In this document: positions 1-64,000 of the stretch, piece after piece
How the letters are laid out: every line of letters starts with the position of its first letter
Position numbering within the stretch: the first letter of the stretch is position 1
Position numbers and translations under genes: made by a program
Notes under the pieces: generated by a model
Databases searched by the model: none
What the model was told of the DNA's origin: nothing
What the model saw: the letters and a program-made list of their open reading frames with translations, nothing else
NCBI GenBank assembly: GCA_949128115.1
Contig: OX421961.1
Location: 125,491,050 to 125,555,049 of the forward strand
DNA length: 64,000 nucleotides
Origin: Anaspis maculata
Lineage: Eukaryota; Arthropoda; Insecta; Coleoptera; Scraptiidae
Reading direction: 5' to 3'

Positions 1-2113
1 TTCGGTAGTAGTTGCACAATCCTAAGAATGCGCGGACATCTTTGTGCTTTTGTGGAGTGGGAAACCTCCTGATAGCCATGACCTTCTCTGGATCAGCCTT
101 GATCCCCTCCGTGGTCAGGATGTGGCCAAGAAACTTTACCTCGGTTTGGAGAAAGGAGGACTTTTCTAAGTTCACCGTCATCCGGGCAACTTTTAGCTTC
201 TCCAACACCTTCGCGAGGTGCCCAAGGTGCTCTTCCCAGGTAGCCGAGGCCACCAGCAGGTCATCAATATAATTCACGGCAAACTCGCGTACCTCCGGAC
301 CAAGCACAATGTCCATGGCTCGGCTGAAGCTCCCAGTCGATGTCTTCAATCCGAACGGCAACCGCGCGTATGTGTACGACCGCCCGTTGTACAGAAAAGC
401 CGTGTACTTGCGGCTGGCAGGGTGCAGCGGGATTTGCCAGTAGGACGATCGCAGGTCAATAGTGGACATGACCCTCACATCTCGGAAGTACCGCAGTAGT
501 TCTTCCGGTGCCGGTGGAGTTTCGGTGTCTGCCACCATCTTCTCATTGATGGCTCTGGCATCCAGACAAATTCTGACAGTCCCATCTTTCTTTTTTGTCA
601 CAGTCATTGGGCTCGCGAATGAAGAGGCTTCTCGTCTTATCACCCCCAGTCTCAGCATCTCAGTGATCGTCTCTTCTACAGCCGGCCGCAACGCGAACGG
701 CACTGGGTACGGCCTCTGAATGAACGGTGTGTCATCATGGAGTTCGATGCGGTGCTCATACAGGTGCGTAACTCCAGGTTCATTCTTGAAGATGTCTTCA
801 GAGTTGATGAGAATTCTCATTAGCTCACTCTTCTGCCTTGCACTGCAGCTCAGCTGATCAACCTTGCTCTGAAGCTCTTGTCTGATGCTTCCCTTTGGAG
901 TTCTAGACGTCTCAGGAGCAAGGGTTACTTCTACGTGACAGGCATCAGCGGGATCGGCACCTGCTTGACACCCCTTCTCAATAACATGTTCACCCCTTTG
1001 AAATTCTACTTGAAGTTCTTCTCCATCAACTCGAAGTTGCAACAGCTGTTGCTCAAAGTCAATCGTAGCCTGGGTGTAACTGAGCCAGTCGGCACCCAGA
1101 ATCAAGGGTTTAATTAGGTTACGCACAATCAGGGCAGGGACCTGACACACCTTCCCCAGGATCTGAAGGCTGATGTCGCTCTGTACCACAATTCTGCAGC
1201 TTTTCTGTCCAATAGCCCCCCTCAGCTGGATTGCCGTTACTGGCAGTGTCGCCGGACGTCGTCCTGTTGTCAGAATGGCCTGCCACATATCCTCTGATAG
1301 GCAGCTCACTTCACTGCCGGTGTCTACAAGTGCACGGGTAGGCACCCCCTCCACCTGGCAAACGATTTCCGGGGTCACCCTATATGGTCTGGGATCAGCA
1401 TCCTCAACTGCATCCTGCAGACCTCGGTGCAGGGAAAGTATTCCAAAGCTTTTCCCTTCTGGGGTCGACACTTCGTCGTAGGCGAGGTACGAGTCACTAA
1501 GTGTGGCTTGTCTTGGTATCCGTGTGTTGTCGTAGATCCACACCTTGATCGGAGTATTCTCGAAGGTATTCTTAATTAATCCTTCAACCGTTCCCCAGTT
1601 CAACCGGTCAAGTCCACATCCAATCTTTGGCATCGCCAGTTTATTTAGTCCCGAGAGCCGACACTCTCCTCTAAGTACTTCGAGACATTCCATTAGAGCT
1701 GCGTATGTAGGTTTCTCATACGACCTCTTCTTGGTGACGAGATACAGAATCGTGCGGTCAGCACAGACCAGTTTTGCCACCTGGCCAACTCTCTTCTTCT
1801 GGTCCCTCAGTTCAGCCTCACCCTTAAATCTCTTCCTGACTTCGGCTGCAATCCCACGGGACATTTCGAAGTCCTCAGCCACACAGTGAACAAGAGCAAA
1901 GTCGCTTGGTGCCGTAAACACGTCCCCCTCGAGTACTTGAATGTGTGGAGCTACTTGGATACCGTCACGGCATGGCGGTCCCTCCCGCATTCGCCCCCCT
2001 GGGTAAGTCATTGAAGATGGTCTTCTGGGCGGCCGCGAAAGGTGAGCGGAAAATTGGCCTAATGGTTTCCCGCTCGGGCTCCGTTTCCCGAAGCCGTGCC
2101 ATTTTTCCTCGCC
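1..2113 (-). CDS. pol: Pol polyprotein: TARG1-like macrodomain, aspartic protease, reverse transcriptase (3' truncated)
   Basis: The open frame starts after a TGA at 2114-2116, overlaps the end of gag by 55 nt in the -1 frame and continues open to base 1 (about 700 codons). Domains in order: (1) macrodomain at about 1945-1525, with LEGDVF, ALVHCVAEDFEMSRGIA, LVTKKRSYEKPTY and MPKIGCGLDRLNW, matching the OARD1/TARG1 family including its catalytic Lys (TKK) and Asp (GLD); (2) retropepsin with active site ALVDTGSEVSCL at about 1300-1335 and the distal ILGADWL; (3) reverse transcriptase from about 720, with TIDLRSSYWQIPLHP, LPFGLKTSTGSFSRAMD, the catalytic YIDD at 260-271 and FLGHILTTEGIKADPEKV. 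RNase H and integrase lie outside the window. Pol is probably made as a Gag-Pol fusion by -1 frameshifting. The macrodomain in this position is unusual. Confidence 0.93.
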
Positions 2114-3516
2114 TCATTTCCCGTCTTAGACCACCGTTGCCACTCCTTCCCGTTTCCACGATTATTCCCATTGAACGAATTCCGATAGTTGTATCGATTG
2201 GGCTGTTGCCATGGCCTCGATCCTGCTGCTACAGCTCTCGCTGGTTCTCGCTCGTCCCGTCGTGCCACTTCGGGCTGAAGCACAGGGGTCTGAGCCATCG
2301 GGAACGTAATTGGGGGTACAATCGGTGGTGGTGGATACATCATCGATGGCAGTGGCGTTGCTGGGTAAGTAATTTGCGGAATGGCCGGTGCCGGTTCAAT
2401 GGCTTTGGGTGCACGGTGATTCGTCTTTCGTTCATACGGTCGCTGGTCCCGGTAGTCCCCCCGGTAGCCACCCTCTCGGAGTCGACCGGAGCGCCTAGTG
2501 TTCTCGTGTCCGTTCGAGACATCATCTTCCATCTCCTCCAAGAATCTTGCCGTTGCCACAATCGTGCGGCACTGCTTCTCTCTTTTCCAAAATCTTTGGA
2601 TATTGCTGTCATAATGCCTCATAATTGTCTTCACCAGACTTTCCTCACTAGGTGGGCAGGTGAGTAATCTGGCTCTTTCCACCTGGTAAGTGAAGTGCTC
2701 CGCGAGTGAGTATTTCCGAGTCACGTCATATTCTCCATCTTCAATCTGACGCCGGATATACTTTTGTTTGATGTCGGACCAAAAGTAGTTGAGAAAATCC
2801 TCCCGGAAGTCTGCGTAGGATGTCCACTCAACTTGGTGGACACTCGCCCATCTCTTTGCCTTGCCTTTCAGACACTCCATCACAAGGTTGATGGTTTGCT
2901 CGTAGTCCATCTTCCCCTTCCTCGCGCACTCTTCTATCTTCTCGATAAACACCATCGGATTTCCCACTCCCTCGGTACTTTCGAAGCTCGGCCTTGCAGG
3001 TAATGGAGCCGCTTGATTTACCAGCGCTCTTAGCTGGCTTCCCAGATCAGCTGGCGTCAAGTTCCGGCTGGGTGCGTCCATTTCCATCGCGCCGGATGTA
3101 GCTGTGGATAGTCCACTTCTCATCTCAGCGAGCGGTTGTTCTTCCGGTCCTCCGCCGACCTCGAGGACAGCCGGTGCTTCCGGTGCGGCAGTCGGCGGAC
3201 GAACGACCTCCTTCAGCGAGTTCATCGCCTCCACGAACGTCGCCATCATCGTCGCCTCGCGCTCAGCTTGTCTTCTCTCCCTTTCTTCATTACGGCGTTC
3301 CGCTTCGTCTTGACGTCGCCCACTCTCTTCATTGTAGCGGAAGAACCACGCAGGAATGAGGTCCTCCTCAGGTGCTACCTCCCGATTTGCGCCCTTCCTC
3401 AAATTCGAGCGGCTCCGGGAACGTTCCGCTACCTGGATTTTTCGCGGGTTCTTGCGTCCTGCCATCACGACCGTAATCCTATCGTTTGAGAATAATCGCA
3501 TATTAGCACTCGTCAT
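2059..3516 (-). CDS. gag: Gag-like polyprotein of the retroelement (485 aa)
   Basis: One uninterrupted frame of 485 codons upstream of pol. An N-terminal basic stretch is followed by a charged Glu/Arg-rich, probably coiled-coil segment (about residues 65-100). Next comes a retrotransposon-gag-like helical region (about 180-330) with the motif AKRWASVHQVEWTSYADFRE and a following DFLNYFW segment, typical of Ty3/gypsy capsid domains. Then there is a Pro-rich linker and an Asn/Arg/Gly-rich basic tail. I see no CCHC zinc knuckle, so RNA binding probably relies on the basic tail. The first Met is taken as the start; a second candidate is at MAGRKN, 17 residues in. The stop at 2059-2061 lies inside the pol frame, which is displaced by -1. 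Product identity comes from motifs and position, not a search. Confidence 0.85.
   Translation of the reverse strand: MTSANMRLFSNDRITVVMAGRKNPRKIQVAERSRSRSNLRKGANREVAPEEDLIPAWFFRYNEESGRRQDEAERRNEERERRQAEREATMMATFVEAMNSLKEVVRPPTAAPEAPAVLEVGGGPEEQPLAEMRSGLSTATSGAMEMDAPSRNLTPADLGSQLRALVNQAAPLPARPSFESTEGVGNPMVFIEKIEECARKGKMDYEQTINLVMECLKGKAKRWASVHQVEWTSYADFREDFLNYFWSDIKQKYIRRQIEDGEYDVTRKYSLAEHFTYQVERARLLTCPPSEESLVKTIMRHYDSNIQRFWKREKQCRTIVATARFLEEMEDDVSNGHENTRRSGRLREGGYRGDYRDQRPYERKTNHRAPKAIEPAPAIPQITYPATPLPSMMYPPPPIVPPITFPMAQTPVLQPEVARRDEREPARAVAAGSRPWQQPNRYNYRNSFNGNNRGNGKEWQRWSKTGNEARKNGTASGNGARAGNH
2065..2089 (-). promoter_or_regulatory. Two tandem GGGAAAC heptamers, probable -1 frameshift site between gag and pol
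   Basis: On the minus strand the heptamer GGGAAAC occurs at 2089-2083 and again at 2071-2065. Both are phased G GGA AAC relative to gag, the arrangement needed for simultaneous -1 slippage. The second lies two codons before the gag stop. Slippage at either moves ribosomes into the pol frame, which is open there. G GGA AAC is an established retroviral slippery sequence. I did not model a downstream pseudoknot. Confidence 0.75.
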
Positions 3517-4617
3517 CCGACATCTTCATTAGACATGCTCGGCCTCCGCACGCTCCTACTTCTACCACTGTGCATTGGCCCTACTTCACCAACTATCTCT
3601 AACTTCCCGCAGACACTACTCCTGATATTAACTTGAGCGCAGTCTCTTCCAATGGCCAAGGTCGTTCCTTCTATCATACTAAAATTCAAATAGCATGCCA
3701 ACCATCGCCAAGGTAGCTCCTTCACACCGTGCGGCGTTCTTGCCATCATCCACGTTGACGGGAACTCTCCGCTAGAGAAAGTACTACCAGTTTCTTATAA
3801 TAGTGGTTATTTGACTAGAATTATTTCTAAGTTAGTTGTCGCTCATCCCGGCTCCTCACGATCCTTACTAATTCCTACTATACATCTCATATTGGCTACA
3901 CTAATTACGCAAGCGGATAAATTGTGTTAATTAGTCGCCATGTTGATACTGCTCGCTTTGTCACCACGTCCTCGTTGAAACTAAGAATTCTCTCACCACC
4001 ACAGCCGCCATAACTTCATACTTGGTCTGCGTCCTGGAGCATGGCCGCTGGCAATGGCCATGGCCATTCACCGGGCACGTCCCTACCTGGAACAGACACA
4101 CACCGCAAGCGCCACTTCGCATGACCTACCCGCTTCGCGCCAGCCTGCAAGCGCATCCTTTTCCTCAATGCTTACCAATAAACAATCGCATCAACAGTAA
4201 ATCAACAACTAGGAAACTAACGTGTAAGTCTAAATCATTTCTCGCTGGCTTCTTTCTCCCCATTTAGTGCACCCCCCCTCCCCCCCCTTACTAGTTGAGC
4301 ATTGTTCTCACTCCCCTTTTTCCCTCCCCTCCCCTCTATCACCTTCACCCCCTATATAGAGATACCTTGAATTTAGGAAGGGCCCTTTCACAATTTTGAT
4401 TACGGCCCTGTTTCTTGTTTACAGTACGTGTCTAGCGCCATCACAACACACCCATGTGGCCGTCCCACAAATTCCCGACCCAACGGTACTCTCACCAAGG
4501 CGCCGGGTTTCTTTTGTTACCGCTCTCTGAATAGGTCGTCCCTTTCGCTTTTAACTACCCCTTTACTACCTCTTGTGATTTTAATGTTGGTTTCACTACG
4601 TTCCTTAAGCTATTTTT

Positions 4618-4643
4618 TTATTTGTTTGTTTGTTTGTTTGTTA
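4618..4643. repeat. (TTTG)n microsatellite
   Basis: About five TTTG units in a row. A related short AAAC run occurs near 6556-6582. Confidence 0.8.
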
Positions 4644-5007
4644 TCATTTACATCACCGTCTGTTTTTTTAAATACTTGCGACTAATCATCCTGGTTCACG
4701 CAGCACCATTTTGTAACATAACCCTTCCCTAGCCATAGTTTCGGGACCGTCTAGGTTAACATAAATAATTAAGTCTGATACTTACACCTTCGGTCTTACC
4801 CTGTACCCCTCGCCGGGGCTCGAGTATCTCATCCCTTCTTTCCTACGTCATGTCCCTTACCCCTTTCCCCCTATTTCACACCCGCCCCTCCGTCGTCGTC
4901 GCTGATCACCGCTGACGTAATTAGCCCTTAACTGCTTGTTAAATGAGTTAAGCCCACTAATTACGGGTTCCACAGCCCCTTTCACTTTGCTTCCATTCCC
5001 TATCATT

Positions 5008-5023
5008 CCCCCCCCCCCCCCCC
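5008..5023. repeat. Poly-C run (16 C)
   Basis: Uninterrupted homopolymer of C, or poly-G on the other strand. Its length may be unreliable in assemblies. Confidence 0.9.
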
Positions 5024-5760
5024 TTTTTCGTTCTATGATTAGTGATTTAAAACCACAGACCTTGCAATGAAATGATAACAGACAACCTTTGGACCACACT
5101 TAGATTTATTTGTACATAAGAAATTGATTGTTCAATTGGCAATACATCGAGTACTTAGGCTAATGATCAAATTCGTTCGCAGACTATAATAATTCTGGCC
5201 GACTGACTTCGCTCTAGCGGGCTCAGAAGCTCTTATGTTAATTAGACTAATTTAGTTTCGCTAGACGCGCAAGCTCTCAGCGACAACTACCTAACCTGAA
5301 ATTCCCTACATTTTACAATCGAACGGCGGGGAGGCATTGCACCCCCGAGTTGAACAATTTCAACTGGAAGGAGGGATGCTGCCGCCACACCGTTGAGATG
5401 AAGCAACGCTAACTAGTCTACCTGTCACGGCGGGCGATTATGTTGTTCCTGAAAGAAAACCTGATCAAACCTCTGAGAGACGTCCCTGACTGAATCTAGT
5501 TAAAAGGGTTACCTAACAATGCAGCTGGCGGCTTCTCTCGTTTTTCCAACGATTTACACAAGCATATTTCAAGGCGCCAAATTTCAATACATGTACATAA
5601 ATATTCGAATTACAATCTAAAATATTTCCGTATTTCGAACTATGATTCCTGTGTCTAGGCTTTAATTTGCGGGACAATTTTGATTGTTCTCCTGTAGAAA
5701 TGGGCTTTTCGATCAGCTCACTGACCCTCACCCCCATTACGTTATTTTCGTGCCAAGGTG

Positions 5761-5792
5761 GCTCCACTGCATCTCGCCCAGAGACTTTTATA
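5761..5792 (-). promoter_or_regulatory. Candidate LTR core promoter (TATAAAAG plus initiator-like GCAGT)
   Basis: The minus strand reads TATAAAAG at 5792-5785, with GCAGTGG about 24 nt downstream (5770-5764), close to arthropod TATA-initiator spacing. It points towards gag. It could equally be a chance match in AT-rich DNA. Confidence 0.25.
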
Positions 5793-5800
5793 ATTAATGA

Positions 5801-8175
5801 GGAAATCGTACCTTCAATAACGCATCTTCGTCTTCCCGAATTTTATAGCACACACGGGCATGGTGTAATGTTTTCCGCAGGGTGCATAAAAGGAGTTTCT
5901 GACCTACTTAGTCGGCCTAACCTATATTCTCGGCCTGGGCACCGACGTCTTCTTGAGTCACCTGAAAAGCTGCTATCTACCCTAAGGAAGCACGGCAGTC
6001 TATTGTGACTTTTTACATCAATTTCAAATTACACATGAAATAATGAACGGACCAAATTTATATTACTAATCTTGTTATTTGGGAGGACTTATTCTTTTCT
6101 TTACGATGGCCAGTTTTCTTCAGTCGCTGGGCCGGAAGTGACACAACTTACAGATGAATATACGACCCCCGCGACCACCGAGCCCTCGCGGAAACGCTAT
6201 CATGCGAGACATGCAAAGTTCCCTAAACCCTCGAAACCACACGTTCGCCGAAGCTGTTCACTAGGCCTTCACGTTCTTTTTTTAATACATAGGTATTCCC
6301 ATCGGTGGCTCTTGAACTTTCGCCGGTCATTGGCGACTCAGACTAGGTTTTTTTCATCGAGCTAGTAGTCATCACTCGCCGAACTGACAAACAAAAAGGG
6401 CTTCAATTCCGCGGCTCAAAGTGCACCATGGCTTCCTATCTTAACGAAGGGGTCGGTTGTGATAGCGGTACTACACCGCTTATCCTTATTACGGCGACTC
6501 GGTCCGTTAATTGAACATGGTGGGATTTGCTCCCACGTCAATTGCTGACAATCAAATAAACAAACAAACCAACAGACAAACAGAACAGAACCCACCCTGC
6601 GGTCACATTCACCAGCCGTCATTAGTGATTTTCAGCAACAAGTAATTCTACTCTGAAACATTGAGGTTGAGGCCCTCTGACACAAAATCATAGTCGAACA
6701 TTTTATACGGGAAAACATAATTACAGTCTAACACACAATGAAGGGGCACCAACCTTTCTCTGCTATCAATCGTTGACAGGAACTATTCCTTGTTATGTTT
6801 CACAATCAGGCACTTAGAAACACTGAACTCGCAGACCCCACTAAGTTTCCCGTGCACAAGTAATCGAGATCTCGTGAACACTGCAAAGCAAATAACTCCC
6901 ACACCTTGAATCCCAACAAACAATTCTACGATGACTATTTAGCACCCAAATGTTCCACAAACCCCAATTTAACTCTAAAAGCAAATGATTATCAAAGACG
7001 CGACTTCGCGAATAAATCCTTCCCGAGTAGACTCGATTCTGCTTACAGAAATTCACAATGGAGAATTTTAGACAAAGCTCGAAATATTCACAAAATTAAA
7101 TCTCCCCAAGTATATCGGATTTTACTCAAGCAATATATTTTTATAGCAAGTCTTAGACAAAATTCGGAACCGTCACGAAATTAATTTCTCGACCGTTCGC
7201 AAGACCGTCTCAATCGTCACTCCTGAATTACGCTCTTCTTTTCCCATAGCTCAGATTTTTCCATCCCCTCTTGTGGCTTAAGTCATTGACCAATCCCCGA
7301 CCTATTCAAAAACCACCCTCAGCTTTGGATTCGCTGAGTAGCTTTGTTCGGATTGTCCCCTCTCCCTTCACAGCCCGCTCTGGTCGCGGCCTGCAATTTT
7401 GATTTCTCACACCACCCCATAGATGTCATCCCGTGTCGTATTCCGTTGGTGCCACTTACCTACTTTTCTACTTACTCAGTAAATTTGAACGAATTTGACC
7501 TAAGCTTATGCCCTTACTATAGTGGTTTGACTTCCCGATGCACACACTAGTTTAATTCATTTATTTTCACGAACATCGCGGTCTTATCGTTTGCAACTTT
7601 CCCGGCTCCCAATAACATGTTATTTGGTGTTTTATTCACCTGTGCGTGCACGCGAATTCAACCACCATAGTACTGGCCATTACAGAACTAGAATAACACT
7701 TTTAACATTCAATTAACATAGATTCGCGCAAAGTCCGTTGTTTTCGTCATTTCCACATACATTGGGGGTTGGTCGCTCGCCCTGGTCCCAGCGCAGCGGG
7801 GTCCTTTGATGGGTTCGTCGTCTAATTCACCCTGATTCCTTTACACGCCCATATGGCTTGGATTTTTCGGTTTTATGTCGAACGAAGTTTATGTGTCCGG
7901 GCACCTCTATTGGCAATTAATACGTGTTGACTTAGTCTTTCACCGAAATTTTCGCGCACACGAAGATTAAATAACGTCTGGTCCTTTTTTGGGTTTCCTC
8001 CACCGCGTTCCCACGATTCTAGGCATCATCTGTTTTACATTTCGCCTTCCGGACACTAACGGCTCGTTTAATAAAATTGTTTGTGCATTCTCTTCTCGGT
8101 CAGGATCTTACAGTATCTATTTTTTTTTCCGGTTTTTTGGCTTTGGGTTTTCCCCATTAGCCAGGGGCATCTATA
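5801..8175. other. Gene-free stretch
   Basis: Only short open frames with no recognisable protein motif and no obvious inverted repeat. Part may be LTR U3 sequence of the retroelement to the left. I see nothing else I can support. Confidence 0.5.
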
Positions 8176-8189
8176 TTTTTATTGCAACT

Positions 8190-8266
8190 TTTTACAACTG
8201 AAGAAAATTGTATCAACAAGTAGGTATACTAGTGGAAATAACATCACACCATATACCCATCTTTAG
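8190..8266. repeat. Diverged direct repeat flanking the tandem block (left copy; right copy about 10657-10748)
   Basis: The left copy contains GAAGAAAATTGTATC, ACTAGTGGAAATAACATCA and ACCATATACCCATCTTTA. The right copy has AAAGAAAATTATATTTATACC, ACTAGTGAAGATAATATAACA, ACCATATATACC and TTACCCATCTTTA in the same order. The two copies bracket the 8.4-10.5 kb repeat region, as if an ancestral unit was split by insertion or duplicated with it. Confidence 0.6.
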
Positions 8267-8390
8267 CAGCCATTTTTGTTCAACATAACCGTCACCCTGG
8301 CACCCGCTATGGCAACGTTGCAGGCACGCCGGCACAACGAAGCCGAGAACGAAGCGCCTCTTGCCCATAGACAGGGCGTTTCCGTTTACC

Positions 8391-8504
8391 GACACAAGTC
8401 GACTTGTGTCGACACAAATCGACACAAATGCGTTCCATTTGATCTGTGTTCCTTTGTCTCATCGACACAAGCTAACACAAGCTGACACAAACCGACACAA
8501 ATGT
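8391..8504. repeat. Cluster of short GACACAA-type repeats
   Basis: The motif CGACACAAR or a close variant (CTAACACAAG, CTGACACAAA) recurs about seven times at 10-12 bp spacing, once in inverted orientation around GTCGAC. The same microrepeat (GGACACAATTSGACACA) opens each unit of the THAP-like array at 57.3-60 kb, followed there by a related GCGTTCCA segment. Confidence 0.7.
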
Positions 8505-9010
8505 TTTAAATGGAAAGCGCCCACACTCTTGCCAGCTTCTTGCCCGCGTTTGCGCATTGGGGTGTGCCAAGGTAGCGCAGTAGACCCAGTAGATTCGCTC
8601 GTTTTTACTCATTAGTCAGCCAAATTTTAGTTCAGCGCATTAATTTTTTTAATACAGCGACAATCCACGTTTACCATCACGTACATCACTTCAGCGCACA
8701 CATGAGAACGCATACCTGCAGAGGGCGGTAATTTCAATTTTGACGCACGAAGTGTCACTGTCAATTGCAACTGTCAATCAATAATCGAAATGTAAACAAA
8801 CCACAAACATAACCTCCTAACCATTCAACATTTAATATTGTTCAGAATGAAATGTTACGTGCCGTATGGCAGAAAGACGCAGAAAAGATTCAGGTGATAC
8901 GAAACACAACGAGCTGCAAGGCGATCGACGAAACAAGAGCGTTATTTGGTTAGATCTGTCGAAACGTCAAATCGACGTCAAGCGATGTCAGCTGAAATTT
9001 GCGTGACAAT

Positions 9011-10530
9011 GGGTGCTTTCCACCTAGACGGTACAAATACCACCAGACGGAACATGTTCCACGATTGGGTACACCTAGATGGAAAGCACCGGCATCGTTG
9101 ACCGACGCGACATCTCTGGTCTGGAGGCAAAAGATGACTATGGCATTCAGAAATAAAGAAATGGCAGCGTAAATCTCAATCGATCGTACGTTATCCCTGC
9201 AGAGAAATAAAATAAAACATGGATGCATGGATAGGGTGCTTTCCACCTAGACGGTACAAATACCACCAGACGGAACATGTTCCACGATTGGGTACACCTA
9301 GATGGAAAGCACCGGCATCGTTGACCGACGCGACATCTCTGGTCTGGAGGCGAAAGATGACTATGGCATTCAGAAATAAATAAATGGCAGCGTAAATCTT
9401 AATCGATCGTACGTTATCCCTGCAGAGAAATAAAATAAAACACGGATGCATGGATGAAACGACACACAGAGAGATATATGACAACGGAGTGCTGGATTAC
9501 AGCTGACGGTACGTCATTTGTCGCATCCGTTTCCGGTGTGCCTTCCGACGGCACAAAATTTTAGGTGATCCACCGGACGGCACAAAACCAGGTAAGAACA
9601 CGTAGATGGAAAGCACCGTTTGGAACCCGCACGTGCGCAAATGGAAGGTGTACCAAACTTGGAGCTAGGTGGAAAGCACCCATAAAACGACACAGAGAGA
9701 GACATATGACAACGGAGTGCTGGATTGGGTGCTTTCCACCTAGACGGTACAAATACCACCAGACGGAACATGTTCCACGATTGGGTACACCTGGATGGAA
9801 AGCACCGGCATCGTTGACCGACGCGACATCTCTGGTCTGGAGGCGAAAGAGGACTATGGCATTCAGAAATAAATAAATGGCAGCGTAAATCTTAATCGAT
9901 CGTACGTTATCCCTGCAGAGAAATAAAATAAAACACGGATGCATGGATGAAACGACACAGAGAGAGACATATGACAACGGAGTGCTGGATTACAGCTGAC
10001 GGTACGTCATTTGTCGCATCCGTTTCCGGTGTGCCTTCCGACGGCACAAAATTTTAGGTGATCCACCGGACGGCACAAAACCAGGTAAGAACACGTAGAT
10101 GGAAAGCACCGTTTGGAACCCGCACGTGCGCAAATGGAAGGTGTACCAAACTTGGAGCTAGGTGGAAAGCACCCATTACAGCTGACGGTACGTCATTTTT
10201 CGCATCCGTTTCCGGTGTGCCTTTCGATGGCACAAAATTTAAGGTGATCCACGGGACGGCACAAAACCAGGTAAGAACACGTAGATGGAAAGCACCGTTT
10301 GGAACCCGCACGTGCGCAAATGGAAGGTGTACCAAACTTGGAGCTACAAGACGGTACAAATACCACCAGACGGCACATGTTCCATCGTACGGCACACAAT
10401 TTTAGGTGATCCAATGAACGGCACAGAACCGGCGAAGAACACGTAGATGGAAAGCACCGTTTGGCACCCGCACATGCGTAAATGGCAGGTGTACCGAACT
10501 TGGGGCTTGGTGGAAAGCACGCATTACACA
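9011..10530. repeat. Complex tandem-repeat block of two interleaved unit types
   Basis: Unit X (about 225 bp, starting GGGTGCTTTCCACCTAGACG) occurs at 9011, 9234 and 9727, nearly identical. Unit Y (about 170-185 bp, from CAGCTGACGGTACGTCATTT to GGAGCTAGGTGGAAAGCACC) occurs at about 9498, 9991 and 10179, with a degenerate part at about 10360-10530. Both types begin or end with the 12-mer GTGCTTTCCACC or its complement, and each X has a short foldback of it. Open frames across this block on both strands are by-products of the repeats. High copy identity suggests recent amplification. Confidence 0.9.
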
Positions 10531-10754
10531 CGCACACCGTATTACAGTGTTGTCAACTTGTTGTCGTGATATAGATATGGCAACGTCCTACTTTCACAGG
10601 TATGCGCAGAAGCCTTTCGGGAAACGTGGATTCTTCGATAATTTATCCTTGTATTTATTACAACCAAAGAAAATTATATTTATACCAAGTACTAGTGAAG
10701 ATAATATAACATCATACCATATATACCCTCGCATTTACCCATCTTTATGCTAGC

Positions 10755-11208
10755 CTAATGGTGGTCTTACATTGAGCAGCAAATGCTGCAGCTTTCTTTG
10801 CAGCAGAATTCTGATTGGATGGGCAAAATTCAAAAAGTTTTGCCGCCATGCTGCTAGCCAGTCAACTTCTTCAGCAGCATGGCGGCAAAATTCAAAAGTT
10901 TTGCCCCATGCTGCTCAAGAAGTTCACGTCTAATCAACTTCTCTAGCAGCATGGCGGCAAAACTTTTTGAATTTTGCCCATCCAATCAGAATTCTGCTGG
11001 CAGCATTTGCTGCTCAATGTAAGGCCAGCATAATTGCCTCACATAATGCTGGCCTTACATTGAGCAGCAAATGCTGCAGCTTTCTTTGCAGCAGAGTTCT
11101 GATTGGAACTGACGCCTGTTATTGCTGTCAGTGACCAACATTTGACCAATGAGAGCTCGGCAGCAAAAAAAGCTGCAGCATTTGATGCTTAATGTAAGGC
11201 CACCATTA
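10755..11208. repeat. Nested hairpin elements with ATTGAGCAGCAAATGCTGC-type termini
   Basis: Outer ends CTAATGGTGGTCTTACATT (10755) and AATGTAAGGCCACCATTAG (11190-11208) are inverted repeats. Inside lies a second pair: GTCTTACATTGAGCAGC at about 10762 against GCTGCTCAATGTAAGGCC at about 11008-11026. Around 11048 a further CTGGCCTTACATTGAGCAGC occurs. The simplest reading is one miniature element inserted into another of the same family. Confidence 0.75.
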
Positions 11209-11379
11209 GGCAGCTATTCTTGTTCCCGCGATCTCTTCTCTGTAGTTGTATGTCTCTGCACGCAGCTGCCGCTTGCCCAGCGCAGCGCCATCCCTCTCCC
11301 ATCGGCAAACGCTACGAACGTCAACGACCGTACCTACTTCAGATACCAACGTAGAAACAAAACAAAGGGGAAATACCAC

Positions 11380-11890
11380 AGGGTGCCCCCTCTTCTCCCC
11401 CCTATTTTTCACCTTTCTAGTTATTTTTGAAAACTGTTAGAATTTTTGAATTCTACGTTCAATTTAGAAGAAAAAGTCACTTTTGCAAAATTTCAATTGG
11501 AGGCTTCGTTTAAGAGATATTTGGGTTTGAAACTTTGGAAAACATCCCGAAATCGCCACTTTTCAGAGCCCAAATTGTTTTTTCCTTGAAAATTTCCCGT
11601 GTCTCAGAAAAAAATGGTGGTTTAGGTTTATCAACTTAGAAATTCTAGAAAATCTCTTTCAGCTGAGAAATCATGAGTTTTTTTGGATTTCAATTTTTAG
11701 ACCTTTGAAAGTTGTGCTTTCGAGATGTTTTCCAAACCTTCAATCCTGCATATCCCCTAAACAAAGCCTCTAATCAAAATTTTGCAAGAGTGATTTTTTC
11801 TTTAGAACTGAACGTAGAATTCAAAATTATGAACATGTTTCAAAAATAACTGAGAAGGTGAAAAATAGGGGGGAAAATAGGGGCACCCCT
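11380..11890. repeat. Foldback element, about 510 bp (family FB-1)
   Basis: The left arm starts GGGTGCCCCCTCTTCTCCCC. The right arm ends TAGGGGGGAAAATAGGGGCA then CCCC. Corresponding internal stretches (GTTCAATTTAGAAGAAAAAG against CTTTAGAACTGAACG; GAGGCTTCGTTT against AAACAAAGCCTC) confirm arms of roughly 250 bp. The same family recurs at 47413-48374 and, as a left arm only, at about 48905-49240. Downstream, 11919-12060 resembles the outer arm of the 47.4 kb copy. Confidence 0.8.
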
Positions 11891-12599
11891 TAATGTCTAC
11901 GCCCCTGAAACTTTTTTTATGGAACACGTTATAATTGTTCGACAGAAGATAATTTCAGTAAACCTTTGGTTCAATTTTGAATCAAATCGGTTGAAGGGTT
12001 CAAAAGTTATGCGGAAAAAACTCTTATTTATTTCCAACTTTGAAGAGCTATATCTCCGTTATTATGCATTTCTCAAATATGTTTTCTGGAGAAAGTCCCC
12101 TCCATTTTTGGTTCTCTATCGATCCTTGAATTTAATTGTTTCAAATCGAGTCGACCGCCGAAAATACACTGCGTGGTTCCGCAACTTTAATTTTTTTCCC
12201 TTAAAAACTAATGACGACAAATTTGACTTTGTTTATGATCTTTCTTGCGGATTAATCTGAATAATAATCTCAGAAAATTATCTTGGCTAACAAATAAAGT
12301 GCGAAAATAATAAATACCTATGTTGAGTGAGCCAGCCTCGTACATGGACACAAACTGCGCAGTAGCCGCGACGTTGCTGTTGCGCACCATTGCGCGCCAG
12401 CCCGGTGGGACCTGGGGACTTTCGTTTTCTGGGCGGCAAATTCCAGCTGTCATCTAGGGACATTCCGTCGCGCACAGTTTGGAATATGGTTGAATGGCCG
12501 GTCGGCCGGTGTTAAATTATCTGCTAAATTCGAACCACTCCCGTTTGAAAACTGTAAATTAATCAACCACAGGTATTTATAAATTTGCCCTTGTCCAGA

Positions 12600-12830
12600 A
12601 ACATCCCCCCGGTCTCGACGTTTGGACGCAATCGTCCGCCGGGCCCCGCCGAGTGACGTTGGCATTCGGTCCGAAATTGTTCGTACAAAATAATTTCCAA
12701 ATGTCAAATTGCGACGGTGCGATGGCCGAAAGGAACCGCAGAAATTCCGTTTGACGGGCCCCGACCGCCGGTTCCCCGGGGCCCATCGGCCGCCGATTAT
12801 GGGACCCTTTCGGTGAACCGCCAGCAATTG
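12600..12830 (+). promoter_or_regulatory. GC/CpG-rich segment upstream of Eb1, possible promoter or 5' exon
   Basis: A local CpG-rich patch (GGGCCCCGCCGAGTGACG, CCCGACCGCCGGTTCCCCGG) sits in otherwise AT-rich DNA 0.4-0.6 kb before the Eb1 start. That fits a promoter or non-coding first exon. A plausible splice acceptor (TTAATTTTCTCAG) occurs just before 13147. The transcription start cannot be placed from sequence alone. Confidence 0.35.
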
Positions 12831-13216
12831 TTCGCTTTATTTTTAGAAGCGACGCTTTGAGTTGTCATTTTTTCATCGTATATCGTAACGGGACAACATC
12901 CCGTAAAAACCGGTATGCACATCGTCGTCGTCTCATTTTTCGCCTCCAGTGATTTATCGATAGTGAATTAATTGTTGTACGCATTTCTATTTAGCCGATA
13001 AAATGCCCGTCTTTATGTGCATGGGTGCCGCGCGTAACGGTTGATTTGAGAATTATATTGAGAAATTCCTCTGTTGATGTCATTGTCATTTTTTTTTCTG
13101 TGAATCTCGCCGGGAGTGACGTTAACGTTGCTGTTAATTTTCTCAGCACTTTCGGCCCCAAGGGGCACGTGTCCCTGTGTTCTGTTGATCCAAATTCTGC
13201 ATATTGTTCTAGAAAA

Positions 13217-16200
13217 ATGGCGGTGAATGTATACTCCACGAACGTGACCTCCGAGAATTTGTCCCGACATGACATGCTGGCATGGGTCAATGAGTGTCTT
13301 CAGAGTAGCTTTGGCAAAATCGAGGAGTTGTGCACTGGAGCAGCTTATTGCCAGTTTATGGACATGCTGTTTCCCGGCTCGGTTCAACTGAAAAGAGTCA
13401 AATTTCGGACGAATCTCGAACACGAGTACATACAAAATTTCAAAATTTTGCAAGCCGGATTCAAAAAGATGGGCGTAGATAAAGTGAGTATCCACTATAA
13501 GTTTATACAATCAATGTTTATGCTTGTACAGAAAGTTGCAGTCGTTCTAAACAAGAAAAAACCTAAATTTTATGCTTCTCAGCTCAATGATCTGAGCTTG
13601 TAGGTACATTTTTTTGGGCCTGTATACCAAGATAAAATATAACTGTAACAGTTTTCCCTATACAAGAAAACATGAATAGAAAACATGGCTTCTGATAAAT
13701 AATTCATGTAAACCCATACTTGATGGAAGATGAGCTTGAATCTAAGTCATCATGGTCAGGTGAATCTGGGTTAATTATGTTAATCAAGAATGTATACCTT
13801 ATAGAACTGCTGAAGAAATCTATATGAAATGATTCAACGGAAAAAATTGCTTGAAATCAAGTGTGTGTGACTCCTGGCTTATCCAGTACCTGTGTGTCTA
13901 GGTAAATAAATGGAATTATGCAGACCATTAATGTGACTAACACCTAAGTGGATTCACAGACTAAGTGTCAACAAAGTAATGAGTAATGACCCCTCTACTA
14001 TTCGTGTGGCGTGTCCTTAAATTTTATTACAGCAACTTTGATTGGTTGATTGCCATTAGCATGTCAAGACAAAATAAATATGTCTTTACAAGACATGCAA
14101 TGATAGATACCCTTCTTTTATTTGGCTTTTTGTTTTCAAATATTTATTGGGATAGAGGTAGCACTGGTAGCAGTTACATACAGGGTGGGCCATCTTTCCG
14201 TAATGTTTTTTTTAGAGGATAAAGGCCTTGTTAAGGACGGCCTGCTGTTTTTCTTTAAACGTGACTTTCATGAAAACCAGTGGAGTAGGAGAATTGAAAA
14301 AAAGAAGGGTAATCTAAAATCAAGTATGAAAACGAATGAGTATTTCAAAATTTCAAAATTTGAAAAACTCGAATTTTTTTTCAAAATTTTTACATATTTT
14401 TCGAAAAAAAAAACCTCATTCTCTTGCCAGCCCAGATTTGAATCTCATTGTTTTTGTTGCATTTTTAGCTGCACAGATTTGGCAGAAATTCACACCACAA
14501 GAATCTATCTGTTTCTCTTTCTCTCTGCAGCTAATCTGCAGTCTGTTTCAGCAATTTTTTATGCTAGGAAATGCCGTCCTTAACGAAATACTGTTACTTG
14601 TTTGAGAATAAATCGTAGGAAGTCCAAGTCCAAAGCCAAGGATTACACACAGCGTTGCAAAATTAGTAAAAAATAAGTTCAATGCAGTTTAGGAAAGTGA
14701 CTTCTAGGGTTTCAAAAAAAGTCGAAAAAATTTAGATTTCCAATTTTTGGAAATAGGGTGTCTCAGAAGTACATATCGCATTCCAAGAGAACTATGCTCA
14801 CAAAAAATAATGAAATTGTACGACTTTGTTTGATGTTATGGGGGGTCAAAGGTCAAAGGGTTGGACTGCGACTCTTAGTTTTATTGTTTTACAAAAATGA
14901 AATTTCCAATAAACTTTAATGACAGAAAAATTAACAACACATTTCAATCACTGGATGCATACCAAATTGTTTTTTTTTACTACTAGCCGTGAAGTAGGTA
15001 ATTATTAACCTGTTCCTGGATCGCGATGTCGATTTTCTTATTTTCTAGATAAAAAAAATCCTCCACAGGGTGGTTCAGATTTATTTTTTATTTCACTTTA
15101 AAACTCATTAACGATCTAATGTAATTCGCTGTAATTTAGCCTATACTCGGGATTCAGAATAGTCGAGAGTGACTCATACTTGAGCATTTGGAGCGTTGCG
15201 GTGAGGAACGTGGGAAGTGGACAGGAAATCATTGGCGGGTCGTGAAGAGGAGCAAAAATGCAGAAATGCGAAAAAGTTGACTTTATTTTCTCGTACAAAT
15301 TGCAAACCATTTCTTGTTCTCGGCGTGTTAAAAATTTGCTTAGACCTCCCCCAGTATCTACGCCACTGGACAATTATGACAAAATTGTCACCGACATTCT
15401 AAAGTTATGTATCTGACAGCTATCTGTGATCTGTGATAATTTAAATAAATCGGTTGTAAAAGTAGATCATCAAAAAATTAGTAACAAGTGATCGAATAAA
15501 TTTCTCCTCAAGTCGTCTATGATTCCTGAAAATCGGGCGGAAAAACCTGGCTACCAAGGAGTCCGAGGCCTACTTTGAATAGAAATTCATTCGATCACTT
15601 TTTACTTTCGCCAGAAAAAAAACCAAAAAAAATTATTCAAATGCGACAAAAGGTCAACATGGCCAACTTGTAGACATGCATCTACTTACATTGTGCATCA
15701 AATTTTGTTAAAATCCAGTTATAAGTTTGGAGTTATAACAAGAAAAAAAACCGAAGGGTTGACCACCTGGGGAAAATTATGTTCACCCAATGACCAAATT
15801 CATAAATCCCCACATTTGCCCGAAGATCAACAAGAGAATTGCCTGAAAATTACCATAATTGCTAGACAATTGCTCACTTGCCTGTACGCCAAAATTGCCA
15901 GCCCTTCGAAAAAACCATTTTCGAAACTCAACTTTGAAAGCCTCTATCTTCTTTACAATGCGTTTCCGGTATAAAATTTTTCGAGAAAGTCCATTACTTT
16001 TTCACGCTTCCGCAGCTCCTGAAATATTGACTAATAAAAGTGAAACAACCCGTGTAGTTTCTCAGGAAGGTCCTCTGCTCTTGATTCTCCATCAATCCTG
16101 GAAGTTCTTCTAAAACCTGAACCACCCTGTATAATATGTTATTTTAATTGTTTTTCCATCTCCTACAAGTAACGGGTGAGTCATCATAAGCCTAAAATTA

Positions 16201-19200
16201 GACTCGAAAATGATCAACCAGTGAATGTTCACTAAATTTCGGTTCACGATACAGGGTGAGTTATGAATGACCAAAATCCAATTTTCCTTCATTAATGCCT
16301 GTAAAATATTCCATTGCTCCCTAAAATAATTTAGATTAACATATAACTCTTCTCATTTCCATAAAATCAATTTTAGAAGGAATTTCGAAGAAAATGGAAG
16401 TTTCGAAATTTATGAATTCTGATTCTGAATAAATGCAGGTATGTTCATAAAAATTATTGAATAGAAGTCTAGTGCACACCCAGTGGTTGATAATTTTTAC
16501 TGATCCCAAAATCACTTCAAATAACGAAAATAGAGGGCACCTTTGACCCCCATAACTTTGAAAGTCGAAGAATTTAATTTTTTAAATATTTTTTTTTCGT
16601 TTTTATTAGTAATTAGTAGGTAGTCAATCTAAACAAGTCTCTGGCAAATTTCAGCCGAATACCTCGACCTGTTAATAAATTATTCATAAAAAACAATAAA
16701 AAAGTAAAAGTCAACTTTTGAAGAGCTGTATCTCGCTCTGTTGATATTGAGCTTTCGCCAAAAAAATATATGGAGATCTTAGTTTTTTCTGGGCTATTTC
16801 CCATAGATCTTTGGCTACTTTATTCTGGGGGACCTGTACATTGTTCTGGACTCAAAATGCGATACTTCTGAGACATGTATACAGGGTGGATCACTTTCAG
16901 ATGCCAAAAAAAGTAAAAAATCAATTAAGAATCAACTTCGAAAGCCTGCATCTCCGTTATCATGCGTTTTTGAGAAATAACTATGAAAAAGATTCTGATG
17001 TTTCTGTTCTCTGACTGAAAATTGGCTCAGTCCTGTAGATTCATATTGTTACGTATTTCGCGTACGGGTTCGTTCATAATTGGGACGATCGTTTCAAAAC
17101 ACACACTGTTTATTACTGCGTCCTACAATAAATACACGTCACCAATTATTTACTTGGGAATATCGCTGGTACTACTCACTCCTATCGCTTTGGATTCAGT
17201 TGCAATTCAATGCTGCTGTCTACGTCGATCCGTGGTACTTTACAGGGTTATTCATAAAACATGCTCACCCCCATTTTACTCGAGAACCGTTTGCGATATC
17301 GAGTCGCGGAAAAAACTGTTGAATTAACCATATCTTTTAGGTCCGATTTCATCATGCTACCAGGTTTTTTTCACCAAAACTTTTTGTACGGGGACGCCTC
17401 AAAAATCTGTATTTTTATACACTGTAAAATAGTTAGTGCTATGTCATCTAAAAGGGCTTTGAAAGCCTAATAAAAAGTGCGAAAAGTTTTTGAAAATTTC
17501 CAGCGGTGTTCATTTTTTTTTTAACAAAAACCTGAAAAACACGTTTTTACGTATAAAATGAGAAGAATCTATGAGTTTTTACTCAAACTGCGAACGGCAT
17601 TCAACAGAACTTATCAAAACGGTAAGCACAGTGTAAAACTCAATATGGGATGATCATTTTAAAATTTCGAGAAAATTCAATTTCACCCATTAAAATTTAG
17701 ATTTCGGAAGATATCGAGGAAGATCTCAAAATTATGAAATAGTCATTGCGTATTCAGTTATACATCATACTGATCGTTTTAATGAGTTCTATTGAATGCC
17801 ACCTGCAGTTTGAAAAGATGCCCATAGATTCTCATTCTACACGTAAAAACGTGTTTTCCCAGGTTTTTGTTTTTAATCATAAAATGAAAACCGCATAAAA
17901 ATTTTTAAAACTTCCTGCACTTATCCATTAAACTTTTAAAGCTCTTTTATATGACATACTCGATATTGTACAGTCTCAAAAAAATCCGCAAATTTTTAAG
18001 GCGTCCTTGTACATAGTGTTTTGGTGAAGAAAATCTGGTAGCATATGAAATCGGGCCTCAAAGATATGGTTAATGAACAGTTTTTCTCGCGACTTGATAT
18101 CGCAAACGGTTCTCGAGAAAAATGAGGGTGAGCATGTTTTATTAATCACCCTGTAAATGCCTCCGACTAGTGTTCTCAAATCTCCCACGGGTCCTCTAGC
18201 AAATTCCACAATGACCCGGGATACGGTTTCGCGGCGACTCCAGAAAAATCCTACACATTTCCCGTGTATACTATGTGCTCTGGAGACGCGGCGCCTCCGC
18301 CAATCCTACTGATGTTTTCTAATCGACCGTTGAAGCCGCCCATGTAATTTCAATCGCCAACCCATCGCGTATATTCTGGAATTGTCCAGAGCTTCGCACT
18401 TGTACACTGTGACCTAACGGGAAGAGTCTAGAAAGTCCGGGTGTTCTCCAGAATGCACAAGAATCGCCGCTCGTAAGAACATGGATCATCCGTACTGATA
18501 TGGAAAAAATGGTCAATTTGTAGGCGTTGATTTTATACAATCAGGATAGATTTTTTTTTTGGTGTGTTCAACCAATTTTAACTCCGCTCGCTTTTCTAAC
18601 AAACAATGCTGGGAATTTTAAAATGTATTTGAACGAATCGGAGGAACTGTGCGTTATCGTGTGATGACCACGACAAACAACAACAGTGAGAAGCTTATCG
18701 AGGTCGATGTTTCCTGCATTCAAAGATAGCCATGGCTGTGGTGAAAAAATTCAAATACCAAACACAGTAATTGAAAAAAAAAAGTTCACTTGCATGAATT
18801 GACTAGCTTGCGTATAATAAAGCTTGGCGTATAATAAAGTTAAACATCAGTGATAAAGATATCCAGTCCATCAGCCAATCCAGTGTGGCTGCACTGCATG
18901 AATACCATCAAGAAAACATGTTCCAAAAACGCATAATAACGGAGATGTAACCCTGCAAAGTTGAAAATCGAAAAATAGATCTGGTTTACATAACTTATGA
19001 GTTTTTCGAGTTTTTTTCAATTTTGCCCATATTTCGGCCAGACCAAATTCAGTCTCTTTTGAACAATAATATCGCTTTTGATCAAAAATGCCCAGTGGCT
19101 CGCGTACCCGTATGTTTGTGGTCGCCTCTCTTGCCGCCTGTGTTCTGTCACTGAAAATTTTTGGAAACCAGTATCATTTCCCAAGTCCTTTTCTTCAGTT

Positions 19201-22200
19201 TGATAAAAAGTTCCTGGCTTAAAATCTTATTTTGAGGCTTGTTTTCAAGATATCTGAGTTTGAATGGTTGAAAACCATTTGAAAAAAATCACTTTAGAAG
19301 ACCTATAAATTTCACTTGAAAAAAATGGTTTGTTCTCGGCCTAAAATCATGCTTTTCTAGCTTAGAGGGCAGATCAAATAAAAATGTTGTAAAGTAACTT
19401 TTTTTTTCGAAATTAACGGAGAGTTGAAAAATGTTCAATGTGCTAGGATGCGAGCTAGAATGTCTCTTTCCTTTTTTTGAGGGGAGGGCTAAAAACAGAC
19501 TTGATTTAGTGAACTCTGCTTGAAATTTGAGCAAAATCGATCGAACAACTTTGAAGTTTAACATAAAAAACCGTTTTTTTTTCCAACTCATTTTTGAAGG
19601 GTCATTTTTGGGTGATCTGCATGAAAAAGAAGTATTATACTGCTATTACGATTATGTAGCAACTCCTCCAAAATCGTTTTAGCAGCATCTACTTCGTTTT
19701 ATGCATAACTACGTGCGATTTTGAAGTGTTTTTTTTAGAATGCTTTCTTCTTTGCTGATGTTATTCTCAAAATCTTAACAATTAAACACCGGGCATCCTG
19801 TAGTTATTTTGTTATTTGGATTTGGCTTCGAAAGCCAACCTCGTTTAGAAATTTTGTTGATCGCACGCCATGAAGGAAGCCATGAATCAAGCAAAATTAC
19901 GTCACTGTCATTACAATTTCATGCATCAGCAGATAATGATGTAATGTTGCTTGACACTGTACATAGTATAAAATATTAGTGTATAAATATAAATAAGAAA
20001 TCGAATAGAAATAGACTGGCAACGATTTTCTTTTGCGTAAATATAGTTATTATTATTCATTAATCATTATTATTGTTACTGTAATCTATCCCGAGAAAGA
20101 TGTTTGGAAAATCATTAACGACGGGTTTGTTGTTTGCCGTATTTGTAGATTATATCCGTAGATAAACTGATAAAGGGGCGTTTCCAAGACAATTTCGAGT
20201 TTTTGCAATGGTTCAAGAAATTTTTCGACGCCAACTACGACGGCCGAGATTACGACGCGATGGACGTCAGGGGAGGCATCGGCATAGGTTCGGCGGCGCC
20301 CCACGACCACCACGGTAGCACCGGGATGGTGGGGCACCACCACGCCGCCGCCGCCACCCCCAGACCTGCCCCCCAGGTCGCCAGACAGGGTAAATTGAGC
20401 GCGAAACCTGCTGCGCCGTCCCTCCCCCTTTTATGTCTGAAATAGGGGAAAGGAAAACACTGCTGCTGCCTGCCTGGCTCTTGTTCTTACTGTACTACTA
20501 CTTACTACTACTATCTTACCGTTGTTTGGCAACCCCGTTTTGTTGGTAGCGGCCCTATGTACATAAGGTTTTTTTTCGTTACTCATTTGTTTAAGTTGCC
20601 TGCGATATCTGAAGTGACGTCAGGGTTTCATCATCCAGACAATCTTTGAGAACAAATTACTGAATTTATTGAAACAATTTTCGCACGCCAATTTTCGTAG
20701 ATAAAACTTCAGTTTTTAGACTTGACATCCTGTCAGCCTCACCCTAAGGCGGTGATGCCAGCTGTCAGCAATGTCCAGAAATGTCAAATCTTTGCCAGTA
20801 CAAGACTTGGAAATAGTTCAGATGCGTCATGAAGTCTTGGGATCGATAAAGAATTGACTTCTGTTGACATCACCTACCGATGTTTAGTGAACACGAAAAA
20901 TAATTTCATTTTTGTTTCCTTCCTCGAGATTGTTTGGATCGTTTGACCCTGCCCTTGCCGCCAACATGTCGCACATTATTAAGTTATGCATGTAACTTTT
21001 ACTTACAATCACGATCATGGTTTTTATCGTTTCGCTTTGTTTTTGTGTCTGTGACCACAGATCGTCCCGATAGATAAACTGGTGAAAGGACGATTCCAGG
21101 ACAATTTCGAGTTTTTACAATGGTTTAAAAAATTCTTCGACGCTAACTATAGAGGGAACGAGTACGACGCCCTCTCGTGCCGGAATGGAGAGGCGATGGG
21201 CGCCGGCGGCGCCCACGCCCCGAAGAGTACGAACTCGCTGTTGGCCAGGAAACCGGCGCCACCGTCGCCGGCCAAAGTGGCCCCTTCGAAACCCATTGCG
21301 CGGGCGAGTACGTCACCCAAGGCACAATCTGCCTCACTTGTATTGTTGCTTGATTTTCAAATTATTATTATACCATATTATTAATTATTTACAAAATCAT
21401 GCGCTTGCTTGAGCAGATCCGTTCAAGTGAGTTTGTAAAATGATCATATTGAACCTCCGAGCACTTGAACGTTTCTGTGAAATATGTGGAAGTTAACCGT
21501 AAGTCACGTTTTTCATTTTTCCTGCTTACTCACTTGGAATGCTCTGTCGAATCCCCCCGCATGCGACAAGCTTTTTTACACGTTCCGTACGACCAAAGAC
21601 GCGATTATCACTGATCTGTTGCCTTTTTTTAGTGCCCAAAGTTAATGCCGTGCGACCAATTGCTAAGACTCCTATGAATAAGGGCGGAGATGCTGGGAGA
21701 ATGGACGAGTTGGCGGGCCAGATAGCCGATTTCAAGGTAATAAATTCAGTAATCATATCACAACTGACAAATGCTTGAAATGTTCATGTATTCAGTCCTG
21801 TTTTGTGCGTAAATTGTTAGCTAGCAACCTTGCTAATGAGCACGTTGCTGTAGCGACGACCAATGAAAATGCTTCTTGCCATGGCAGCTGTTCCGTTTAC
21901 AAGATTGCTAGCAAAAAATCTATGAACAGAATAGGGCTAAAGTCAGGGTTCATGATGTTTGTATTCGTTTGATACGACTGCGTGTAATTCGTTTACCTGC
22001 ACCCTGCACGCCGACAAGTAGCGTAAAGGTTCAGTTACGTCAGAGGTTACGGATTCAAAATTTTTGGGCCTGGTGCGATATAAAAGTGCACCGAGAGTTC
22101 TTGGGACCAAAACTACCGTTAAAAGGAAGTTCCCTAATGCCCGCTCTATGAAAATTCGCAACGCAGCCGCAGCCGCAACGCAGGTTTCTGATTGGCTCGC

Positions 22201-23030
22201 AAGGTATTCGCAAAGCCATCGCAACGACGCGAAAGGCTTGCGAGCCAATCAGAAACCTGCGTTGCGGCTGCGGCTGCGTTGCGTAATTTCATAGAGCGGC
22301 CTTAATAGTGTTTTCGAGTCACTAGAATCGAACCAGTTCAGGGGTGCGATTCTCGAACGTGTTCGAGAAGTTTTCGTAAAGGAATTCCCCTTTTCGACAG
22401 CCCAAGTGCACACGAAACCAAGGAGATTCGTATGCGAAAAGTCATGCGAATAACTCGAGAATCGCTCCCCAGCTCTAAAATTCGGGGACCCGATTGGTTC
22501 TCGAAAATCTTTTGCCAATCAGTGATAGCGATTTTCGAACTAAACTGGCTCGGTTCTGGTGACTCGAAAACGCTATTAAAAAGGCTAGTTAGCTCAGGGC
22601 GTGGCATGCGAAGGTGACAATTGACATAATTACGTTGACACTATTGACATGATAATATAATTGATCAACAACGATGTAATCGCCCTCTACATGCAATCGC
22701 TTCAACAGTCATTGCGATATTACCCATCATCTAGAAGATCTTCGTTTTTGATTCTTGTTTGACATACCCTGGCATTTCCACAGATCACCATCGATGGCTT
22801 AGAAAAGGAAAGAGACTTTTATTTTGGCAAACTGAGGGACATCGAAGTTATGTGTCAAGAAGCTGAAGATAATCCATTGATCCAGAAAATTTTAGAAGTC
22901 TTGTACGCCACAGAGGTACGCAAAAACCGATAAATTTTCGACTGATGAAATTTTTGATAACACTGATTCACAGGAGGGTTTTGCACCGCCTGATGAAGTG
23001 GAGGCCGGAGCCGACGAGGACGAATATTAA
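13217..23030 (+). CDS. Eb1: EB1 / MAPRE-family microtubule plus-end-binding protein (five coding exons, duplicated exon 2)
   Basis: EB1 autonomously tracks growing microtubule plus ends and recruits CAP-Gly and SxIP partners. Coding exons: 13217-13483; 2a 20149-20389 or 2b 21061-21307; 21633-21736; 22784-22915; 22974-23030, all with GT-AG borders. Exon 1 (89 aa) begins [20 protein letters not shown] and ends [11 protein letters not shown], the calponin-homology domain start that is near-invariant in EB proteins. Exon 2a/2b completes the CH domain ([20 protein letters not shown]) and adds a Ser/Ala/Pro linker. Exon 4 encodes the coiled-coil/EB-homology part ([20 protein letters not shown]). 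The last exon ends EDEY, the acidic aromatic tail bound by CAP-Gly domains. The protein is 266 aa with 2a or 268 aa with 2b, the usual EB1 size. Intron 1 is 6.7 kb and rich in repeats. A non-coding upstream exon is likely. Confidence 0.97.
15063..16132. mobile_element. Inverted-repeat DNA element in Eb1 intron 1
   Basis: Left end CCACAGGGTGGTTCAGATTT and right end AAACCTGAACCACCCTGTAT are terminal inverted repeats enclosing about 1.07 kb of non-coding sequence. Outside it, matching fragments at 14757-14850 (TCTCAGAAGTA, TATGGGGGGTCAAAGGT) and 16540-16880 (ACCTTTGACCCCCATA, TACTTCTGAGA) suggest it landed inside an older foldback. Confidence 0.65.
17241..18155. mobile_element. Foldback element with TACAGGGT termini in Eb1 intron 1 (915 bp)
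   Basis: Left end TACAGGGTTATTCATAAAAC pairs with right end GTTTTATTAATCACCCTGTA. Pairing continues (ATGCTCACCC against GGGTGAGCAT; CGAGAACCGTTTGCGATAT against ATATCGCAAACGGTTCTCG) through most of the element. Non-coding. Confidence 0.85.
18156..20148. other. Rest of Eb1 intron 1
   Basis: AT-rich intronic DNA. I see only isolated A/T runs, a short tandem GCGTATAATAAAG (about 18810-18840) and a lone element terminus near 19790 (GGGCATCCTGTAG). No gene. Confidence 0.5.
20149..20389 (+). other. Eb1: Eb1 alternative exon 2a
   Basis: Phase 0 in, phase 1 out (241 nt). It follows TTTGTAG and precedes GTAAAT. It encodes [20 protein letters not shown] and on to a His/Ala-rich linker ([17 protein letters not shown]). 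Its first 40 codons parallel exon 2b, then the linkers diverge. Confidence 0.9.
21061..21307 (+). other. Eb1: Eb1 alternative exon 2b
   Basis: Phase 0 in, phase 1 out (247 nt). It follows GACCACAG and precedes GTACGT. It encodes [20 protein letters not shown] and a Lys/Pro/Ser linker ([20 protein letters not shown]). Including both 2a and 2b in one mRNA would break the frame (488 nt), so the pair behaves like mutually exclusive exons. Confidence 0.9.
21817..21920. repeat. Dispersed short inverted repeat with GCTAGCAA ends (related copy at about 30440-30535)
   Basis: Both copies contain the sequence from CTAGCAA to TTGCTAG, an interior CACGTTGCTGTAGCGAC or GTTGCTGTGGTGGCGAT, then CCAATGAAAAYGCT, and a closing GCTAGCAA. 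A small MITE family present in the Eb1 gene and upstream of GK5's 3' end. Confidence 0.65.
22139..22302. repeat. Miniature hairpin element, 164 bp, Eb1 intron 3
   Basis: GCTCTATGAAAATTCGCAAC pairs with GTTGCGTAATTTCATAGAGC. The arms also share the GCAGCCGCAGCCGCAACGCA and GGTTTCTGATTGGCTCGCAA blocks. It is a nearly perfect stem with about 20 bp of loop. Confidence 0.85.
22302..22579. repeat. Second miniature hairpin element, abutting the first
   Basis: TTAATAGTGTTTTCGAGTCA at the left pairs with TGACTCGAAAACGCTATTAA at the right; arms of about 70 bp surround an A/T and G-rich loop. It shares its left border base with the right end of the preceding hairpin. Confidence 0.8.
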
Positions 23031-23826
23031 TAGCAAAATTTCTCGACCGCCTTTTATTCGCGCAGGTTTTTACAGTTATAATAATATGATGCAACTTTAA
23101 GATTGTACTTTATTAAGAAGTTTTTTTGGTTAAATATTTAAGACGATGATATTCTTTTTACATAAGTGTTGCTTAAATGTGTGCGGTGTATATCATTTGT
23201 TGATATTATTTGTCTTATTTGCCATTCGACATGGCGATCATTGTAATAATTATCAGTTGGTCTCTTCACACTCTGTTTCATGTTTTTTTCCTCTATCCGC
23301 TAAATTATACCATCTTATAAATTCAATTTATTTAAATCGCTCGACTTTTACTCAATCCTGACCCCCCCCCCCCTCCACCGGTTATGTATATAATTCATTT
23401 TATAGTGGAGTTGAACTGGTACCGTGACTCACCCCTGATGCGAATACACACGAATGGGACATGAGCACCGTCCGACCTATGCTCAAACTGCCATTTCCGT
23501 ATTATTTCTTGCAGACCTCTCTGGTAGCAGTTCTCAACAACTGGTGAGTCAAAAAAAAATACGGCAGTTTTGATAAGGTTCATGTGTACTGCATCAGGCA
23601 TGAGTCACTGCATCGATTCAACAAAACTTCAGTATAGTTTTGCTTGAACGGTAAACCGATTTTTAAAATACAGGATGCATGGATTTTTTCGACAATACAT
23701 TGCTCCAAAAATCAATAATTCTTGTTTAATGAGGGTGCTGGTGGGGAAACTAACAAAGTGTGCGCCCGTAACCATAATAAATAACAATAAGTCAAAAGTT
23801 AACGTGAAAAAATGAGCCTTACATTT

Positions 23827-26800
23827 CTATTTAGTCATTAGTTCTTGTATTTTTATTTCATTTCTTAGTATGTTGCTTCTTGCAGACACAATTTCTTCTT
23901 CGAGCTTTTTAATGTCTGCGTTTAGATTGTCAAGTTGCATGAGAAGGGGTTTGTTCAGTTCTGCCCTTATCCTGAAAAAAAAATAGAAAAGTTGAAGCCT
24001 TAGTTTTTCTACAGCTACTTCAAAAGCAATCAAACCAGTTTGATCTTAGCGTTCCATTATGACACAGTTTTCGGTATTGTACTGAAGCTAATAAAGAACA
24101 TCACTGTAACTTGTGGTTCAAGTGACCTTAGGGGCAAAATTTCTAGTTAGGCAGTGGCCGTGTTCGTAAGTCACAACAGTTGTGGAGTACTTCAACGCCA
24201 TTGGTCAAAATTAAAATTTCGACGAATCGCGTAGAAATGCTCCACAACTGTTGTGACTTACGAATGCGGCCAATGTAGTCCAAAAGTTGAGTACGTTGCC
24301 TATCAAACTGACATCAAAATATTTGAATGCTTGAAAAAGACGCCAAATCCTCGCGACGAAGTCTAATGAATGCAATCGGGGAGAATTTCACCCGACAACC
24401 CGGCGGAACTGAGATAAACCTCACTCTCAGACGTCGGAAAGGGGGACAGATTGAAAGTTATCACTTTGGTTTTACACAAATACGCGGATTTTGTTCCGCT
24501 TACTGTTTTGTGAAACTTGTTTTTTGCATTTTTAAACCACGTAAATCTAGACGCCATGCCTCTGCAGCACTGTCGGGAAATTCGATGTTTGTCCAAAAGC
24601 TTAACAGGGCGTGACGCGTCTCTTTAGCTGGAGCAGGCCAGAGGGTCGATGCTTCGATTTTACACTTTATGAGCGACGGCATCATTTTTTCACGATACGA
24701 CAGTCGAAAAAAAAGCTTCATTTCTAGAGGTACCTTAGTGTATTAACGTAAGATGCAAAGCAAAGTTTGCAAAATTATCAAAGTTAACCGAATGACAGCT
24801 CGTCAATTGACTGTGATTTGTAATTTGTATTGGTGTAAAAATGACCTATTCCCTGTGAGAATGAGTAGCGAGGGCCTGTGTGCCCGGAAAGTATTTTCTA
24901 GTCCAAATCTATCCGGCTCAAGTGCAAATTCCAGCAACACGAACGCGACTTGGCGAGGAAGCGTCGGCCGATTTTTACGTGGCAACACATTTTTTCACAA
25001 ATAAATGTCTGTTGTGACACCACAATACTTCTCCGGCGAGTACCTACGGACGTGAGTAAATTTTTGTTCCATGCGTTCTTTCGGGAAGGAGGTCGGAACC
25101 TGAATAATATTTAGTGCCAAAACAAACTTAGCAGGTTGAGTATCCCCAAGCACAAACTAGCGTCTGACTAAACCTTTAAAATCACTAGCTGCTACCTACT
25201 TCTTTTGCTTTCCAATTTCAGCAAACAGCTGTTTCTTGGTGCTCGTCCACGACTCCAATTCGGCGTGCATCGTTTCCAAATCCTCATGCAGGTAATTCAA
25301 CAGTTTCCCCAGAGGATTCGCCGTTTTCGTCAACGTCTGTATGACCGTCCTGAGATTGTTCGTTTCTCTGGCCGTCACATCTTTGCTTTGAATACCTGAA
25401 ACGAAACTTTGACTATAATCGATCTGCGTTAGATAGGTGTATATTACCTTCAGATTGCCAATCGATATCAACTTTTGGTTTATTCAGCACATCGTCACCT
25501 TCGGTCTCGTTGATTTGTTCCAGGATTTGTTCGACCAGGTGACCTTTGTTGTCTTCGGGAACTTCGACCGTTGCGGCTTCGTTCTCGACCACTTCCGGAC
25601 TGCTGTGGATGACGACCGTTTCTTCTTCGTCTGCGTCTTTGTCGAAGTTTTCGACTATGACGTTGATCTTGCCCAGGGTCACGACTTCCTTCATGGGCAG
25701 CGCGGAGTCGGGTCTGAGACGCGGCGCGCCCGGCCTGGCGCTGGATGGCCTGACGCTCGGCGGTCTCAGAGAACTTTTCGGTCGGTTGCTGATGGTGCTG
25801 CTGGTGCTGGTCGTCATCTGTGCGGGTTCTGGAGTTTTCTTGTTGTTCTCCTTGTTGAAGTCGCCGCTCCTCGGCCGTGCGGACTTGGGACGCGAGGCCG
25901 AAGGCGTCCGCTGTTTTTTTCTGATTTCTTCGTTTTCGCGGCTTACCGCTTCGACATCGCCGATTGCGGCTGTCGATTCAGTTTCGTGCGTTTTCAGTTC
26001 GCTCGAGACTTCTCTCGGTGAATCTTTGCCGGCGTCATTTTTTTCCGGTTCCAATAATGATTTCATTTCTTCCGATTTTCTTCTTTCGTTTTCTCTTGTT
26101 TGTTCTTTTTTCCTCTCGTTCTCCTTGACTTGAATTGTGTTTTCTTTGATTTTCTCTTTGCTTCCTCTTGAACTGGTCTTACCGTCATCTTTGCTTCTCG
26201 AACTGGTCTTGACATCATCTTTGCTTCTAGAACTGGTCTTAACGTCCTCTTTGCTCCTTGAACTCGTCTTGACATCGTCTTTACTCGTTGTCTTCTTTTT
26301 GATTTTATTAACAGGCAGGGCTTCGTCTGATCCCGTTCTAGACTTTCTGCTTCTGTCCGTAGATTTCGGAGTGTCTGCGTTTAATTTCTCTTTAGACTTT
26401 GTTCTAGTCGGTTTTTCGTCTTTACCAACTGCAGGCTTTCTAGTAGGTTTAACTTCTTTGTCGCTTTTTATTCTAGATTTTTCTTTGTCGTTGGCGATTA
26501 TGTGGCTTGAATTCACTTGTTTCACGTATTCAGAACTATCCAATTTTTTCTCTAGAGCCCTTCCGATCGTTTGCAAAAGAACGTTTGTTTCCGCCGCCTC
26601 TAAACCAGCAACTATTTTACTAGGTCGTGCTGCTAAATCAGTGCTTGTAATAGTTTCTGCAAGTTAAAAGAAGATAACTAGAAATTTCATAGGTACATCC
26701 TGAATTTTGAAAAGGACAAAGCAAAACAAGCGCGAAGTTATAAAAAAAAATCGTTATGAATCCATAACATTGTTACAACACCTTTGGATAACATGACGTG

Positions 26801-27099
26801 TCTTTGCATCGCGGCAATTTACCCATTTATCCTAAAAATAACTTACTGACAGCCTTGATGAGTTTGGTCAGGAACACGATTTTGGCGTCTTTTTCTTTCA
26901 CATTTTCCGAATTGAGTTCGTCTTCCGTGTAGAGGCCCTTCAGGAATCCAGTTTCTTTGATCACGGCATTCACGATGTCGTGCAGGAACCGAAAGGGCGG
27001 CTTTTTCAGCAGTTTCTCGGTCAGGACGGGCTTCTTGACGTACTTGCCGAGAATTTTTTGCGTCTTCTGAACGACTTCTGGCTTCACGTCTTCGGGCAT
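23827..27099 (-). CDS. IFT54: IFT54 / TRAF3IP1 intraflagellar transport protein (four exons, 600 aa)
   Basis: IFT54 is a subunit of the IFT-B complex that links cargo and IFT20 to ciliary transport and binds tubulin through an N-terminal CH-like domain. Exons on the minus strand: 27099-26847, 26656-25448, 25395-25200, 23971-23827, all with matching phases. Exon 1 gives [20 protein letters not shown] and [20 protein letters not shown], the family-defining N-terminus. Exon 2 continues [20 protein letters not shown], then a long Lys/Glu/Ser/Arg-rich disordered middle, an [13 protein letters not shown] segment and [13 protein letters not shown]. Exons 3-4 form the C-terminal coiled coil ([36 protein letters not shown]). 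An in-frame Met 25 codons upstream exists, but family length favours MPEDV. Convergent with Eb1, about 0.8 kb apart. Confidence 0.95.
24153..24278. repeat. Small hairpin element in IFT54 intron 3
   Basis: GGCCGTGTTCGTAAGTCACA and TGTGACTTACGAATGCGGCC are inverted copies. The pairing continues through ACAGTTGTGGAG against CTCCACAACTGT. About 126 bp, non-coding. Confidence 0.8.
26169..26288 (-). repeat. Four 10-residue coding repeats inside IFT54
   Basis: Four consecutive 30 bp units encode SK(D/E)D(V/G)KTSSR-type decapeptides in the charged central region of exon 2. Third-position differences between units show some age. They add Lys/Arg/Ser to a disordered linker. Confidence 0.9.
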
Positions 27100-27834
27100 T
27101 TTAAATTGAAAACTGTTTCGCAATAAAAAGACATCATGTGGCACCCTGTTGACATAAACACGTTGCCGTGGCAACGGCGCGGCAGGTAGGTAGCGGCTAC
27201 GTCACACGTCGTTACCTAAGCAAGGGGACATCCACGAACTGGGCCATCCGATGAGCGTGTTCGATTTTATTCAAATTTTGATAATTGGGCCATTGCAATA
27301 AAGTGGACCATAAATAAAGGGCAGACGTCTCTTCATTTTCATTTTCCAGACGCATTAGATCAAGGAAAACTTGTACGTAGATTCTGGGTCGTTGTTCATA
27401 AATGATGAGACCCCAGTCGTATCCTCGGTCGTATCTTATGCTTCTGGATGGGAAAGACGCCAGAAAACCCACAGTAGAAGACTTCACGTGAGGAAAGGGT
27501 GAAACTAAAAATTCAGTCAAAAGTAAGCCACGGGGTGATGCACAAGACCCAATGGGGGCCACTGGACCTCAAGAAGATGCTCAGGAATGATGCCACATAC
27601 AGGGTGGCCCAACGAAAACACCCCCTTCTTCCTAAAATTCTCTGACTGCAGTCCCATTTTATATTCTCGACACATCGATTCTCTTCAATTTAACCAGCGT
27701 CATCCTAGATGGCACCGAATAAGGAAAAAAAATTCGGTGAAACGAAGTTCCACCCGAATTCATCCCTTTGCTATAGTGGACGTAGTACAACCGAAATAGG
27801 GAATATATGTTGCAAATGATGATAAAGGCAAACC
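27100..27834. other. 5' flank of IFT54
   Basis: The presumed promoter or 5' UTR of IFT54 lies here. A lone TACAGGGTGGCCCAACG transposon terminus occurs near 27597. A 116-codon minus frame (27212-27562) shows no motif I recognise. Confidence 0.4.
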
Positions 27835-29466
27835 ACTTGGCAGGGTTACAACTGAGACCTAAATGAACGATTTGACCCGCAGTGCTTTTCTTCTCGTCCC
27901 TTAGGATTTGAATAGCGCCCCTTTTTCAAAATGGTGGATATTATCCAAGGAGGATATTATCTAGGGGCAGAAAGTATCGAATAGCCTGGTGATGTCCAGC
28001 TTAGTAGAAATATAGGGGGCTATGTCTCAATCGGTTTCTGGGACATCAAACACTAATTAAAAAAATGGTGGAACATTGACATCTACCGCAGGCAAATTTG
28101 GTGGAGGCGCCAAAAGGAATTTAGTACTGTCATAAGAAAATTGCTGTAACATTTTTATTTTTCAACGGATTTTAACACAAGACATTTCATTTTGTGAAAA
28201 AGTGAATTCTTTATGTTACCTCATACCTTTCATTGAAAAAAGACGTTGAGGAATGTTGAAAAAAAAACAAAAAATTATTTGAAGAAAAAAGGATTTTTTA
28301 CATTCTATTATTTTTATGCAATTTGCCCTATTTGTAGACTTTGATGTGCCCGTTCTAAATTTGCACTTTTCCGATTTATATCTTTGCAGTACGCGCCGCC
28401 ATATTGAAAAAATGATGTCTGAAAAGAAGTTTTTGACAATATCTGAATTTTGGTCTATGTGACATTGAAATGTTTATATACATATGAAAGCACATTCAAT
28501 CCTCCACAGTTTGACATCTGAACCAGCTCTGTGCGACCCTCGGTTCTTGAGCTAGACCTTCTGGAAGTATCAATTTTTGGTTCCAAAAGAAATGAAAATC
28601 ACCTCTTGGGGCTGTGCCAGGTCCACCAATGTTCATGATTTGAGATAAATGACGACGCGTTATTGATGGGTGACTTGATTAAGACATGGTGGTGATCCAG
28701 TGGTAAAATCCGGTAGGTACGGTCACTATTTAACACCAAAAATTGATACTTCCAGAAGCTCTAGCTCAAGAACCCCGAGTCGCACAGAAATGGTTCAGGT
28801 GTCAAATCGTGAAGAATTGAATGTACTTTCATACGTATATAAACATTTCAATCTCGCATGGACTAAAATTTAGATATTGTCAAAAACTTCTCTTCAGATT
28901 TCATTTTTTCAACATGGCGGTGCCCACTGCAAAGATATAAATCGGAAAAGTGCAAATTCAGAAAGGACACAACAAAATCTACAAATATGGCAATTTTCAT
29001 GAAAATGAAAAAATAAAAAAAATCTTTTTTTTTTATTATTTTTCATTTTTTTCTTCAACATTCCTCAATGTCTTTTTTTATGGAAGGTATAAGATAACAA
29101 GAATAATTTACTTTTTCACAAAATCAGATACCTTGTGTTGAAATCGGTTGAAAAATAAAAATGTTACAGCAATTTTCTTATGACCGTACAAAATTCATTT
29201 TGGCGCCTCCACCAAATTTGCCTGCGACAGATGTCAATGTTCCATCATCTTTTTTAAAAGTGTTTGATGTCCCAGAAATCGATCGAGACATAGCTCCATA
29301 TATTTAAACAAAGCTGGACATCACCAGGCTATTCGATACCTTCTGCCCCTAGATAAAATCCGCCATTTTGAAAAAGGGACGCCATTCAAATCCTAAGGGA
29401 CGAAAATGAAAGCACTGCGGGTCAAATCGTTTATTCAAGTCTCAGTTACGTTTTTTCCTGCCACGT
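27835..29466. mobile_element. Long palindromic element, about 1.6 kb
   Basis: ACTGAGACCTAAATGAACGA at 27851 mirrors TCGTTTATTCAAGTCTCAGT at 29447. The arms match along most of their length: GATTTGACCCGCAGTGCTTT; TTTGGTGGAGGCGCCAAAA against TTTTGGCGCCTCCACCAAA; GAAAATTGCTGTAACATTTT against its complement. The centre is near 28660. The arms differ at many positions, so it is not recent. No coding capacity. Confidence 0.85.
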
Positions 29467-29567
29467 CCACTACTAGTGTTCGTTATCAAACGAATCCAAT
29501 TTTCGATATGAAGTTATAGGAATCCAGGAACGAATTTCCCCTGGAAGGAACTTCCCCAGAAGTAATT

Positions 29568-29775
29568 AAAAATAAAAAATAAATGTTTTTCTCTTTATCG
29601 GCTCCTCACGCCATAAGAGTTTTTGCGCTTTATTATCAAACGTACAAACTGTTGGGAAATCACTTATAAGCGCAAATCATGGACATACACAACACCCAGA
29701 CAAGACTAGGAATCGAACCTGGAGCCTTTCGCACCACAGGCGGCTGCTCGACCGCCTGTGCCACGGGGCCGTCAT
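29568..29775 (-). mobile_element. tRNA-derived SINE with target-site duplication
   Basis: On the minus strand the element starts GGCCCCGTGGCACAGGCGGT. It contains an A-box-like TGGCACAGGCGG and a perfect pol III B box GGTTCGATTCC, then runs through a non-tRNA body to a T-rich end. The 16 bp TTCCCCAGAAGTAATT flanks it exactly on both sides (29552-29567 and 29776-29791), showing target-primed insertion. The head folds like a tRNA but I do not think it is a functional tRNA gene. Confidence 0.88.
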
Positions 29776-29844
29776 TTCCCCAGAAGTAATTCCACCGGAA
29801 TAAACTTCCCTCGGAAATAATTTCCCATGGAAAAAATTTCCGCA

Positions 29845-29920
29845 AAATGTGAACGGCCCCTCCGCCGGTTGGTAAGGGTTTGCGGCTTATTCCCGAGTCG
29901 GAGTCTCCTGGGAATAGACG
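29845..29920. repeat. Dispersed repeat copy (second copy about 38672-38760)
   Basis: Both copies contain CGGCYCCTCCGCC, GGGTTTGYGGCTTAT and CCCGAGTCGGAGTCTCC in order; the second adds a further CCCGAGTCGAGTCG. No coding function is apparent. Confidence 0.6.
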
Positions 29921-30748
29921 AGGCGAATGTGAATGCCATCTAGGTACTAAATTTCGACCCAATACGATGGTTCGGCAGTCATCATGGAAAATCCACGCAG
30001 ACATCTGTTGGAAATAGTCTTGCCGTCTCGGAGGACAGGATATATCCGTCGTTTGTACGATTTTTTTTTTTTTTAGCGATGATCAATGATCAATACTGGG
30101 GGGAGTAGGGATGGCACATCTGAAGAAGGAGGAATGATAGATAAATCTTAATAAATAGTTATCGTTTATTCGCGACTAATAGTAAATGTCTTTAAAATCA
30201 ATGATTCCGTATAAAACAGCCAGGTGAAGAGCTTCATCACATTGCCTAACGCTATACAGCGGACCTCGACGCATTATGACCGTCCACTTTTAGCCCTAGC
30301 TCGGTCAAGATGAGACGCTCTCCACCGCGGTACCTATATACTAATTATTATTATCGCCTAATTTTACATGAAAACAAAATCATTACACTTACACAGTAGA
30401 CAATCATCCCATTCCTGTTCGTAAATAATTGTCAAAACTAGCAATCTTGCTAGTAAGTTGCTGTGGTGGCGATAGCCAATGAAAACGCTCAATATGCCAC
30501 GGCAACTTGTCCCTTAGCAAGGTTGCTAGCAATAGCGATTAATCTACAAACAATGATAGGATTCAATAAGTAGCCAAAAAAACATTTTTTTCTACAAAAC
30601 GCAGTGCCATATGGGTAGAAGTTATGTTTGAAAAGGCACTTTGTTGGGGACAACATGCAACGTGTTTGCTACGGGGTGCTCCGTGTTTATTGTTGCAGCA
30701 TGAGTTGAGTGCGTCTCAGGTTTTCGCTCTCTTGTACCTATTGCTATG

Positions 30749-33700
30749 TTACTCATCGTCGTCGTCATCGTCATACCAAGACTTGAACCGTTCCACAGCT
30801 TCCAACCAATTGCTGAATTCTCTTTTTCTTTTCTCTTGATATTTCTCTTCGGTGTTCGGTTTGAAAACTTTATTCATATTTTCTCGTTGTAACGTGTCCA
30901 GTTCTTTTTTGCTTTTCCATATGCCTGAACGAAATTATTATCATGTGAGGAACAAAACAGGTGCTCAAAAAACTTACCCAAGGACAATCCGGCGACGAAA
31001 CCGACACCCATGGCAGTCATCTCGACACAGCCAAGTCGTTCCACTTTCAGTTCAGTCAGGTCGGCCAGCAATTGACACACGAAGTTATTTTGAGCAACTC
31101 CTCCGTCAACACTGCAATGTTAGAGTTCGACAACAACAACAACAACAGCAGCAGCAGCAGCAAAAGAAAAAAGAAGGAAACATACGTGACTTTATCGTAA
31201 TCTCGATTTCTATCCTTTTTCAGCATGTCGTACGCAAGAACCATTCGGTATACTATGCCTTCTAATACTGAGCGCACCAAGTGCTTTTGTGAGGTGGTCG
31301 GTTTGATACCCAGGAATCCAGAAGCAGCTTTGATGTTGTTGATTGGAGGCTGTTGAGAAAGATAGAGTTTAGTGAAAGCAATTGACCTTTCCAATTCTAG
31401 GAGACAGAAAACGGTATGACATTCCGTACTGACAAGGTGGTGGGATTTTGCTGAGGAAGAGGAGCAGCAGCAATTTTCAAACACTCATTTATCATGTGAG
31501 GAAAGGCACTGCAGCCACCGAAACCATTAGCAATGGATTTGCATGACGGCGCACCTGGTATGTCTCTGTTTAACCGACTCGACGGCGCACCCGGTAAGTT
31601 CATCATAGATGCACCTAGATGCACCATTCTAGCTCCGTCTAGCTCCTTCCATCGCAAATGAACTTTGAAACGGAAAATTTCCATAAAAAATGTAGAATTG
31701 CAGAAACACATGTGCACTTCTGGCACCAGGCACCTCCCGCACGACACATTGACCCCAATGGGAAATAACCACAGAAATTGCTGACGGCAGATAGTCGATA
31801 AAAAGGTTTTGATCGATAGACCACCGCTCTTTTGATAAGACGAGTTTTGCTGTGCGGTTGTGGGGAGCCGGGCATTGGCTCGAATCATTTTATTTGTGAT
31901 GGGAGGAGCGGACTTGTGTTGATCTTTTATCATTTGATAAATTATATAGAAGGCGCGGAAAAGACGAAAACACACTTGAATTATCTCTACTTGGTTTTCC
32001 ACAGCATAAACACATTGAAGCAAAATCAAAAAAACGGTAACAAAATAGGTTATTGATGGCCGTTTTTCTTTCTTTGAGCAGTATTGTCATCGGTCAGAAA
32101 CGAAGCATCGTGTGTGTCGAAACATGACCTTGACGATCCGCTCTTACGCATGACGTCATGACAGAAGGAGACAATGCAAAACTGGAAACCCTAATTGAAT
32201 AACGCAGATCCGTCAAAATTAATTTGCTCGTTCATTTGATATCGTTTGACGATACTGAGGGGGATGGGGATGGCACTGGTGGTTGACGTTGACATTGGGA
32301 TTTCAAAGTGACCCAAATGTGACTCTGGGTTACCAAGAATAGTCCGGACGTTAATGGCTCCAACCTTGCAAATCGTGATGCCGGGATGCCACTTGGCAAA
32401 AATGTTGTACGTACCCTATGGTTCATTTTAATATTGTGGGTTACATATCTCCCAGGGGCGGAATTATAAAATCTACGTTTTCTTGGTTATTCGATCGAAA
32501 ATCGAGCTGATTTGTGGTAGGTAGGCATGAATCATGATTACATGATTTCTCTGTGACTTCATAAAAACAGGGAGAAATGCTATCAAATGATATTTGTGTG
32601 TGAAATAGCCCAAGTCAACTGTTTAAGTCAAATTCATAGTTGCAAATACTTTGGGTCACGATGGAACTAAAGGACCCCGCACGATTCCTATGGAAAATGG
32701 GTCTCGGTCAAATTCCCTAATTTTTTAATATTTTGTAGCCCAATTTGATACGAGCTAAAATCCATCGTCCGTTACTCAAAAAAATGGACAGTTTTTTTTC
32801 TATAAGGGGTTGAAGATGGGTTATTTCAAGGTAAAGAAATATGTTCCAACGTAAGTAAGAACATTTCAACGTCCTTTATAACATATATGGCTCATGACAA
32901 TTCCCTTTTTCTTATGTGAAAAAATCAACCCCCTCCCTCACCCCCAACCCTTACTTGTGAGTATCAAATTCGAAATTACGTTTGAAAGTCATGCAGATGG
33001 TTCTATTTTGTCGAATTATGAATTTTGGCACAAATTGTTTTTCCAACCCCCAAATAGGGGGTGGGGTTGAAAAAAAAACTATCGGTCAATTTGGCTGAAT
33101 TTCTGATATTGTGCTTCATCAGTTACGCTGAGCAAGATGACCAAAGGAAAACTCATTCGTATGACCAGTTTTCACCCCATAGAGGGTTGAAGTTGACTAT
33201 AATGAAGCATAAAACATTCTTCCATGTCATAAACCAAATGAATGAAAATAGTGGACTTTCATATCGTCTTGTTTTGTAAAAATGTCTATTCTTCAAAATT
33301 AATTTCAAGCCCGTCTCTCATCCCCTATCCTTGTTTCTGAACATAATATTCGAAATAAATCTTGATAATGTAGGAGGTCTATGGTCGGATTCTCTGCATC
33401 TGGATTGTGAAAATCCAGGATTGTAGTGTCAGAAACAGGGATAGGGGATGAAGGACGGGGTTGAGAGTATTTCAGAAGAATATACATTTTTACGAAACAA
33501 GATAATATGAAAGTCCACAATTTCCATTCATTTGGTTTATGACATGGAAGAATGTTTTATGCTTCATTATAGTCAACTTCAACCCTCTGTGGGGTGGAAA
33601 CTGGTCATACGAATGAGTTTTTCCTTGGTAATCTCGTTTAGCGTAACTGGTAAAGCACAATATCAGAAATTCAGCCCAATTGACCGATGGTTTTTTTTTC

Positions 33701-36700
33701 AACCCCACCCCCTATTTGGGGGTTGGAAAAATAATTTGTGCCAAAATTCATAATTCGACAAAATAGAACCATCTGCATGACTTCCAAACGTAATCTCGAA
33801 TTTGATACTCACAAATAGGGGTTGGGGGCGAGGGATGGGGTTGATTTTTGCACAAAAGAAAAAGGGAATTGTCATGAGCCATATGTGTTAAAAAGGAGGT
33901 TGAAATGTTCTCACTTACGTTGGAACAAATTCTTTTACTTTGAAATAATCCATCTTCAACCCCTTATAGACAAAAAACTGTCCATTTTTTTGAGTAACGG
34001 ACGATGGTTTTTGACTCGTGTCGAATTGGGCTACAACATATAAAAAAATTAGAGAATTTGACCGAGACCCATTTTCCATAAGAATCGTGCGGGGTCCTTT
34101 ACAAAACATCAAATTTGAAGGTGAAAAAATCAAGTTTTTTTCCTAATAAAACCGGGTCAAACACGTCTCTATCGATATTTCACACTTATTTTTTAGAATC
34201 CGACTGTGTGGTTCGGTTAGAAATGATGCCAAACATGTTAAAAAAGGTGTCAGTCACGGTTCAATATAGGACTTTGTGAAAAATCGTACCCCGGCTCCTT
34301 CGCAGCCCTCTGGTACGCTACTGGTGCATTACACTTTCTGGAAATTTATGCATTGTGTTCCTCCACCTCGAAAATATATAGTCCAATGAAAAAAGTACAA
34401 AAAAGCAAAGATTCCAAAAATTGTAACTTCTTGGACCTTCGACCACCAATACCAAGGATCTGCCAGAGGTGGCAGGTGGGCTCCATTTCTTAAAATGAAC
34501 CATAGGGTATGTACAACATTTCTGCCAAGTGGCATCCCGGCATCACGATTTGCAAGGTTGGACCCAAATATGGCACTTAGCATCCAGACTAGAAGGTTCT
34601 TCAAACCATCAGAAATCGATGGCTCCCAATAGGTGGCAGATAGCTTTCGTTTTGAGCTGTCAGCACTGTCAACGATGTCAACCCCAGTACGCGTCCCTTC
34701 CAAGTGGCCATATCCATGTAAACAAGAGCTGCCTTCCTTCTAGAGTTAAAAGTGACCAGAGTAACTGATCGAATCACAGCCAAAAAAAAAAGCAGTAAAC
34801 TTGATCTTTTACGCACGTGAGTAACCCCAAGGTCCCTGGTGATCGGTCGATAGGATTTTGGCACTTGAGGAGACAAAAAAAGAGTCTGTATCGGGCACTT
34901 TTGAGCTTTAAAAGGAACGATCCCTCTGTCAGATCACTTTGACTCCCGAGTTATCCCGAGTCATAAAAGGAAGACAACTAAGGATGTCAAAAAATGACCA
35001 TCCTTGATTTGTGTTATCAGTAGGTGAAAAACTTGGAGGACTTACGCCGAGCCCACTGAAGGCTGGAATGAAGTAAACGCCATCCGTGTCTGGAACACTG
35101 GCGGCGATATCGCAAGTTTCGGTGGCGCTCTTGACGAACCCCGCCGTCACCAGCCAGTCCATGAGCGTGCCGCAGTCGTTGCAAGCGGCCTCGCCCATGT
35201 ACGCCACTTCTTTCTGAACCTTCCACGCTATCAGCGGGTAAATTCCGGTGACGCTCGTGTGGATCTCTCCGGCGGTGTTGACGTCCAGGAAGGCTCCAGT
35301 TCCGAGCGTCACCTTCAGATCGTCCTCTTTGAAGCAGCACGAGGCGAACATCGAGGCCGACTGATCGGCCATCACGCAACGGATCGCGATCGGGTTGCCG
35401 AAGACCCGCGGATCGGTCGAGCCGAAATCGAAATCCGTATCGACGACTTCGGGAAGGATGCGCGGCGGAATTTTGAGGACGACCTTGGCCCAGGAACCCC
35501 ACTCGGAGACGAACGGGTCGTAGAACGCCGTCGCCGAAGCATTGGAGACGTCGGTCAGGTGTTTGCCCGTGAATTTGTACAGCAGCCAAGTGTCGACGGT
35601 TCCGAACAGGGCGTTGTTTTCGGCAATCTCTTTTCTCAGTTCTGGAATGTTGGAGATGGCCCACAGCAGTCGGCCTGTGACGTGGTTCGGCGCGATTTTC
35701 AAGTTGCTTCCGGTCAAATAGCGCTTGTTCCTCGTGAACACGTAGAGACTGTAAGCTGCCCATCGGAATGTCTGCAAAAAGCACAAATATGATTGATTGT
35801 ATCATGCGCGCATGAAGGAAGAAAAACCTGAAATATCAGAGATTTGTTGATTCTTTTGCACAAGTCTTTGGATCGGATGTCCTTCCACGTGATGAAATTG
35901 TGGAACGGTTTGCCATTGTCACGTCGCCATGTGGTGAAGGTCGATCTTTGAGTCGATATGCCCAAGCATTTGATGTCTTTGGCAGTCAGACCAGCATCTT
36001 GAAAACGTATCAGAGTAAGTATAGGTATACGCAGAGGGTTATTCAGATATTTAATGAATATTCATTGTATATTTTCACAAGATATTCGCCTCATCGTTCT
36101 GATTCGGAAAATGCATGACAATATGCCCTTCATTTTCAAATCAAAGATCCATTTTTTCGTTTTCTGAATATTGATAACTCATGAACAGTTCTGAAAAATT
36201 CGCCCTAACTTAGGCTAGATCACTTTGCAGGCACTGTCTTATTCCTACCTATCGAATTTCAGGTGAATTCAGCCAATGGCAATGAAGTTACCAGGTTCGC
36301 AAATTATTTGGCTTCATTTTTTCCCTCGTAACACCGATGTCACTGGTTGGATTTTAGTTGAACTCGACAGACAGGTAGAAGTGTTTGCAAACTAAACTAG
36401 GCTAAATTTCAGCAAATTAAAAAAAAATCAAAAAAAGACGAAAAATAAATTTTTGACACCCTGTATTTTTCTTAGTAAGCGAATGAAAGGCATGTTGTCA
36501 AATATTTTACGAATCAGAACGATGATGAGAATATTTGTCAAAATATTCAAATGTTAAATCTGAACGTACCTCGGAATGTACAGTACAGAATACAACAATT
36601 TTTAATAATACTTCTCATCCCACTTCTGAATGAATCAGTACAATGAAACATTGTAATAATGTGAATGTTGATCCAAGTGCTTGTTTCAGAAGTGGTTCGA

Positions 36701-37516
36701 GTATCTATTATTATTAATAGAATGTTCATGATTTTTTTATCTGAACCACTCATAAACATGAAACGAGAAATTACTAGGTTAAAGTGTTATTACTTGCTAT
36801 GGCTTTTTTTATTACTAGCAGGGACTGTTCCCATAGTTCAGTCGGGTCTATCTCAACAAAACCTTGATGGGGGTAGATTTTCGTGACCTATAAAAAGAAA
36901 AGTGATTAGGTACAGTGGCGAGCAATAAATATTGGCCGTCAGATTTTTCGAAAGTATAGAAAAAACGACATTCCATGCTCTTATTGTAATTATAACTTGA
37001 ATGAATTATTGGCAGCATTGCTGATGGCCTTACAATAAATATAGTTGGTACCCACACAAGAAATCCTACAGCGCTAAGTCGCTTTTTTTTGGAATTTCGA
37101 AAAACTTGACGTCCAAAGCTTACTGTTCGTCAATGTGTATTATGTAGTACCCTTAAGAGCATGAAATTTAGTGCCCACATGATTTTTTTGTAATTCTCAA
37201 TAAAGTGACATAGCCATAATCCATAAAAGAGTTCTTAGGGTAGAATATTTGCTATGAAGCCAGCAATCAAGCCTTTCTACTCAATCAGGTCATAATTATA
37301 CAATAAAGCAAAACATCGTCGCTTTTTCTAGAATGACAAAAATTTTGACGTACGAAATTCTGTGCTTCAAGCTTGTTGGTTTAGGGGAAACAAGTCACAA
37401 AGGGCACTTACATCACATCTTGCTGATCCCACCGAGCGAATCTTTGAGTTTATTACATGACATCTTATTGTTGTTGTGCCGACATCCAAGCAAGCAATAT
37501 AAGATTCGGATTCCAT
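30749..37516 (-). CDS. GK5: Glycerol kinase 5-like FGGY-family carbohydrate kinase (seven exons, 522 aa)
   Basis: FGGY kinases phosphorylate glycerol or related polyols with ATP. GK5 is a divergent animal branch of about 530 aa, matching the 522 aa here. Exons on the minus strand: 37516-37412, 36887-36794, 35997-35828, 35771-35046, 31349-31186, 31111-30978, 30924-30749; all phases agree. Motifs: ATP-site DVGTTTIR (residues 11-18); GFVEIDPTELWEQ; LGISTQRSTFTTWRRDNGKP; TWLLYKFTGKHLTDVSNASA; VTLGTGAFLDVNT; FSGLGPPINN across the exon 4-5 junction; GFLGIKPTTSQKHLVRSVLE; and VDGGVAQNNFVCQLLADLTE. The final exon is Lys/Glu-rich and ends in a run of Asp residues. Intron 4 is 3.7 kb and holds a large palindrome. 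Divergent from the SIAH-like gene. Substrate cannot be read from the sequence; GK5 versus canonical GK is my family judgement. Confidence 0.93.
31131..31164. repeat. (AAC)n(AGC)n trinucleotide run inside a 74 bp GK5 intron
   Basis: Five or more AAC units followed by several AGC units occupy half of intron 5. It lies near the minus-strand acceptor at 31112, so length variation could affect splicing. Confidence 0.8.
32356..34564. mobile_element. Foldback element, about 2.2 kb, in GK5 intron 4
   Basis: TCCAACCTTGCAAATCGTGA at the left mirrors TCACGATTTGCAAGGTTGGA at the right. Further pairing: GGATGCCACTTGGCA against TGCCAAGTGGCATCC; AAAGGACCCCGCACGATTC against GAATCGTGCGGGGTCCTTT; CCCCAAATAGGGGGTGGGG against CCCCACCCCCTATTTGGGG. 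The centre is near 33390. Related fragments (GTGCGGGGTCCTTT, AAGTGGCATCCCG) recur at about 55900 and 53060. No coding capacity. Confidence 0.88.
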
Positions 37517-39972
37517 GGCACCACACCTAATAACATCAATAATTCATTATTCAGTAATAAAAAATTATAATAGCTATTGTTAAATGAAAAGTCGAACATT
37601 GACGATAACATGACAACAAACTTCACCTAAATACTTACGAGTAGTATTATGCAATCAAAATTTTGAAAATAATTTAAAAAATAGGTACTCCATACATATA
37701 TTTAGTTTAATGAATGAAGTTCCATGAATCACTAGAAGAAGAAGAAGCAAAAAATAACACACAAAGTGCTTTCCAGTCGGAGATACTGTTGCGATTCTAA
37801 TATATCCGGACAAATAAAAACTTTGTTGTTATTCATGTTGATGAATGATGATTATTTTGGTAGGTAGAACTTGATACGTAGATGCCAACTCACTAGAAAA
37901 TTCGAATAAATGAAATATTTCTCACCTCTTACCACAAAAACATCAATGATTAAAAAACTAAATTAGCCGCCGAGCTAACCTTATTTGTTTATTATTGAAC
38001 TTTGAATGAATGGCCGCGACGGTAAGCAGGTTCGAACGTACTATGCCGAGTGAAATCTGCTTCGAAAGCCGTCATAAAAACTACTATCTTGGAATTTGAA
38101 AGTGGGACCGAGTTCAGTGTTTATCTTGTTATTTACACGTGTTGCAGTTATTAATGCGCATGCTTCCTATTGACGAGTTTTATCAAATAAACAACATTTA
38201 TTTTCTTATTTACCCTTTGATTCAAATATACAATAATTCCGTGTTTAAAAAAAAGCTCAAACTCTGTCAGGAACCTGTGGTTTTGACGAAAAACTATGAA
38301 TTATTACATTTTTAAGCCTCATCCTCATCATTAGAGAGTAGCAAAGGCTTATTATTATTCATCGTGACCGCTTTTTTTACTTTATTTTATTTTTTTCGTG
38401 ATTTTTGCTTGGCAGGCTGGTGAGTACTTAGTTTTGTGACGCTGGCTAAATCTCTCATATTTTGCATATTTATTAATAAAGGTAGGTATCAAGTTTGTTG
38501 TCGCTAACGCTGACAATAATCGGATCTTATCGGATGTTGCATTTAAGGACGACGGTCAACAATAAACAGTTTTTAACCAAAAATATGTACACTTCCAAGT
38601 CTAAAGTTCGTCATATTCTACATATCGGAGAGCTCAAAAGTGCACCGCTTAGCTGATGAATCCGGCAAGGTTTCGAACGGCTCCTCCGCCAATTGTACGG
38701 GTTTGTGGCTTATCCCCGAGTCGGAGTCTCCGGATTTTGAGATATATCCCCGAGTCGAGTCGAACTTTACGAGCAGGGAATATCGTGACAAATCTTCCTG
38801 ATCTTCCAAATTGTTATTTATCAATATAACAATAATATTATTAATATTTCCGCTCGATACACCTCTACTGCATTTGAAGACAAGCGGTCCGCTATGAACA
38901 ATAATTTTTGACAACAAATGGTGGTGGGTGGTGGGCGGTACCGACTACCTGTATCACTTATAGTATTTCATTCAATTATTTAAGCACTATGAATCGCCCA
39001 CAGCACCAGTATTGAACTGGAATGCGATAAGAGGTAGCGAGCGGATAAAAGCGAAGTATCTGCGATATTTCCAAGTAGATAATTGTTGGCGTGTATTTAT
39101 TGTAAATACGTAACAATATTAAAAATCCACATTTCTGCAACTACTGCAACTACTGCTACTGTAGCATGAAGCACAAGATCAAGCATTTTTGCGATTTTGG
39201 TTGTGCGAGGAGTTGCTAAGGACAATTTCCTTAGCAACTTCTCGCACAACAAAAGTAATGTAATTTATCCTGTGTATCAAGTCAGAGTGATATTAGAGAT
39301 GCAAATTTTTTATATGGCTTGCGGAAAACTCTGAGCTTTCCAGTGAACCAGTTAAGATTGTTATCCGAATTAATTTCACCCAGAAAAAGAATAAAACAAA
39401 TAAAGTATGGTTCACCTTGTAGGTTGTGTTTAGAGAATTTGAGGAATGTGACATTTTCATACATTGAATGAGAGATTATAGGCTTGTAACAGAGCTGGAA
39501 TTGGTTTTTGTCTGGATTGATTCGATAAAGATAAAAAATACTGAAAACAAATTGATTTCACCCTGTACGTAGGATACCAGCGGCTATAGAGGGGTACATT
39601 TTCAAAATGTTCAATAGGAAACTATAGGGTTGCTAAATAATGAGAGATTGTTTTTCTCGAGAATTGTTTCATCGAAATAAAAAAACTCAAAGATCTATTT
39701 TTAAATTTTCACTTTGTATACTGAATAGTAAGCGTCACAGGGATGTATGCCTTCAACATGTTAAACAGGTGGGGATGAGCTAACCACAGAGCAAAAAACC
39801 GTTTGAGAACTACTTTCTTCAAGCAAGAGATAATTTTTTCACTATTCCAAGTACACTATCAGTCGAGTTATTGTAGTTATTATTAGTCCCAATCTGAAGT
39901 CAATGAAAAGGTAGGCATTTAGGTACAGCCACAGTACACCACTAGTTGAATTATGTTGTTGTTGTTTTAGAT
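37517..39972. other. Region between the divergent GK5 and SIAH-like genes
   Basis: Should contain both promoters and the SIAH-like gene's non-coding first exon. I see a small perfect hairpin at about 39190-39246 (TTGTGCGAGGAGTTGCTAAG against CTTAGCAACTTCTCGCACAA), one copy of the dispersed CCCGAGTCGGAGTCTCC repeat and a lone CACCCTGTA terminus near 39560. No additional gene. Confidence 0.5.
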
Positions 39973-41487
39973 ATGGCGGAATGTTCAGGCAAAAAGTGCA
40001 CCCTTATCAAAAAGCTCTTGGACAGTAAAGCCCTTAACTGCCAATCCTGCAAGAAGCTTCTGCAAACACCAGCCTTTTTGGTGGACGCTGTGGGAAATGT
40101 TTGTGAACAGTGCATGTTGAAAAACGAGTGGAAGGGCCTCCGCAATGAAATTTTCGATGTGTTTATCAAAGACTTGATCATCCCGTGCGAGAATGTCAGC
40201 GTTGGCTGCAACGAAGAAATCTCACACCAGCATTTTGAAGAACACTCGAAGCTCTGCAAGTACCGATCTGTAGAGTGTCCACACCAAGAATGCACATGGA
40301 TGGGATGGCAGGATGGCTTGTACAATCATTTTTTAGAAAGTCATGAGGCAAGTGTGATCGAGAGTGATACTTTCTGCTTCGAACTGAACTTCCAAGAAGA
40401 ACCACCCGTGACTTCCACCAAGCTTTTGGTAAAAAGGGGTCTGAAATACATCTTTGTTTTGAAGCAAGATAAAGAAGCAAACGAGTTAGCTTGCGCCTTG
40501 TTCAAATTCCACGAAGGCGCTCCATCTTCAACAACAGTCATGTTTCGCAACCCTCCACTTAAAGAATGTCATTCTTTTGAAGTTGATCTTAACCAGTTGG
40601 ATCTGATCGACAAAGATTATGTTATTGCGAAAATTAACTTGAAATCTCTAAGATTGATGTTGCGTGAAGATAACGATAAGATGTCAATTACTGTGGATTT
40701 GCCACCAGCCGAATTTCTGTTACAAAATCTTGAATGCCCTATTTGCAATGAATCTATGGGGCCTCCAATATTTCAGTGCTCAAAAGGCCACACTATCTGT
40801 AAAAATTGCGTTGAACGTTTAGAAAAATGTCCCAGTTGTACTGCTGTTATCAGTAAGGATATCAGAAATTACCATCTTGAGAATTCAGCAAGCAATATGT
40901 TTTATCCATGTGCATACAAAACTGCAGGTTGCAAAGCTGTTCTTTCAGGGGACGACATCATGAATCACGAACCTAAATGCTTGTATCGCCTCTTCCAGTG
41001 TCCTATGGATGATTGTGATTTCAAGTACAATTCTAAGACTGTTCTTGATCATTTAAAGGTGGAACATCAAGATTTAACAACAAAATATCAATTTTCATGT
41101 CAACATGGACAGTACGAACCTGGAATATCTGAAGCTTTCATGTACATAGATGGCAGTTTTTTCCATCTCACTTACAAGCGTACATGTAAAGTTTATTATT
41201 ATAACCCTTTTCATGGATATAGTAATAAGATTGAGAAACACATAACTACTGTGAATCTTAAATTTGAAAAGTTGAATTCGGACAAAATGATTGGTCCGTT
41301 GTATTGTAAAATCACCTTGACGAATTTAACAGATGAAGCTTCAGTAACCCAAATTCAGCATTTAGAGAACGTCTGCGATGGTGATGAGTACTCTATTTCT
41401 GTTCCACTTGGAGCTTTTGCCGATTGTGTTGATGCATCACGAGAGGGCGATTTGTGGTTTGAGTGTGAACTCTTGATGCAGGTTTAG
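39973..41487 (+). CDS. SIAH/SINA-like RING E3 ubiquitin ligase with two tandem SIAH-type modules (504 aa)
   Basis: SIAH proteins are RING E3 ligases with paired zinc fingers and a substrate-binding domain that direct proteins to the proteasome. Single coding exon; a splice acceptor TTGTTGTTTTAG ends at 39970 and the first downstream ATG is at 39973, so a non-coding first exon is likely. Module 1: degenerate RING-like LNCQSCKKLLQTPAFLVDAV (about 22-48), zinc-finger part with IPCENVSVGCNEEISHQHFE and KYRSVECPHQECTWMGW, then a beta-rich segment. Module 2 (from about 252): canonical-looking LECPICNESMGPPIFQCSKG, HTICKNCVERLEKCPSC, then YPCAYKTAGCKAVLSGDDIM, YRLFQCPMDDCDFKYNS and a C-terminal beta-rich domain. 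Ordinary SIAH has one module of about 280-310 aa, so this is a fused duplicate. Module 1's RING lacks the full Cys/His set and is probably not catalytic. No close orthologue named. Confidence 0.9.
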   Translation: MAECSGKKCTLIKKLLDSKALNCQSCKKLLQTPAFLVDAVGNVCEQCMLKNEWKGLRNEIFDVFIKDLIIPCENVSVGCNEEISHQHFEEHSKLCKYRSVECPHQECTWMGWQDGLYNHFLESHEASVIESDTFCFELNFQEEPPVTSTKLLVKRGLKYIFVLKQDKEANELACALFKFHEGAPSSTTVMFRNPPLKECHSFEVDLNQLDLIDKDYVIAKINLKSLRLMLREDNDKMSITVDLPPAEFLLQNLECPICNESMGPPIFQCSKGHTICKNCVERLEKCPSCTAVISKDIRNYHLENSASNMFYPCAYKTAGCKAVLSGDDIMNHEPKCLYRLFQCPMDDCDFKYNSKTVLDHLKVEHQDLTTKYQFSCQHGQYEPGISEAFMYIDGSFFHLTYKRTCKVYYYNPFHGYSNKIEKHITTVNLKFEKLNSDKMIGPLYCKITLTNLTDEASVTQIQHLENVCDGDEYSISVPLGAFADCVDASREGDLWFECELLMQV

Positions 41488-41670
41488 GTTGTCATGTAGG
41501 GTTCCTTACAAGGTACGAACAATAAGTACTGAATTACTGTTTGGTTTGACGGCAACGATTGAAATGAAAAAGTAAAGATGAAAAAGCAGATTATGCTGTA
41601 TTGACACAATGTCCTGTACCTATATTAAGGAATTACTGAACATGAACAGATATTTTTGTATGTTTTAAGG

Positions 41671-41676
41671 AATAAA
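41671..41676 (+). terminator. Polyadenylation signal AATAAA of the SIAH-like gene
   Basis: AATAAA lies 184 nt after the stop codon with a T-rich stretch shortly downstream. Confidence 0.7.
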
Positions 41677-42876
41677 CGATTTTTCGCTCATCTTCTTTCT
41701 TTCGTTTCTAAAAAGGTCGAACTGTACTAGAAATGGCTTAATGCTGGCTGCGTTGGCATGGCCCAACGCCCTAGGTTGTACCCACCTACCATGACGCCCA
41801 AAAAATTCTGAGTCTGTCAATTTTGCGAGGACAAAATTTGTCCAAGTTTCAAAATATACAGTTGTTCGCGAGAGATGGATACCCTCCTCCAGAAACTTTC
41901 CTTTCAGGAAAATTCAAAAAAGGAAAAACGTCAACGATTTTTTTTTAGTTTCTGAATTATGTCTAGCACAATTTTTCATCTCATGCCGTATACAGAGTGT
42001 CGCATAATTTTTCCCAATAGGCTACTGGACACTGGTACTATTTTGAGATTTTACCATGATCGGCCTATCAAGTACACATCAATTAACCTATTTTGAGAAG
42101 AAAAACTTGGCTTTTTCCACGCGTCTATTTGTTACAGCGATTTTAAAAATTTGCGTGACGTCATAGCCGCTTCCATAAGCACTGCGCGTGGAACGAACAC
42201 AGCATGCGAGTGTCGCGGTAAGAAGAGCAGGGATGGAGATAGCTCAGTAGTGACGTCACCAGCGTTCTATTTCAATTTCTTTGATGCACTTAGAATTGAG
42301 ATATCGCGCTGCGGTTTTCACCATAAATCATATATAAAATTGTAGTTTGGTTTAAAGAAATAAAAAAAAATTGAGTCCAGTAGCTTATTGTGTTATCATA
42401 ATTGATGCAGTTCTTCATCTTGATTTAGTAGCGTAGCTATCAATGAGCAAAACGAGGTACCTAGTGCCTCAGGGCCCCAGAGCTCAAGAGGGTCGTCCGG
42501 GGTCGATAACCGTAAAATTTTTCCCACAAAATTCAAAATTTAAAAAAAGTTTTGTTATAAAATAGTCAAAACTAAGTCAACAAGGGTGTCTCGTAAAATA
42601 TTATTATCTATTCACCTATATTTAGCTCTCTACCTATATTCATATTTAGGGGCCCTCGAACACCTAGTTACACTACTGTTGATTACGAAAATATTCAAAA
42701 CTCCTAGGTTTATTTCGCAATGAAAATTCCAAAATTCGCGAATGGACCCTCAAAATACATAATTAATTTTTGAGGATGTTGGATCTATTTGACGGGTTTA
42801 ACAATATGTCTACAATAATTATTGTTTTCGGCATTTTATGTCATATTTAGATGTCAAACAAAATATCAAGGACATG
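41677..42876. other. Gene-free stretch
   Basis: AT-rich DNA with scattered short repeats only. I see no gene and no element with both ends. Confidence 0.5.
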
Positions 42877-43648
42877 TACAGGGTGTTCACGATAAAATTC
42901 ACCCCCCTCTAGGAGATACCCCTTTGAGATATTTTGAAAAACTATAAACTTTTTCTAAACGATTTTTCCCAGGGATCTTGAATCGATTGTCTAAAAGTTT
43001 TTAATTGGTACAGTGTACAGTATACAACAGGGTGTGACATGTAACTTTTTTATTTCAAACGCAACACCCTATATTTTATTACGTCATTTGATGAAGCCTT
43101 TCTTTCTGATTACAAAGATCTATAACATTTATGATTTATTTTGACAAGGAAGCTGTCCAAAAATAATAAAATAGGTAGTCAAATAAATTGAAAATTAAAA
43201 ATTACGCGACACCCTGTATCAAGAACGAATTAGACCATTTATCCATGCGGAGTTGAATTCTGCAGACAAAATGCTGCGAGAATAAATTTTTTTTTAAGTG
43301 AACTGTAGAAACTAAAAACCAAAGCCATCTTGCCGCGAAACAAAATTATTGGACTACCTATATTTTATTATTTTTCCGACAACTTACTTGTCAAAATGAA
43401 TCATAGGTGTCATATATATTTGTAATTCAGAAAAAAAGGCTCCACCAAATAACGGAATAAAATATAGGGTGTTGCATTTAAAATAAAAAAGTTACATATC
43501 ACACCCTGTATGCGGTACCAATTAGAAACTTTTAGAGGATCGATTTAAGGTTCCTGGGAAAAATCGTGATGAAAAAGTTCTAAGTTTTTCGAAATATTTC
43601 AAAGGGGAATCTACTAGAGGGGGTTAATTTTATCGTAAACACCCTGTA
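42877..43648. mobile_element. Palindromic element with TACAGGGTG termini (772 bp)
   Basis: TACAGGGTGTTCACGATAAA at the left pairs with TTTATCGTAAACACCCTGTA at the right. Further pairing includes ACAGGGTGTGACATGTAACT against AGTTACATATCACACCCTGT and AATAAAATAGGTAGTC against GACTACCTATATTTTATT. TACAGGGTG-type motifs also occur internally, as if two elements of one family were nested. Confidence 0.85.
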
Positions 43649-43971
43649 CCTATTTGATTTTTCAAATAAATCCATCATTTTCAAAAATCAATTATTTCGA
43701 GGTGCCATGAGTGAGTTTTAACCTTTTTTTGATTAAAACTAAAAGTACTATAGTATGTTCACTTCTACCGTGATTCTAGTCGGCTGTGAGATTTTGTTTC
43801 TTAGTTTCCAAATGTGAAATACAGGGGCTTCGCAATTACGGCTACAAACTTGTAGGGCATTCTTCTACAGGTGTCCCAGAAATGGCGCATAAACTTTCCA
43901 CTACGTTGTAGCGGACCTTCCAGGGAACTCTAGAAAAATAGTAAAAAAATTCCTCCTTGACCACTCTTCGA

Positions 43972-46190
43972 GATACACTTCTGAGCAAAAGTTAAGGGCC
44001 ACTTTTTCAAATGTGAATAACTCACAAACGCTTTTTTTGATTTTGACGAATTTTCGCACAGAGGTGGTTTTATGTGTTGTAAAGACAAGTGTGAAGTGGC
44101 GCACTCACCAATCCATAGGTTTGTGGTAGAGAGGTCTTCGACTGTTGCTTTGCAGAAATGCGTAATTTTTAGTGAAATCAAAGCATTGGATTTTGGATAA
44201 AATGGAGGTTCATCCAATAAAAAACGTCTAGTTTGCTTTGTTACAATGTTCTTAAGCAAGTACCATGCTAAGTTTGTTCATTGACATCTTTCATCTTCAA
44301 ATTTTGACCATCAATCTCTTCTTATGGCTTGAACAATGTGTGAGGCACTACTTTGCGTGATTTTGGTTGCATACAGTTCAGTCGTGGATTTCTTGTGATT
44401 TTGCGTCAACGTTTTGTGATTTTGGCTACTCTTGAGCCTCGAAAACAATAAATCCTTTATGCAGACTGTTACTGAAGAACAAAAACAAGAGAAAAAGGCT
44501 CACAAAAATGTCAAAATCTTGAGCATTGACAAGAAATAAGCCATAATTTTCATCACATGCCGATAAAACACCTCTACAGTGACCAAAGAAGAAATGGTGA
44601 ATTTCTTTAGTTCTTTTGGGGAAAAGCCATTTACGGGTTGTCGCCAAGAGGCCAAGCGCAAAAACGATGAGTGACAACCTTGATTGATCATTTGCCATCA
44701 ATATTCAAGAGTTTAAATCACTTTAACGCCATCAGGCCCTTTCGAATGCGAAGATGTTGAAAAATTAACTTCAAGTTTGTTGCTCTGCACTGAGTGAACC
44801 GATGAACGGATATGGATGATGGCCATACTCAGAGATGTGTATAAGCCTTGTGTTCAGATGTAGAAACCACCAAGAGCATCTGACGACGCAAAAAAATTAA
44901 AATCGGGGTTTGTTTGAACTTCTGCAGTGTGAAAAAAAGCTCAAATCAAATGTCGTTCTCAGTCGGGACTGTCGTCTTTCGTAAATGTACAGAAACTGAT
45001 CAAAAAGATTCCTGCCCACACCATGATGGAGCCAACCCCAAACGGAATCCTGAGTGAAATGCAATCTGGATGAAACCGCTATCCACGACGACATCATACA
45101 CGACCCCGCCAGTCGTTTCCTGTCAAGGAGATACGTGTTTTACCTTTGTCGTTTTTGACCAGTCCCTGTACAATTACGAAAAACGAACAATCCCGATTGA
45201 GAACGTCATTTGATTTGAGCTGTTTTTCACACTGCAGAGGTTCAAACCAACATCGATTTTCAATTTTTGCGTCGCCAGATGCTCTTGGTGGTTTCTACAT
45301 TTAAACACAAGGCTTATACACATCTCTGAGTATGGCCATCATCCATATCCGTCCATCGGTTCACTCAGTGCAGAGCAACAAACTTATTGAAGTTAATTTT
45401 TCAACATCTTCGCATTCGAAAGGGCCTGATGGCGTTAAAGTGATTTAAACTCTTGAATATTGATGGCAAATGATCAATCAAGGTTGTCACTCATCGTTTT
45501 CGCGCTTGGCCTCTTGGCGACACCCCGTAAATGTCTTTTCCCCAAAAGAAATGAAGAAATTCACCATTTCTTCTTTGGTCACTGTAGAGGTGTTTTATCG
45601 GCATGTGATGAAAATTATGACTTATTTCTTGTCAATGCTCAAGATTTTGACATTTTTGTGAGCTTTTTTCTCTTGTTTTTGTTCTTTAGTAACAGTCTGC
45701 AAAAAAGGATTTATTATTTTCGAGGCTCAAGAGTGGCCAAAATCACAAAACGTTGACGCAAAATCACAAGAAATCCACGACTGAACTGTATGCAACCAAA
45801 ATCACGCAAAGTAGTGCCTCACACATTGTTTAAGCCATAAGAAGAGATTGATGGTCAAAATTTGAAGATGAAAGATGTCAATGAACAAACTTAGCATGGT
45901 ACTTGCTTAAGAACATTGTAACAAAGCAAACTAGACGTTTTTTATTGGATGAACCTCCATTTTGTCCAAAATCCAATGCTTTGATTTCACTAAAAATTAC
46001 GCATTTCTGCAAAGCAACAGTCGAAGACCTCTCTACCACAAACCTACGGATTGGTGAATGCGCCACTTCACACTTGTCTTTACAACACATAAGACTACCT
46101 CTGTGCGAAAATTCGTCAAAATCAAAATAAGCGTTTGTGAGTTATTCACATTTGAAAAAGTGGCCCTTAACTTTTGCTCAGAAGTGTATA
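43972..46190. mobile_element. Large palindrome, about 2.2 kb, nested in the 43.9-47.4 kb transposon
   Basis: TACACTTCTGAGCAAAAGTT pairs with AACTTTTGCTCAGAAGTGTA. The arms are about 1.1 kb each with few mismatches, so the same open frame (about 90 codons, starting MMANDQSRLSLIVFALGLLA) appears on the minus strand at 44426-44701 and on the plus strand at 45460-45756. The centre near 45100 is a short unpaired stretch. Arm similarity suggests a young element or gene conversion between arms. I do not recognise the encoded peptide. Confidence 0.85.
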
Positions 46191-46499
46191 AGAGTTTGCA
46201 TTTGAAAACTAAACTTTTTTATTTCTGTGATTTTTTTAAAACCGCAATATTTATCTCATGGGGCCAAAGCCATTTTATCATTTTCTGGTGAAATAATCCT
46301 CAACAACTTTTAATTAACGGCCACAGCCAATTTTCAATTTTACAAATTTTCAATCAAATTACCCAGAAAATGGATCTGGCATCATCGGTGAAAAACAAAT
46401 GAGTAGGTATGAGTAGGTATACCTACAATCTGACATTGAATAAATGAAAAATCGTCAATTTCTGACAATCAGATCAGTCAGTGTCATTAGAGTGTCATT

Positions 46500-46890
46500 T
46501 TGCATCATTCCTGCCTCGTTTCCACTTTTCCACGAATAATGTATGCGGCTAGCGAATACAGTGATGAGTTACTGATTTTGGGAGTCACTTGCAGGCGGAA
46601 CGCATTATTTACCCCCAGCAATACCCTCAAAGAAAGCATCCCGATCGTATGTGATGATGAGAACAGAAGAAAGAGCCAGAAGGACCGGACAAGTAGCATC
46701 TGCATTATTACAAGCAGATCGCGGCCGCCCTCATCATGTAAGGGTACCTGATGCTGAAGAGGACGTTTTTGAACTGCTTCACAATCAACCAGATCGAAAG
46801 GCTCACAAAGTTTCGCTAGGACTGCATGCAGTTACTTTTTCCTCGAATACGGGTAGTCTCAAACTCCTGTCGTCAAAGAAGCCTGACGGA
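46500..46890 (+). pseudogene. Decayed transposase N-terminus (helix-turn-helix, DUF4817-like)
   Basis: Two overlapping frames together resemble the HTH region common in insect transposases. The first reads EYSDELLILGVTCRRNALFT; the other reads RRTGQVASALLQADRGRPHH followed by VRVPDAEEDVFELLHNQP. The shift between frames and the loss of the following helix show it is broken. Family assignment rests on the RTGxV...RGRP...VRVPDAEEDV pattern and is inference. Confidence 0.55.
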
Positions 46891-47412
46891 TGTTAATTAT
46901 CACACATGATTTGCAAGGATTCTTTGGATTGTTAGTTCAGAACAAGTTGAATAAGTGAAAAGGGTGTGGCGTTTTTTAAAGTGAATTTCTTTCTAAGACA
47001 CTAACAGTAACTCCTAAATAAAAATGGGAGGAACGCAGTTTTACAAGTGTATTTTCTGAACGCAGGAAAGTTGTTGAAATTACGAAGAGGTGCGATCGGT
47101 AGCTATCAGCCAGTAGCTGTGACAGTAGGCACCAGTATCAAGTACCTACAAGGAAATGTCTAAATTGGCCCTGACAATGACCGTTTCTATGATGACTATG
47201 TTTATATTGGAACAATTGTATTCTTACCTAGCGGTACGTATGCAGGTGAACACGTGCAGTCGTGCACGTTTGCCAAATCGACCGTTTAGTTTTTTGGCAA
47301 TAACTTAATAAATAAAAGCCAAAGAATTTTTCTACTATTTTTTCCCGACTCTATGATGAATTTCCAGCAACGTACTGGAGAGTTTATGCGCCATTTCTGG
47401 GACACCCTGTAG

Positions 47413-48374
47413 ATTCCCCATCAAAAATGGACCAAAAAAAAGAAATAACTTCAATGTCCTAAAATGCTCCGTTGAAAAGTTACAGGTGTTCAAGTTGACT
47501 TTTCAAAATCTATTTTTTGTCATAAGTTTCGAACCGTTCAACCGATTTTGTTCAAATTTGAAACAAAGTTAACTGAAATAGGTCTCTATCGAATAATAGC
47601 AACGTGTTCCAAAGAAAATTTCAGAGGCGTAGATAATGGGGGGTGTTTTTATATTCCCCCCCCCCTATTTTTTGTACCCGTAGCTATTTTTCCAAATTGC
47701 TCTTTTTTTTTATTCTTCGTTCAATTTAGAAAATAAAGTTACACCTGCAAAATTTTGATTAGAGGCTTCGTTTTCAAGATATTTGGGTTTGAATCTTTGG
47801 CAAACATTTCAAAATCGCCACTTTCAAATGAGCCAATTTTTTTTTCCTGAAAACGTCTCCTTTCTCAGAAAAAAATGTTCATCAACTTAGAAATTCTAGC
47901 GAACCTATTTTTGCTGAGAAATCATGAGTTTTTTTTATTCTAATTTTTAGACATTTGAAAGTGGCAATTTCGAGATGTGTTCCAAAGTTTTAAACCCAAA
48001 TATCTTGAAAACGAAGCCTCTAATCAAAATTTTGCAAAAGTAACTTTTTTTCTACATTGAACGTAGAATCCAAAAATTAGAACAATTTGGAAAAATAGCT
48101 AGGGGTACAAAAAATAGGGGGAAAATATGAAAACGCCCCCATTATCTACGTTCCTGAAAAAAAAAATGGAGCATGTTGCTATTATTTGATAGAGACCTAT
48201 TTCATTTAACTCAGTTTCAGATTTGAACAAAATCGGTCAAACGGTTCAAAAGTCATGTCAAAAAATAGATTTAAGAAGTCGACTTGAACACCCTGTAACA
48301 TTTCAACGGAGCATTTTAAGACATCGAAGTTATTTTTTCCTGGTCCATTTTTTATGAGGAATCTCCCCTAGAAG
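47413..48374. mobile_element. Foldback element (family FB-1), about 960 bp
   Basis: AGATTCCCCATCAAAAATGG against CCATTTTTTATGAGGAATCT at the ends; then TTACAGGTGTTCAAGT against ACTTGAACACCCTGTAA; then GTAGATAATGGGGGGTG against CGCCCCCATTATCTAC. The interior matches the 11.4-11.9 kb foldback. It directly abuts the right end of the preceding transposon. Confidence 0.8.
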
Positions 48375-48626
48375 TTCGTAACCGTGATTGTAACACTACC
48401 TATTGAAAAAAAATGTTATTGCAAATTGCAAGACCAGAAGGTTGCATTTTTGACTCGATTTTTGAGATCACCTGTAATAAAAGGGAAATTTTTTAAAAAA
48501 CACCTCGACGCCGACGTATGGGAACAAAATCTCACTTGAACCACCTGGAAACCTGGATAATCTGAAGTTTCCAAGTTTGTAGTAAAGTAGGTACAGTTAT
48601 ACCTACATTATATAGGACATTTATTA

Positions 48627-50960
48627 TACCGGGTGATCATTTGAAAACTATCCACCTGCAATAACTCCCGATAGCTAGTGAAAATGTCTTCGAGCAAAAA
48701 CAGGTCGATTTTTATATCGAGGGGGACATCTTAAACATACATCGGCGAATTTCTATCATCAGCCCCCTCGCCCCCACCCACCCCAACTTTGAAATTTCAA
48801 ATGACATCACCTATTTTGCGATACATCGTATTAAACAGAATTTGAACCGCAAGTTTACTAGAATTATCTTTTGTCAAACAATTATAACGTGTGTCATAAA
48901 AATATTTCAGGGGCGTAGATATTAGGGGGTGCCTCCTCTTCTCCCCCCTATGTTTCACCTTCCTAAATATTTTTAAGAACTGTTGATATTTTTGAATTCT
49001 ACGTTCAATTAAGAAGAAAAAGTCACTCTTGCAAACTTTTGATTAGAGGCTTCGTTTAAGAGATATTTGAGTTTGAAACTTTGGAAAACATCCCAAAATC
49101 ACCACTTTCCAGAGCCTAAATTTTTTGTTTCCTGAAAATTTCTCGTGTTTTGGAAGAAATGGTGGTTTATGAACTTACAAATTCTAGAAAACTTATTTCA
49201 GCTGAGAAATCATGAGTTTTTTTTTATTTTAATTTTTAGACGTCGTCAGTGCTTAAGTGTGTGAGGGAGCCTTTGTAATTCTTCCGATTGGTGAGTTCTG
49301 CGGGAAAGGCGGTTGAGTGTTAATTTGTCGCCCGGATATTTCAGGAAAAACCATGTGAGAATTTCAAGCCTCAAGCAATGTCGCACAAAGTTGAATATTG
49401 ATATATAACTGGTATGATCCCTAAGGAAGAACATATCAAAATATTTGGACTTACACCTCTGTGCCTCCTACGATTTTGGGGCTTTGAATATCCTGTCAAA
49501 AAATTCACCCAGACACTTTTCTCTAAAACTGTTCCTGTGGACGAACCAATCATTTTAACAATATAAGGTGGGTCTCAAAGGAAACACGGTATGTTGTTGC
49601 CTATGAAGTGGACTCCGGTAGCCATGAAACATTTCTGCTTGATAGTGGCGTGAATAGTACGCGCAAGGTGGAATTTCTCTCCTGGATCTTTAAATGAGAA
49701 AGATGTAAGAATATTTTGTGATGGTCAATAAAGCTGAGCATTGTTAATAGGTTCTTCTTCCCATCTTCGAAACAGACCCAAGTGATGAGACTGATGAGTG
49801 AACAGTTGATATTTACAGCGCTCATCCCAAAAATAATGAATTCTCTACAAAAAAAATTGTGGTTTCTTCATTTAGGGGCATCATTGTCTGAAGCTGTCAA
49901 AAATAAAAATTACCGACAAATCATGTCTATCTTGGACAAAAACAGCATCAATTGCTTACGCCTATTTATATTACAAAGTCAGGTCAGGTCAGGTCAGGTT
50001 TTTTATTTTTTTTTATTACAAAGTCAGAGCATCAATTTTTTAATAAACAAGTTTTACACCTACTTTTTTTTTTAAATGGAATAACGGCTACAGAAAATAT
50101 GATTTTATGGTTATATTGTCCGATAGATACAATAGCTTCTGGTATTTTCTGATAGAGGAAGAACTTCACTTAGTATTACACACAAAAACAGTGGAACCGC
50201 TCCATCATTCATCAGTAAAAAAAAAGAAATGCAAAAATTGTATGCATCTTCGGGAGAAAATTGGGCATATAATCACTTTCACAACAGATCAATTTTTGAT
50301 CTTGTAATGAATACAGACACTTTGTTTTTGTCGTTTTCAGGTATAAAATGGTTAAGAACAATGAATTCTGTTGGAAATACTCAATTGGATGATTCTAACC
50401 ATACGAAAACCGAAATTCAAAACGACAATTTCAGATGGCAAAAATCGTCGTTTTTTCAGTTAAACTTGTTTAATCGTGTTTCAATTCAAATTTTAACACC
50501 ATATTTGATATCAGAGGCCAAGATTTAGTTGGAAACGATACCACACTTGCCGATATCAATTCGAGGTTTTTGAGAGAAAAACAAAATAAATTTTGACGAT
50601 CTTCTTTTTTTTCCAGGCAACCCAAACTACTTATCAACAATTCAAACGTCAAGCAAATATTGTGAAGCTTTGAGGCATCTGAATATGATTTTTTCATTTA
50701 TATAAGCTACAGGGTGTCATTTACGCATTTAAAATGGCAATATTTAGCCCAGTAGCTATATTTAGCCCCCTCCCCCACCATCAATGACGCACAAGGGTGT
50801 GCCACCGAGTATTTTGATATGTTATTCCTTAGGTCTTACAAGGCCGGTATACCAAATTTCAGCTTTGTGGGAATTTGTTGCGGGTTAAAACCTAATATGC
50901 CTGGGCTACTAGGAATCGGGAGTTATTGCAGGTGGATAATCTTCAAATGATCACCCGGTA
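48627..50960. mobile_element. DNA element with TACCGGGTGATCATTTGAA termini, about 2.3 kb
   Basis: TACCGGGTGATCATTTGAAA at the left pairs with TTCAAATGATCACCCGGTA at the right, followed inwards by ATCCACCTGCAATAACTCCC against GGGAGTTATTGCAGGTGGAT. A TAT flanks each side. The interior holds a one-armed FB-1 fragment (about 48905-49240), a GTCAG microrepeat (49979-49999) and short frames that I do not recognise as a transposase. Probably non-autonomous. Confidence 0.75.
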
Positions 50961-51488
50961 TATCAATAAGACAGCAAACTTATCAAAGCCCTCCAAAGCT
51001 ATTAGGATTAGGCGTTTTCATTCGTTTCCGTTCTGTTTGGACAGCGCTTGTCATTTATGTTTGGTGAATTGTTCATAATATTACAGCTTTTCAATCCGTC
51101 TCATAATAACTTGGTAATAATAATTAATAACCGATTTTCCGACCGAGGTAGAAACCTATATAGGCAACCAAGAATACAAGCTCCAGGAGACGCCTCGCGC
51201 CGCACCGAAAAACTGAAAATCCCAGAGCAGATAAAAAGATTCCCGAAAGATTATAAATATAGCTCGGAACGGAGACCGACAATCTCTGGGCAGGGTCAGA
51301 GAGAATTTCCCGCGACCGACACACACGGGACCCCGACGAGCTCCGTCTAACCTAGTCCGAACCTGGCGATCGGCCATGTGCGAGCGTCGCTAATTTCCAA
51401 CTCTCCGGTCGCGTGCCACGAACGAAATTCGATAAATCTCTCTGAATACAAGTCTCAGTGAAGTGCCAATCAATCTCACAGCCTCACC
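50961..51488 (+). promoter_or_regulatory. TMEM38 5' flank and 5' UTR, with TATAAATA at 51253-51260
   Basis: GC content rises from about 51170 to the start codon. A TATAAATA box lies about 235 nt before the ATG. The context before the start is CTCACCATGG, close to the Kozak consensus. The TATA assignment is a guess. Confidence 0.35.
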
Positions 51489-54400
51489 ATGGATCCGGAG
51501 GCCTTCCTCGACATCGCCAACCAAGTGGTCAAGCTGAAGATGTTCCCTTACTTCGACATTGCGCACTGCACTCTGTGCGCCTTGTCTGTCAGGGAAGACC
51601 TGGGAAGCGGTAAGCTTATCGTCGTTGCCGTGAAAGCCACCAATCGGAAAAAGGAAAGCTCGATCGCGATAATAGAGAGCGAGAGCTTATTTTCGTTTTG
51701 TTCATTCTTGTATTTCTTGTTGTCCTGTCGTGCTTTTTTTTTTTACGCGGTTGGTGGATTGCGAGTTGTGTCAGAGGATGGACCTAAAATTGGGTCCACT
51801 GTGACGCAAACCCATTATTATTGTAGTAATGAATAACTGCATGCAAGCTTCTGTACCTATTCGTATACTGAAAGGATGAAAGGAATATTATGCTTGTTAC
51901 ATTTTGTGATGTAATAAGAATTCAGACTGGTGTATGGCGCTTGCGTGGCGCTATTTTGGAATACCTGCGGAATTCAATTTAGATAATAATAATACAATGC
52001 GGGAGTAGAAGGGAGTTTATTTTAATAAAACTGTATCTCTACTTCTCCGAAATGCATTTCCGCTTTTATTACGCGTTAGGTTTAAATATTTGGTAATGAA
52101 ATATTTTATTTTTAACAAAATGAGAACAAAATGTAACAAATAAAGCGTCTATACATTACATACACTCTATAGTAATAAAAGCCTACATGTCCGTGTTTTA
52201 AAATCCGCTGTGTCTAGGTACACGCTAACGTGTACGCAAAGTTAAAAATTAGGTGCACGCGAAACGTCATAGTGTGTATATGACGTCAGCTTTTAGCGTG
52301 CACCAAACTTATATTTTCAAGGTACACGCGAAATTATTGTGATGGCGTTTTGCGGGCGGGCATCAAGTCAACAGCGGGTAGTAAATGCGGTAGTCTCATG
52401 CCCGTATTCATAGTCGTTGTCAAGTGCACCTTGTTCAAGGATCACTTTTAATCAAGCTGTAACTCAAGTACGATTTCTGTTTCATGGACATATTTTTGGC
52501 TATTCCCGTGAAATAGTATTCCTCGAGGAAAGCCGAAGTTATGTCTATGAAACAGAATTCGTACTTGAGTTACAGCTCGATATTAAGTGGTAGGTACTTG
52601 GACAAGGTGCACTTGACAACGACTATGAATACGGGCATCAGTCTCGACGATGGTTACCTATGTTGATGAAGTGTGTACAAACGTTCACGTTGTTTTCTAA
52701 GTTTAAGACAGCTCTTAAAAGCTATGAAACCGAATTATGAATGAATTAGAAATATTTTTGACGATTAACATGTAGTCGCCTATTTTGGTTCTTGAGATAC
52801 AGGGTTCAACATTTTATTTTATTTTCACCCTGTATATGCCGCCAGCATAGTTAGTATTAGGTCTGTTCCATCAGGAGTCCCTGACTGTCCGTGGACGTCA
52901 GCAACATGCGCATTACGATTTTGGCGTTCCATAAATCGTAATGCGCATGCTGCTGACGTTCACGGACAGTCAGAGACTCCTGATGGAACAGACCTATTGA
53001 TGGCTTCAAATTTCAACTGAAATTTCAATCAAAAGATAATGGATCAAACAATAACACATCTACCAAGTGGCATCCCGCCATCATAAAACATCATAAGGTC
53101 CATACAGTCTTGAGTATCAAGCATCTGGATTATTTTAATTTTCTTGTGTTTTGGCGGAGAAGGAGTGAACTGGCGATGAAATATGTGAGCACCTTTCTTG
53201 TAGACAGTGAAATTTCCAACAATTTCTTCCCATGTACTTTTTTCCAAGTGTCATCGTTCACGAGATAAACGCGAAAAACTGATTTTTAAGTTCTTCTCGA
53301 GGTCACACCGGATTCTTGAGGACTTTTAGTATGTTAAACTACATGGTTAACTGAGCTTATATCCAAAAATCCGGCAGGGTTTCATTTTTGTTCGCTATTT
53401 GCGATTTCAGCATCTAAAATTCCTGGACTACTTCCGTTTATAACCAACTTTTCGTTATTTTCGGTTTCATAGCTCTTAAGAGCTATCCCAAACTTAGAAG
53501 ATGATGTGAACTTTTGTCCACACTTCATCATCATAGGTACCTATCGTCGAGACTATCGCATTTATTACTTGCTGTTAACATGACAGTCCGCCCGAAAAAC
53601 GCTATCACAATAATTTCGCGTGTACCTTAAAAATATAAGTAGGTACGCTAAAAGCTGACGTCATATACACACTATGACGTTTCGCGTGCACCTAATCTTC
53701 GAATTTGCGTACACGTTAGCGTGTACCTAGACACAGCGTTTAAAATCAGAAAGCCACCAAATCGTATTCTACAGAGAAGCTGATGAGGGGTCCGCCGCAA
53801 TGTAGGTACCTCTATCTCTCAATTTTTATCGCCATTTTCCAAAAAAGGAAAAAGGGTTTCTACGAATACAGGTGCGCTAAGAAACTCTATGAAAAACTTG
53901 TTTTTTTCACTTTAAAAATTTCAAAAGAAAAATCATGGTATCGTGGCGAAAATTTATACATTTTTCAAAATCCAGTGAAATTTTCAGCAGTAGGTACTCA
54001 GCAGAGCCCAGAGTCTATCGATCTTTTTAGCGCACTTTCCCAAAAAAATGCGAAAAGGCCGCTTTTAGCTTCACTGTGTCCGTCCGTCCGTACTCGGGAT
54101 AACTCCTCAGGAAAAAAGATATCGATGTGGTTTAAACGCTGATCAATAGTATATGAAAAAATATGCGCAGAATGTCAAGTTACTTTTACTTTGCACCACA
54201 AATCTTTGCACTTTGCCGCCATCTTTGATCCGCCAATAATTATTATATATTATTAAAATTGTATAAGAAATTATTATTCTGGCAATTGCGACTTTTTTCT
54301 GTCAATTGCGACTTTTTAGCACATTTCGATAGAAAATGATGTTTATATGGCCGGTTTGTCCGTCTGTCTGTCCGTCCGTTATTTGTCTGTTCGTCCGTCT

Positions 54401-57400
54401 GTCTGTCTGTCCGTGTAAAAGTTGAGAAGTTGTACTCCTTCTCGGGAAATGAAGCTAGAGCCTTAGAACTTTTTCCGATTAATAGCTTAGGCCCTCAAGG
54501 GTGGCCTATGGGCAGATTGTATTTCATGGTGGCGCTGCCATATTGGTAGCCATATTGAAATTTCTCATCAGTGGAACGGAACCTCGAACGGAACTTATTC
54601 TGATCTCGTATGAACATTCTTACTTTCAAGCTCAGTTCCATGTTTACGCCGCCATCTTGGTAACCATATTCAAATTTCTTATTAGTGGAACGATTTTCCT
54701 GAAACTTGGAACTTACCCTTGCTTCATATGATCACTCTTATTTTCAAGCTGAGTTTCATGATCCGTTAGAGCGGATTCAGAGCGAATGAATCTGAAGCGG
54801 ATTCATACGAGACAAGAGTACCACGTTTCATGACAATCGTTCCAATTATAAGAAATTTCGATGTGGCGGCCAAGATGACGGCGTGATCATGAAACTGAGC
54901 TTAAAAGTAAGAATGGACTTATCCCGTTCGAGGTTCCGTTCCACTGATGAGAAATTTCAGTATGGCTACCAAGATGGCAGCGCCACCATGAAATAGTCTG
55001 CCCATAGACCACCCTTGAGGGCCTAAGCTATTAATCGGAGAAAGTTCGAAGGCTCTAGCTTCATTTCCCGAGAAGGAGTAGCCTAGGGAGTAGCCCGAAA
55101 AATATCAACCCTCTCCTCCACCTTCAACCCCTATCTAGCATCATAAAATTCGAGATTACTCCCAAAAGCCATACGGATGGCTTCTGTGATTTAAATTATG
55201 AATTTTGATATAAAAATTGTTTTCCACCCCTAATGTTGGGGTGCCGATTTTCCAATTTTCCTCGGTTAATTTGGCTGAGTTTTTGATATTGTGTACTTCT
55301 AATTCTGCTGAACAAAAAGTTCCCATATATACCAAAACTTATTCCTATGAACCGTTTTTGTTCTAAGGGGACTGGAGCTCAATATTTATGCTCTCAAATA
55401 TTCAAATTCAGTCCCCTGTAGAACAAAAACTGTCCATAGGAATAAGTTTTGGCATGGAAACTTTTTGTTCAGCAGAATAAGAAGTACACAATACCAAAAA
55501 TTCAGCCAAATTAACCAGAGGAAATTGGAAAATCGGCACCCCAACATTAGGGGTGGAAAATAATTTTCATGTCAAAATCCATAATTTAAATCACAGAAGC
55601 CATCTGCATGGCTTTTGAGAGTAGTCTCGAATTTTGTGATGGTAGATGGTAGATGGGGGTAGAGGAGGGGGTTGATATTTTTCTGTCAACTAAATACATT
55701 TAGCATGAAACACAACTTCAAGAGAAACCAAATAAAAAGCCTTCATTCACGTCAGAATATCATTTTTAAGCCGTCAAAACCTCCAACTTCAACCTCCTGT
55801 GGGTAAAAAACTGTCCATTATTTGAGTTTGGGGGGTATTTGATCAGTATCTCATGAGCTACAACATATCAAAAATTCAACCGGGAGCCATTTTCCATAAG
55901 AATCGTGCGGGGTCCTTTGCAGGCGATGTAAACTTCATTTAAATACATCCGATTTTGGACAAATGATGCTCTGCCGCCATCTTGAAATCTCTTATGAGTG
56001 GAACGATTGTCATGAAACTTGGAACTCAATCTTGTTTCTTATGAACATTCTTATTTTCTAGCTAAATTCCAACATTCCGCCATATTGACATCTCTTATTT
56101 AGTGGAACAATTTTCATGAAACTTGAAACTTACCTTGTCCAATACGATCATTCTGATTTTCAAGCCGAATTTCATGATTTTGCCGCTATTTTGGCCGCCA
56201 TATTGAAATTTCTGGCCAAATAACGGTAGAACCCTAATTAACATCTTGCGTTCACGAATGTTTCAAAAAAGAAGTGCGCTACTGAGCCTCATGCCCATGA
56301 GGCATATTCGCTTGTTATGTTGATGGTTGAGTCGACCGATATACATAATTATTAAAATGGAGTTTCAAGCAAGGTTTTAAGTACCTTGTAAAGAATCGCG
56401 GAGAGTCGAAATTTATAAAAATCTGGTACAGTCTTGTGTCCTGATTAACAATAAATTCAGTTTTCAAATCCCGCAAGTCGCGCATATTGAAAAATAGGTA
56501 TCGAAGGACCAAAAAGAACCACTATTCATTGCCGCTGTCACACCTACCGCAATGCGCCACAGTGCCATTCTTCGTGGTTAAAAACAAAATAAATACCTAA
56601 TTCCTTCGACAAACCTGTAATTTTGCTTGATTTGAAAAGATTTATTTATACGAAAATATGGCAAACCGATGACTTGACTGATCACTGAAGTTGATTTCGA
56701 TCAGCCTCTTTAGATCAGGTAGAATCTCGAAATGCACGTGGGAGTACCGAAAAACAAATCTTCATGCGGAAAGTGAGTACTTTCTACACGCGCGCGCGTC
56801 AAATGAGTGCGGAAAATAAATCCGTGCGGAAAAGTAAAATCTCATCGAAATTGTAAACTTGCGCTTGTATAGGCTGTCTGATTTCTACATGATTCTAGTG
56901 GCCTGTGATTCAGGCCGCGATCGGCCGATGGCGACCAGAAACGCAGCCTAATAGCCAGAATAATAGCCTTCTCCGTGGTTTTCATAAGCTTATGTAAACG
57001 AATAAAGAAATTGATAATTTCATGGAAAATTTCGTCCTCCAAAAGATGTTGATAACTGTTTCCTCTTATATATTGAAGTTTTCGATGTTTAATTTTGTAT
57101 GCATGTTACTTTCCGTCAGCTTGTATGAAAAACTTTGTTCCTAACTCTTGCGAAAAGTGATACTTTCCGCAATTGTTAGGCAAATTACTAATACTAATAA
57201 GTTGCTTAGCAAATTTGGTAATTGAGGTCTCCAATTTTCCGTTGTCTCTCTTTACTGTGACGTCATGCGTATAAGATACGGTTAATCGAGGTCACTGGGC
57301 GCTTCCCAATAAGGCGTATAAGGACACAATTGGACACATATGGACACAATTCGACACAGCTAGCGTTCCAATAGCAGTAATAGCACCACTTGTCGACACA

Positions 57401-60400
57401 ATCGAAACATTGGCGAGGCTGAGTTTGGCATTGAGCTGGCAAGTGCACTTTGACATTGCGTATCAGCCTTGTCGCAGTTATTGGAAAGCGCCCCATGTTT
57501 TTTGAGGTATGACATTTCGTTTCTGACAATGGGAAATTTTTCGAATCTGACAAAGCGCTCTGTCGTGTATTTATTTGATTTCAGCATGGATTTCATGATT
57601 TTACTTGTTCTTACCCTCGTTCTTACCAATAAGTGTGTTATATATAGTGGAAAACTGAGAAGATACAGAAATGGTTCAAGGGTGTTATGTCGCTCTATGC
57701 GAGTGCGATAATAAGACGAATACACCCGGCATGCACCGGTTCACGAAAGACCCAAACTTGATGGAAGTGTGGCTGCACCAGCACCAGCAGGGATCACGCT
57801 GCACCAGACACGTGCATCTTACTACGAAAAAACTCTATTACTTCGTCCATTAAAAACTCCCTTATGGGCTCTAGTGACTTTCCCCACATGATAATGGGAA
57901 CAGTATAGCTATCCGATTCGAAATTCCCGCAAAAGTCAGAAACGAAACGTCCAAACGTCATAAACGTCAAAACGTCAAAGGTGACCTCGAAAAACCATGG
58001 TATTTTCTATCTCCTAAAATTGGAAAGGTCAATTGAGGTCTCCAATTTTCCGTTGTCTCTCTTTACTGTGACGTCATGCGTATAAGATACGGTTAATCGA
58101 GGTCATTGGGCGCTTCCCAATAAGGCGTATAAGGACACAATTCGACACAATTTGACACAGCTAGCGTTCCAATAGCAGTAAAAGCACCACATGTCGACAC
58201 AATCGAAACATTGGCGAGACTGAGTTTAGAATTGAGCTGGCAAGTGCACTTTGACATTGTGTATCCGTCTTGTCGCAGTTATTGGAAAGCGTCCTATGTT
58301 TCTTGAGATATGACATTTCGCTTCTGACAATGGGAAATTTTTCGAATCTGACAAGCGCTCTGTCGTGTATTTATTTGATTTCAGCATGGATTTCATTATT
58401 TCACTTGTTCTTACCCTCGTTCTTGCCAATAAGTGTGTTATATGTAGTGAAAAACTGAGAAGATACTGAAGATACTTACAGAAATGGTTCAAGGGTGTTG
58501 TGTCGCCCTATGCGAGTGCGAGAATAAGACGAATACACCCGGCATCACCATGCACCGGTTCAGGAAAGACCCAAACTTGATGGAAGTGTGGCTGCACCAG
58601 CACCACCAGGGATCACGCTTCACGCTGCACCAGACACGTGCATCTTACTACGAAAAAACTCTATTACTTCGTCCATTAAAAACTCCCTTATGGGTTCTAG
58701 TGACTTTCCCCACATGATAATGGGAACAGTATAGCTAACCGATTCAAAATTCCCGCAAAAGTCAGAAACGAAACGTCCAAACGTCATAAACGTCAAAACG
58801 TTAAAGGTGACCTCGAAAAACCATGTACTTTCTATCTCCTAAAATGGACCTATTTCTTTTTCACGCCCATTTTGCCTCCTATCTCCGCTCATTGGCGGGA
58901 TTTGCCTCACATTCTCCCGTAGCAACTGTGTCAGTGTCAGTGACTTTCTACTTCTCATTACCCCTGACAACGATATGTTACAATTTGTCATCAGTTGTCA
59001 GTAGAGCAGAACCAAAATGTGGAGCAAAAGTCTTGCCACGATGCAAACCTACAGACTCGACAACGCTTCACTTGTTTATAAGTGTAAGCATCAAATGACG
59101 GGGAACCAGCGTGATAAGGGGTTGAAGTACAGTGTGGAAGGATATTTTGAAGACGTACCTACTTGTGAATAACCTGAAGGTAGAGGTAGAAGTGAAGTGC
59201 TACAGGAGCCAGAAAAAGGAACAAGCTCCTCAAGAAAATGTTCGGAGCATTTGTTTTCAGTGTCTTCTTTGTACCAATCAATCACTGATGAATAGAAATC
59301 TTCCGCTCTGAAGTGCCCCGTGAGACACCTTAAGATTGAAGCAAAATATTGAGGTTTTGTTGTGAAGCTACAGCAATCGTCAAATAGGAAGGTGAGGTAG
59401 CATTCCCAGCACTTTGAACGGTGATTTGGACGCCCCATTTTTGGCCTTGCAAGTACAACTTGTGAAACAGCCGGCATCGTGTCTTCCAGTGGCGGCCATC
59501 CATTTATTTCGCTTATTTTCGTCGGCAGGAAAACCGTGGAATGCAGCATGTGGGGGAAATGCTGTCTTAGACTTTGTGCGGTCAACTTTTCACACAACAT
59601 ACGCGCATTTTTCGAATTGTTCGATCAGTGTAGCCACACGACACATGTTACAGTCATAGTGACAGTGACAATTCTAATTTATTGTGACAGTATCGCCTTC
59701 CTCGATATTCGTGCCTAATAATTGAAGGCGTTTAATTGGCCAGGGGTGTGGCTTAAAATTATTCATCCTTGTCTGAACGTCTCTGTTCCCCATAAGAAAT
59801 AGGTCTATTGGAAAGGTCAATTGAGGTCTCCAATTTTCCGTTGTCTCTCTTTACTGTGACGTCATGCGTATAAGTTACGGTTAATCGAGGTCATTGGGCG
59901 CTTCCCAATAAAGCGTATAAGGACACAATTCGACAAATTTGGACATAATTTGACACAGCTAGCGTTCCAATAGCAGTAATAGCACCACATGTCGACACAA
60001 TCGAAACATTGGCGAGGCTGAGTTTAGAATTGAGCTGGCAAGTGCACTTTGACATTGTGTATCCGTCTTGTCGCAGTTATTGGAAATCGCCCTATGTTTC
60101 TTGAGATATGACATTTCGTTTCTGACAATGGGAAATTTTTCGAATCTGACAAGCGCTCTGTCGTGTATTTATTTGATTTCAGCATGGATTTCATTATTTC
60201 ACTTGTTCTTACCCTCGTTCTTGCCAATAAGTGTGTTATATGTTGTGGAAAACTGAGAAGATACTTATAGAAATTGTTCAAGGGTGTTGTGTCGCTCTAT
60301 GCGAGTGCGAGAATAAGACGAATACACCCGGCATGCACCGGTTCACGAAAGACCCAAACTTGATGGAAGTGTGGCTGCACCAGCAACAGCAGGGATCACG

Positions 60401-62293
60401 CTGCACCAGACACGTGCATCTTACTACGAAAAAACTCAATTACTTCGTCCATTAAAAACTCCCTTATGGGCTCTAGTGACTTTCCCCACATGATAATGGG
60501 AACAGTATAGCTAACCGATTCAAAATTCCCGCAAAAGTCAGAAACGAAACGTCCAAACGTCATAAACGTCAAAACGTCAAAGGTGACCTCGAAAATCCAT
60601 GTATTTTCTATCTCCTAAAATTGGAAAGGTCAATTGTTGACGACCACTACTTCTCGACTTCAGCCACCAACTTTTCACGGTAGGTAGACACCACCACAAC
60701 ATCACGTTCGTCGACCGTAGTTTCCTGGGGAAACCACTATTTCCACTGTAAAATGCCCCTTCTTTCCATTACTTGTCCTACGACGTAAGTACATGCAAGA
60801 AGGAAGCGTCCTATATAGCTGTTTAAGTGGTTGCCTAACTCTTAGAAAATAGTCTAGTCGAGAAGTAGTCGTCGTCAACAATTACCGCAAATTTTTCTCA
60901 GCAACTGGTCGAGTAAAAGCAAATGCTTTTTCAAACGACCCAATCTGCCCAGAACCTTCTGGGTGCCATGGTGTTAACGTAAAATAGGTATGATGGAGCT
61001 GAAAGTATTCCCCCTCAATTTCTCTATAGAAAAGGTCCTATTTCGGACACTTGCTTTGCTTGTGTCTTTCAACCTTTCAAATTCGTGAAATAATGACCCG
61101 TTTTCCTTACGTGTTGCATACAATTTTTCTTCTACTTTTATTACCCTACTTTTTGTATAAATGGCTATTTCATTTTAGATAATATGTGGTAAACGTGTTC
61201 TGCTATCTCTCATTCAAGTTTTAGACCATTATTATCAATATTTTTTGCCAAGCAGGTTCTAAAGAGTTTTGCAGGATAACAACGAATAATAATAATAACA
61301 GGCTTATAGAACACCTAATAGAGGTTAAGTGAATAAATAGTTTTCTCTGCTTTTGGTTCTTTTTTTTAGATACCTCTAGTACTTATTACAACCACTGAGT
61401 TTTGCATATTCGACTGTTCCAGGCGCTCAGCAATTCTCTCGCAAACATCCCCTGGCATGTTGGTTATCGTACATGCTGGTCGTCTTCGCCGGTGGCATGG
61501 TGGCCAACGGACTCCTGGCCGAACCGATCCTTGCACCACTCAAAAACACACCGCAGCTTGTAGTAGCAACGCTAGTATGGTAGGTATCACATTGATTTTG
61601 AAAACGTTCCCACCAAGAAACCTTTATTCAGAAAACGACGACTAGGTACGCGTACCTACTACACGAAGTTACATTTCAGGTACGTCATATTCTACACTCC
61701 CATAGACTTGGGTTACAAACTCGCCAAATTTTTACCAGTAAAAGTCGTATTTTCGGCAATGAAAGAAATCTACAGATGCAAAAAAGTGTACGACGGCGTC
61801 ACGCACGCGGCTAAACTGTACCCGAACGGCTACCTGATCATGATCATCATCGGCACGCTGAAAGGAAACGGCGCTGGATTCACCAGGCTGATAGAGAGGC
61901 TAATCAGAGGGGTGTGGACACCCACGGCTATGGAATTCATGCAACCCAGCTTGTGAGTAATCACCTTGCGTGAAAATATGCTCTTCTCCTAATCCCAAAC
62001 TGTATCGTTTCAGTTACACCAAGGCGTCTCTCGTGGCGTCCATCATCTTCATTCTGGACAGGAAAACCGAACTGATCTCAGCACCACATGCGCTGGTGTA
62101 CTTCGGCATCGTCATCTTCTTCGTCTATTTCAAATTGTCTTCCATCCTCCTCGGAATCCACGATCCTTTCGTTCCCTTTGAAAACTTGATGTGCGCCCTG
62201 TTCTTTGGCGGCATCTGGGATAGCCTGGCCAAGATCTTCGGCAGGGGCCAACTGAAAGAGGGCGAGGCGAAAGATGCCAAGAAAACAAACTGA
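51489..62293 (+). CDS. TMEM38: TRIC trimeric intracellular cation channel (TMEM38; four exons, 276 aa)
   Basis: TRIC channels are homotrimeric K+ channels of the endoplasmic/sarcoplasmic reticulum that supply counter-ions during Ca2+ release. Exons: 51489-51609, 61423-61579, 61680-61952, 62014-62293, all GT-AG with matching phases. The protein starts MDPEAFLDIANQVVKLKMFP. Membrane segments include MLVVFAGGMVANGLLAEPIL, VVATLVWYVIFYTP, YLIMIIIGTL, LVASIIFIL, ALVYFGIVIFFVYFKLSSIL and LMCALFFGGIW. MKEIYRCKK (about 120-128) carries basic residues at the positions that bind phosphoinositide in solved TRIC structures. LKGNGAGF (from about 153) is the family's Gly-rich kink motif. The tail is Lys-rich (AKDAKKTN), like the ER-retention tails of TMEM38. 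Length equals the family norm. Intron 1 is 9.8 kb of nested repeats. Convergent with the dynein gene. Confidence 0.97.
51610..52204. other. Start of TMEM38 intron 1
   Basis: The open frame of exon 1 runs on into this intron but is cut by the strong donor GTAAGC. No other feature seen. Confidence 0.6.
52398..52638. mobile_element. 241 bp hairpin MITE inserted in one arm of the larger foldback
   Basis: ATGCCCGTATTCATAGTCGT pairs with ACGACTATGAATACGGGCAT, then GTGCACCTTG against CAAGGTGCAC and GAGTTACAGC against GTAACTC. AGTCTC flanks both sides (52392-52397, 52640-52645). The interrupted arm matches the other arm once this piece is removed. Confidence 0.85.
52859..52995. repeat. Near-perfect 137 bp hairpin at the centre of the foldback
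   Basis: Arms of about 63 nt (AGGTCTGTTCCATCAGGAGT ... GCGCATTACGATTT and complement) differ at only three positions around an 11 nt loop. Confidence 0.9.
54430..55082. mobile_element. Foldback element, about 650 bp (TMEM38 intron 1)
   Basis: CTCCTTCTCGGGAAATGAAG pairs with CTTCATTTCCCGAGAAGGAG; GCCCTCAAGGGTGGCCTATG pairs with CATAGACCACCCTTGAGGGC; TTGGTAGCCATATTGAAATT pairs with its complement. TGGAACGATT..CATGAAACTTGG fragments of the same family recur at about 55995-56125. Confidence 0.85.
55108..55681. mobile_element. Foldback element, about 570 bp (TMEM38 intron 1)
   Basis: ATATCAACCCTCTCCTCCAC pairs with GTAGAGGAGGGGGTTGATAT. The arms also share AAAATCGGCACCCCAACATT and TTGGCTGAATTTTTGATATT-type blocks. 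To its right (about 55790-55925) is a fragment matching the GK5-intron foldback (ACTGTCCATT ... CGTGCGGGGTCCTTT), so the families are related. Confidence 0.82.
55926..57219. other. TMEM38 intron 1, no gene seen
   Basis: Contains degenerate copies of the TGGAACGATTnTCATGAAACTTGG repeat (55995-56125) and otherwise unremarkable AT-rich DNA. Confidence 0.5.
57671..57853 (+). CDS. Small THAP-like zinc-finger open frame, unit 1 (60 aa)
   Basis: Begins MVQGCYVALCECDNKTNTPG, then MHRFTKDPNLMEVWLHQ and SRCTRHVH. Cys5, Cys10, Cys44 and His47, together with the conserved HRF and Trp, follow the THAP C2CH plan (C-x2-4-C-x35-53-C-x2-H), but the middle spacing is slightly short (33). Whether it is translated is unknown; it lies in a TMEM38 intron. 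It could be a decayed fragment of a THAP transposase or host gene. Confidence 0.45.
   Translation: MVQGCYVALCECDNKTNTPGMHRFTKDPNLMEVWLHQHQQGSRCTRHVHLTTKKLYYFVH
58484..58717 (+). pseudogene. THAP-like open frame, unit 2 (77 aa, zinc ligands lost)
   Basis: Same start (MVQGCCVALCECENKTNTPG) with a two-codon insertion after the Gly. A short insertion after GSR changes the frame downstream, so the C-x2-H pair present in unit 1 is absent. Probably non-functional. Confidence 0.45.
58847..59805 (-). mobile_element. Transposon remnant with GACCTATTTCTT ends carrying a broken THAP domain
   Basis: GACCTATTTCTT at 58847-58858 and AAGAAATAGGTC at 59794-59805 are perfect inverted repeats. On the minus strand one frame reads AAFHGFPADENKRNKWMAAT (59480-59545), the core of a THAP finger. 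Another frame about 200 nt further reads ILRCLTGHFRAEDF, the C-x2-H end of a THAP finger. At least one frameshift and a stop separate them. THAP fingers at transposase N-termini are known in P-type elements, so this may be a decayed relative; no catalytic domain remains. Confidence 0.65.
60273..60455 (+). pseudogene. THAP-like open frame, unit 3 (start codon lost)
   Basis: The position of the ATG in units 1 and 2 reads ATT here. The rest (VQGCCVALCECENKTNTPG, MHRFTKDPNLMEVWLHQ, SRCTRHVH) is intact and keeps the Cys/His pattern. An upstream in-frame ATG at 60231 exists but is unlikely to be native. Confidence 0.45.
60632..60883. mobile_element. MITE, about 250 bp, with AATTGTTGACGACNACTACT ends
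   Basis: AATTGTTGACGACCACTACT then TCTCGACT pairs with AGTCGAGAAGTAGTCGTCGT then CAACAATT. It sits exactly at the end of array unit 3. Confidence 0.8.
60884..61422. other. End of TMEM38 intron 1
   Basis: AT-rich intronic DNA ending in the acceptor CGACTGTTCCAG. Nothing else seen. Confidence 0.6.
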
Positions 62294-62468
62294 TTGCGAC
62301 CAAACGAACTGATGCAAAAATGACAGTGAATTTGATCAAGTGCGGAATATCAAATTTACTGTGTCATTGATGATGGTTACCAAAGAAGACTCGATAACAA
62401 TCTGCATCAACTCGAGGTGAAGCAGATGGTTATCTCACCCAAGTATTGTACCAAACTATTTATACCAA

Positions 62469-62474
62469 AATAAA
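62469..62474 (+). terminator. Polyadenylation signal of TMEM38
   Basis: AATAAA 175 nt after the stop, followed by a GT-rich stretch (TTATTTGTTGTC). Confidence 0.75.
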
Positions 62475-62507
62475 GTTCTACTTATTTGTTGTCAAAATGT
62501 GGAAAAC

Positions 62508-62513
62508 TTTATT
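62508..62513 (-). terminator. Polyadenylation signal of the dynein heavy chain gene
   Basis: The minus strand reads AATAAA 24 nt after the dynein stop. Cleavage would fall near 62485-62495, about where TMEM38 transcripts end on the other strand. Confidence 0.65.
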
Positions 62514-62536
62514 CAACTTATTGCTTCAAACTAAAC

Positions 62537-64000
62537 TTAATCGGTATTTAAAACTAAACAAACGCCTTGCAGAATCCAATGGCTGATGTGCTCGGTGGTG
62601 CCGAGATCGGCTTCGAACACTAATCCCACACCCATGGCGTTTCTCCTCAGCGATGTCGTGTAAACTGGCGTTTTGAGGGTGTTTTGCAGTTTCAAACGAA
62701 ACGCTTCGATAGGGATAACATCCAGCACTGGTAGCTTTTCGATTAGTATTTTCGGCAGCGATCTCTTCAAACACTGGTTCTCTACATCCCAACCAGCGCC
62801 TTCCAAGTACAACCCATGAACCATACAATTGCCCTGAAAATGTTATTTTCAATTCTGTCTCATACGTCATCTTGAATTCTTACAGCAGGAGGCCTGTTAG
62901 CAACATCATTTGCATCTGTAAACGTACTGACGTTCGTATACAACGTGGATCTATCTAGCGGCCAGTTGTTCAAACGACAAGCGATTTGAACCAAAGCTGC
63001 GAGGTAGGTTTCCGGAATGTGCAAACCAGATATCCACAACACTATCGGCTCTCCAGTAGTGGACTGTAAGAAAAAAAGTGTCAAGTAAGCTTTTGCGATT
63101 ATTTTTCAATTATTATCATCTCTTATTTATACCCAGTTGAAATATTGGTCTTGTCTTCTCTCAAAATGCTCTATCCAACCGCCCAAGTTCTTACACGTCG
63201 CCGGGCTTAGCTTACGCCAAGCATTGGGAAGTTGGCCATTGAACAGGGAGTAAGCTACATTGTCTAATACCGCGTCCATTCCAATTTCACCGGCCAAAGC
63301 TTTGACCAGCTGAGTCAGAGTTCTTCGGATCACGGCAATCAGCTTGTTGAAACGCTCCAGTTCTTGGAGCAAAACCACGACGGTCGGTGACATGACTCTT
63401 TGGAAGTGTCGGCGAACCTTCCACACTTCATACTCTTCAGGTATTTTTTTCAATATATCGTGAGTCACGTTTTCGATAAACTCTTCGCGGCTCATACCAT
63501 CACCCCCGGCACCTAAGTTCCGACAAGGATTAAAAAGTAGTCTTTTTTTTATAAAGAGTGATCGAAAAAGTTTCTGTCATGGGCGTCTCTTTGTTTTTCC
63601 ACCAGGTTTCCAAGAATCACTCGAGAAGAAATTTTTTCGATCACCTTTGAAAATTGAATCTTACTCGTTTGAGGCTGCAGTTCGATAAGTAAACGCCACA
63701 TTTCTTTTGTAGCTTGAGTGTAGTAGCCTATTTCAGCATTAGGATGCAGACCAAAAACTTCCGGGCTGTTGACCAATGGCAATTCATCGATGATAGCTGA
63801 GGTACAAAAGCAATTATGATGCTGGTGTTCAGTTGTAGTGTTGAAACTCACCAATGTATTCATCCTTGATACCATCAGGTGGTATGATGTAGTCGACGGT
63901 AGGGTCGTGGTAGAAATGGAATGGTTGAAATGTATCGAAAAGAAAGTCGCCCATGTACTCGTCCATGTACGTGGCCACTATTCTCCGATCATAATCATCA
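62537..64000 (-). CDS. Axonemal dynein heavy chain, C-terminal exons (DNAH10-like), 5' part outside the window
   Basis: Dynein heavy chains are the motor subunits of ciliary and flagellar arms. Five exon parts on the minus strand: 64000-63852 (continues off the edge), 63796-63665, 63512-63133, 63063-62884, 62833-62537, all phase-consistent. Together they give the end of the AAA ring and the C-terminal cap. Motifs: TYMDEYMGDFLFDTFQPFHF; IDELPLVNSPEVFGLHPNAE; IGYYTQATKEMWRLLIELQP; YSLFNGQLPNAWRKLSP; GEPIVLWISGLHIPETYLAA; MVHGLYLEGAGWDVENQCLK; and a terminal SLRRNAMGVGLVFEADLGTT with HISHWILQGVCLVLNTD. The FGLHPNAEI and W-I-S-G-L-H motifs are shared by all axonemal chains. The final block resembles DNAH10-type inner-arm chains; subtype is from memory and less certain than the family. 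Confidence 0.93.

What the first reader, a model, noticed from the sequence alone, without database searches (positions are those of the whole stretch)
1525..1945. Retroelement pol begins with a TARG1/OARD1-like ADP-ribose macrodomain
Upstream of protease and in the same uninterrupted frame as RT, pol encodes a domain with the full signature of the OARD1/TARG1 (terminal ADP-ribose glycohydrolase) macrodomain: LEGDVF, ALVHCVAEDFEMSRGIA, LVTKKRSYEKPTY, MPKIGCGLDRLNW. The catalytic Lys (TKK) and Asp (GLD) of TARG1 are both kept, so removal of ADP-ribose from Asp/Glu is plausible. Macrodomains that counter host ADP-ribosylation are well known in RNA viruses. An LTR retroelement carrying one as the first module of Pol suggests a captured host gene used against PARP-type defence, or for particle or integration biology. 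Domain identity is from motif recognition; function is inference.
Basis: partly seen in the sequence, partly recalled or inferred. Interest (0 to 1): 0.88.

Follow-up and report, generated by a model that had tools for sequence, protein, structure and literature searches.

The report
Jumping elements carry ADP-ribose-removing enzyme
A virus-like jumping element in this genome carries, inside its own polymerase gene, a domain of the kind that strips ADP-ribose tags from cell molecules, and at least three other distantly related kinds of element in the same genome carry it in that gene too, which suggests that such elements fight or manage a tagging system of their host.

Summary
Window 1532-1951 (-) encodes a TARG1/OARD1-type macrodomain (PDB E=1.2e-36; model superposes on TARG1 crystals, TM 0.93-0.96) with the Lys84/Asp125 dyad. 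It is the first module of Pol in a young 13.5-kb LTR element, probably reached by -1 frameshifting. At least 16 copies exist. The same kind of domain sits in Pol of three other distant Ty3/gypsy-type lineages, between PR and RT once and between RNase H and integrase twice; macro-less relatives exist. Two public proteins of unstated organism show two of these layouts. The domain is under purifying selection. The host has 16 PARP-catalytic matches, seven within 300 kb; the two read there resemble ZAP/PARP12. Best reading: a particle-borne ADP-ribosyl hydrolase against host ADP-ribosylation; activity, packaging and target are inferred. A 2016 review mentions macro-domain ORFs in fish ERVs, so the kind is not wholly unprecedented.

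The parts
1532..1951 (-). TARG1/OARD1-type macrodomain, N-terminal module of Pol
   Evidence: phmmer against PDB E=1.2e-36, residues 21-160; AlphaFold/Foldseek TMt 0.93-0.96 to TARG1 crystal chains; Lys/Asp dyad
1..2011 (-). pol reading frame from ATG 2011, cut by the window edge; continues to L009:3090 (window about -1909)
2065..2089 (-). Gag/Pol overlap with two GGGAAAC heptamers in the Gag frame (2089-2083 and 2071-2065); Pol lies in the -1 frame and is open from 2113. A third match, GGGAAAT at 2122-2116, lies before the Pol frame opens
   Evidence: folding of 2100-1975 z=-2.67; the same heptamer in family 2 (L026:1030)
2059..3516 (-). gag ORF, 485 aa (no Pfam match)
1061..1372 (-). retroviral-type aspartyl protease
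   Evidence: Pfam RVP, residues 214-317 of the pol ORF; gag-asp_proteas 218-311
116..595 (-). reverse transcriptase core
   Evidence: Pfam RVT_1 1.6e-27, residues 473-632
4712..8112 (-). 5' LTR, 3401 bp; the other LTR begins at L030:5639 (window about -5360)
4691..4708 (-). putative primer-binding site (TGG..., 3 nt after the LTR)
   Evidence: sequence; primer tRNA not identified
8113..8116 (.). target-site duplication GTAT (other copy just left of L030:5639)

Best explanation
The segment is a working-type TARG1 macrodomain added to the Gag-Pol polyprotein of a Ty3/gypsy-type LTR element. It would be made by -1 frameshifting at GGGAAAC, packaged with the other Pol enzymes, and act inside the particle or the pre-integration complex as an ADP-ribosyl hydrolase, using Lys84/Asp125-type chemistry. 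It would remove ADP-ribose that the host puts on element proteins (Gag, RT, integrase) or on cDNA ends, most likely by PARP-type mono-ADP-ribosyltransferases, of which this host seems to have many. Shown: domain, predicted fold, dyad, frame, copies, constraint, presence at three Pol positions in four lineages, and relatives without it. Inferred: frameshifting, activity, packaging, substrate, opponent.
For: Sequence and fold match to TARG1 (lineages D, C, B). Dyad: Lys kept in 59 and Asp in 60 of 60 distinct copies read (the exception is L058, K to E; two of the 60, L003 and L006, have a stop in the domain; copies read were mostly best-scoring ones). Purifying selection: between families synonymous sites are saturated (pS 0.79-0.84) while macrodomain pN is 0.277 (F1/F2), 0.305 (C) and 0.296 (B), against 0.19-0.37 for the four neighbouring stretches that are read in their own frame. 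137 of the 150 scored matches in the genome have no stop inside the match. Present in four divergent lineages (RT 32-48% identical) at three positions. RH-to-integrase spacing is longer by about one domain in carriers: 243 against 103-109 aa in D, 336-392 against 199 in C and C-like. Host PARP-like cluster; nearest solved structures of the two frames read are ZAP/PARP13 and PARP12. Structural matches among predicted viral proteins include Kadipiro virus VP8 and proteins of thrips-associated virga-, negev- and flavi-like viruses. TARG1 acts on Asp/Glu-linked ADP-ribose, whole chains, and ADP-ribose on nucleic-acid ends (PMC7050489).
Against: No activity, expression or packaging data. The nearest relative by RT (72%, L084/L087) has no macrodomain and a 1255-aa open frame, so the domain is not indispensable. 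One copy with a 1468-aa open frame (L058) has lost the catalytic Lys. Whether carriers spread better was not tested.
Confidence: 0.58

Rival explanations
1. Repair helper rather than counter-defence: the domain clears ADP-ribose that ordinary DNA-damage PARPs put on cDNA ends or on proteins at the integration gap, so that integration can be completed.
For: TARG1 interacts with PARP1 and hydrolyses ADP-ribose on nucleic-acid termini (PMC7050489), and thymidine-linked ADP-ribose (PMC9411070). In C and D it lies before integrase. The nearest curated prokaryotic model is the DNA-deADP-ribosylase DarG (far below the NCBIfam cut-off).
Against: In A it lies before PR, far from integrase. Patchy presence among relatives fits an arms race better than a general need.
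Confidence: 0.2
2. One reading: the domain binds ADP-ribosylated chromatin and steers integration, as chromodomains are thought to do in chromoviruses.
For: Macrodomains include readers (PMC7050489). It precedes integrase in C and D. In B a second, degenerate macro half without the dyad is kept in both copies read.
Against: The hydrolytic dyad is kept almost without exception in the copies read, and the position in A and B is not next to integrase.
Confidence: 0.13
3. Passive passenger: a captured fragment with no use to the element.
For: Some relatives do without it.
Against: Saturated synonymous sites with low nonsynonymous change, kept dyad, several lineages, and no stop inside 137 of 150 matches.
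Confidence: 0.04
4. A host OARD1 gene or an assembly join that merely lies beside a retroelement.
For: None found.
Against: 16 copies at separate places; in the copies read gag lies upstream and PR-RT downstream in one frame. P0125 and P0124 show comparable arrangements in other public data.
Confidence: 0.01

Closest known systems
TARG1/OARD1 (C6orf130), ALC1-like class of macrodomain hydrolases
   Same: Predicted fold (TMt 0.93-0.96 to the crystal chains, 0.86-0.87 to the NMR models), 44-45% identity, Lys84/Asp125 dyad
   Different: Here it is a module inside a retroelement Gag-Pol, not a free-standing cellular enzyme; activity untested
Epsilon-like endogenous retroviruses of ray-finned fish with an extra macro-domain ORF (Basta et al. 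2009, as cited in one sentence of PMC4977317; the original is not held)
   Same: LTR retroelement with a captured macro domain
   Different: There an additional ORF in Retroviridae-like elements, macro type not stated in the passage seen; here inside Pol of Ty3/gypsy-type elements, TARG1-type, at three positions in four lineages
Bdelloid rotifer LTR elements with GDSL, DEDDy and dUTPase sequences shared between retroelement classes (PMC5408684; abstract and section 3.4 seen)
   Same: The same accessory enzyme in unrelated retroelements of one host, suggesting a pool exchanged between them
   Different: Other enzymes; the GDSL and DEDDy ones are separate ORF3s, not a Pol module
Viral macrodomains (alphavirus nsP3 in the passage of PMC7050489 seen; coronaviruses recalled)
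   Same: Virus-borne macrodomain that helps replication; that it counters host ADP-ribosylation is recalled
   Different: That review files them under MacroD-type; here the TARG1 type. Structural matches occur in predicted proteins of some insect-associated RNA viruses
Chromodomain integrases of chromoviruses (PMC2774666, passages seen)
   Same: A captured chromatin-related module in Pol
   Different: Chromodomains sit at the integrase C-terminus; here an eraser-type domain at three other places

Membership tests
TARG1/OARD1-type macrodomain hydrolase | sequence similarity over the whole domain | tested here: met
   1.2e-36 over residues 21-160
TARG1/OARD1-type macrodomain hydrolase | TARG1 fold | tested here: met
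   predicted model, pLDDT 88; TMt 0.93-0.96, rmsd 0.9-1.1 to 4j5q/4j5r/4j5s
TARG1/OARD1-type macrodomain hydrolase | catalytic Lys84 and Asp125 | tested here: met
   invariant in 36 of 36
TARG1/OARD1-type macrodomain hydrolase | de-ADP-ribosylation activity | not testable with these tools
   needs protein
Pfam Macro PF01661 | gathering score (22 bits) | tested here: not met
   window copy not reported at E<=0.01; P0125, L026, L033, L035 and P0126 pass, P0124 and P0121 fall below, L031 was not reported
Ty3/gypsy-type LTR element | LTRs with TSD | tested here: met
   3401-bp LTRs, GTAT
Ty3/gypsy-type LTR element | order PR-RT-RNaseH-INT | tested here: met
Ty3/gypsy-type LTR element | placement in a named clade by an RT tree with references | not tested
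   no reference set at hand
Errantivirus (named clade) for lineage C | env gene and RT placement | not tested
   the likeness is recalled, from no call
DarG | NCBIfam equivalog cut-off | tested here: not met
   40.1 bits against 250

The most novel reading that the evidence does not exclude
Retroelements of this host share a mobile pool of TARG1-type ADP-ribose erasers, passed between distant Ty3/gypsy lineages and perhaps to a LINE-type ORF1 (P0126: macro plus GDSL), and set into Pol at whatever place keeps the frame, as a counter-measure to an expanded PARP12/ZAP-like family of the host: an ADP-ribosylation arms race between a genome and its retroelements.
Probability: 0.33. Interest if true: 0.92.

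Novelty: new variant of a known kind. Interest (0 to 1): 0.8.

Why it matters
If the domain is an active eraser, ADP-ribosylation would be a front line between retrotransposons and their host, which is known mainly for RNA viruses (recalled). It would give a directly testable pair (Pol-borne TARG1 domain, PARP12/ZAP-like cluster) in one genome. It would also show one enzyme being recruited into Pol several times at different positions, and warn that Pfam annotation misses some of these domains.

Tried and rejected
Host OARD1 as recent donor: a protein search is swamped by retroelement copies. A DNA pattern for MP[KR]IGCGLD gave 17 matches, 16 of them the window family and one an OARD1-like exon (L067). 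That exon is 27-41% identical to the 26 macrodomains compared (36% to the window family) and no closer to the retroelement ones, so it is not the evident donor. It may also not be the true host OARD1.

Single origin of all four sets of domains: not resolved. The macro tree put A-D together (with P0012) at 53/83; without two long rows (P0012, Bacilli_P0016) one search put B+C+D together at 87/83 and A elsewhere, while A+B+C+D as one clade is not rejected (p=0.33). Order of F1, F2 and the macro-less 72% relative: not resolved (three pairings, p 0.24-0.40). Placement of the C-like macro-less rows relative to C: not resolved.

Selection: two further neighbouring stretches (upstream in A and in B, pN 0.49 and 0.48) are set aside: in A the stretch is mostly Gag read out of its frame, in B the L032 frame is broken there.

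Literature: searches showed no report of a macrodomain in Ty3/gypsy Pol, judged by titles and beginnings of abstracts (one search showed 15 of 4,276 papers); only the fish ERV sentence was found. They cover open-licence PMC papers only; Basta 2009 and Sharifi 2013 are not held. (PARP-1 and retroviral integration) was seen as a listing only and is not relied on.

Not done: naming the host; named-clade placement of the elements; a complete census (one search scored 150 of 478 candidates).

Full report
What is there. The window's left end holds most of an LTR retroelement on the - strand. Its 5' LTR is window 4712-8112. The other LTR lies outside, starting at L030:5639, so the element spans G000:C1:125485689-125499161, 13,473 bp. 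The two LTRs differ by one substitution over 3043 bp and by one gap without mismatch over the remaining 373 columns; the flanks carry a 4-bp duplication, GTAT. This is a young insertion. gag (485 aa) is 3516-2059. pol starts at 2011 and its last sense codon is at L009:3090, about 45 bp before the other LTR, so there is no room for an env between them.

Expression. Pol is in the -1 frame relative to Gag, and the Pol frame is already open at 2113. Two heptamers GGGAAAC stand in the Gag frame inside the overlap (2089-2083, 2071-2065), and the related family 2 (L026) has the same heptamer in its overlap. Folding of the stretch that holds and follows them is more stable than shuffles (z -2.67, 2 of 200 shuffles as stable). 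A -1 ribosomal frameshift is the simplest reading; it makes the macrodomain the first module of Pol.

The domain. Residues 21-160 of window:1516-2011:- match human TARG1/OARD1 at 1.2e-36. AlphaFold with 36 sequences gives pLDDT 88; Foldseek puts TARG1 first, TM 0.93-0.96 by target length for the crystal chains, 44-45% identity. The Lys84/Asp125 dyad described for TARG1 (PMC9411070, PMC7050489; passages) is present; both columns are invariant in 36 of 36 aligned sequences. Pfam's own Macro model was not reported for this copy.

Copies. One search scored 150 of 478 candidates; all 150 match at E<=2.5e-27, and 137 have no stop inside the match. Sixteen are the window family F1 (96-100% identity), and 10 of these have the full 1341-aa open frame. 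One search found the same 16 by a DNA pattern. Over 3.5 kb, 14 other F1 copies are 98.7-99.7% identical to the window copy (L025 was not compared). A second family F2 (57% identical domain; 9 matches with frames of 1394-1637 aa, and one degraded match at 58%) has the layout gag, linker, macro, linker, PR, RT, read in L026 and in part in L034.

Other layouts. Three further lineages carry the domain elsewhere in Pol. B (L032, L033): PR (read in L033), a degenerate macro half (hhalign probability 94.6, E 7e-8, 14% identity), macro, RT. C (read in L005-L008 and L035; most other matches resemble these in identity and frame length but were not read for layout): RT, RNase H, macro, integrase. D (L031, L036): RT, RNase H, macro, integrase, in a different RT lineage. 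RT identity between A, B, C and D is 32-48%. Their domains match TARG1 at 4.5e-40 (D), 7.1e-40 (C) and 1.1e-29 (B).

Elsewhere in public data. P0125 (1406 aa; RT, RNase H, macro, H2C2, integrase by Pfam) is 64% identical to C in the macro region. P0124 (gag, PR, macro by phmmer at 6.4e-22, then a frame running towards RT, with no RT match yet) has layout B. P0126 joins a macrodomain to a GDSL domain. The records name no organism, so they may come from the same or related hosts. P0026, named Pyrocoelia pectoralis, starts with a stretch like an integrase tail followed by a macrodomain (the likeness is my reading). No public protein close to F1 itself was found (best identity 50%).

Relatives without the domain. 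In A, three related families with RT 72%, 61% and 48% identical have no macrodomain between gag and PR (L084, L085, L086; no profile hit with filters off). Three C-like and two D-like copies have none between RNase H and integrase (L090-L094). The RNase H-to-integrase distance is 243 aa in D against 103-109 in the D-like ones, and 336-392 in C against 199 in the C-like ones, i.e. about one domain (plus linker in C). On the RNase H+integrase tree (L090 fell out because its stretch begins too late) D joins the D-like rows at 80/80, the place of the C-like rows is unresolved, and carriers C+D as one clade are rejected, AU p=3.8e-5; at least two changes are needed. The tool warns of long branches meeting there. 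Three positions need at least three insertions or moves within Pol; four gains are my preferred count, but one gain between RNase H and integrase with two losses is as short. Whether the domain came each time from a host gene or passed between elements is open: B+C+D domains group at 87/83 in one tree, but not in the same way in another.

Selection. Between F1 and F2, two C families, and two B copies, synonymous sites are saturated (pS 0.79-0.84), while macrodomain pN is 0.277, 0.305 and 0.296. The four neighbouring stretches read in their own frame give 0.185, 0.294, 0.328 and 0.374; two others are set aside because they are not in a coding frame. Of 63 extracted domains (60 distinct copies, since three were fetched twice), the Lys is kept in all but L058, and the Asp in all (L025 by eye). 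Two carry a stop in the domain (L003, L006). The copies read were mostly the best-scoring ones, which leans towards conserved copies.

The likely opponent. PF00644 finds 16 matches in the host; 7 lie within C4:72.20-72.50 Mb, and others pair up on C7 and C1 (exons are counted, so genes may be fewer; one match has a stop). Two frames of the cluster were read: their nearest solved structures are ZAP/PARP13 (2e-21, 3e-24) and PARP12 (5e-18, 6e-22). Unlike the ZAP chain aligned, they keep an FHGT motif, which by recall holds the NAD-binding histidine. So mono-ADP-ribosyltransferase-like proteins of the kind tied to antiviral defence in vertebrates (recalled) seem multiplied in this host. This is circumstantial: no expression or function was seen, and no other host was compared.

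Mechanism. Best supported: a Gag-Pol-borne hydrolase that goes into the particle with RT and integrase and removes ADP-ribose placed by host enzymes on element proteins or cDNA. That the domain sits at three different Pol places suggests that presence in the particle matters more than a fixed neighbour. A repair-helper role (clearing ADP-ribosylated DNA ends) and a tether role remain possible.

Known or new. A 2016 review states that some fish epsilon-like ERVs have additional ORFs for macro domain proteins (citing Basta et al. 2009, not read). Capture and sharing of enzymatic ORFs between retroelement classes is described for bdelloid rotifers (PMC5408684, abstract and one section). I found no report of a TARG1-type domain inside Pol of Ty3/gypsy elements (open-licence papers only, listings). 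Hence: new variant of a known kind.

Noticed in passing
G000:C4:72198149-72498837; L095, L096: Cluster of seven PARP-catalytic matches, the two read resembling ZAP/PARP12; further pairs on C7:60.3 Mb and C1:36.7 Mb.
   Followed up: partly
L067:1429-3024 (G000:C1 near 19395144, - strand): An OARD1-like exon preceded on its 5' side by about seven head-to-tail partial copies of itself at roughly 200-bp spacing.
   Followed up: partly
L033:2083-2412, L032:1094-1369: A second, degenerate macro half upstream of the good macrodomain in lineage B, without the dyad but 43% identical between the two copies.
   Followed up: partly
P0126: Public 626-aa protein with a macrodomain and a GDSL/SGNH domain, resembling a LINE ORF1 (my reading).
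   Followed up: no
P0121, P0122, P0123: Three related 738-746-aa public proteins with an internal TARG1-like domain about 50% identical to the window's; Pfam shows no retroelement domain in P0121, the one scanned.
   Followed up: no
BFVD search: Predicted structures of Kadipiro virus VP8 (39% identity) and of thrips-associated virga-, negev- and flavi-like virus proteins match the window domain, so similar macrodomains also recur in insect-associated RNA viruses.
   Followed up: no
window 4712-8112: Unusually long LTR (3401 bp) for a Ty3/gypsy-type element (judged from memory).
   Followed up: no
window 39946-41487 (+) and 34929-35786 (-): ORF with Sina zinc-finger and RING matches, and an ORF with an FGGY carbohydrate-kinase match.
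   Followed up: no
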